Shown: positions 1-32,868 of the stretch, piece after piece
Numbering within the stretch: position 1 is the first letter of the stretch
Layout of the letters: each line of letters begins with the position of its first letter
IMG/VR virus record: IMGVR_UViG_3300042477_000179
Span: 1 to 32,868 of that record
Reading direction: 5' to 3' (one strand)
From: a virus
DNA: 32,868 bases
The notes under the pieces: generated by a model
Databases searched by the model: none
The model's input: only the letters and a program-made list of their open reading frames with translations
What the model was told of the DNA's origin: nothing
Program-made: the position numbers and the translations under genes

Positions 1-69
1 GACTGGTGGGAAGAAAGCGAAGGACGTTTCTATCGTGCCATCCCTAATAACGAGGACGTTCAGCCATGA
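1..69 (+). CDS. 3' fragment of the small fibre-associated protein (duplicate end)
   Basis: This is the last 22 codons and stop of the 67-residue protein that is complete at 32637-32840. It appears here only because the circular genome was opened inside that gene. Its stop overlaps the ATG of the next gene at 66 (ATGA overlap). It should not be counted as a separate gene. Confidence 0.9.
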   Translation, partial: DWWEESEGRFYRAIPNNEDVQP

Positions 70-97
70 CCGTAGAGACTATGTTCGGTATCATCAT
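1..97. repeat. 97-bp terminal direct repeat, left copy
   Basis: These 97 bases are identical to 32772-32868. The repeat cuts inside a small protein gene and runs into the start of the next gene. A packaging terminus would not be expected there, so an assembly overlap of a circular or circularly permuted genome is the simplest reading. Confidence 0.95.
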
Positions 98-347
98 GAG
101 CACCATGCTTGCCATCATCGGCTTTTGGGTTAAGACTCTGGTGAATGACTTCAAGCAGACACGCGACAACGTGATTGCTATGCACGAAGTCATGAGCAAC
201 ACTACCAACGAAATCATTGCTCTCAAGAAATCAGATGAGCTAATCACACAGCGCATCGTTGAGATTATCGAGCGTTTGGTACGATTAGAAGAACGAACGA
301 ATGTGCAGCCTGCTGCAAAGAAAGTTTACAAGCGTGTCACTAAGTGA
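66..347 (+). CDS. small membrane-anchored coiled-coil protein, probable lysis-cassette member
   Basis: This 93-residue protein has one N-terminal hydrophobic segment (about residues 6-24). A long charged helical region with regular hydrophobic spacing follows (about 30-80), then a basic tail. A transmembrane anchor plus coiled coil is the layout of XhlA-like holin accessory proteins and of inner-membrane spanin subunits. No family signature fixes the choice. Its ATG overlaps the stop of the preceding fibre-associated gene, so it is translationally coupled to the late operon. The endolysin lies 1.7 kb downstream, with a two-helix holin candidate between, which supports a role in lysis. The function is inferred from topology and position only. 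Confidence 0.6.
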   Translation: MTVETMFGIIMSTMLAIIGFWVKTLVNDFKQTRDNVIAMHEVMSNTTNEIIALKKSDELITQRIVEIIERLVRLEERTNVQPAAKKVYKRVTK

Positions 348-690
348 AGACCCGATAATTACGAAGGTACTTCCGAGGCGCATAGAACGGCCGAACGTAT
401 TCCAGAAAATACGACCTGTTCAGCCGTTGCCTATCGTTGATGCTGAAGAACAGCCGAGCACTAACATTGTTGATAAAATCCACAATGCGTGGATTATGTT
501 GCAGCTGATACCTCACTTATTCACTATCTCCCGAGGTCTTCTCATGAAGAACTGGAAAACAACCGTTGCAGGCGTCGTGTCTGCCATCGCCTTAGTGGTG
601 AACTCGGTTACTGGTTACACTATCCCACAGGAAGCGATCACTGCGGTCGCTATCTTCATCATCGGTTTTTTCGCTGAAGATTCCAAGTAA
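301..690 (+). CDS. holin candidate with two hydrophobic helices; start uncertain
   Basis: The C-terminal 48 residues carry two hydrophobic segments (TVAGVVSAIALVVNS and AITAVAIFIIGFF) separated by a short polar turn. They end in a charged tail, as in small holins. The frame is open from ATG 301, with an in-frame GTG at 334, and the intervening residues look coding (a Pro/Glu-rich hydrophilic stretch, then a hydrophobic WIMLQLIPHLF patch). The ATG at 544 has the best ribosome site (GAGG at 533-536, 7-nt spacer) and would give the 48-residue holin alone. Both forms may be made, as in dual-start holin/antiholin genes. Neighbours are a coiled-coil membrane protein and, further on, the endolysin. 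Confidence 0.6.
   Translation: MCSLLQRKFTSVSLSEDPIITKVLPRRIERPNVFQKIRPVQPLPIVDAEEQPSTNIVDKIHNAWIMLQLIPHLFTISRGLLMKNWKTTVAGVVSAIALVVNSVTGYTIPQEAITAVAIFIIGFFAEDSK
533..546 (+). promoter_or_regulatory. internal ribosome binding site and ATG for a short holin form
   Basis: GAGG at 533-536 lies 7 nt before an in-frame ATG at 544, inside the longer holin reading frame. This is a better site than that of either upstream start (301 or 334). It would yield a 48-residue two-helix protein lacking the hydrophilic N-terminal extension. Confidence 0.5.
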
Positions 691-706
691 ATAGACAGGG
701 CCAGAC

Positions 707-1777
707 ATGCCGCGTTTACGCCTGTCAGATGTAGAGTACGATGCCGTGCGGGAAATCATAGAAGATTACCGTGCGGCTCGTATGAAGAAATCCCAGATTA
801 AGGGTGGCATAATACGCGGCGCTGAAATCAAGAACGCCCACGCCTTCGCTGCTGAGAACCCCGAGCTGATGTCTACGAAAGTTGCCAAGGCAAAGGCAGC
901 ACTAAACAGCGTTCACGAACGTGAGGCAGAAGCACTCAAGAAACTGCGAACAGCCGAAGCACCAGCTACCGAATATGGGGCGGTTCCCTTCGACGATGCC
1001 ATAGCAGGCGAACTACGTGATGACGAAGTATGCGAAATACGACCTGGTAAGATAGGCATCATCTCGGATGCACACTGGCCATTCCATGACCTACGCAAAG
1101 ACGCAGCCGGTAATTTCTACGGCGCATATTGGACGGCCATAGAAACCCTACGTGATGAGGGCATCGACACGCTCGTATTGAACGGCGATATGTTGGATGT
1201 CTACAACTTGAGCGATCACGAAAAGGTCGAAGGGAAACGGTCGTGGAAGTGGGAGCTCGATGTTGCGATCGCCATGCTGAAACATCTGCGGGCTTTCTTT
1301 GGTGACAAGGTACGGATCGTGTACCGTGAGGGCAACCATGAGGAACGATACCAGAGGTATCTTGCACGTAAGGCGAAAGAACTTATCGGTACCGTTCACC
1401 TCGAAGAGTTCCTAAAACTACGGGAGATCGGTATCGAGTGGGTACCAAAACGGGGCAAGATGCAGGCTGGCCAGCTGTGGATAGACCACGGCCACGAATG
1501 GTTTGGCGGTGGTGGTGTAACACCAGGGCGTAACTACCGAATGAAAGCCCTCGACAATATCCTAGTGGGGCACGTGCATAGAACGTCCACGGACATGATT
1601 CGCAGGCCATTAGACGGGTCTTTCATAGCAGGGTGGTCTGTTGGGTGCCTGTGCGATTTGAATCCCTTCTACGCGGCTCGTAATGGCTGGAATCACGGGT
1701 TCGCACTTGTCGACCTGCAAGACTCGGGACGTTTCACAGTTTACAACAAGATGATTATTGACGGAGATGTGAGATGA
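707..1777 (+). CDS. calcineurin-like metallophosphoesterase
   Basis: All metal-binding signatures of the metallophosphoesterase fold are present in order in 356 residues: D121-x-H123, G160-D161, the GNHE box at 209-212, an HGH at 261-263 and the closing GHVH at 288-291. About 110 N-terminal residues precede the fold, charged and helical, and may bind DNA or a partner. Phage enzymes of this type hydrolyse phosphoesters, but the substrate cannot be told from sequence. The gene lies between the holin candidate and the small HExxH protein, whose start overlaps its stop (ATGA). It is therefore expressed late, which is odd for a nucleic-acid enzyme. A role in DNA ends, packaging or host nucleotide metabolism is possible but unproven. 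Confidence 0.85.
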   Translation: MPRLRLSDVEYDAVREIIEDYRAARMKKSQIKGGIIRGAEIKNAHAFAAENPELMSTKVAKAKAALNSVHEREAEALKKLRTAEAPATEYGAVPFDDAIAGELRDDEVCEIRPGKIGIISDAHWPFHDLRKDAAGNFYGAYWTAIETLRDEGIDTLVLNGDMLDVYNLSDHEKVEGKRSWKWELDVAIAMLKHLRAFFGDKVRIVYREGNHEERYQRYLARKAKELIGTVHLEEFLKLREIGIEWVPKRGKMQAGQLWIDHGHEWFGGGGVTPGRNYRMKALDNILVGHVHRTSTDMIRRPLDGSFIAGWSVGCLCDLNPFYAARNGWNHGFALVDLQDSGRFTVYNKMIIDGDVR

Positions 1778-2064
1778 TCCCCACGTCGTTCAAACTCGGA
1801 GGCCACACATGGCGTGTGCGGATGTGCAAGATGCGGGGTGCCTATGGCGAATGCGACGCTGAAAAGCACACCATCCGCATAGCAACCCACGTAGACGGCC
1901 GTCTGACTACCATTGAAACGCAACTCAAGACGTTCCTCCACGAATGGTATCACGCTTTTGAGGCTGCCACAGGGCAAGACCACAACGAAGAACGGACAAG
2001 GTTGTTTGAAGAGATGGCGTGGCAATCGTATAAAACAGCGAAGGGAAACCAATTAGATGTCTAA
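1774..2064 (+). CDS. small HExxH zinc-metallopeptidase-like protein
   Basis: This 96-residue protein has a clear zinc-peptidase motif, HEWYH at 56-60, in a predicted helix after a short beta-rich N-terminus. A possible third ligand (Glu or His) lies about 10-16 residues downstream (H70, E73). It resembles the minimal SprT/ImmA-like fold seen in short phage proteins. The start overlaps the metallophosphoesterase stop and its end overlaps the endolysin start, so it sits within the lysis region. It may act on a host protein or be structural. No substrate can be proposed from sequence. Confidence 0.65.
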   Translation: MIPTSFKLGGHTWRVRMCKMRGAYGECDAEKHTIRIATHVDGRLTTIETQLKTFLHEWYHAFEAATGQDHNEERTRLFEEMAWQSYKTAKGNQLDV

Positions 2065-2518
2065 CAAGTACAGCTGGCTAAAGATTGCCGAAGGTGAAAA
2101 GGGCATCAAGGAAATCACGGGCATCTCCTCGCACACTCCGAGAATCCTCGAATACCATGCACTTACCACGTTGAAAGCCAAAGCTGACGAGGTACCTTGG
2201 TGTTCGTCGTTTGTGAACTGGGTTTTTAACAAAGCAGGTTATCCTATCACACGCTCCGCTGCAGCCAAGTCATGGCTGAAGTGGGGGCGCGAGGTTCCTA
2301 TTCAGTATGGGTGCCTCGTAGTGCTAAAAAGAACCGGAGGCCACCACGTCGGTTTCTACACAGGTGAGAAGGGAGACAGCGTGTATCTTCTCGGTGGTAA
2401 CCAGTCGGATAAGGTGTGCGTATCTTTATACAAAAAGTCTCTAATTTTATCAACACGCTTTCCAACACAGATGAACGAAAGCGACCAGGCAATCTTCGAC
2501 GTTGTAGGAATTAAGTAA
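2057..2518 (+). CDS. CHAP-domain endolysin (TIGR02594-type peptidase)
   Basis: This 153-residue cell-wall hydrolase has an NlpC/P60-CHAP-like fold. The catalytic Cys is C49 in the context EVPWCSSFVNW, the His is H97 in GGHHVGFY, and a polar third residue is N115 in GGNQSDKV. This order and spacing fit the TIGR02594 phage peptidase family, which cleaves peptidoglycan peptide or amide bonds. No signal peptide or separate wall-binding domain is visible, so release would depend on the holin. It overlaps the HExxH gene by 8 nt, and the next gene starts immediately after its stop. The endolysin thus sits directly before the head-tail connector genes. Confidence 0.88.
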   Translation: MSNKYSWLKIAEGEKGIKEITGISSHTPRILEYHALTTLKAKADEVPWCSSFVNWVFNKAGYPITRSAAAKSWLKWGREVPIQYGCLVVLKRTGGHHVGFYTGEKGDSVYLLGGNQSDKVCVSLYKKSLILSTRFPTQMNESDQAIFDVVGIK

Positions 2519-3097
2519 ATGGCACTCGTAACTGTCTCGGATATTAAGACAAGCTATCTCAACATCGGAGACAGCACGCAAGACACGCGAATCCTTGGTT
2601 TCATCCTGCAGGCTGGCTCTATTATCAAGGGCATCTGCAAACAACCTATCGAAACCGAGACCGTAGCGCTGGACTTCGTAGGTAACAGGATGCAGACCTA
2701 TATCCTACCTTACACCGTGCCTGTTACCTTGACATCACTGCAGTATAAGGAACACGTCGACGATGCAACCTGGACAACAGCCACAGGCGCTATCGTAGTG
2801 AAAGCAGACGGTGTATATCAGGTGTACTATGCCGAAGGACTCAATTACGTTTTGTGGCGTGCGAATGTTACGGTCGGTTATACAGACGCCAACACACCTG
2901 CTGATATTAAAAGTGTTTGCTCCGAAATGGTCGTGGAGCTATTCAAAAATACTGATTACTCAGGGCGTGAAAACAGAATCGGGCTCCAGTCGGTGGCTTC
3001 GTCAGAGGGCGGCACGACAGTAACGACCGTCTATCGTGACCTGACAAACCGATTCCGTGCACGGCTGGCACCTTATATCGTCAGGGCTTGGCTGTGA
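2519..3097 (+). CDS. head-tail connector/adaptor (HK97 gp6-like)
   Basis: The N-terminus of this 192-residue protein is a helical segment with the adaptor pattern (a D-x-R-I-L pair of helices followed by a cysteine/glycine turn). A beta section containing the typical LPYTVPVTLTSLQY stretch follows, and a helical C-terminus. This is the usual organisation of adaptor proteins that form a ring beneath the portal. The gene starts at the first base after the endolysin stop and is followed by a 4-nt overlap with a gp10-like gene. The order adaptor, gp10-like, terminator, major tail is standard and supports the call. Confidence 0.7.
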   Translation: MALVTVSDIKTSYLNIGDSTQDTRILGFILQAGSIIKGICKQPIETETVALDFVGNRMQTYILPYTVPVTLTSLQYKEHVDDATWTTATGAIVVKADGVYQVYYAEGLNYVLWRANVTVGYTDANTPADIKSVCSEMVVELFKNTDYSGRENRIGLQSVASSEGGTTVTTVYRDLTNRFRARLAPYIVRAWL

Positions 3098-3642
3098 TTA
3101 GTGTTGACGAATATGTACGTTTAATTCTAATGGGCTTGCCTGCAGCGGCAAAGGACGCATTGGATCCACAACGGATGCAGACTGCCCTTGCTGTAGACAT
3201 TTCGAAGAACTACGGCGAAACAAACCGCAACCCGAAGTACCCACGCAAGCCGCAAGGGAGCACTTTGCAGCTGGTAAGTGGCAACCTGTTCAAGGCTGCC
3301 ACAGTATACAGGGCGAAGGGCAACAAATCGCGGTATGTTGAAAGTGGCAGCACGTACACCTTCATTCTTGAAATCGACTTAAACGTCATACCATACGCTC
3401 GGATTCATGAATACGGTGGGACTATAAACCATCCAGGCGGAACGCCTTACTTCATTGGCGATGATGGACTGGCCAAATTCGTATCAAAAGCGAAGGGTGG
3501 TGATTTGCCAGTAACCAAACCCCATACTATAACGATTCCAGCAAGGCCATACATTCGCCCTGCTTTCGAGTCTTTCCAGACAACAACGTTCCCCCGTATA
3601 ATCGACATCATGCTACGTAAACTAGCGAAGGCTTCGTCATGA
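3094..3642 (+). CDS. HK97 gp10-like head-tail joining / tail completion protein
   Basis: The protein is 182 residues from the GTG at 3094, which forms a GTGA overlap with the previous stop and has AGGG 7 nt upstream. An alternative TTG at 3088 has its SD too close. The signatures are HEYGG in mid-protein and the C-terminal PARPYIRPAFES, both typical of HK97-gp10/phage virion morphogenesis proteins. The conserved basic, aromatic N-terminal half fits as well. It would join the head-neck ring to the tail. It lies between the connector and tail terminator candidates and shares overlaps with both. Confidence 0.8.
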   Translation: MISVDEYVRLILMGLPAAAKDALDPQRMQTALAVDISKNYGETNRNPKYPRKPQGSTLQLVSGNLFKAATVYRAKGNKSRYVESGSTYTFILEIDLNVIPYARIHEYGGTINHPGGTPYFIGDDGLAKFVSKAKGGDLPVTKPHTITIPARPYIRPAFESFQTTTFPRIIDIMLRKLAKASS

Positions 3643-4112
3643 GTACTACGTCAAAATACGCTATGGCGTTGGATCTTGTCAAGGACAAACTGTCTGACGA
3701 TAAGACCTTCAACGTCATTAACGTTTTCACCAAAGAAACGGCCCTGTCCAACACCAAGGCCAACGTTTACGTTAACGTCATCAGCGACACACTGACACCT
3801 CTGAACACAGAGTCAGGGTTTAGAACCTCAATACGTCGTCTATTGCTGGGCATCTACGCAGTCCAGAAAAATTCTCTTGATTCTCAAGAGCTCGGAACGG
3901 CTGCCATCATGCACGGGCAACTCAGCGAGAAGATCGATAAGGCGATGGACGCTGTCGAAGCTACGCTACCCTATTCAGACGTCACCAGCGCAGGATATAC
4001 AGTAACACTCCACAGCATCGAAACAGGCAACGTTACGGGATACGTCGACGACAAGTCGGACAAGGTGGGTCTGTTGTACGAAGTAACAATATCCTATCTA
4101 CAGCAAGCATGA
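3639..4112 (+). CDS. tail terminator / tail completion protein candidate
   Basis: This 157-residue protein has mixed alpha/beta character, with a central helical part (SEKIDKAMDAVEATL) and a C-terminal beta segment (LLYEVTISYLQ). Tail terminators of the lambda gpU/HK97 type end in this way. Its place after the gp10-like gene and two genes before the major tail protein is the normal slot for the tail terminator. The ATGA overlap couples it to the upstream gene. The call rests mainly on synteny, and no diagnostic motif is visible. Confidence 0.6.
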   Translation: MSTTSKYAMALDLVKDKLSDDKTFNVINVFTKETALSNTKANVYVNVISDTLTPLNTESGFRTSIRRLLLGIYAVQKNSLDSQELGTAAIMHGQLSEKIDKAMDAVEATLPYSDVTSAGYTVTLHSIETGNVTGYVDDKSDKVGLLYEVTISYLQQA

Positions 4113-4348
4113 CTGTTACTGAACTGATGCAGCATCTTCGCCAGATCCACAGCGTCTACGGCGACATCGACGTCAGGGTGGACTCGGATCTGTTCACAGA
4201 TCACAGGCCACGGGACGTGACCAGTACGACCGTGCAGGAGTTCTTTGTGCGGGATGTGCAGGAAATCATCATCGGTCAATTTTTGAGCGAACCATCACAA
4301 GCGAAAGTTGTTCTTTATGTTGGCAACGAACCAAAGCTCAGAGCCTAA
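4109..4348 (+). CDS. small conserved phage protein of the 'GD-x-x-V' type
   Basis: This 79-residue protein opens with a helix (TVTELMQHLRQI) followed by YGDIDVRVDSD. That resembles the many short phage proteins that begin with an ELI-x-x-L helix and a D-x-x-V beta strand. Their function is unknown. The start forms an ATGA overlap with the tail terminator gene, and its 3' end overlaps the glycosyltransferase start by 32 nt. It probably rides in the tail operon as an accessory gene. Confidence 0.6.
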   Translation: MTVTELMQHLRQIHSVYGDIDVRVDSDLFTDHRPRDVTSTTVQEFFVRDVQEIIIGQFLSEPSQAKVVLYVGNEPKLRA

Positions 4349-5060
4349 ACACGCCGACGTAAGTTTCGCCTGCATAGCACACAAGAGCGAAGCACACCAC
4401 GTCATGCAGATGATAGCAACGCTACCAAGTGGATGCGAGGTGGTCGTGCTTTGGAATGAACAGGGCGACAATTCAGAGGTTGTAGAACGTAAAAAGATAA
4501 CACTTAACAACGGCACCGTTGTTCGTTACTACGAAACGCAGTGGCAAGATTTACACTTCGGAAATCTTCGCAACCTTTGCATTGGTCTCTGTTCTCGCGG
4601 GTGGGTTATGTGGATTGACGCCGACGACCGTCTGCTAACTCACCAGCATAATTGGTTTGACGACCTGACGATCTATCCCGCCGGTGTTGGCGGGCTTGTG
4701 TGCGGATGTGTTGGAGTACAACCGAAGCACGAAGGCAATACTAATGTTATGAGATACCATCATCCACAGACAAGGGTGTTTCGTAACAACAAAGCATTTG
4801 CTTTCAAGGGTGCTGCACACGAACAGATCACCTGGTCGATAGAACAGCAGGGGCTAACACTTGAGACCTGTTCACTGTTAGTGCACCACGTAGGCTATGA
4901 AGTCGACGCCGACTCGATGATGGCCAAGGTGAGGCGTAACGTGAAAGGGCTCGCACGTGAGATCGCGGACTGTAGCGATGATGACCAGTTAGTATACTGG
5001 ACACAGATGATACACCGTGACTCAGGATCATTCATGTATTACGTAACAAAGGACAAATAA
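4317..5060 (+). CDS. family 2 glycosyltransferase-like protein
   Basis: The protein is 247 residues from the ATG at 4317 (a TTG at 4308 is also in frame). It begins with a Rossmann-like strand (VSFACIAHKSEAHHV) and a strand for nucleotide-sugar binding (EVVVLWNEQ). The metal-binding DxD-type motif WIDADD is at about 99-104. A later RVFRNN...FKGAAHEQ block is typical of GT-A enzymes such as the SunS/WcaA group. It should transfer a sugar from a nucleotide donor; the acceptor is unknown. It is embedded between the tail terminator and major tail genes, so virion glycosylation or masking of the host surface are both possible. It shares an HHVG motif near the C-terminus with the early glycosyltransferase at 15031. 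Confidence 0.75.
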   Translation: MLATNQSSEPKHADVSFACIAHKSEAHHVMQMIATLPSGCEVVVLWNEQGDNSEVVERKKITLNNGTVVRYYETQWQDLHFGNLRNLCIGLCSRGWVMWIDADDRLLTHQHNWFDDLTIYPAGVGGLVCGCVGVQPKHEGNTNVMRYHHPQTRVFRNNKAFAFKGAAHEQITWSIEQQGLTLETCSLLVHHVGYEVDADSMMAKVRRNVKGLAREIADCSDDDQLVYWTQMIHRDSGSFMYYVTKDK

Positions 5061-5061
5061 C

Positions 5062-5637
5062 ATGGCACTCGCAACACGGGTCGTCGCCGGTGGTAATACC
5101 TTCGGCGCATGGACTGTCGAAGACACCGGCACGATTGGCGTCGGATCGACATACCTCTACAAACTCAATGATAACATCATCTCAACAGATGTAACACGTG
5201 ACGCTGCTTCTGGTGCTTACTCGATTTCTATCGAGCACGTCGAAGACACGCAGGCACTTCAAACGTTTATCGAGACAGCAACCAACACAGGCGCAGGCGC
5301 TATCGAAGACTTGCTACTCGAGAACGGCACAAACGAAACAGGTTCTGCTCAAAACCAGAAGCTAATCTGTGCAGTCAAGGGCGGTCTTGCTGGTGGTGGT
5401 AACCAGCAGAATACAGCCGTTCGCAAGGTTGGCGTTTTCCCACAGCGCCTGAACAACGAATCGGGTGGATGGACACAAGCGGGCGAAACATACAACCGCG
5501 TCACATTGTCTTTCGAAGGCTTCAAGCTGCAGAACCCAATTACGCTTGCTGCAACCTACTTCACTGACTTCATGACATCGGCAGTACCTGTAACGCTGTT
5601 CGGCACAATCCCTTACGGAACTGTAGTCTATAAGTAA
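5062..5637 (+). CDS. major tail tube protein
   Basis: This 191-residue protein is rich in beta-forming residues, Gly, Thr and Asn, with no hydrophobic helices. It begins with the MALATRVVAGGNTFGAW pattern and has a conserved-looking NQKLICAVKGGLAGG mid-section. It lies between the tail completion genes and the tail chaperone/tape measure pair and is followed by a terminator hairpin. That is the usual place and expression arrangement of the tail tube gene, which is made in large amounts. Its codon choice (Thr ACA, Ala GCA) is like that of the capsid gene, consistent with high expression. The identification rests on position and composition. Confidence 0.75.
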   Translation: MALATRVVAGGNTFGAWTVEDTGTIGVGSTYLYKLNDNIISTDVTRDAASGAYSISIEHVEDTQALQTFIETATNTGAGAIEDLLLENGTNETGSAQNQKLICAVKGGLAGGGNQQNTAVRKVGVFPQRLNNESGGWTQAGETYNRVTLSFEGFKLQNPITLAATYFTDFMTSAVPVTLFGTIPYGTVVYK

Positions 5638-5657
5638 CCTTCCGAGGTTACCTGGTG

Positions 5658-5700
5658 GGGGCCGTTCAGCGGCATGGCGGCCCCTGCCTATTTTGTTTTT
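5658..5700 (+). terminator. rho-independent terminator after the major tail gene
   Basis: GGGGCCG at 5658-5664 pairs with CGGCCCC at 5678-5684 (7-bp stem, 13-nt loop). A T-rich tract (TTTTGTTTTT, 5691-5700) follows a few bases later. The spacing between stem and T tract is longer than ideal, so partial termination is likely. This would give more tail tube message than chaperone and tape measure message. Confidence 0.6.
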
Positions 5701-5724
5701 CATGCCGTAACAAGAGGACTTGTC

Positions 5725-6261
5725 ATGCCGTCAATTAAACTCTATTTCGTGGGTGAACAGAAAGAGATCCCTCTAAAGAACATCATCTCGCGCCGTATCA
5801 TCAAGGCTGTCGAGAACCCAATCGCAACGCTTCGCAGTTTAGGCCAGAACGCGGCTTTCCAGAAAGCCCTGCAGGAATCGCCAAACGCTGCCAAGATAGT
5901 GACCCTCTCGGGTGGTGCTAACTCGGTGCACGCTGCACAGATTGGCAAGGAAATTCGGGAAGCTATCCCAAACATCACAGACTCCGATCTGCAGTCGATG
6001 GTAACACAGCGCATCCAGTCGGAACTTCTGGAATCATTTCCGAACATCTGGCAAGCCCTAAACAATCCTATCACAGAGTTTCCGCTGGACAATGACGACG
6101 CCATCAACGCCTGCATTGAGGTGCTGAAGGTCATAATGGATTTATCACAGCTGACCGAAGAACAAAAGACACTCATGTCCGTTTCCGAATTCTGGGAAGA
6201 CCAAGACCTGACGGAGGTGGTCGAATCGGTAAAGTGGTTTCGAGGCGTCGCTAAACTCTGA
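5725..6261 (+). CDS. tail assembly chaperone (short form, gpG-like)
   Basis: The protein is 178 residues from the ATG at 5725, which has AGAGGA 6 nt upstream. The open frame extends back to 5674 through the terminator, so that longer version is unlikely. It is helical and acidic in the C-terminal half, with FPLDNDDAINACIEVLKVIMD and SVSEFWEDQDLTEVVESVKWF segments. It precedes the tape measure gene, the invariant location of tail chaperones. Such chaperones coat the tape measure protein during tail tube assembly. Its frame ends just where a second frame opens, which suggests programmed frameshifting into the next feature. Confidence 0.75.
   Translation: MPSIKLYFVGEQKEIPLKNIISRRIIKAVENPIATLRSLGQNAAFQKALQESPNAAKIVTLSGGANSVHAAQIGKEIREAIPNITDSDLQSMVTQRIQSELLESFPNIWQALNNPITEFPLDNDDAINACIEVLKVIMDLSQLTEEQKTLMSVSEFWEDQDLTEVVESVKWFRGVAKL
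6238..6243 (+). other. candidate +1 ribosomal frameshift site (UUU CGA)
   Basis: In the chaperone frame the codons read UGG UUU CGA GGC. A P-site phenylalanine tRNA on UUU can re-pair with the overlapping UUC after a one-base forward slip while the CGA arginine codon waits. The +1 frame is closed by TAA at 6230-6232 and the 0 frame by TGA at 6259-6261, so the shift must fall between 6233 and 6261. UUU CGA is the best slippery candidate there. CUC UGA at 6256-6261 is the alternative. Confidence 0.5.
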
Positions 6262-6568
6262 GGTCGCAGCCGTTGCTGAGATATACGAAGCCTACGATGT
6301 GCTGACGAAAACGCCTGTTGACGACACGGGCAAGCCTTACCCCAAGCGCATCACAGGAACCGACGTAGTGCCAGCACATGAGCACGACGTTCTCATGGCC
6401 ATCGAGATCGGCAAGTTGTGGAAAATGACACCCGACGAAGTGGTAGTTTCCCTCACAGCGTCGGAGTTTCTGCGAAGGGTCGCACTTGTGCGGGCTCACT
6501 CATGGGATCAACCGACCGATTCACAGATAGCTAAGAACAGGCACGAACGCCGAATCGGGAAACGATAA
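6242..6568 (+). CDS. tail assembly chaperone C-terminal extension (gpT-like, made by +1 frameshift)
   Basis: This frame has no ATG. It stays open from 6233 and reads sensibly (EASLNSEVAAVAEIYEAYDVL) before the only possible start, a GTG at 6299 with no strong ribosome site. Joined to the upstream chaperone by a +1 shift, it gives a product of about 280 residues. Its C-terminal part has DVLMAIEIGKLWKMTPDEVV and a basic end (HERRIGKR), like the tape-measure-binding extensions of gpGT proteins. It ends in a TAATG overlap with the tape measure start. If the shift does not occur, an 89-residue protein could start at 6299. Confidence 0.65.
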   Translation, partial: EASLNSEVAAVAEIYEAYDVLTKTPVDDTGKPYPKRITGTDVVPAHEHDVLMAIEIGKLWKMTPDEVVVSLTASEFLRRVALVRAHSWDQPTDSQIAKNRHERRIGKR

Positions 6569-9500
6569 TGGCAGTTTTTAAGAATGAACTTCAACTGGAC
6601 ACTAGCGGTTTTTCATCGTCACTGAAGAAAGCCGCTAGTGATTCCAAGACGTCAGCAGATGAGATAACCAAGGCGCTGAAGATAACGCCTGACATCGACA
6701 CCAAAGCAGCCGAACAGGAATTTAAGTCGTTAGCAGATAAGGCAAAGGGCGCCGCATCCTCCATAGGCTCGCAGTTTAAGGAAGGTCTCGGTGGACTTGG
6801 GTCATCGATCACTGGTGGTATCATCGGCGGCGGTGTTGCTGCCGGCGTCCAGGCTGCAGCAGGCATGATCGTCGAAGGATTCCAGTTTGTCATAGACAAG
6901 GGCTCCGAGTTCCAAACTGGGCTGGCTAACTTATCGGCCATCACTGGTGTTTCCGGTGATGACCTGGACAAGTTTGGAGATAAAGCACAGGAGCTGGCTG
7001 CTAAATTCGGCGGTGATGCCAGCACACAGATAGGGTCGTTTCAGACTATCCTGTCGAAGTTCGGCCCTGCTTTGGCTGACACTCCCGACGCACTCAATGC
7101 TGTAACCGAGAATGTCAACATCCTGTCAAAAGCCGCTGGCCTCGATGCACAGGGCGCCGTCGATGCGCTCTCGAATGCACTTCTCCAGTTTGGCGTAGAC
7201 GCAAGCGATCCAGCAAGGCTCGCTGAGGAGTCAGGGCGATTTATCAACGTTCTCGCGGCTTCTGCCAAAGAGGGCGCTGCTGAAATCCCACAGGTTTCTG
7301 AGGCTATCCTACAGGCTGGTGTCGCTGCTAAGGGTGCGAATATATCTTTCGAAGAAACCAACGCTGCTATTCAGGCGCTCGCTGTAGGTGGTAAGGTAGG
7401 CTCAGAGGCTGGCGTCGGACTTCGTAACGTTCTTGGTTTGCTGATTAAACAGTCAGGCCCTGGCGAAGAGGCTTTGCGTGGTGTCGGTTTGTCTGTCAAG
7501 GACTTGGGTGAAACCCTCACAACACAGGGTCTCGCTGCTGCACTTGGTAAACTGCAGGGTGGTATCAATAAACTTGGGACGGATGCCGAGAAAGCTGCTT
7601 TCAAGGCTACCCTATTCGGCACCGAGAACGCTGCTGCAGCTGGCATCTTGTTAGATCAGGTGGGCACAATCCAGACGTTCACCAAAGCCATGACAGGCAC
7701 GTCGGAAGCTACGACGCAAGCCCAGATAAACATGGCGACGTTCTCGGAGTTTACAAGCCGAGTACAGGCAAACATTAGCAACGCAGCAATTGGTATATTT
7801 CAAGGTTTTCAAGATGCTTTTGGGATGATTGCAGAGTTAACATCTGGAACTGTAGGGCCTGCAATCGAGAGCATTAGTGGGTATTTTGAGCGTGCATGGT
7901 CTGTAATACAGCCAATTTTGGCTTATTTAGGCGCTCAGATTTTAGCTGTTATAGTAAACGGCATCAATTTGTCAGCGACCGTTTTACGAGTATTTTACGA
8001 CGTCGTAAATAACGTTTTTGACGGAGTCATAAATGCCTTTAAACCTCTTGTTAATGCTTTTAAGTCCTTGTTTGGACTTGATGGCGAAGTAGGTAAAAGC
8101 ATCGACGTAGTGCAAATATTCAAGGATGCACTTAGCACTGTTGCTAGCGTTTTTTCAGGTATAGGCGATGTTGTTTCATTAGTCGGTGGATTACTAGTAG
8201 AGTTTTTGCTAACACCATTACAAGCTATTATTGGCGTTTTTGCAGAGCTTGTAACCAAGATCAAAGAATGGATTGGCGTATCTAAGGACTCCAACAAAGA
8301 GACCGAAAAAGGCGCCGGATTACTTGACACGCTGAAAAACGCTTTCACCAATATCAAGGGCACCATCGGAGGTGTAACAGAGGCGTTTCGTGAGATCAAA
8401 CTTGTCTTAGGTGAGTTCTTCACAGCACTTGCAAGCCTCGACATATCTGCTGCACTTAAGGCTTTCACTGGCTTTGGTGATCGTGTAGGCGCTGCTTATA
8501 GCAAAGGATTTAACCAAGCTACAGCCAAAAATCAGACGGCTGTAGTACAACAGGCTGCGGCGACGACTACCAAAGCTGCTGGTGCGGTTGCTACTGCTAA
8601 TAATAAGACTACAGCATCAACTAAGAAATCAACCAAAGAAACTGAAAAACAGGTATCTGCACTCAAGAAAGCAGAAGAGGCCCTCAAGGCATACGACGAA
8701 GAACTGAAGACGGCACGTAATACAGAGGAAACAAGGCTCAAAACTCTGCTGCTGGCTGGCAAGATCAAAGAACCTGAACTCAAGGCACAGCTCGCTGAGT
8801 TTGACAAACAGCAGATACAGAAGCGTGTAGATAAGGCCGCCGAACTGCTGCAGATCTCTGCAACTAACCTCGAAGGTCTTGCACTTGATACCACGCTGAA
8901 GCTGCTGCCTGATGAGACCAAGGCGGAAGTTCTCCGTGAATACAATAAACTAAGATCTGATGCTGAACTTAAAGCACTAAATATCGAGCTTGCACTTCGG
9001 CCAAAGGACGAGAAGCCTGCCAACATATTCAAAGCAATTAAGAAAGTATTTGGTCAGCAGAGACTAAATGAGGAACTGCTGGCATCTGGATTTTTCTTTG
9101 GCATACCTATTCGACTAGGCAAGATTGAACCACCAAAGCAGAACGCATTTGATACAGCAATTTCTAGTGTTCTAGATGGAACTGTCAAGGCGGTTACATC
9201 GATCAACTGGGATAAGGTATTCGCAAAACCAGCCAAAGCCTCTGAGGAAGCAACGAACAAGATTGTTGCTAACATCACCGAAGGCGTCACCAGTTATCAG
9301 GATGGTATCGACGAACTGGCAAAGAATCTCAAGGCTTTGCCAAGCGTATTTCAGCTTGTAACTCAACAGCTCAACGCTGTATTCCGTGAGACTACACAGA
9401 ATAATATCAAGAATCTTGCTGATACGGCATCGCAATTTCAGAAGGGCGCTAAAACTGCCGAAGATTTCTATAATGCACTTGCTACAACAGCAGGCACAGC

Positions 9501-10059
9501 ATTCGCGCAGATCCTGACTGAACAGGAAGATTATGGTAAGGCAAGTCTTCTTCTGGCATTGGATGTTCTGAATGCTCTGATACCGATACTTGTGGCTGAA
9601 ATTATAGGTAAGTCGCTGGCAACAAACCCTGTTCTTGGGGCTGTGGTAGGTGCTGCTGCAACTGCAACGCTACTAGGATTAGTCGCCGCTGCACGCTCCG
9701 CTGTAGCAGGCTTCGCCGAAGGTGGTTACACTGGAGACGGTGGCAAGTACACACCGGCCGGTGTCGTCCACAAGGGCGAGTTTGTGATTAATAAAGAAAA
9801 CACTCGCAAATATCGGGGCATCTTGGAACAGATGAACGATGGTAAGTTCCCGCTGGCGTTTCAGGCGCCGGTGGTTTCTACCGACGTGACGGGAGAAATG
9901 TCGGGTATGAGGCAAGAACTGGCTGCCATCCGCAGGCGTCTGGACTCGATGCCGAACGGTATTCAGGGACAGATGGCCGTCGCTGTGGATGTGGGCATGG
10001 ACACATATCTTTACGAACGTAACAGATACCGCGCCGCTGTGCGTAGTTTGAGAGGTTAA
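6568..10059 (+). CDS. tape measure protein (TP901 family)
   Basis: The longest gene (1163 residues) sets tail length and helps eject DNA. The N-terminal third matches the TP901 core pattern: EFQTGLANLSAITGVS near residue 115, then Ala-rich repeats with QAGVAAKGANISFEETNAAI. A hydrophobic central region (about 404-577) contains membrane-like helices. A long Lys/Glu/Ala coiled coil follows (about 690-830). The end carries the GYTGDGGKYTPAGVVHKGEFV motif common to tape measures. At about 0.15 nm per residue, the tail would be near 175 nm. The stretch encoding residues 404-577 is visibly more AT-rich than its flanks. The start overlaps the chaperone stop by one base. Confidence 0.93.
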   Translation: MAVFKNELQLDTSGFSSSLKKAASDSKTSADEITKALKITPDIDTKAAEQEFKSLADKAKGAASSIGSQFKEGLGGLGSSITGGIIGGGVAAGVQAAAGMIVEGFQFVIDKGSEFQTGLANLSAITGVSGDDLDKFGDKAQELAAKFGGDASTQIGSFQTILSKFGPALADTPDALNAVTENVNILSKAAGLDAQGAVDALSNALLQFGVDASDPARLAEESGRFINVLAASAKEGAAEIPQVSEAILQAGVAAKGANISFEETNAAIQALAVGGKVGSEAGVGLRNVLGLLIKQSGPGEEALRGVGLSVKDLGETLTTQGLAAALGKLQGGINKLGTDAEKAAFKATLFGTENAAAAGILLDQVGTIQTFTKAMTGTSEATTQAQINMATFSEFTSRVQANISNAAIGIFQGFQDAFGMIAELTSGTVGPAIESISGYFERAWSVIQPILAYLGAQILAVIVNGINLSATVLRVFYDVVNNVFDGVINAFKPLVNAFKSLFGLDGEVGKSIDVVQIFKDALSTVASVFSGIGDVVSLVGGLLVEFLLTPLQAIIGVFAELVTKIKEWIGVSKDSNKETEKGAGLLDTLKNAFTNIKGTIGGVTEAFREIKLVLGEFFTALASLDISAALKAFTGFGDRVGAAYSKGFNQATAKNQTAVVQQAAATTTKAAGAVATANNKTTASTKKSTKETEKQVSALKKAEEALKAYDEELKTARNTEETRLKTLLLAGKIKEPELKAQLAEFDKQQIQKRVDKAAELLQISATNLEGLALDTTLKLLPDETKAEVLREYNKLRSDAELKALNIELALRPKDEKPANIFKAIKKVFGQQRLNEELLASGFFFGIPIRLGKIEPPKQNAFDTAISSVLDGTVKAVTSINWDKVFAKPAKASEEATNKIVANITEGVTSYQDGIDELAKNLKALPSVFQLVTQQLNAVFRETTQNNIKNLADTASQFQKGAKTAEDFYNALATTAGTAFAQILTEQEDYGKASLLLALDVLNALIPILVAEIIGKSLATNPVLGAVVGAAATATLLGLVAAARSAVAGFAEGGYTGDGGKYTPAGVVHKGEFVINKENTRKYRGILEQMNDGKFPLAFQAPVVSTDVTGEMSGMRQELAAIRRRLDSMPNGIQGQMAVAVDVGMDTYLYERNRYRAAVRSLRG

Positions 10060-10060
10060 C

Positions 10061-10573
10061 ATGGCAGGCAATAGTTCATGGCAGATGTGGCTGTATGGCG
10101 CTAATGCCGACACTTCATCGACGGCATACGACACGGTAGCGGCTTCGTCGCTGACTGCTTTGTCAGGGTATGTAAACATCACAACTGGATTCCCAGGTGG
10201 ATCGTGCCCTATCCTAGCACCGGCTGAAGATGCCGAATTCGAAACGTCTACACTGGTCGACATCGGAGGTGGCACCATCGGCACGGCGAACAGGCGCACC
10301 ATCTGGACTGTGGAGTGTTGGCCGTTCCTGTTTGACGCGTCGACTACCGAAACCGACCTCGATGATTACTTCGCCTTGTCCGATGGCATCAACGGGAAGA
10401 AATACCTCTGGGTTCGTTTCACGGCAGGATCACGGACAAGCCCGACTACATCGGGGCATGTCTACCCTGTCGTGCTGGAGTCATGGCAGGGTTCGCTCAA
10501 TAAGGAATTTGGAAACCGTAACCTTACTTTAGTTCTTAAGCATCGTTTCCGCCAAGCATCGAGTTTGATATAA
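10061..10573 (+). CDS. distal tail component, unrecognised family
   Basis: This 170-residue protein is beta-rich and lacks signal or membrane segments. It contains Gly- and Thr-rich turns and a conserved-looking WTVECWPFLFDASTTETDLDD stretch. The gene begins just after the tape measure stop (SD GAGAGG). Its stop overlaps the next start (TAATG). Position immediately after the tape measure suggests a distal tail protein-like role at the tail tip, but I do not recognise the family. Confidence 0.55.
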   Translation: MAGNSSWQMWLYGANADTSSTAYDTVAASSLTALSGYVNITTGFPGGSCPILAPAEDAEFETSTLVDIGGGTIGTANRRTIWTVECWPFLFDASTTETDLDDYFALSDGINGKKYLWVRFTAGSRTSPTTSGHVYPVVLESWQGSLNKEFGNRNLTLVLKHRFRQASSLI

Positions 10574-12327
10574 TGGCCATCTACAGACTATCGCGGACGT
10601 TGCCGAACGGATGGCGCATACGCTTGGATCTTGTCCCCTACGACGAGAACCTTAACGGAACCGTAACGCCCCTTGGTGACGTTTGTTTGCTTGAACTGGG
10701 CTCACAGACGGCTGAGTTTGAAACGCTGCCCTACGGGCTCGTAAAGCCCCAAACTCTCAAGTTCAAACTGGCATGGTCGATGCTGCCATCAGCCGTGCAG
10801 GATTACATCGAGGACAGCGTAGATCCGGCTGCGCCGGACAAGTGCAACCTGTGGGTTTTATACTCCGATCGTGGCACTTCAGGCGCGACCTACACCGTTG
10901 AATATGCAGGCGTTGAGGATAACGTCGAAGCTGTGCAATTAGAGCCTCTTGATGACGGCTCCTATGGCTACAACGTCGAACTTGTCGACTATGTATTCCA
11001 TGCCATGAAAACCCTCACCGGCAATCAAGTATTCAATGGCAAAATAGGTGCACACCGTCCACCCGAAACAGAGGTGTTCCAGTTCCTGCTTCGTAACCTT
11101 GTCGGTAGGAATCAAAAGCATTTAAGCCCAGGGCGTGTGCTTGCTGATACGTTCGCAACGATCATGGGCTACATACGTACGGCAATGGGCACGCACATAA
11201 AAACAAACTATGCGCGTACTACCTTTGGCTTTTCGGGGTCACTTTTTGATTTTAACACGCTCGATAAACTAATCGAGGCGGCAATCGAACTGTACACAAT
11301 GGGTCTGGACAACGAACCGCGTACAATATCGACAGCCGTAACTTCCCAAACCTCATACCTTACAACAAACATTAGCAAAGACTCTTATGGTGGAGCAACA
11401 ATCGGTGGCCTTTACAGCCTAGGGGATAACTTCGCCTGGGGGCGCCGTGATGTTACTGTATACGACATCATCCGTGACCTCTGCGAAACGCTTGGTGTGA
11501 AGGCTTCCTACAATTTTGAGGCTAAGACACAAAGTGGCAATATCTACCTTGATGCTAACTGGTATGTTAAGCGCATAGCATCGTCACTAGGCTACGCCAA
11601 CAACGTAGACACGACCGACGCAACGCTATCCCTAAACCAGTCGCTGGCATTGCCTACAATCATTAAGCGTGGGGATAACATCGCCAAGGCCGAATCAAGA
11701 TATGAGACGAGCCATCAAGAGGACGCAACCGAGATAGTACGACTTAAGAAAGGCGCTCGCTCCTCACGGTCGATGAACATCGAGCCCATCATTCACAACG
11801 TGCCTGTATACATGACGGATTACGACAAGATTGTCGGCCGTACTGAAGTGTATAAACAGACAAATCAAATCTTGTTTAAGGCAAACAACGGCTCACTTGT
11901 TAAGGTTCACGAAACGACAAAATTCTGGTACGGCCCCAAGTCGACGCAATGGGTGAAAATCTCTAGTACAGCATCTAACAACCCACAATATCAAGACGAC
12001 GATTCACAAGAAAAGTACCGCGTTCAGCTGGCTGCTATGCAGGCTCAGACCTCGATGCCTGCTGGGTTATGCTTGCTGCACTTGCACGTCTTTGCTGATG
12101 AGAACAACGCCACCTGTGAAACCGAATGGAACTACACCAAATCAACGGCATTACTGCCATCGGCACTATGTGGCCGGCACACACTAACAGATTCGGTCGT
12201 CGATATTTTTGATTCGATTAACTGGGATTATGCACTGCCAACGTCCATATCCGTTGACTGGTTTGCTTCAACGTCTAAAATCAACTATTACGTGCTAGCA
12301 CCGACAACATCTCAGGAACTAACGTAA
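10573..12327 (+). CDS. large tail-tip / baseplate hub-like protein
   Basis: This 584-residue protein has a beta-rich N-terminal third (strand pattern with ELGSQTAEFETLPYGLVKPQTLKF). A helical middle (LLRNLVGRNQKH, GRVLADTFATIMGYIRTAM, TVYDIIRDLCETLGVKASYN) and a beta C-terminal domain follow. A beta/alpha/beta hub following a small distal tail gene fits the tail-associated hub slot of siphoviruses. No lysozyme or peptidase motif is visible. It is coupled to both neighbours through TAATG overlaps. Function is inferred from size and order. Confidence 0.55.
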   Translation: MAIYRLSRTLPNGWRIRLDLVPYDENLNGTVTPLGDVCLLELGSQTAEFETLPYGLVKPQTLKFKLAWSMLPSAVQDYIEDSVDPAAPDKCNLWVLYSDRGTSGATYTVEYAGVEDNVEAVQLEPLDDGSYGYNVELVDYVFHAMKTLTGNQVFNGKIGAHRPPETEVFQFLLRNLVGRNQKHLSPGRVLADTFATIMGYIRTAMGTHIKTNYARTTFGFSGSLFDFNTLDKLIEAAIELYTMGLDNEPRTISTAVTSQTSYLTTNISKDSYGGATIGGLYSLGDNFAWGRRDVTVYDIIRDLCETLGVKASYNFEAKTQSGNIYLDANWYVKRIASSLGYANNVDTTDATLSLNQSLALPTIIKRGDNIAKAESRYETSHQEDATEIVRLKKGARSSRSMNIEPIIHNVPVYMTDYDKIVGRTEVYKQTNQILFKANNGSLVKVHETTKFWYGPKSTQWVKISSTASNNPQYQDDDSQEKYRVQLAAMQAQTSMPAGLCLLHLHVFADENNATCETEWNYTKSTALLPSALCGRHTLTDSVVDIFDSINWDYALPTSISVDWFASTSKINYYVLAPTTSQELT

Positions 12328-13133
12328 TGCCTATAAACGACCCAGTTAACAATCGCAAGATAGCACCGGCTTCGCTGGCATTCGAACGTCGTAGGCAGAC
12401 CTTCGGCACGTATTACGCAGGCGAAGAAACTGATGGCGATGTGTACAATTACCAGTATTACATCGACTATAACTACAACGTAACGTTTAACAACATAGTC
12501 ACTAAACAGTACCTGATAACACAGACCGATGCCAACATGAAGGCCATAGCCAACAGCGAGCACAGGTCGAAGCATTGGGTGGGCGATTACAAGCAGTCTT
12601 TCCAATGGGATTTAAACGGCAACTGGTCGTTCATGACGGACGTGTACACACCTGTTCCGTTTAACAATGAGTTCCTGCGGACACAGGGCATTCAAAACGA
12701 ATCACTAGACTATGACGACACCTGGTCATTCCGACCAACCGATCAGAACAAAGGCGTCTGGTGGGTGCATACGTACGTGCAGATCAGGTATTCGAACACG
12801 TCACAGATTGACGAAGCACGTCTTGCCTATTTCGTAAACGGTGTGATGTTTCGTATCATTGACATGGTCGACTATCACAACATGGGAGACGGGCCACACA
12901 TCCGTGACGCTAGGCTGATGGGTGGGGCACATATCCCACTCCGTGCTGGTGACAAGCTCGAAGTCAAAATGATAGCAAGAACAGGCGGGCCCTCGGAAGA
13001 GGGAGGTGTTCTGTTCCCGTCGTCCATCTATGCCTACATTACAGGCCATCGTGAGAACTGCGAACTGAACACAACGGGCAACACAGCCACAGCCGGCAAC
13101 GGGTACGTCTTTTACAAGGGCGCCGAGCCTTAA
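12327..13133 (+). CDS. receptor-binding candidate with C1q/TNF-like jelly-roll domain
   Basis: The last two thirds of this 268-residue protein (about 95-265) show the alternating strand pattern of C1q/TNF-like folds: KGVWWVHTYVQIRYSN, then LAYFVNGVMFRIIDMV, then GGAHIPLRAGDKLEVKMIARTG. Such domains trimerise at the tips of phage fibres. The Tyr/Asn/Asp-rich N-terminal region probably attaches it to the tail tip. It follows the hub-like gene in a TAATG overlap and is the last large tail gene before the late terminator, a common place for host-recognition proteins. Fold assignment is by pattern only. Confidence 0.55.
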   Translation: MPINDPVNNRKIAPASLAFERRRQTFGTYYAGEETDGDVYNYQYYIDYNYNVTFNNIVTKQYLITQTDANMKAIANSEHRSKHWVGDYKQSFQWDLNGNWSFMTDVYTPVPFNNEFLRTQGIQNESLDYDDTWSFRPTDQNKGVWWVHTYVQIRYSNTSQIDEARLAYFVNGVMFRIIDMVDYHNMGDGPHIRDARLMGGAHIPLRAGDKLEVKMIARTGGPSEEGGVLFPSSIYAYITGHRENCELNTTGNTATAGNGYVFYKGAEP

Positions 13134-13161
13134 TAACTGAAACTAATTACAAGGAATTATC

Positions 13162-13701
13162 ATGTCTTGCTTACCCAATACGCCAGTAGCTGCCAATGTC
13201 TTATCAGCTACTAACTCCACAGATCACGGCTGGCAAAGCGTCGGCACGGTCATAACTACGGCATTGAGCCAATACTACCCAGTGGCGGCTGCAGTGGTTA
13301 CGCTCAGTGGAGTTGCACAGACGACACAACAGCACGCGATCATCCGGCAAATCGAGTTTGAAGAGACGGCATCAAGCTCTGCTAACATCAAGAAATGCCC
13401 TCTGATTGTTCTGCTGTATAACTCAACGGCGCCAACGACGCCTACATCCGGTGCTGTCTACAACGGATCGACGACAAACCTACTGGGGGCGTTTACTATT
13501 GCTGATACAGATTATAAGCGCGTATCGGACACCGTTTGGATTGCGTCAATCAATCCTAACAAATACGTTCGCACAGGCACGGTCTCGACAAGCTCGACAT
13601 TCTACGCTGTGGTGCTCTCAAACTCAGGGACTAGCGTAACCTTTGCCGCTGATGCTGCAGCCCGTCTACGCCTGTTTACGGAGGCACTAACGGCATTATG
13701 A
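13162..13701 (+). CDS. virion-like Ser/Thr/Ala-rich protein, unrecognised
   Basis: The composition of this 179-residue protein (Ser, Thr, Ala, Val-rich, repeated short beta segments, few charges) is typical of phage fibre or tail-accessory proteins. It has a good ribosome site (AAGGA before ATG). It contains a central IKKCPLIVLLYNSTAP and WIASINPNKYVRTGT segment. It follows the jelly-roll gene and precedes a 43-residue gene in an ATGA overlap. No family is recognised. Confidence 0.5.
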   Translation: MSCLPNTPVAANVLSATNSTDHGWQSVGTVITTALSQYYPVAAAVVTLSGVAQTTQQHAIIRQIEFEETASSSANIKKCPLIVLLYNSTAPTTPTSGAVYNGSTTNLLGAFTIADTDYKRVSDTVWIASINPNKYVRTGTVSTSSTFYAVVLSNSGTSVTFAADAAARLRLFTEALTAL

Positions 13702-13829
13702 GAGAACACGTAATGTTGATGCTTCGTGCTATCGAGGCGCTGCTTAATTATCAGATGGAACCTGTGCGCCGTGCTGAGTTATTAAACCAGCACAAGGTGT
13801 GGACGGAACGGCTGAAGGCTTTACGATAG
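13698..13829 (+). CDS. 43-residue helical peptide at the end of the late operon
   Basis: ATG at 13698 overlaps the previous stop (ATGA), and the frame runs to TAG at 13827-13829. The product is a basic, amphipathic, mostly helical peptide (LMLRAIEALLNYQ, then RRAELLNQHKVWTERLKAL). Small peptides of this kind at the end of fibre genes may be assembly helpers, but nothing in the sequence proves it. The overlap and conservation-like composition make it more likely to be real than a chance frame. Confidence 0.45.
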   Translation: MREHVMLMLRAIEALLNYQMEPVRRAELLNQHKVWTERLKALR

Positions 13830-13875
13830 ACAATAAGGTGACGGATTTGTCTGTTGTGAGGTAGCGATTACAAAG

Positions 13876-13901
13876 CCCGAAAAAATTTTTTCGGGTTTTT
13901 T
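13876..13901 (+). terminator. strong rho-independent terminator ending the late operon
   Basis: A perfect 20-base inverted repeat, CCCGAAAAAATTTTTTCGGG at 13876-13895, is followed by six T residues (13896-13901). It separates the last late gene from the first early gene and marks the boundary between the two transcription modules. Confidence 0.9.
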
Positions 13902-13910
13902 ATTATTTAC

Positions 13911-13939
13911 TTGCATTGCAAAGTATTACCCCGTAGATT
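13911..13939 (+). promoter_or_regulatory. possible early promoter (weak match)
   Basis: TTGCAT at 13911-13916 and TAGATT at 13934-13939 are 17 bp apart, between the late terminator and the first early gene. Each matches the sigma-70 consensus only partly (3 of 6 and 4 of 6). The location is where an early promoter is expected, but the sequence support is modest. Confidence 0.3.
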
Positions 13940-13963
13940 GCACACAACAAACAACCACAGTAT

Positions 13964-13971
13964 ACACGGAG
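13964..13971 (+). promoter_or_regulatory. early leader motif ACACGGAG, copy 1
   Basis: ACACGGAG precedes tandem ATG codons at 13975 and 13978. The spacing to the second is 6 nt, which favours 13978 as the start. It is the first of seven identical copies in front of early genes. Confidence 0.75.
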
Positions 13972-13974
13972 ACG

Positions 13975-14193
13975 ATGATGCAGACGATCAATGTAAATGT
14001 AAAAGGCCAGCAAGTCAGCATGGTAGTTGTATCGCAGAAAGAAGCATCAGCAAATTCAGCTGCTCACATGGTAAGCAACAACTGGGTGCCGGTGCTATTT
14101 CAAGCAAAGCGTCCAAATGGCAAAAAGTATCATCTGGTATTTCAAGCAGCAAAGACAGGGGAATATATTAGCATTTCAGAAATGGCATTTTGA
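13975..14193 (+). CDS. first early gene, small unrecognised protein
   Basis: The protein is 72 residues (71 if the second ATG, better spaced from the ACACGGAG motif, is used). It is beta-leaning with a basic centre (NNWVPVLFQAKRPNGKKYHLVFQAAKTGEYISISEM). This resembles a compact single-domain binding protein, but I do not recognise a family. The gene stands directly after the late terminator and is more AT-rich than the structural genes. Being first in the early operon it may act against host functions, which is an inference from position only. Confidence 0.6.
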   Translation: MMQTINVNVKGQQVSMVVVSQKEASANSAAHMVSNNWVPVLFQAKRPNGKKYHLVFQAAKTGEYISISEMAF

Positions 14194-14239
14194 TAACCAA
14201 GGGGCGCAGCATCCTACACTGCACAACCAACCACCAACC

Positions 14240-14247
14240 ACACGGAG
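14240..14247 (+). promoter_or_regulatory. early leader motif ACACGGAG, copy 2
   Basis: Identical to the other early copies, 6 nt before the ATG at 14254. It is preceded by a CAACCAACCACCAACC tract, similar to the C/A-rich stretch before copy 1. Confidence 0.75.
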
Positions 14248-14253
14248 ACCACA

Positions 14254-14397
14254 ATGAAGACACCTATCTACAAGGCTTTTATCCTGACGTCATCAGGTAA
14301 GAAAGTTGAAGGCTACGGGAAAACCATGATGGCAGCCTGCCTAGATGCCAAGGCCAAAGCAGAGGCGATGGCGAAGACGAAAGGCGGTGCGAAATGA
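14254..14397 (+). CDS. 47-residue basic early protein
   Basis: ATG 14254 follows ACACGGAG by 6 nt and the frame ends in an ATGA overlap with the next gene. The product begins with a short strand pair (YKAFILTSSGKKVEGYGKT) and ends in a Lys/Ala-rich helix. The layout recalls the small phage proteins that start 'xxYxxxxxxxSGKxV-GxGxT' and end in an Ala/Lys helix. Function unknown. The ribosome motif and coupling support that it is translated. Confidence 0.6.
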   Translation: MKTPIYKAFILTSSGKKVEGYGKTMMAACLDAKAKAEAMAKTKGGAK

Positions 14398-14723
14398 GTG
14401 ATGAAAATGTATGGTATGTTACTGATTGGAACAATGATAAAATGCATGATTGGTCTTTTGCCTATCTTAAAAATAGCCAAAGCTATTTGGTGTTTTACAC
14501 ATGGGATGTTCCTATTGCGAAAGTGTTAAATAAAGAACACGCCCAATTGATCGCCGCCGCCCCTGACATGCTGGAGGCGTTGGAATATACCAGATCAACA
14601 ATGTCTGATGTATGCACACTAAATGGGTGCACCTGTAAAGAGTACGGGTGGCAACACGACGACCCCAAAACAATTGCAATGATCGATGCAGCCATCGCCA
14701 AAGCCAAAGGAGAGCAGCCATGA
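14394..14723 (+). CDS. phage protein with LIAAAPDMLEAL motif
   Basis: The protein is 109 residues. An N-terminal beta section is followed by HAQLIAAAPDMLEALE, a helix motif found in a very large set of phage early proteins of unknown function. A Cys-rich middle (VCTLNGCTCKEYGW) and a C-terminal AIAKAKGEQ tail come next. Both ends overlap neighbouring genes as ATGA. It is probably an accessory early gene; no biochemical role is known for this motif. Confidence 0.65.
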   Translation: MSDENVWYVTDWNNDKMHDWSFAYLKNSQSYLVFYTWDVPIAKVLNKEHAQLIAAAPDMLEALEYTRSTMSDVCTLNGCTCKEYGWQHDDPKTIAMIDAAIAKAKGEQP

Positions 14724-15034
14724 GTGGATGGATAACAGATAGGCTACCTACAAAACAAGAGGCAGTAAGTGGCAATGTTATATGTTGTCGATGGGGGCAC
14801 ATTAACCTACTGCAATGGTATAAGATTGAAGCAGGCGAGCCGTGGATGCCAATTCCGAAACCAGATATGTATGTCAAACCAAAACGATGGACGGTAAAGT
14901 GGGGCGGTGATGATGCTGACTTTTTTGCTCTGTTCGATTCAGGTAAGTTTTCTTATTACTTGCCAATGTTGTTTCGCGAACACGCAGACGCTGCCCAACG
15001 TATTGCCAACATTTACAACGAAGTGTTGCCATGA
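14720..15034 (+). CDS. DUF551-like protein, paralogue A
   Basis: The protein is 104 residues from ATG 14720 (ATGA overlap, AAGGAG 7 nt upstream). An upstream in-frame ATG at 14648 lies inside the preceding gene and is not favoured. It begins with WITDRLPT, the DUF551 signature, and contains GEPWMPI, YVKPKRWTV and the C-terminal HADAAQRIANIYNEV. The gene at 19649 shares all of these blocks while its middle differs. DUF551 proteins are common in phages and have no established activity. Confidence 0.75.
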   Translation: MSGWITDRLPTKQEAVSGNVICCRWGHINLLQWYKIEAGEPWMPIPKPDMYVKPKRWTVKWGGDDADFFALFDSGKFSYYLPMLFREHADAAQRIANIYNEVLP

Positions 15035-15690
15035 TTACCGCCCTTGGCTACTGCCACAAGAGCCGCGCACATTACACGCCTCACGAACGGGTTTTTCTGG
15101 CCTCGATTCGTGAATACAAACCACGCGATGTGGAGGTATTCCGCCAGCACTCGCTCGGTAACTTTGGGACAAGCTACAACGAACTCGTAGACACCATGAT
15201 CCGAGGCGGGCATAGAACCTTTGCCATAGCCAACGACGACATCGTGCTGCGCCCTGACAGCTTCCAACTGCTGAACGAAGACATCGAGATCTGCCAGGGA
15301 GAACAACGGCACTGGGGAGTTATAGCATCACGTGCTGACTACGTCAGGATGAGCCCGCAGAACATACGGTTTACCTACGGCATGGAACAGCAACGTACAA
15401 TCCAGAACCAGCAGGAACTGCAGATTATCGCGGTGCCAAGCGTGGCTCCTCTGCTGGCTGTCTACACACGGGAGACGTGGGTAGACTTCCCACCGATTAA
15501 CTTTTACAGCGACGATGTGCAGTGTTTCGACATTCGCCAGCGTGGGTATGAGGTGTTCGTGTCGAGGTCATACGTGCACCACGTAGGTTCGCAGACACTA
15601 GGAGTTGCCAACTACGAAGAGGATGCGAAAAATTCTCGTGAGTGGCTGTTGGAAAATCGAAAAGATTTCGTTAATCTTGCAATGCAATAA
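15031..15690 (+). CDS. family 2 glycosyltransferase-like protein (early)
   Basis: In this 219-residue protein the metal/nucleotide-sugar site is probably the NDD at 68-70 in FAIANDDIVL. The C-terminal half carries a GT-A acceptor-side pattern, FYSDDVQCFDIRQRGYEVFV followed by YVHHVG, as in rhamnosyl- and glucosyltransferases of family 2. Expression is early by position (ATGA overlap with the DUF551-like gene). It may modify host envelope sugars to block superinfection, or modify phage DNA or proteins. The sequence does not choose. It is the second glycosyltransferase of the genome. Confidence 0.75.
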   Translation: MITALGYCHKSRAHYTPHERVFLASIREYKPRDVEVFRQHSLGNFGTSYNELVDTMIRGGHRTFAIANDDIVLRPDSFQLLNEDIEICQGEQRHWGVIASRADYVRMSPQNIRFTYGMEQQRTIQNQQELQIIAVPSVAPLLAVYTRETWVDFPPINFYSDDVQCFDIRQRGYEVFVSRSYVHHVGSQTLGVANYEEDAKNSREWLLENRKDFVNLAMQ

Positions 15691-15691
15691 A

Positions 15692-15710
15692 ACGTAGTCA
15701 ACTACTACGT
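15692..15710. promoter_or_regulatory. interrupted palindrome, possible operator
   Basis: ACGTAGT and ACTACGT (7-bp arms) flank a 5-bp centre, CAACT, in the 50-bp gap between the glycosyltransferase and the next gene. Without a T tract it is not a terminator. A small dimeric repressor such as the ribbon-helix-helix protein encoded at 16474 could bind it. Confidence 0.4.
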
Positions 15711-15727
15711 CAACCACAATCTTATTT

Positions 15728-15735
15728 ACACGGAG
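15728..15735 (+). promoter_or_regulatory. early leader motif ACACGGAG, copy 3
   Basis: Identical copy, 5 nt before the ATG at 15741. Confidence 0.75.
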
Positions 15736-15740
15736 TTTTT

Positions 15741-15956
15741 ATGCGACTCAGCATTGAGTTCAAGACCGGACGCTACGATGGGAACCTATGGTTCCGCGTC
15801 ACACCTCGCATCGAGGGATCACATCGTCAACGCCTGCTGACTGTTGGCGTGTTCCTGACAGTTTTAACAATCGGCATGTTCGCCTTGGCTGGTACTATAT
15901 CGCCAGACCCGATGATTAAACCAGACCAAACCGTAACCTTGTGGGGGCAACGATGA
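15741..15956 (+). CDS. small single-pass membrane protein
   Basis: The protein has 71 residues. A basic N-terminal part (about 1-31, ending SHRQR) leads into one hydrophobic helix (about 32-53). A short acidic/polar tail follows, probably on the outer side of the inner membrane by the positive-inside rule. It has the early leader motif and an ATGA overlap with the next gene. It could act in superinfection exclusion or membrane modification. No family recognised. Confidence 0.6.
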   Translation: MRLSIEFKTGRYDGNLWFRVTPRIEGSHRQRLLTVGVFLTVLTIGMFALAGTISPDPMIKPDQTVTLWGQR

Positions 15957-16300
15957 ATAAGCAAGATAAACTGTTGAATGCCTATAAACTGCTGGCAATA
16001 GCAGCACAGGCGTACTGGGAAGACTATTACGTCAACCACGGCCCTGATGAGAATGTAACATACAAACTACACTGTGAGCTTGAGAACTGTCTGCATTTAG
16101 TCAATAGCATTAAAGCAGCGCAGTTTGAATACCAAGTCGTTGAGTTTACAGACGAAGCCGCATACGTGCCACCTCGGCCGCAGTGGACTCTGCACAGAGT
16201 CTATGGTAATGGCGATGTGTTAAAAACAACACAATTTTTTGTCCATAAGGATAATGCTGAACGAGCCTGCAAAGAACTGAACGAGGTGTTCCATGACTGA
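15953..16300 (+). CDS. unrecognised early protein with helical N-terminus
   Basis: The protein is 115 residues from ATG 15953, chosen over an upstream GTG at 15941 because it makes an ATGA overlap. The N-terminal half is helical (LNAYKLLAIAAQAYWEDYY). A strand-rich part (QWTLHRVYGNGDVLKTTQFFV) and a final helix (DNAERACKELNEVF) follow. Beta strands followed by a helix with xxAExxCKELN are common in phage early proteins of unknown function. It overlaps the next gene by 8 nt. Confidence 0.6.
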   Translation: MNKQDKLLNAYKLLAIAAQAYWEDYYVNHGPDENVTYKLHCELENCLHLVNSIKAAQFEYQVVEFTDEAAYVPPRPQWTLHRVYGNGDVLKTTQFFVHKDNAERACKELNEVFHD

Positions 16301-16487
16301 CAAAACCATCACACGTGAGATCCCTATCTCTGTGCTCCGCAAGTGGGTCGACGACCTCGGGGTAATCGTTGACAGCATCGACAAGGCCAAGACGCTGCAG
16401 GAATGCCGTAGAGAGATGAACGAAATCTGGGAAGTGGCCTCTGCTATCGACGATGAATATATCGAGGGGTACCGTGTCACAAAGTAA
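16293..16487 (+). CDS. small helical early protein
   Basis: This 64-residue protein is mostly charged helix (ISVLRKWVDDLGVIVDSIDKAK and CRREMNEIWEVASAI). No motif is recognised. Its 3' end overlaps the next gene by 14 nt, so the two are probably translated together. It could be a partner of the ribbon-helix-helix protein that follows, which is speculation from position. Confidence 0.55.
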   Translation: MTDKTITREIPISVLRKWVDDLGVIVDSIDKAKTLQECRREMNEIWEVASAIDDEYIEGYRVTK

Positions 16488-16662
16488 ACGCGGACGCCCA
16501 CGGGGCCGGAAACCATGTTACAACCCAAACGTTATATTCCGAATCCCTGAAGAGCACAACAACCACTTGAAGAGCATTGCAGAGGCCGAAGGCCTAACCA
16601 AGTCGGCACTACTGCGACAACTGGTAATTGAATACATCAATTATTACACGGAGAACAACTAA
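16474..16662 (+). CDS. ribbon-helix-helix DNA-binding protein with N-terminal AT-hook-like tract
   Basis: The protein is 62 residues from GTG 16474, which has GAGGGG just upstream; an ATG at 16453 is possible but poorly placed. The first 13 residues, SKRGRPRGRKP, contain the RGRP core of AT-hook minor-groove binders. The rest has the CopG/Arc-like layout: a strand (NVIFRIPEE) and two helices (NHLKSIAEAEGLTKSALLRQLVIEYI). It should bind DNA as a dimer and is the only clear small transcription regulator in the window. The stop overlaps the exonuclease start (TAATG). Confidence 0.7.
   Translation: MSQSKRGRPRGRKPCYNPNVIFRIPEEHNNHLKSIAEAEGLTKSALLRQLVIEYINYYTENN
16646..16653 (+). promoter_or_regulatory. 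early leader motif ACACGGAG, copy 4
   Basis: Identical copy, 8 nt before the ATG at 16662. It lies within the 3' end of the ribbon-helix-helix gene. Confidence 0.75.
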
Positions 16663-17591
16663 TGATCTGGAACCTACACAACCACGAACGGCCGGCACCC
16701 TTGTTCCGTTACGACGACGGAGGCGACCGCTTCTATGCACGGGTAAACGACGTCGACGTTAAGTGGTACCCTTCGGTAACGCGCATCATCAAGGCCACCT
16801 CACCAACGCCGCCAGGTCTGATTGCATGGTATGCCAAGCATGGCGTCGAAGGTGCCAACCAGCTACGAGACGAAGCCGCCGAACGTGGAACACAGATGCA
16901 CATCCTGTTTGAGCGGTATATGAGCGCAGTGCTAGAATACAAGGGTCGGTACCCTAGTTTTATAGACCTGCATACGGAATCTGGGCATTGGGTTGGCGGT
17001 AACATTACAGACGTTGCTAAGCTGTCCGAGTTTCATTCCAAGGCCCTTATGTCATTCGACGCATTCTATCGTCAAGACGTCGCTGAAGTCTATGCTGTAG
17101 AAATGCTCCTATACAGCGAACGCCATGAGTTTGCAGGAACGTGCGACCTCGTATGCAAGCTCAATAATGGCAAAATCGCTATAGTTGATTTTAAGAGCGG
17201 CACGTCTGTATACGACGACTATGCCGTGCAACTGGAGATGTACCGGCTCGCATGGAACGAACACGCCGAAGCGCACGGCTGGCCTGTCGTGACTGAGATA
17301 TACAACTGGCTTCCTAAGGACTGGCGAACCGATCCAACGTGGACGTGGAAACGTCAGACAGGCGATGTAAGTCTAAACGAGATTGCTGCACGGTGCCTGC
17401 TGTTCAAATCCATGAACGGCACACTGCGAACGCCACGCGAAAAGAAAATCTACACGGGAACTTTACCTGGACAAGCAACTATCGAGATTGTGCGCCCTGA
17501 AGACATCGCAAGGGCTGCTTACGAACGGCTGGCAAAGAACGACGAAACACTGACTGATGACGACTGGCTTCTCTCCGTGGGCCATTCGTAA
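16662..17591 (+). CDS. PD-(D/E)XK nuclease, Cas4/RecB-like phage exonuclease
   Basis: This 309-residue protein has motifs in the order of the RecB/Cas4 nuclease family. A helical RGTQMHILFE segment has H80. D162 lies in FAGTCDLV, then D176-x-K178 in IVDFKSGT, and Q190 in AVQLEMYRLA. These supply the metal site and catalytic lysine. Such phage proteins degrade duplex DNA from ends for recombination or repair. It is followed by the T5orf172-like gene and the SSB-like gene, which fits an end-processing/recombination set. No annealing protein is recognisable, so the pathway is incomplete by sequence. The start is set by the TAATG overlap and the ACACGGAG site. Confidence 0.85.
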   Translation: MIWNLHNHERPAPLFRYDDGGDRFYARVNDVDVKWYPSVTRIIKATSPTPPGLIAWYAKHGVEGANQLRDEAAERGTQMHILFERYMSAVLEYKGRYPSFIDLHTESGHWVGGNITDVAKLSEFHSKALMSFDAFYRQDVAEVYAVEMLLYSERHEFAGTCDLVCKLNNGKIAIVDFKSGTSVYDDYAVQLEMYRLAWNEHAEAHGWPVVTEIYNWLPKDWRTDPTWTWKRQTGDVSLNEIAARCLLFKSMNGTLRTPREKKIYTGTLPGQATIEIVRPEDIARAAYERLAKNDETLTDDDWLLSVGHS

Positions 17592-17594
17592 ACC

Positions 17595-17630
17595 GTGCCG
17601 GTGTCTGTTGTGGTTGACGGGCACCGGTGC
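17595..17630 (+). other. stem-loop between the exonuclease and T5orf172-like genes
   Basis: GTGCCGGTG at 17595-17603 pairs with CACCGGTGC at 17622-17630, with two G-U pairs and an 18-nt loop. No real T tract follows, so it is a poor terminator. It may slow decay of the upstream message or mark an insertion boundary of the AT-rich gene that follows. Confidence 0.35.
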
Positions 17631-17651
17631 GTATTGTTACACGGGATAAAA

Positions 17652-17659
17652 ACACGGAG
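17652..17659 (+). promoter_or_regulatory. early leader motif ACACGGAG, copy 5
   Basis: Identical copy, 5 nt before the ATG at 17665. Confidence 0.75.
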
Positions 17660-17664
17660 TTTAT

Positions 17665-18141
17665 ATGGCAAATGATACAGTTGTAAGACTTAACGAACTT
17701 TACAATTCTTTACAAGAACATAGACGACTTTGTAAAGAGAACATGTTGGAGATTAAAAGAATATGCAAAACATATAATCTTGGCACACCAGGCTATGTTT
17801 ATGCTTTGATTACTGCAGACAATTCAATGATTAAAATAGGTTACACAGCCTCTCCTTATACAGGTAGAATACGAACTGTCAACTCACACAATCCACAGAG
17901 ACTGAAACTCGTAATGTTTACGAAGATGTTAGTCAATGCTCTGCAGCTTGAAAAAGAACTACATACAAAGTTGCTGGACAAAAAAATAGACCGTGAGTGG
18001 TTCGATTATACTAATGACACTATAGAAACTTTATGCCAGTTTTCTGAGCAACACAACGAAGGGCTTGCATATCATCCCTCGATATGGCCAGCACTCACAA
18101 TGCAAGCAGGCTTACATAAAGTAAGTTTCTTTTCCCACTAA
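17665..18141 (+). CDS. T5orf172/MUG113-like GIY-YIG family protein
   Basis: In this 158-residue protein the GIY-YIG-like fold spans about 43-115: GYVYAL, then MIKIGYT, an Arg in TGRIR, LEKELH with the catalytic-type Glu96, and EWFDY. This pattern is that of the T5orf172/MUG113 proteins, which are DNA-binding or nicking members of the GIY-YIG superfamily. The gene is clearly more AT-rich than its neighbours, using TTA, AAA and AAT codons, and is flanked by gaps. Recent transfer is likely. It may be a homing-type or accessory nuclease inserted in the replication cassette. Confidence 0.75.
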   Translation: MANDTVVRLNELYNSLQEHRRLCKENMLEIKRICKTYNLGTPGYVYALITADNSMIKIGYTASPYTGRIRTVNSHNPQRLKLVMFTKMLVNALQLEKELHTKLLDKKIDREWFDYTNDTIETLCQFSEQHNEGLAYHPSIWPALTMQAGLHKVSFFSH

Positions 18142-18174
18142 CCCCCTTTTTTTACCTTTTCAGGATCACCTATC

Positions 18175-18828
18175 ATGGGTTTTCAATCATCATCGGTGGC
18201 AACAAATGCCACTTACTTCACCCTCAGCGATGGCAAGTGCCGCATTCGCCTTCGTGAGGCCACAGCAGAGTCTGTATCCCGTGTAACCAAAGACGGGAAC
18301 ACCGTGCATGAGTTAGTGCACGATGAGTTCACAGGGCTTGTGCGAGCCATAGAGGTTGCCGATACCGACTTTGGCCAGCAGTGGCGTATCACCTTCGTCG
18401 ATGCGCCTTATACCTATGTTCTTACACTCAAGTACAGTTCTAGTTATGCAAAAACCCTTATTCAAGCGTTCGCCAATCCCGAGTGGGATGCAACGCTGGA
18501 CACAACAGTCAAGCCTTACAGCTTCTCACCAAAGGACGACGCCAGCAAAGTCATCACCGGCTGCACTGTCTCACAGCGTGGCAAGAAAATCGAACGCCTT
18601 TACTGTAGTTCCATCAACCCCGTCGATGGCAAGATCATACTGCCGGACTTGGAAAAGGTCAAGGTACGCGGTGAGGAGATCTGGGACGACACAAAGCAGA
18701 TGGACTTCCTACTGTCTGAGTTTCAGGGCAAGGTAAGCCCTAAGCTGCAACGTAACGAACATGTTGTTAGCGTCAACGAAACGTTACCACCAGCACAAGG
18801 AGACGACGATGCAACACTCCCTTTCTGA
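18175..18828 (+). CDS. single-stranded DNA-binding-like protein with acidic LPF tail
   Basis: The body of this 217-residue protein is beta-rich (RIRLREATAESVSRVT, QWRITFVDAPYTYVLTLKYSS, SKVITGCTVSQRGKKIERLYC). The C-terminus ends GDDDATLPF. Bacterial and phage SSBs end in an acidic tip of the DDDIPF type that recruits repair and replication proteins. The location after an exonuclease and before the primase-helicase supports an SSB role. The fold itself cannot be confirmed by eye. The last codons also hold the SD of the next gene (AAGGAG). Confidence 0.55.
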   Translation: MGFQSSSVATNATYFTLSDGKCRIRLREATAESVSRVTKDGNTVHELVHDEFTGLVRAIEVADTDFGQQWRITFVDAPYTYVLTLKYSSSYAKTLIQAFANPEWDATLDTTVKPYSFSPKDDASKVITGCTVSQRGKKIERLYCSSINPVDGKIILPDLEKVKVRGEEIWDDTKQMDFLLSEFQGKVSPKLQRNEHVVSVNETLPPAQGDDDATLPF

Positions 18829-19312
18829 CATATGGAAACAACTGTGTGAGCATACCGACCCGAACAAGATGGCTTACTTTCCGGTTGTACAGTACATTTC
18901 AGCGTATAAGCAAGGAAATTGTGTACAGTTGAAGGTGCAGATAATACGTAACAGCGTAAGATGTACGCGAACTCTTGCCTGTGGTAACTTCATCGCCTTC
19001 GTAAGTGCATTCAACAAGCTGCAGGAAGAACTGGCAACGTTTATAGAATCCAACGGGGCCGTTGTGCCACCTAAGAATCCAAACTACGAACAGCGCCAAA
19101 TCACCGTCATCAAGAAATACCTTGACAAGAAACGTGCTGAGTACGCCGAAATCGAGGCTGCCAAGAGGCTGGCACACGAGATGCACATGAGCAAGACCAT
19201 TGGCAAGGTTCGCCCGATGATTGACTACGTTCTGAACAGGTACCGACCAGTCGTCGATCAGTTCGCATACGTTAACGTCTATGGCAGACCAGTAGAGAAG
19301 TTTTTTTACTAA
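18809..19312 (+). CDS. unrecognised early protein downstream of the SSB-like gene
   Basis: The protein is 167 residues from ATG 18809, with AAGGAG at 18797-18802 (6-nt spacer). An in-frame ATG at 18761 lies deep inside the previous gene and lacks such a site. It has a beta N-terminal half (FPVVQYISAYKQGNCVQLKVQIIRN) and a long charged helix (RQITVIKKYLDKKRAEYAEIEAAKRLAHE). It overlaps the SSB-like gene by 20 nt in another frame. It may be a recombination or replication accessory protein; no family is recognised. Confidence 0.6.
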   Translation: MQHSLSDIWKQLCEHTDPNKMAYFPVVQYISAYKQGNCVQLKVQIIRNSVRCTRTLACGNFIAFVSAFNKLQEELATFIESNGAVVPPKNPNYEQRQITVIKKYLDKKRAEYAEIEAAKRLAHEMHMSKTIGKVRPMIDYVLNRYRPVVDQFAYVNVYGRPVEKFFY

Positions 19313-19388
19313 CCAATTAGCAGGGAATGCCCCTGCGTGTCGGTAGTAAATACCAACACGGTTTCAACTGTGGTGGAGTTTGGAACGA
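19313..19388 (+). other. structured untranslated stretch before the mid-early terminator
   Basis: Several small hairpins fit this 76-bp gap: GCAGGG with CCCTGC around an AATGC loop, near 19320-19336, and GGTA with TACC shortly after. Together with the terminator at 19389 they form a compact RNA element between two early transcription blocks. No known RNA family is recognised. Confidence 0.35.
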
Positions 19389-19424
19389 GGGCCGGTTGTG
19401 GAAGGCCGGCCCTTAATTTTATTT
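19389..19424 (+). terminator. rho-independent terminator within the early region
   Basis: GGGCCGG at 19389-19395 pairs with CCGGCCC at 19406-19412 (7 GC pairs, 10-nt loop, plus a flanking A-T). TTAATTTTATTT follows. It splits the early region into an accessory/recombination part and the primase-helicase part, which implies a further promoter upstream of 19443. Confidence 0.75.
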
Positions 19425-19442
19425 AACACATACCGTTAAACT

Positions 19443-19652
19443 ATGAACCTCCCCCTCGACATCGCCGTCTGCATTGGCGGCCCCTGTGCTCAGAAAGACA
19501 AATGCGCCCGCTGGGTTGTCTACGACAGCATGGTCAGAGCCAAAGACGACGGCAAAACAGACTTCGATCCAAGAGTCATCATCACCACCCCACCGTTCAC
19601 ATACGACGATGGGTGCTTCTATTTTATGCCAACAACACGGAGTGAGCCATGA
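19443..19652 (+). CDS. small four-cysteine protein, likely metal-binding
   Basis: The protein has 69 residues. Cysteines at 10, 15, 21 and 58 (CIGGPCAQKDKC...GCFYFMP) recall the family of short phage proteins with two or three N-terminal cysteines, CxRW/CxRY, and a final C-x-Y/F-F-x-P. A zinc or iron-sulphur site is likely. Their function is not known. The start follows the early terminator closely, and its stop overlaps the next gene. Confidence 0.6.
   Translation: MNLPLDIAVCIGGPCAQKDKCARWVVYDSMVRAKDDGKTDFDPRVIITTPPFTYDDGCFYFMPTTRSEP
19635..19642 (+). promoter_or_regulatory. early leader motif ACACGGAG, copy 6
   Basis: Identical copy, 6 nt before the ATG at 19649. Here it is inside the coding end of the cysteine-rich gene, so the motif is kept even where there is no intergenic space. 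Confidence 0.75.
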
Positions 19653-19966
19653 GTGAATGGATAACAGACAGGTTGCCAACTATAGAGGATGCAATGGAGG
19701 ACACTGTTCTTGTATGGAACGGCATCGAGGCGATTTTATGGACCTATGACGGTGTTAATGAAGGCCAACCATGGGCTCCCATCCACAAGCTCATCGCCCC
19801 ATACGTCAAGCCGAAGAGGTGGACGGTGGAGTGGTATGAACTAAATAATTGCTGGCATGTAATAGACACTACGATTAATGGCGTTATGGGTTATCTGCAT
19901 TTGGAATTAACCCACGCCGACGCCGCACAACGCATTGCAGACATCTACAACGAGGTGATGCCATGA
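19649..19966 (+). CDS. DUF551-like protein, paralogue B
   Basis: This 105-residue protein begins MSEWITDRLPT and shares GQPWAPI, YVKPKRWTVEW and HADAAQRIADIYNEV with the protein at 14720. The central 30-40 residues differ. Such a pattern suggests an old duplication with a fast-changing middle that may contact different targets. It is coupled by ATGA overlaps to the cysteine-rich gene and the membrane peptide. Confidence 0.75.
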   Translation: MSEWITDRLPTIEDAMEDTVLVWNGIEAILWTYDGVNEGQPWAPIHKLIAPYVKPKRWTVEWYELNNCWHVIDTTINGVMGYLHLELTHADAAQRIADIYNEVMP

Positions 19967-20166
19967 ACCGCGATGACTTCCGCAAAGCCCTCGATGCTGA
20001 ACGTGAACTAATCATCTCACGTCCTTCGCCATTGCCGCCGTGGGCACGTCAGGCTGTCGTATACACTACAACGCTGGCCTTCGTGGCTGCAGTGGCTGGA
20101 ATCGGTGCAGTAGCACTGGGGATAGCTTACGTGGCTATCAAGTTGTTAGCTTTCATAATTCTTTAA
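19963..20166 (+). CDS. small membrane protein with C-terminal hydrophobic region
   Basis: Residues 1-30 of this 67-residue protein are charged and proline-rich (SRPSPLPPWARQ). The remaining 37 form one long or two short transmembrane helices ending at the very C-terminus. This tail-anchored layout would place the charged part in the cytoplasm. It sits just before the primase-helicase and overlaps the DUF551-like gene. Role unknown. Confidence 0.6.
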   Translation: MNRDDFRKALDAERELIISRPSPLPPWARQAVVYTTTLAFVAAVAGIGAVALGIAYVAIKLLAFIIL

Positions 20167-20173
20167 CATCTAC

Positions 20174-20181
20174 ACACGGAG
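20174..20181 (+). promoter_or_regulatory. early leader motif ACACGGAG, copy 7
   Basis: Identical copy, 9 nt before the GTG start at 20191. It supports that GTG as the true start of the primase-helicase. Confidence 0.75.
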
Positions 20182-20190
20182 AATAACCAC

Positions 20191-22332
20191 GTGCAAGTGA
20201 TACGTCTATCGATTAACAAAACTGTTGTCAATAAGGCCGCAACACGTCAGGACTGGGTAGCTCTGAGCGCTCAGCTGTCACCTGTTGAGATGGTCAGCGA
20301 CGACATCATCAACCACCTTGTAGGTCACGGCTGGCCTATCTGCTGTGCTGACCTTCACGTCGATCAGAAGACAGGCTTTGCTAAGCGTAACGGCGATGCT
20401 TTCAAGTCTGCACAGATCGTGGGTGTCGACGTCGACAATGGCAAGCACAGCTTCGACGACATAGAGGCAGACCCCTACTTCCGTAAGTACGCTTCCTTTG
20501 CATACACGACAGCCTCGCACACGGCAGAGAACCCACGTTATAGGGTTATGTTCATAACCGAGGAACCCATACGCAACGCCAAAGACTACAAAGCAATCAC
20601 GACGGCACTCGCTGAACGCTTCGGAGGCGACACCAACGCACGCGATGCAGTACGCATCTGGTTCGGTGCTAAGAACGCACAGATTCATGTCTGGGGTAAC
20701 ATCCTGACCATGGATCAGATAGCTGACATGACAGACGGCCACGAGGAGGCACGGGATCTTGAGATTGCTTTCAACGCCTTCGGTGGTACTAAGCCAAACG
20801 TGGATCAGATCAGGGCCATGCTACGTGTCATACCTAAGCAGCAAGACCATATTCAGTGGAAGAAAGTAGTGGCAGCCGTAGCCCACGCCCTCGGGGACGA
20901 TAAGATGGCAGCACAGCTTCTCGAGGAGTGGTCACCGATGTCTGGAGGCCTGACGTATGCCGATGTTCTCAAGAATAAGCTCACCAGAGTCACGACGGCG
21001 ACGCTGTACTATTACGCTAAACTGCACGGGTATGAGGTTCCCAAGGACATTATCAAACTTGAGACCAAAGACCCTACCGAGATCCTCGACAAGGTTGAAT
21101 CGTACCTGTCCAGTGGTTACGAGTTCCGCAAGAACGTTATCACAGGCAAAATCGAGCTCAGGGGAGACAACGACGTCAAATTTGAAGCTTTGACGGACTA
21201 CTGGGTACATAGTCAGCTACGGAAGATGCGGAAGATAGGCATCAAGATCACCAAAGAGCGAATGAACGAAGTGCTCGATAGTGACTTCGTACCTAAGCAC
21301 GACCCTATTAAGTCGTATTTCGAAGGTTTGGACGAGTGGAAAGCAGGCGATCGCAATTTCATCCGTGATTATGTCCAGCTACTGCCACACGATGCCGACA
21401 TCGACGATGGCAAGCACAACTCGGCCGAAGTACAGCATGCAATATTTGAAATGATCATCGAGAAGTGGCTTATTGGGGCCGTGGCCGGTGCTTTGGATCA
21501 CAAACCCAACCACATAATGCTAATTCTGCAGGGCGGGCAGGGGATAGGCAAGACGACCTACCTACGGCACCTATGCCCTGTGGAGCTTCGGCAAGACTAT
21601 TACCATGAGGGCAGCATCTCGGATGACAAGGACGTCAAACTGATAATCGCCAGGTCTTTCATGGTCGTAGATGACGAACTGGAGTCTATGACGAAAAAAC
21701 AGCACGAATCTATCAAGGCCATCATAACGTCCGACACTATGCGCCTGCGGTCGCCATACGACAAGTATGAGACGACGTACGCCAGAAGATGCTCCTTTGC
21801 CGGATCTGTTAATAGGCGTACGTTCTTAAACGACGAGACGGGATCGCGCCGGTTCCCTGTCATACCGGTAGGCGGTAACATCGACATCACCTCAATCCGC
21901 CAGTTTGACATCGACGGTCTGTGGTCGCAGGCTGTGGCATACTATCGTGAGGGCAAACGTTACTGGTTTGATGATCGTGAGATCAGCAAGATCAACGACT
22001 GGAATAAGCACTTCGAGGTGTTGACACAGTACGACGACTTAGTGGCAAAGTACATAACCCACAAGCCGGAGGGCTCAGGGGCTCACGTGCCGTTCCTGAC
22101 TACATCCGAGGTTGCATCACAGCTGGCGAACCGTGTCTACGATGAAGAGAAGATATCTTTGCAAATCAACGATAAGTTCATCTATGGGCTTGGAAGGGCA
22201 TTAGCCAAGGCCAACATACCCCGCATAGCTAAAAAGACCACCACGGGCACGCGAAGGGGCTACAACGTGATTATAGGCACGAAGAGCGGTGCTCATTCGC
22301 CATTCAACGTGGATGAGGAAGGGGAGTTCTAA
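20191..22332 (+). CDS. primase-helicase of the VapE/VirE type
   Basis: This 713-residue protein has three parts. The N-terminal part has a prim-pol-like arrangement (GVDVDNGKH, YTTASHTAENPRYRVMF, RDAVRIWFGAKN). A PriCT-like segment (about 206-250, MLRVIPKQQDHIQWKKVVAAV) follows. The C-terminal part is a VirE-type P-loop helicase with Walker A GGQGIGKTT near 447-455, Walker B MVVDDE near 489-495, and the usual RCSFAGSVN...GSRRFPVIPV block. Such proteins make primers and unwind the phage origin. It starts at GTG 20191 after the early leader motif. Its stop overlaps the next gene, which contains an iteron-like array, so it probably acts there. Confidence 0.9.
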   Translation: MQVIRLSINKTVVNKAATRQDWVALSAQLSPVEMVSDDIINHLVGHGWPICCADLHVDQKTGFAKRNGDAFKSAQIVGVDVDNGKHSFDDIEADPYFRKYASFAYTTASHTAENPRYRVMFITEEPIRNAKDYKAITTALAERFGGDTNARDAVRIWFGAKNAQIHVWGNILTMDQIADMTDGHEEARDLEIAFNAFGGTKPNVDQIRAMLRVIPKQQDHIQWKKVVAAVAHALGDDKMAAQLLEEWSPMSGGLTYADVLKNKLTRVTTATLYYYAKLHGYEVPKDIIKLETKDPTEILDKVESYLSSGYEFRKNVITGKIELRGDNDVKFEALTDYWVHSQLRKMRKIGIKITKERMNEVLDSDFVPKHDPIKSYFEGLDEWKAGDRNFIRDYVQLLPHDADIDDGKHNSAEVQHAIFEMIIEKWLIGAVAGALDHKPNHIMLILQGGQGIGKTTYLRHLCPVELRQDYYHEGSISDDKDVKLIIARSFMVVDDELESMTKKQHESIKAIITSDTMRLRSPYDKYETTYARRCSFAGSVNRRTFLNDETGSRRFPVIPVGGNIDITSIRQFDIDGLWSQAVAYYREGKRYWFDDREISKINDWNKHFEVLTQYDDLVAKYITHKPEGSGAHVPFLTTSEVASQLANRVYDEEKISLQINDKFIYGLGRALAKANIPRIAKKTTTGTRRGYNVIIGTKSGAHSPFNVDEEGEF

Positions 22333-23006
22333 TGCTATTCACACGTGACGAATTAGTCGAAATGGGGCTTCTGAGTCCGGTTGCCACACCTAGGTTGCCG
22401 GATTGCCAGAAGGTTGTCAGTTCGGACGAACAGGTGGCAACCGACCTAACCCCTTTATTTATATATATATACTTCTCTAGGTTGCTAGGTTGTAAGAATA
22501 TATTAGAAGTAGAAGGAGAAATAAATGAAAAGTATAGAGTGAAAACTATAGTTTCACCCTGCAACCTAGCAACCGAGAGGATGCTGGATTTCTTCGTAAG
22601 TCAATGGCACCGTTACGGTTGCGACGATTTGGCTTCGGTTGCTACGTCAGGGGGCACCTTGCAACCGGAAACGGTGGATGCCGTCGTCGAGGCAACCCGA
22701 GGTACGTATTTACACGACGTGCTGGCTCAGGATTGGGAGTATTTCAAGCGGTATAAACAGCCACCAGGCGACGCTTGGGATGGCGTCCTACCCGATGATG
22801 GCCCCGACCTATCCCAGTTCAAGGCTACCGAGGCCAGACTAATCCCGAGCCATGAGGTGCTGGAGTCGGCTGTGGTCGAACGGCAAAGAGTCAAGGCAGG
22901 CAAGACTATGCTGTCCCTGATGTATGAGCATAACGTCGACGACTACACATGGTTCGAAGGTACCGACGGACTGTGGCACTGTTACAACAACCAAGGGATG
23001 CAATGA
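22332..23006 (+). CDS. origin-spanning protein downstream of the primase-helicase
   Basis: The N-terminal 120 residues of this 224-residue protein are encoded by DNA full of GGTTGC repeats and an AT-rich run. They give an odd, poorly ordered sequence (PVATPRLPDC, PLFIYIYFSRLL, CNLATERML). The C-terminal 110 residues look like an ordinary charged helical domain (VLESAVVERQRVKAGKTMLSLMYEHNVDDYTWFEG). The reading frame may have been kept open across an origin. The protein could load or regulate the helicase, but no family is recognised. The stop overlaps the VRR-NUC gene (ATGA). Confidence 0.6.
   Translation: MLFTRDELVEMGLLSPVATPRLPDCQKVVSSDEQVATDLTPLFIYIYFSRLLGCKNILEVEGEINEKYRVKTIVSPCNLATERMLDFFVSQWHRYGCDDLASVATSGGTLQPETVDAVVEATRGTYLHDVLAQDWEYFKRYKQPPGDAWDGVLPDDGPDLSQFKATEARLIPSHEVLESAVVERQRVKAGKTMLSLMYEHNVDDYTWFEGTDGLWHCYNNQGMQ
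22379..22697. repeat. iteron-like GGTTGC array, candidate replication origin
   Basis: I count 13 copies of GGTTG(C/T) or close variants in about 320 bp. Forward copies start at 22379, 22393, 22401 (GATTGCC), 22412, 22480, 22488, 22617 and 22637. Reverse copies start at 22436, 22560, 22568, 22660 and 22691. An AT-only run (TTTATTTATATATATATA, near 22455-22471) sits inside the cluster and could be the unwinding site. It lies within the gene just after the primase-helicase. Array, AT tract and replicative neighbour together suggest a replication origin. Confidence 0.6.
22480..22574. repeat. 13-bp inverted repeat inside the origin candidate
   Basis: GGTTGCTAGGTTG at 22480-22492 is exactly repeated in reverse complement at 22562-22574, 69 nt apart. 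Between them is a smaller hairpin, GTGAAA with TTTCAC at 22539-22557. The arms each hold two GGTTG units, so a paired complex or a single-stranded initiation structure is possible. Confidence 0.65.
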
Positions 23007-23434
23007 GAGAGATAGACGATCTGGACTGGGACGCGAGCGAGCACAGGCTACTGGATGAACTGAAGGCTGCTAAACGTGCCAAGGCTGCCAAGAAAGCCTC
23101 GGGTGTTATACCCGAACGGGTAGTGCAGAAGGCCATAGCTGACCAATTGTGCCTTCTCGGGTATATGGTGGTGCGTGTTAACAGCAGCACACAACAGCTG
23201 GAGCACGGCACACGGCTTTCCTCATACCGTGTGGTAAACATCAACGCCACCTCTGGCCATGCTGACCTGGCTGTCTATCGTGACGGCCGCGCATGGATGT
23301 TAGAAGTTAAGGCTGCCAAGGGTAGGGTGTCGGAAACGCAAAACAGGTTCTCGGACTGTTGCCTGCGTTATGGCGTACCCTATGGGATCGTCAGATCTGT
23401 TGACGATGCCATCGAGTTCGTCAAAAAGAATTAG
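23003..23434 (+). CDS. VRR-NUC domain nuclease
   Basis: The protein is 143 residues from ATG 23003 (ATGA overlap, AAGGG 5 nt upstream). A longer in-frame start at 22949 lies inside the previous gene. The PD-(D/E)XK VRR-NUC order is clear: a helical ERVVQKAIADQLCLLGY, then GHADL with D88, E101-x-K103 in MLEVKAAKG, and Q113 in ETQNRF. These small enzymes cut branched DNA such as Holliday junctions and flaps. They are typical partners of phage primase-helicases. The first 35 residues are a charged Lys/Ala helix that may bind DNA. Confidence 0.85.
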   Translation: MREIDDLDWDASEHRLLDELKAAKRAKAAKKASGVIPERVVQKAIADQLCLLGYMVVRVNSSTQQLEHGTRLSSYRVVNINATSGHADLAVYRDGRAWMLEVKAAKGRVSETQNRFSDCCLRYGVPYGIVRSVDDAIEFVKKN

Positions 23435-23442
23435 GGGGTTTT

Positions 23443-23742
23443 ATGTTATACGAGTTGATCTTATCCGACGTATGCACACTGTGCGGTGTCACACTCGAGG
23501 ATGCCTACAGTCCCACACGCCGTGCTGACGTGGTACGTGCACGGTCTATCACGTGGTATATCCTAAGCAAACACTACGGGTGGACGCTGACCTCTATAGC
23601 CAAGCACAGTCAGAAGCACCATGCTACGGTCTTGCACGGCATCGCCAGCATCGAGGATGCCTACCTCATGTATGCCGACGTGAGGTCGGTCGTCACTGAC
23701 ATACAGCAGATCAACTATGCGAGCCTCATGAGGGGCCTGTGA
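23443..23742 (+). CDS. stand-alone DnaA domain IV (DNA-binding domain) protein
   Basis: Residues 22-72 of this 99-residue protein match the C-terminal domain of the initiator DnaA. A helix RRADVVRARSITWYILSKH is followed by GWTLTSIAKHSQ and the signature-like KHHATVLHGIASIED, which in DnaA reads (R/K)DHTTVLHAI and contacts the DnaA box. The AAA+ motor and other DnaA domains are missing. A perfect DnaA box (TGTGGATAA) lies 4 bp after its stop. The protein could regulate transcription, help load the phage origin, or compete with host DnaA. RBS GGGGG precedes the ATG. Confidence 0.8.
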   Translation: MLYELILSDVCTLCGVTLEDAYSPTRRADVVRARSITWYILSKHYGWTLTSIAKHSQKHHATVLHGIASIEDAYLMYADVRSVVTDIQQINYASLMRGL

Positions 23743-23745
23743 TGT

Positions 23746-23776
23746 TGTGGATAAGTGACCAAGTATTAAGCATAAC
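23746..23776. promoter_or_regulatory. DnaA box plus AGCATAAC element upstream of the terminase operon
   Basis: TGTGGATAA at 23746-23754 is the exact reverse complement of the DnaA box TTATCCACA. AGCATAAC follows at 23769-23776 after 14 bp. The gap lies between the DnaA-domain gene and the small terminase gene. The same two blocks recur at 27296, so this looks like a regulatory site rather than chance. Confidence 0.6.
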
Positions 23777-23787
23777 TTAATAGCTGA

Positions 23788-24177
23788 ATGAACCTAACAC
23801 CTTCACAAGAGGCCGAACTAAAACGTCGTGCACGAGCCATGATGGGGTGGACTGCCCTGTCACGGTGGTGCTCGGTTCTGTTGAACCGTGACGTGCCTGT
23901 GAGTGAGTTGAAGGCTGACTATGCCCTCATGATAGAGAACGAACGTAACGACGTCAGGTTCCAGCTGGCACAAACTCAGATCGACAAAGCCCTGTCAGGT
24001 GATAACACGATGCTGATCTGGCTGGGCAAACAACACCTAGCACAGACGGACAAGGCTGCAACGGAGGTATCAGGCAAGACAGACATCAGGATAGTGCTTG
24101 CACCTACACATGAGGAACCCAAGCACATCGAGGATGCAGAGATTATCGCCATAGGGCCAAAGGACGCTTCGTTGTGA
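23788..24177 (+). CDS. terS: terminase small subunit candidate
   Basis: The N-terminal helices of this 129-residue protein (SQEAELKRRARAMMGWTALSRWCSVL) could form a helix-turn-helix. The C-terminal part (QTQIDKALSGDNTMLIWLGKQHLAQTDKA) matches the oligomerisation/TerL-contact pattern 'ALxGDxxxLIWLGKxxLxQxDK' common in small terminases. It directly precedes the large subunit with a GTGA overlap. The family identity is by pattern and synteny. No clear SD precedes the ATG, which lies 11 bp after the AGCATAAC element. Confidence 0.75.
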   Translation: MNLTPSQEAELKRRARAMMGWTALSRWCSVLLNRDVPVSELKADYALMIENERNDVRFQLAQTQIDKALSGDNTMLIWLGKQHLAQTDKAATEVSGKTDIRIVLAPTHEEPKHIEDAEIIAIGPKDASL

Positions 24178-25346
24178 TTACGATTGACGCACAGCTACAC
24201 GACGGCCAGAAACTAATCTTCCGTAACCGGAGGCGGTTCAACACGGTCGCCTGTGGTCGTAGGTTTGGCAAGACCGTGATGGCGGAAGCCCTGCTTATCG
24301 AGTCTGCTATCATGGGCAAACCAGCGGCTTACTTCGCACCTACTTACAAGATGCTATCTGATGTTTGGAAGGCACTCAAGACAACCCTGCATCCTATAAT
24401 CACTGGGGTAAGCGAACAGGAGAAGCGCCTTACCATCGAGACGGGTGGTATCATCGACTGCTGGTCATTAGACGCCTTCGACAGTGTGCGGGGCCGTAAG
24501 TATGCCCGTGTCGTCTGCGATGAGGTGGCGATGGTCAGGAACTTCATGGACGCCTGGAACGAGGCGATCCGGCCGACGTTAACGGATTACAAGGGCGACG
24601 GGTATTTCTTCTCGACACCCAAGGGGCGCAACGACTTCCACGCTATGTACGAACGTGCTAGGCTAGAAGAGACCTATGCATCATTTCGTATGCCCACAAG
24701 TGTGAATCCTTACATCGCACAGGATGAGATCAACGCTGCACAGCGAGAGCTACCGACCGTGGTGTTCAATCAGGAATACCTGGCTGAGTTTGTAGATGTT
24801 CAGGGTGCTCTGGTTAAACGTGAGATGATCACGTACGTCAACAGCGACCAGGTGCCTAGGGATCTCAAGATCGGGATGGGTGTTGACCTTGCGATCTCCA
24901 AATCAGACACGGCTGACTACACCGCCATTGCTGTAGTTGGCTATGACAAGGACTCGGCGCGTAGGTACGTGCTGGACATGTGGAGGGGTAAGGTAGGGTT
25001 TCACGAAGTCGTCCAAGGCGTCCAAAGCCTAGCGGCTAAGTGGAACCCATCGCGTATCAACATCGAGGCTGTTCAATATCAGGTGGCAGTTGTGCAGGAA
25101 CTTCTCCGCAAGACATCCCTACCTGTCAAGGCTGTCAAACCAGACCGCGACAAGGTAACACGGTTTCACGCTCTGCTGGCAAGGTATGAGCAGCTACTGG
25201 TTACACATGTACGTGGGCTGGAACCTTCATTCGAACAGGAACTACTATCATTTCCAGAGGGCAACCACGACGACATGGTGGATGCTCTCGTTTACGCTGA
25301 AATGGCGGCTGTTAAGTCGCAAGGTGCTGGAGTTGTATTTCTATAA
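24174..25346 (+). CDS. terL: terminase large subunit
   Basis: This 390-residue protein is the DNA-packaging motor. The ATPase has Walker A CGRRFGKT (27-34), Walker B VVCDE (113-117) and coupling motif STPKGRND (147-154). The nuclease has GVDLA with D238, an acidic residue in NIEAV (E298) and NHDDMVDALVYA with D366-D367. At 390 residues it is shorter than most (420-560) yet keeps all motifs. Start GTG 24174 overlaps the small subunit stop. The packaging strategy (cos, pac or terminal repeats) cannot be set from this motif set alone. Circular assembly is consistent with headful packaging or with cohesive ends. Confidence 0.95.
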   Translation: MITIDAQLHDGQKLIFRNRRRFNTVACGRRFGKTVMAEALLIESAIMGKPAAYFAPTYKMLSDVWKALKTTLHPIITGVSEQEKRLTIETGGIIDCWSLDAFDSVRGRKYARVVCDEVAMVRNFMDAWNEAIRPTLTDYKGDGYFFSTPKGRNDFHAMYERARLEETYASFRMPTSVNPYIAQDEINAAQRELPTVVFNQEYLAEFVDVQGALVKREMITYVNSDQVPRDLKIGMGVDLAISKSDTADYTAIAVVGYDKDSARRYVLDMWRGKVGFHEVVQGVQSLAAKWNPSRINIEAVQYQVAVVQELLRKTSLPVKAVKPDRDKVTRFHALLARYEQLLVTHVRGLEPSFEQELLSFPEGNHDDMVDALVYAEMAAVKSQGAGVVFL

Positions 25347-25358
25347 CGGACTAGAATA

Positions 25359-27293
25359 ATGGGACTAATTCAACAAATCAAGGCTTTCATCTCCCCTACT
25401 GGCGAGGTCGCACAGAACGACCTCCCTATACCAGTGACGGAGTTGTGGAACAAACATAACTTCACACCCATCGTTAACTGGCGTGGTGCTTACCAGATGT
25501 GGAAGGCGAACCCCGTGGCTGTGGCGTGCACGTTGACGTATTCACTGATGATGCCGGAAGCACAGATCGGTGTGATTACTCCGAACGGTTACGACTTCGA
25601 ATCGCCTATCGTGGGAATGCTCACACGTAATCAGTGGCGTGTGACCTTTGGCGAAATCATGACGATCCTGTGCATCGGTGGCAACGCCTATGGGTACAAA
25701 CTACGCAACGCATCTGGTGCTATCATCGGCATGCGCTGGTATTCAGATAAAAACTTCGCCCCTGTCAACGATGGTTACGGCGACGTCGAACACTACCTAT
25801 ACTACGATGGACAGGTAGCCTACACCGTACGCAAGGAAGACGTGGTACACATTCAGGGCTTTTGGTACGATCCCGAAAAAACCCTCGGTGGTGGCAGCCC
25901 TGTTGAGTTAGCAGCGCAGTCTATCGAGGGCTACAATGAGGCCACGTCTACTGTGTTTAACATCCACAAGAACGACGCCATGCCGAAGACGATCGTAGTC
26001 TACGACGAAGAGCTCACACCTGACCAGGTGGCACTTGCTGAACGTTCGTTCAAGCGCAAGTATGGTGGCGACCGTAGGGGCTCCGTGGGCATTATGTGGG
26101 GTGTCAAGGACGTGAAGCGCCTTGCACTTGACTGGAACGAATTAGGATTGTCTGATACCTTTGGGCAATACGAGACGCGCATCTGTGGTGCTTACAAGGT
26201 GCACCCGATTATTGCCGGTACGCACATGGGACTCTCTTCAGCTACCTACAGCAATTTCGAACAGGCAAGCAAGGACTTCACTAACATGGTACGTGTTCCC
26301 TTCTGGAATATGATTGCTGACCAAATCAACGCACAGCTTGCTATCCCTGAATATGGCGTGCAACTTGGGTTTGACCTCTCGACAGTGCAGGCCCTGGCAG
26401 GTGAGACCATCGCCATGGAAGCGGTATCTACAGACAACGACAGCGACGTAGATGATGATTCAGACGTTGACGATTCACCGGAGACACTAAGCCTCGGAGG
26501 TGGCGTGTCTTCGGACAAATACTTTCAGAAAAACTACAGCGTTACCGTAGGCCCCGAAACGAAAGCCTGGCTGCACCATTCAGATTCACAGGTCTACGCC
26601 AAAGCCTACGACGATCTGCTGAATAAGCAATCCGAGAAGATTGCCAAAGAGTGGGGGCGTGTGCTGGACGATTTATACGACACCATCACGGCTGACGTTA
26701 AGGCGCTCCGCATCGAGACGAAGATAGATGATCAGTTCAGCCTGGACGTGTGGGAAAAGAACTTTGTCGACGGAACCGAGGACAGCCGAACCGAGCTCAC
26801 TGAGATCGTGCTGGCATTAGCACAGGAAGAGGTCGACGCTGAGGGCGAGTTCACACGGGGCCGTGAGGCTGGTATAACAGAGAGCGCCAATAAGATAGCG
26901 GATTCCGTAGGCACCATCAGAACCGACATTCAGACTCTACTACGACAGAATGCAGGCGTTGGTGAGGAGGAGCTGGCAAGGCTGTTAAAGGAAAAATTCT
27001 CTGACCTGAAGGTATCACGTGCTAATGCCATCGCTCGCACCACAGCCACAGCCACAACGGGCACCGTGCAGAAATCCGTCTGGGATGAATTGGGCGGTAT
27101 CAGACGGTCATGGGTGGCCTTGTCAGGGGCACGTGATGAGCACATGGCGGCACACGATCAACTCGAAGGGGAAAAGGCAGGGCCAGGTCTTTTCTTGGTT
27201 GGTGGTGAAACAACACCTTATCCTGCAGGCGATGGACTATCGGCATGGAACGCCGTCAACTGTCGATGCTTCACACGTGCACGGCAAGCCTAA
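25359..27293 (+). CDS. portal protein fused to a MuF-like head morphogenesis domain
   Basis: Residues 1-357 of this 644-residue protein are an HK97-type portal: PVAVACTLTYSLMM, KEDVVHIQGF, GGGSPVELAAQSI, then HPIIAGTHMG and YSNFEQASKDF. An acidic linker at about 358-385 (DNDSDVDDDSDVDD) joins a C-terminal domain (about 440-644). Its landmarks are SRANAIARTTATATT, WVALSGARDEHMAAHDQLEGE and the closing NCRC, which mark MuF/SPP1 gp7-like proteins. In most phages these are separate genes. Fusion ensures one MuF domain per portal subunit. It sits between terminase and the prohead protease, as expected. Confidence 0.92.
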   Translation: MGLIQQIKAFISPTGEVAQNDLPIPVTELWNKHNFTPIVNWRGAYQMWKANPVAVACTLTYSLMMPEAQIGVITPNGYDFESPIVGMLTRNQWRVTFGEIMTILCIGGNAYGYKLRNASGAIIGMRWYSDKNFAPVNDGYGDVEHYLYYDGQVAYTVRKEDVVHIQGFWYDPEKTLGGGSPVELAAQSIEGYNEATSTVFNIHKNDAMPKTIVVYDEELTPDQVALAERSFKRKYGGDRRGSVGIMWGVKDVKRLALDWNELGLSDTFGQYETRICGAYKVHPIIAGTHMGLSSATYSNFEQASKDFTNMVRVPFWNMIADQINAQLAIPEYGVQLGFDLSTVQALAGETIAMEAVSTDNDSDVDDDSDVDDSPETLSLGGGVSSDKYFQKNYSVTVGPETKAWLHHSDSQVYAKAYDDLLNKQSEKIAKEWGRVLDDLYDTITADVKALRIETKIDDQFSLDVWEKNFVDGTEDSRTELTEIVLALAQEEVDAEGEFTRGREAGITESANKIADSVGTIRTDIQTLLRQNAGVGEEELARLLKEKFSDLKVSRANAIARTTATATTGTVQKSVWDELGGIRRSWVALSGARDEHMAAHDQLEGEKAGPGLFLVGGETTPYPAGDGLSAWNAVNCRCFTRARQA

Positions 27294-27295
27294 CT

Positions 27296-27321
27296 TGTGG
27301 ATAATTAAACAATAGCATAAC
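27296..27321. promoter_or_regulatory. second DnaA box plus AGCATAAC element, upstream of the prohead protease
   Basis: TGTGGATAA at 27296-27304 is again an exact DnaA box. AGCATAAC follows at 27314-27321 after 9 bp. It occupies the 57-bp gap between the portal-MuF and prohead protease genes. The pairing of both blocks with the site at 23746 suggests a shared regulator. Confidence 0.55.
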
Positions 27322-27350
27322 CCAAATTCGTATGGTATGGGGAACACACC

Positions 27351-28100
27351 ATGAAAATTGAACGTAAGACTTTCGAATTTCAAGCTAAGGCAGAGGGTGA
27401 CAGTGGCGTAATTGAGGCCATCGTCTCCGTATTTAATAACGTTGACAGTTACGGCGACCGTGTGAAATACGGTTTCTTCGACGACTCGCTGAAAACCAAA
27501 CTGCCAAAAGGCGTCTGGGCTCACGACTGGAAAACACCAGTGGCGAAGACATTAGAAGCACGTGAGCTAATGCCAGGCGACGCCATGCTGCCTGATAGCT
27601 TGAAAGACCTTGGCGGCCTGTATATCAGGGGCCAATTCAACATGAATACACAGCGAGGACGTGAGACCTATTCCGACATCAAGGAAGGTATCATCGACGA
27701 GTTCTCGATCGGTTATTCGGTAGTCGAGGAAACATACGCACAGGACGGAGCACGTGAACTGGTAAAGGGTAAACTTTACGAATGGTCACCGGTGCTGTTC
27801 GGTGCTAACTCACAAACGGCACTTATTAGCGCTAAGGGACTCAATGATGATCTCGAGGACGTTGGAACCGACGTCGATAGACTCATTACGAGGCTGAACG
27901 AACGCGCAGAGATTAGGCAGAAGGAAGGGCGCACGCTATCGTCGGCTAACGTGGCACGCCTGACCGAATTGATGGACACACTGACCGCTGCAGTGGGGAA
28001 CATTAAAACCCTCATTGACGCGGCACAACCGGTTTCCGCAAAGGCTGCCATGGAAATGGAAGCCCTGCGGGCATTAGTAAACAAGAGGAAAAAATCATGA
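27351..28100 (+). CDS. HK97-type prohead protease
   Basis: This 249-residue protein is a serine protease of the U35 family that removes the delta/scaffold part of the capsid protein. The catalytic His is probably H58 in WAHDW and the Ser S119 in EFSIGY. The FQAKAE...GVIEAIVSVFNNVDSYGDRV opening is also typical. The C-terminal 80 residues are charged helix and may serve as an internal scaffold segment. Its stop overlaps the capsid start (ATGA). Confidence 0.9.
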   Translation: MKIERKTFEFQAKAEGDSGVIEAIVSVFNNVDSYGDRVKYGFFDDSLKTKLPKGVWAHDWKTPVAKTLEARELMPGDAMLPDSLKDLGGLYIRGQFNMNTQRGRETYSDIKEGIIDEFSIGYSVVEETYAQDGARELVKGKLYEWSPVLFGANSQTALISAKGLNDDLEDVGTDVDRLITRLNERAEIRQKEGRTLSSANVARLTELMDTLTAAVGNIKTLIDAAQPVSAKAAMEMEALRALVNKRKKS

Positions 28101-29446
28101 ATTTGCAACAGATCAACGACGCCATCAGCGCCAAGTCTGCAGAGCTCGAAACGCTCCTTGCTAAGACAGAGCCAACGATGGACGAAGTAAAGTCTGCACA
28201 GACATTGAACGCTGAAATCGACGCGCTCAATGAGCAGGCCAACGAAGTGAAGTCATTCGAAGCTATCAAGGCCAAGAACGCACAACGCCAGACGGAAGTG
28301 AAGACAGCAGTAAACAAGCTGCCAAAGTCTAACGACATCAAGGTCGGCGAATCATCAGCAAAGGCTAACATGCCAGATGCTGAGTACAAAGCATATGTAA
28401 CAGGCTTGTTTGTAGGTGGTCTTTCTAACGAGACAGCACGCCAAAAGTACGCTGAAGTAACAGGTGTTGAGTACAAGTCACACACACAAGGCAACGACGC
28501 CACAGGCGGTATCTTCGTTCCTACGGAGACATCTAGCCTTATCGTCAACCTGAAGGACACATACGGATCATTCCGTCGCAACACACGTGTTGAGCCTATG
28601 GGCTCCGAGTCCATCCGCATCTTCCGCACAGGCGATGACGTGACGGCATACTGGGGATCAGAGACAGGTACATTGTCATCATCTGACATGTCATTTGATG
28701 CAGTGACGTTGAACGCAAAGAAGATGTATGCCCTCGCTGTTCTCTCCGAAGAACTCGTAATGAACAGCACACAGAATCTTGGCCTTCGCTTTGCTGAATC
28801 GGTAGCACGCCAGTTCGCAAAGAAGGAAGACGAAGCTGGTTTCTTGGGTGATGCTACGTCAACATACGGCGGTGTTCTCGGTCTTGCTGGCAAGCTCCGC
28901 AAGGTTCTCGAGGATGGCGGCGGCACATGGACGAACGACACGCACAAGGGCTACCTTGGTTCAGCACAGGTATGCGCTGGCAACACGTTCGCAGAGGTAA
29001 CAATGGGCAACCTCATTGCTGGTATGCGTAAGGTTCCAACATACGCACTCACGGGTGCCAAGTGGTATTTCAACAAGGTAGCTTTCGGTGAGACAGCAGA
29101 GCGCCTCGCATACGCACAGGGCGGATCAACAGCAGCAGAACTTGCTGGCTCATTCGGCCAGCGCCTCTTCGGCTATCCTGTCGAGTTCGTCGACGTGATG
29201 CCATCAGCAGATGCTAACAGCCAGGTGTTTGCTTACTTCGGTAACCTTACACAGGCTGCAACTCTTGGTGATCGCATGGCAACATCGATCAAGCAAGATG
29301 CAAGCAAGGGCTTCGACACAGATACAATCTATGTCAAGGCTACTCAGTACCTTGACATCAAGGTGCATGAGATGGGCAACTACAATGCTACTGCAGCATC
29401 ACGTACAACAGGCCCTGTTGTTGGTTTCGTAACTATTAACTCATAA
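28097..29446 (+). CDS. HK97-fold major capsid protein
   Basis: Residues 1-100 of this 449-residue protein are an acidic coiled-coil delta domain (ISAKSAELETLLAKTEP...NAEIDALNEQANEV), removed by the protease. The core begins near 110 with GGIFVPTETSSLIVNL and contains the E-loop/P-domain patterns MYALAVLSEELVMNS and AESVARQFAKKEDEAGFLGD. It ends in ATQYLDIKVHEMGNYN. It uses a narrow set of codons (ACA, GCA, CGC), as expected for the most-expressed gene. RBS AGAGGA precedes the ATG. Confidence 0.95.
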   Translation: MNLQQINDAISAKSAELETLLAKTEPTMDEVKSAQTLNAEIDALNEQANEVKSFEAIKAKNAQRQTEVKTAVNKLPKSNDIKVGESSAKANMPDAEYKAYVTGLFVGGLSNETARQKYAEVTGVEYKSHTQGNDATGGIFVPTETSSLIVNLKDTYGSFRRNTRVEPMGSESIRIFRTGDDVTAYWGSETGTLSSSDMSFDAVTLNAKKMYALAVLSEELVMNSTQNLGLRFAESVARQFAKKEDEAGFLGDATSTYGGVLGLAGKLRKVLEDGGGTWTNDTHKGYLGSAQVCAGNTFAEVTMGNLIAGMRKVPTYALTGAKWYFNKVAFGETAERLAYAQGGSTAAELAGSFGQRLFGYPVEFVDVMPSADANSQVFAYFGNLTQAATLGDRMATSIKQDASKGFDTDTIYVKATQYLDIKVHEMGNYNATAASRTTGPVVGFVTINS

Positions 29447-29455
29447 GGTGACAAC

Positions 29456-29899
29456 ATGAACGCACTACAAAATGTGAAGGTTGTCAACGTTACGCCACCA
29501 GCTGCAATCGTTGACAATGCATCGTTTACAACTAACACGATCGACACAGCTGGCTTTGGTAAGCTCGCGGTGTATTTCAGCCTCGGTGCAACAGACATCG
29601 CGATGGCAGCCCTCAAACTCCAGGAGTCAGACGACTCTGGCATGAGTGGAGCTGCTGACATCACGGGCTGTGTATACGGCGCAACGGGTGCACCTGCACT
29701 GCCAACGGCTAACGATGACAACAAGGTCTTCGGGTTCTTTGTGAACCTCGCAGGTCGTGATCGTTATATCGACGTTGTTGCTACAGCTGGCGACGGCTCT
29801 GCTGGTACCTTTGGTGCTTGCACTGCTATCCTCTACAACGGCGACCCGATCAACGATGCTACCGAGCGTGGCCTCGCTGCTAACATCATCAAGGACTAA
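29456..29899 (+). CDS. probable capsid decoration protein
   Basis: The protein has 147 residues, beta-rich, small, with few charges (DTAGFGKLAVYFSLGATDIAMAALKLQES, GRDRYIDVVATAGDGSAG). Position straight after the capsid gene (10-bp gap with AAGGTG SD) and similar codon use to the capsid suggest a highly made outer-head protein. No specific family signature is seen. Confidence 0.55.
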   Translation: MNALQNVKVVNVTPPAAIVDNASFTTNTIDTAGFGKLAVYFSLGATDIAMAALKLQESDDSGMSGAADITGCVYGATGAPALPTANDDNKVFGFFVNLAGRDRYIDVVATAGDGSAGTFGACTAILYNGDPINDATERGLAANIIKD

Positions 29900-29919
29900 C
29901 TAACAGAGTTGTTCTGACG

Positions 29920-29939
29920 ACTGGGCCCTCGGGCCCAGT
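29920..29939 (+). other. GC-rich stem-loop after the decoration gene
   Basis: ACTGGGCCC and GGGCCCAGT form a 9-bp stem with a 2-base gap (TC); in practice the innermost pairs would open to give a loop. No T tract follows. It may protect the capsid/decoration message from 3' decay or partly stop transcription. Confidence 0.5.
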
Positions 29940-29962
29940 GGTGAGCACAGCAAAGGTTTCCA

Positions 29963-30307
29963 ATGGTCATACTATCATCATCAGGTGCACGTGTTGATTT
30001 AGAGCTCCGTCAGGGGGCAGCCTTTGCACGTACCTTCACACATAAGACGAACGGGGTTGTCACCAATATTACAGGTTACACATTCGCCGGCCAGATCCGC
30101 ACCATCGACAACGTGCTGGCTGCAACGTTTACGATTACGACAGTAAACGCTTCGCAAGGTACATTTTCGGTGGCATTAAGTGCAGCGACTACGGCATCGC
30201 TGACGGTGGGCGAGGTGTATGTCTGGGATTTGGAACAGACGGTCTCCAGTTCAACGAACGAGCTTCTACGCGGTTACGTCACGGTATTAGGTGAGGTTAC
30301 CCAGTGA
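29963..30307 (+). CDS. small beta-rich virion protein of the 'RQGAAFxRTF' type
   Basis: This 114-residue protein has the recurrent layout of a common phage structural protein: DLELRQGAAFARTFTHKTNG, ITGYTFAGQIR, SLTVGEVYVWDLEQTV and a closing LLRGYVTVLGEVTQ. Such proteins, close to BppU N-terminal-like domains, are tail/fibre or head-associated pieces. The start has AAAGG 6 nt upstream. GTGA overlaps the next gene. Confidence 0.65.
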   Translation: MVILSSSGARVDLELRQGAAFARTFTHKTNGVVTNITGYTFAGQIRTIDNVLAATFTITTVNASQGTFSVALSAATTASLTVGEVYVWDLEQTVSSSTNELLRGYVTVLGEVTQ

Positions 30308-30777
30308 GCACGACGATAAACGTAGACCAGTCGACGATTAGCCTGAACATTGCAGATGAAGATGTAAAGCTGAACGTCGACCAGTCTACGATTACTTTGG
30401 ACGTGGCATCGGGGGGCCTTGTGCCTATCTCTGATGACATCACATTGGTCGCTGGTGAGAACCTGTCAGCACTTCGTGCTGTTACTACTAACTCTTCAGG
30501 GCAGGCTGTATATGCCAGCAACAATACGCTTGCTAATGCACAGGTCATCGGCATCGTATACACGGCCGCAACATCAGGGGCCAACGCAACGATTAAGATC
30601 TCTGGCATCATCACCGATGCCTCTTGGAATTGGACAAAAGGCACGGTTTACCTGGGCACGAACGGAACATTGACACAGACAGTACCAACGAACGGCGCTA
30701 TCGTCGTTCACGTAGGCAAGGCCTTAACAGCAACAACACTAATCATCGACATAGACACAATCATTCAAACGGTGTAA
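30304..30777 (+). CDS. beta-rich structural protein with internal repeat
   Basis: The N-terminus of this 157-residue protein has two copies of NVDQST-I-x-L (residues 6-16 and 24-34, 18-residue period). The rest is a compact beta domain (LVAGENLSALRAVTTNSSGQAV, AQVIGIVYTAA, ATIKISGIITD, GTVYLGTNGTLTQTVP). The same beta pattern returns in the next gene (30779), so the two are likely related fibre/decoration pieces. Start GTG 30304 overlaps the previous stop. Confidence 0.6.
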   Translation: MSTTINVDQSTISLNIADEDVKLNVDQSTITLDVASGGLVPISDDITLVAGENLSALRAVTTNSSGQAVYASNNTLANAQVIGIVYTAATSGANATIKISGIITDASWNWTKGTVYLGTNGTLTQTVPTNGAIVVHVGKALTATTLIIDIDTIIQTV

Positions 30778-30778
30778 C

Positions 30779-31288
30779 ATGGCAGAAAAGTATATCAAGA
30801 ATAACGCGGGGCAACTGGCAGAAGTCGAAGCTACCGTATCATCATCCGGCGCCACGGAAGCGGGCAAAATTGTTGCTCTTGATGGAGGCGGCAAGCTGGA
30901 CAATTCGGTATTGCCATCAGGGATTGGTGCAACTGTAAAGGTTGCTGCGACTAGCGAGAACCTCAGCGCAGGCGATCTTGTGAATCTTTACAATGATTCC
31001 GGCACAGTCAAGGCACGTAAGGCAGATGCAAGCAATGGACGCCGTGCACACGGCTTTGTAATCGCATCTACGACAAGCCCTGCAAATGCGACTGTCTACC
31101 TTGATGGTACGATTTCAGGGTTATCTGGTTTGACACCTGGCGCTGCATACTATTTGAGCGGGTCGTCTGCAGGCGATGTTGTCTCGACAGCACCAACGAC
31201 ATCGGGCTATATTTCGCAGGAAGTCGGAATCGCTTTGTCAGCAACCGAGATCAACTTTGAAGAACAGCAACCTATTACGCTGGCCTAA
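30779..31288 (+). CDS. fibre or head-decoration protein with beta domain shared with the previous gene
   Basis: The first 50 residues of this 169-residue protein (AEKYIKNNAGQLAEVEATVSSSGA...GKIVALDGGGKLDNSVLPSGIGA) look like a phage fibre attachment/shaft module. The rest repeats the beta layout of its neighbour (NLSAGDLVNLYNDSGTVKARKAD, RRAHGFVIAST, AAYYLSGSSAGDVVSTAP). This is probably a trimeric fibre or capsid fibre. The stop overlaps the next start (TAATG). Confidence 0.6.
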   Translation: MAEKYIKNNAGQLAEVEATVSSSGATEAGKIVALDGGGKLDNSVLPSGIGATVKVAATSENLSAGDLVNLYNDSGTVKARKADASNGRRAHGFVIASTTSPANATVYLDGTISGLSGLTPGAAYYLSGSSAGDVVSTAPTTSGYISQEVGIALSATEINFEEQQPITLA

Positions 31289-31494
31289 TGGCTAACCTAC
31301 GACCGATAACAACTAGCGGCAATCTGTCGGAGTTTTCAAGCTCTGACAGTTTGCTGTTTGGTGCGTCTATTGTGTTAGCAGAACAGGGCAGCAGTCCGAG
31401 CACACCGGCATCTGGACTGGCTTTGTTGTATGTCAAGTCAGACGGCAATCTGTATTTCAAGAACGATGCAGGCACGGAAACACAGCTTAACTAA
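31288..31494 (+). CDS. stand-alone copy of the fibre N-terminal domain
   Basis: The protein has 68 residues. Most positions match the first 68 residues of the next gene: RPITT, SDSL-x-x-GAS, EQGSSP-x-TP, SG, DG-x-LYFKNDAGTET. It ends at the point where the long fibre continues into glycine-rich sequence. It may occupy some fibre sites without the adhesin, or be a shaft subunit that forms mixed trimers. TAATG overlaps at both ends. Confidence 0.65.
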   Translation: MANLRPITTSGNLSEFSSSDSLLFGASIVLAEQGSSPSTPASGLALLYVKSDGNLYFKNDAGTETQLN

Positions 31495-32633
31495 TGGCAG
31501 ATAAAAGACCCATAACAACACCGGCTGCACTCGCAGAGCTAACGAATAGTGATAGCTTGATTGCGGGTGCATCGGCTGTTCTGTCTGAACAAGGCAGCTC
31601 ACCAGCTACGCCTACGTCTGGCTATGGCATCGTCTACGCAAAGACAGACGGGAAGCTCTATTTTAAGAACGATGCAGGAACCGAAACTGACCTGACCGCT
31701 ACTGGTGGTGGCGGTGGGACCAATCCAGTTATACGCGAATACACAGCCAACGATACATGGACAAAACCGACCGCGGCTAATTTTTGGGGATGTCTGGTTT
31801 TATGTGCTGGAGCAGGTGGTGGTGGGGGCGGCGGTAGAAGAGGGGCTGTTTCTACTCTCAGAGGCGGTGGCGGTGGGGGCGGCGGTGCTGGACTTACTTA
31901 TAGATTTTTTAGAAACGCAGCTTTAACAAGTGCCAGTTACTCCATAGTCGTAGGTTCTGGTAGTACAGGAGGTGCTGGAAGAACTGCTGATAATAGTAGC
32001 GGTGGCTTTGCAGCTAATGGCGGCTCAAGTACATTTGGTTCAAGTGGTACTAGTAGTGAATATGTTATTGCTAATGGCGGTGGCGGTGGCGGCGGTGGAT
32101 TTACTGGTAATGGTTCAGCGGGGGCTGGTGCTGTAAATACAAATACTACTCCATCATATGGGCCATTTGCGATTGGTGGTAATGCTGGTGGCGCTGGCGC
32201 ATCTGGAGGCTCGGGCGGCATTGGTGGTGTTGGACTTAACGGTCAATATGCAGGGAGTGGCGGTGGTGCTGGCGGAGCTATTGATAGTAACAACAATGTG
32301 CGTAACGGTGGAAATGGAGGCGGCATATATGACGCTGGCACCTTAAATGCAGGCCCTACTGGTGCAACGATTTTAGAGCAGGATGGCACAAACGGTAGCA
32401 ATTTTGCCAACAATATAATTTTTGATACAGCGAACGCTCTTACTAATGCTTTAGGTACTGGCGGATCAGGTGCTTCTGCTGGTAATGCATCGCAGGATGG
32501 TGGAAAAGGTGGTAATGGAGGACGTGCAGCTGGCGGTGGAGGGGGCGGCGCTTCATTTAATGGATATAATTCCGGTGCTGGCGGCAATGGTGGCAATGGA
32601 CTTGTGATTGTAGTCGAATACTACGGAGCATAA
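31494..32633 (+). CDS. glycine-rich tail fibre / adhesin
   Basis: Residues 1-68 of this 379-residue protein are the attachment domain shared with the preceding gene. From about 80 comes the glycine-rich adhesin pattern: YTANDTWTKPTAANFWGCLVLCAGAGGGGG opens it, then many GGGG and GGAGG runs alternate with short Thr/Asn/Ser loops up to VIVVEYYGA. Such domains form polyglycine-helix layers in phage receptor-binding proteins, with the loops choosing the receptor. The second half is more AT-rich in its loops, as expected for fast change. It probably determines host range. Confidence 0.85.
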   Translation: MADKRPITTPAALAELTNSDSLIAGASAVLSEQGSSPATPTSGYGIVYAKTDGKLYFKNDAGTETDLTATGGGGGTNPVIREYTANDTWTKPTAANFWGCLVLCAGAGGGGGGGRRGAVSTLRGGGGGGGGAGLTYRFFRNAALTSASYSIVVGSGSTGGAGRTADNSSGGFAANGGSSTFGSSGTSSEYVIANGGGGGGGGFTGNGSAGAGAVNTNTTPSYGPFAIGGNAGGAGASGGSGGIGGVGLNGQYAGSGGGAGGAIDSNNNVRNGGNGGGIYDAGTLNAGPTGATILEQDGTNGSNFANNIIFDTANALTNALGTGGSGASAGNASQDGGKGGNGGRAAGGGGGGASFNGYNSGAGGNGGNGLVIVVEYYGA

Positions 32634-32636
32634 ACG

Positions 32637-32840
32637 ATGGAACATAAACAATACGCAATGGTTAAAGAAAACGTAGTGTATAATACGTGCCTATGGGATG
32701 GCTCACTTGAAACATGGCAGCCACCAGATGACGGCACGATCATGATCGCTAATGACTGGGCAGGCATTGGCGACTGGTGGGAAGAAAGCGAAGGACGTTT
32801 CTATCGTGCCATCCCTAATAACGAGGACGTTCAGCCATGA
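32637..32840 (+). CDS. small fibre-associated protein
   Basis: This 67-residue protein fits the frequent short phage protein that follows fibres, in the form 'YAMVKENVVYNTCLWDGS...WQPPDDG...IGDWWEESEGRFYR'. These have the layout of a single beta-sandwich and may be attachment domains or fibre assembly helpers. The gene is intact here, while its last 22 codons also appear at 1-69. The stop overlaps the next gene of the circle. Confidence 0.65.
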   Translation: MEHKQYAMVKENVVYNTCLWDGSLETWQPPDDGTIMIANDWAGIGDWWEESEGRFYRAIPNNEDVQP

Positions 32841-32868
32841 CCGTAGAGACTATGTTCGGTATCATCAT
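32772..32868. repeat. 97-bp terminal direct repeat, right copy
   Basis: Identical to 1-97; see the left copy. Joining the two gives an unbroken late operon from the fibre genes into the lysis genes. Confidence 0.95.

Follow-up and report, generated by a model that had tools for sequence, protein, structure and literature searches.

Gene order and the DnaA domain IV protein

The window analysed here is the whole of IMG/VR record IMGVR_UViG_3300042477_000179 (positions 1-32,868, 32,868 nucleotides), which is classed as linear and has no near match among named phages. From 5' to 3' it encodes a primase/helicase with a VapE domain, a 224-aa protein, a VRR-NUC-like nuclease, a DnaA domain IV protein (DnaA-C), the small (TerS) and large (TerL) terminases, the portal, the protease and the capsid protein. 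The genes considered below are:

23443-23742, + strand: DnaA domain IV gene, 99 aa, ATG at 23443, stop ending at 23742
23788-24177, + strand: terS, small terminase, placed ahead of TerL
24174-25346, + strand: terL, large terminase (Pfam Terminase_6N/6C), proposed first target operon
25359-27293, + strand: portal with a C-terminal head-morphogenesis part (Pfam Phage_portal, PHROG 2662 and 2468), proposed first target operon
27351-28100, + strand: prohead protease (Pfam Peptidase_S78), opening the proposed second target operon
28097-29446, + strand: major capsid protein (Pfam Phage_capsid)

Elsewhere in the window, a GIY-YIG-type (T5orf172/MUG113) protein at 17665-18141 is unmatched in the eight relatives compared and looks like a recent insertion, for instance of a homing endonuclease. 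Two related small proteins (14648-15034 and 19649-19966) both have WITDRLPT near their start; the pair is missing from the close relatives compared and is found in distant ones. The adjacent genes at 31288-31494 and 31494-32633 have a duplicated N-terminal segment in common, which in the second runs on into a glycine-rich, tail-fibre-like stretch.

The 99-aa protein had been described in the initial annotation as a stand-alone DnaA domain IV, and the profile search agrees with this. Its sole Pfam match is PF08299 (Bac_DnaA_C), with an E-value of 6.9e-15 over residues 4-70 and a score of 55.3 bits against a curated cut-off of 31.5, covering positions 2-69 of the 69 in the profile. No AAA+ domain III was found in the protein by the Pfam search, and its Pfam and PHROG matches are all to DnaA-type or unknown families. 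The AlphaFold (AF2) model has a pLDDT of 94.9 and a pTM of 0.88, and the best Foldseek matches in the PDB are the complexes of the DnaA DNA-binding domain with DNA, 3PVP and 1J1V (TM 0.78, rmsd about 1.5). According to published structures, DnaA domain IV contacts DNA through R399 in the minor groove and through residues 423, 432-435 and 438-439 (PMC5043019, PMC5742627). The residue corresponding to the minor-groove arginine, R34, is invariant across 31 relatives, and the DnaA motif R/K-D-H-T-T-V-L-H reads K-H-H-A-T-V-L-H in the window (D433 to H and T435 to A, the others being kept). Profile and fold confirm the protein as DnaA domain IV without domains I-III.

Two DnaA boxes ahead of the terminase and protease genes

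Each of two intergenic gaps, gap 1 between the DnaA-C gene and terS and gap 2 between the portal and protease genes, contains an exact DnaA box (element 1) followed by a second element (element 2):

23746-23754, + strand: element 1 of gap 1, DnaA box TGTGGATAA, proposed positions -39 to -31
23773-23780, + strand: element 2 of gap 1, -10/-7-like TAACTTAA, 27 bp from the box start
27296-27304, + strand: element 1 of gap 2, DnaA box TGTGGATAA, exact match
27323-27330, + strand: element 2 of gap 2, -10/-7-like CAAATTCG, 27 bp from the box start

As the initial annotation had reported, there are no further exact boxes: in the whole window, TTATCCACA occurs at 23746-23754 and 27296-27304 only, both times on the minus strand (that is, TGTGGATAA on the plus strand). 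By chance 0.24 exact boxes would be expected on both strands of the window, and at least two were obtained in 4 of 100 dinucleotide shuffles. The search with one mismatch that the same annotation had proposed gave 10 sites in the whole window against 6.55 expected, which is no excess. The window alone therefore gives only modest significance, and we hold the pair of boxes to be real because it is conserved in relatives.

As clade-A relatives we took the viral contigs whose DnaA-C is at least 60% identical, counting distinct sequences. The box TTGTGGATAA is present in gap 1, before terS, in 23 of 23 distinct clade-A sequences, and in gap 2, before the protease gene, in 25 of 25. Between subclades, only 5-12 of the 18 bases 3' of the box are identical (6-13 differ), with the box and the spacing unchanged. 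All seven long clade-A records (25-34 kb, including the window) carry boxes in both gaps; an additional box that lacks element 2 occurs once in each of two of them, and in two records a third, tail-region box repeats the 27-bp geometry. This third TTGTGGATAA lies at position 11177 of contig L134 and 27380 of contig G005 (subclades A1/A2), with TATATTCG 27 bp further on, and is probably, judging from this arrangement, a third late promoter that is absent from the window.

A second element at a fixed distance from the box

The 8-mer AGCATAAC had been put forward as the functional partner of the box. Its plus-strand copies at 23769, 27314 and 22927 are where the initial annotation placed them, and a further copy at 12066 on the other strand had been missed. 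The pairing itself did not survive comparison: it is not conserved in four relatives (L053, L057, L058 and L135) that keep both boxes. We rejected AGCATAAC as the second element, as it is not conserved in the A1-A4 relatives; the conserved partner is TAnnTTyG.

Elements of this TAnnTTyG type start at offset 27 from the first T of the box. When scored in lineages A, B1, B2 and C only, with the register unadjusted, offset 27 gives a mean match of 4.64 of 6 positions, compared with 2.11 for the next best offset, and none of 4000 shuffles reaches 4.64. Lineages D and E and contig L235 are merely compatible with offset 27, since their register was shifted by hand by 2, 6 and 1 bases, respectively. 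In gap 1 of relatives, element 2 reads TATCTTTA, TATTTTCA, TAGGTTTG or TATGTTTG, and in gap 2 CAAGTTCG or GAATTTCG; the gap-2 copy of the window matches at 4 of 6 positions only.

No -35 hexamer was found at normal spacing from element 2. In the proposed numbering the box covers -39 to -31, the location of a -35 element, and each site would make up the 5' half of a late promoter, with the box in the -35 place. The terS start lies 4 nt past element 2 in A2, C, C2, D, E and L235, and 7 nt past it in the window. If element 2 occupies -12 to -5, transcripts of the lineages with 4 nt would begin at the start codon of terS.

The main rival to an activator is a repressor: a protein placed over the -35 region might keep the late promoters off early, with relief by dilution or by another factor. 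The box overlaps the expected upstream promoter element, and the sites of two lineages are inverted repeats, a common operator form. However, besides the box there is no -35-like hexamer at normal spacing that unaided polymerase could use, and late activators are typically encoded just ahead of terS (PMC13123087). We consider repression unlikely; the regulator is probably, by analogy with MotA of phage T4, an activator whose box replaces the -35 element.

Element 2 is compatible with both a sigma-70-type -10 (TAnnnT) and the Bacteroidota -7 element, TAnnTTTG (PMC6847099). The rest of these phage genomes shows no enrichment of TAnnTTTG, which gives no support to its being a general promoter element of the host, and we accordingly rejected a general use of the Bacteroidota promoter form (TTG-N17-22-TAnnTTTG). 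Several copies of element 2 have a G at a position where the -7 element of Flavobacterium has none (PMC6847099). Because of this mismatch and the missing enrichment, we claim no Bacteroidota host. A host search of 84,980 genomes returned a single match, a 5-kb contig of a Bacteroidetes MAG, which is too weak for assignment. This contig (L235, in UBA10438) shows the same arrangement of DnaA-C, TAGGTTTG and terS and is the sole hint of a host.

Sites and protein change together across lineages

The sister lineages, a set from one metagenome phage family, have TerL proteins that are 65-69% identical and DnaA-C proteins that are about 25-38% identical. In five further lineages, gaps 1 and 2 again have a motif in common, which is specific to the lineage:

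Lineage B1: TGTnnGG.TTT, within the inverted repeat AATCCnnACAnTGTnnGGATT
Lineage B2: TGTTAAnAT, site TGTTAAnATTTT
Lineage C: motif and site GGTGCAAAAC
Lineage D: TGTGTAAAnTT, site TGTGTAAAnTTTT
Lineage E: motif and site CTAACATATCA

The lineage motif sits 56-76 bp upstream of the protease ATG and, where larger contigs (21-34 kb) were searched, is nearly confined to the two gaps. Compared with random windows of the same locus, the gap motif of each lineage has a p value of 0.004-0.028, and with six lineages, pairing each gap 1 with its own gap 2 is the single best of 720 pairings.

The consensus DnaA box of clade A could be bound by host DnaA, tying late expression or replication to the host, with the phage protein a competitor or unrelated. 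The initial annotation had raised such competition, and the clade-A site is indeed an exact consensus box. Yet the sister-lineage sites at the same two places are not DnaA boxes and vary with the phage protein, and the genomes carry two or three boxes with no cluster. As the sites of most lineages are not DnaA boxes, host DnaA is an unlikely reader, and we give this explanation hardly any credence.

Our comparison of lineages points instead to DnaA-C. Between C and C2, DnaA-C is 77% identical and the site is identical; between A and A1 the corresponding protein identity is 66%, again with an identical site. Between B1 and D, TerS is 84% identical, DnaA-C is 28% identical and the sites differ. 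TerS was therefore rejected as the site reader, and the sites track the DnaA-C recognition helix of the lineage, not TerS. Clade A largely retains the residues matching R432-T435 and L438-H439 (KHH[AST]TVLH). In the other lineages they are changed, and the recognition segment reads WNRITVTM, RERQPVMR, FHRVTIRH or WRLATVHR. Such a joint change of sites and DnaA-C contact residues is what is expected if DnaA-C reads the sites, and each phage lineage would keep a private protein/site pair, both members having changed together. The terS gene of clade A (23788-24177 in the window) is unrelated in sequence to that of the sister lineages, though TerL is 65-69% identical; the gene was swapped.

Other phage proteins diverge between lineages too, and the sites could be kept for another phage or host reader, with DnaA-C changing merely in parallel. 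Against this, the clade-A site is exactly what the DnaA domain IV family is known to bind, TerS is ruled out, and the other small DNA-binding-like protein (16453-16662, a weak DUF6290 match) is present in clade A only among the genomes compared. We regard a parallel change as most unlikely and retain DnaA-C as the probable reader.

Lineages G and H, which are more distant, have retained a DnaA-C-like gene, but no common gap motif was found in them, so the regulator role may not extend to the whole family. An extra scan with the DnaA-C alignment gave no additional lineages, and relatives with a TerL identity of about 44% or less are mostly without a DnaA-C gene in the DNA compared.

A proposed late-gene switch

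Stand-alone phage DnaA domain IV proteins are usually labelled replication initiators. The genome evidence on this one points to transcription control: it is likely a regulator of late-gene transcription that consists of DnaA domain IV alone and acts at two late promoters. The protein would most likely recruit host RNA polymerase to the box and element 2, and terS-terL-portal, then protease-capsid, would be switched on. The domain and its fold, the places of the sites, their conservation and spacing, and the joint change of sites and protein are observed; binding, recruitment of RNA polymerase, activation rather than repression, and timing are the steps that we infer. That the phage protein controls terminase and head gene expression had been suggested in the initial annotation, and the joint change of sites and recognition helix across lineages speaks for it.

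We also weighed a role in replication or packaging, in which the sites would be an origin or a pac/cos-type signal instead of promoters. In its favour are the kinship of the protein with a replication initiator, the replication-initiation annotation given to similar phage proteins, and the contact of one site with terS. The protein has, however, no AAA+ or helicase-loading domain; the boxes, two or three in number, stand singly at the starts of genes, with a -10-like element at fixed spacing after each; and TerS does not track the site. The link to replication that had been proposed earlier found no support here, and we judge this role very unlikely compared with the late-gene regulator favoured above.

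No description of a transcription role for phage DnaA-C was found in the open-licence literature. On balance, we favour the view that this is an undescribed class of late activator, one made up solely of DnaA domain IV, which stands in for the -35 element at two promoters and has co-changed with its two sites in six lineages or more, terS being predicted as leaderless in several. Host DnaA is essential and fixed on its box, and it rarely shows a change of specificity. The phage protein is about 100 aa long, its proposed site is one stretch of 9-10 bp, and nature offers six or more specificities, each with two sites. With this small size, single site and paired specificities, it can be tested directly how a change in DnaA domain IV specificity can come about. 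For a widespread group of uncultured phages, the protein is also a candidate late switch that can be checked.

Comparison with known systems

With DnaA domain IV (PF08299; 1J1V, 3PVP) the phage protein has the fold, the minor-groove arginine and the helix-turn-helix in common and, in clade A, the box too. Unlike DnaA it has no domains I-III, hence no ATPase, and D433 is replaced by His; other phage lineages have other sites, and the role proposed for the phage protein is promoter control. The DnaA-like proteins of Pelagibacter and Cellulophaga phages are also stand-alone DnaA-C (25-38% identity) and carry the annotation replication initiation or DnaA. Going by the annotation, those of HTVC010P and phi19:3 are not beside terS, and no exact box turned up in those parts of the HTVC010P, Bradyrhizobium ppBeUSDA76-2 and phi19:3 sequences that were read.

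DnaA-C is encoded where the RinA/Ltr regulators sit. The predicted layout resembles that of RinA, Ltr and TP901-1 Alt, with sites in the 3' end of the regulator's own gene or directly behind it, and then a late promoter. Ltr proteins of differing sequence have this genome position and function in common (PMC13123087). In contrast to these regulators, the phage protein belongs to a different family, there is a second promoter before protease-capsid, and a single 9-10 bp box takes the place of several repeats.

MotA of phage T4 is a case of sigma appropriation. In T4, the MotA box replaces the -35 element (PMC6755090). The arrangement proposed here would likewise place an activator site in the -35 position, with a -10-type element at a fixed distance. 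The two differ in fold (DnaA domain IV here, not the MotA fold), in the box centre (about -35 here, -30 for MotA) and in the genes concerned, which are late genes here and middle genes for MotA.
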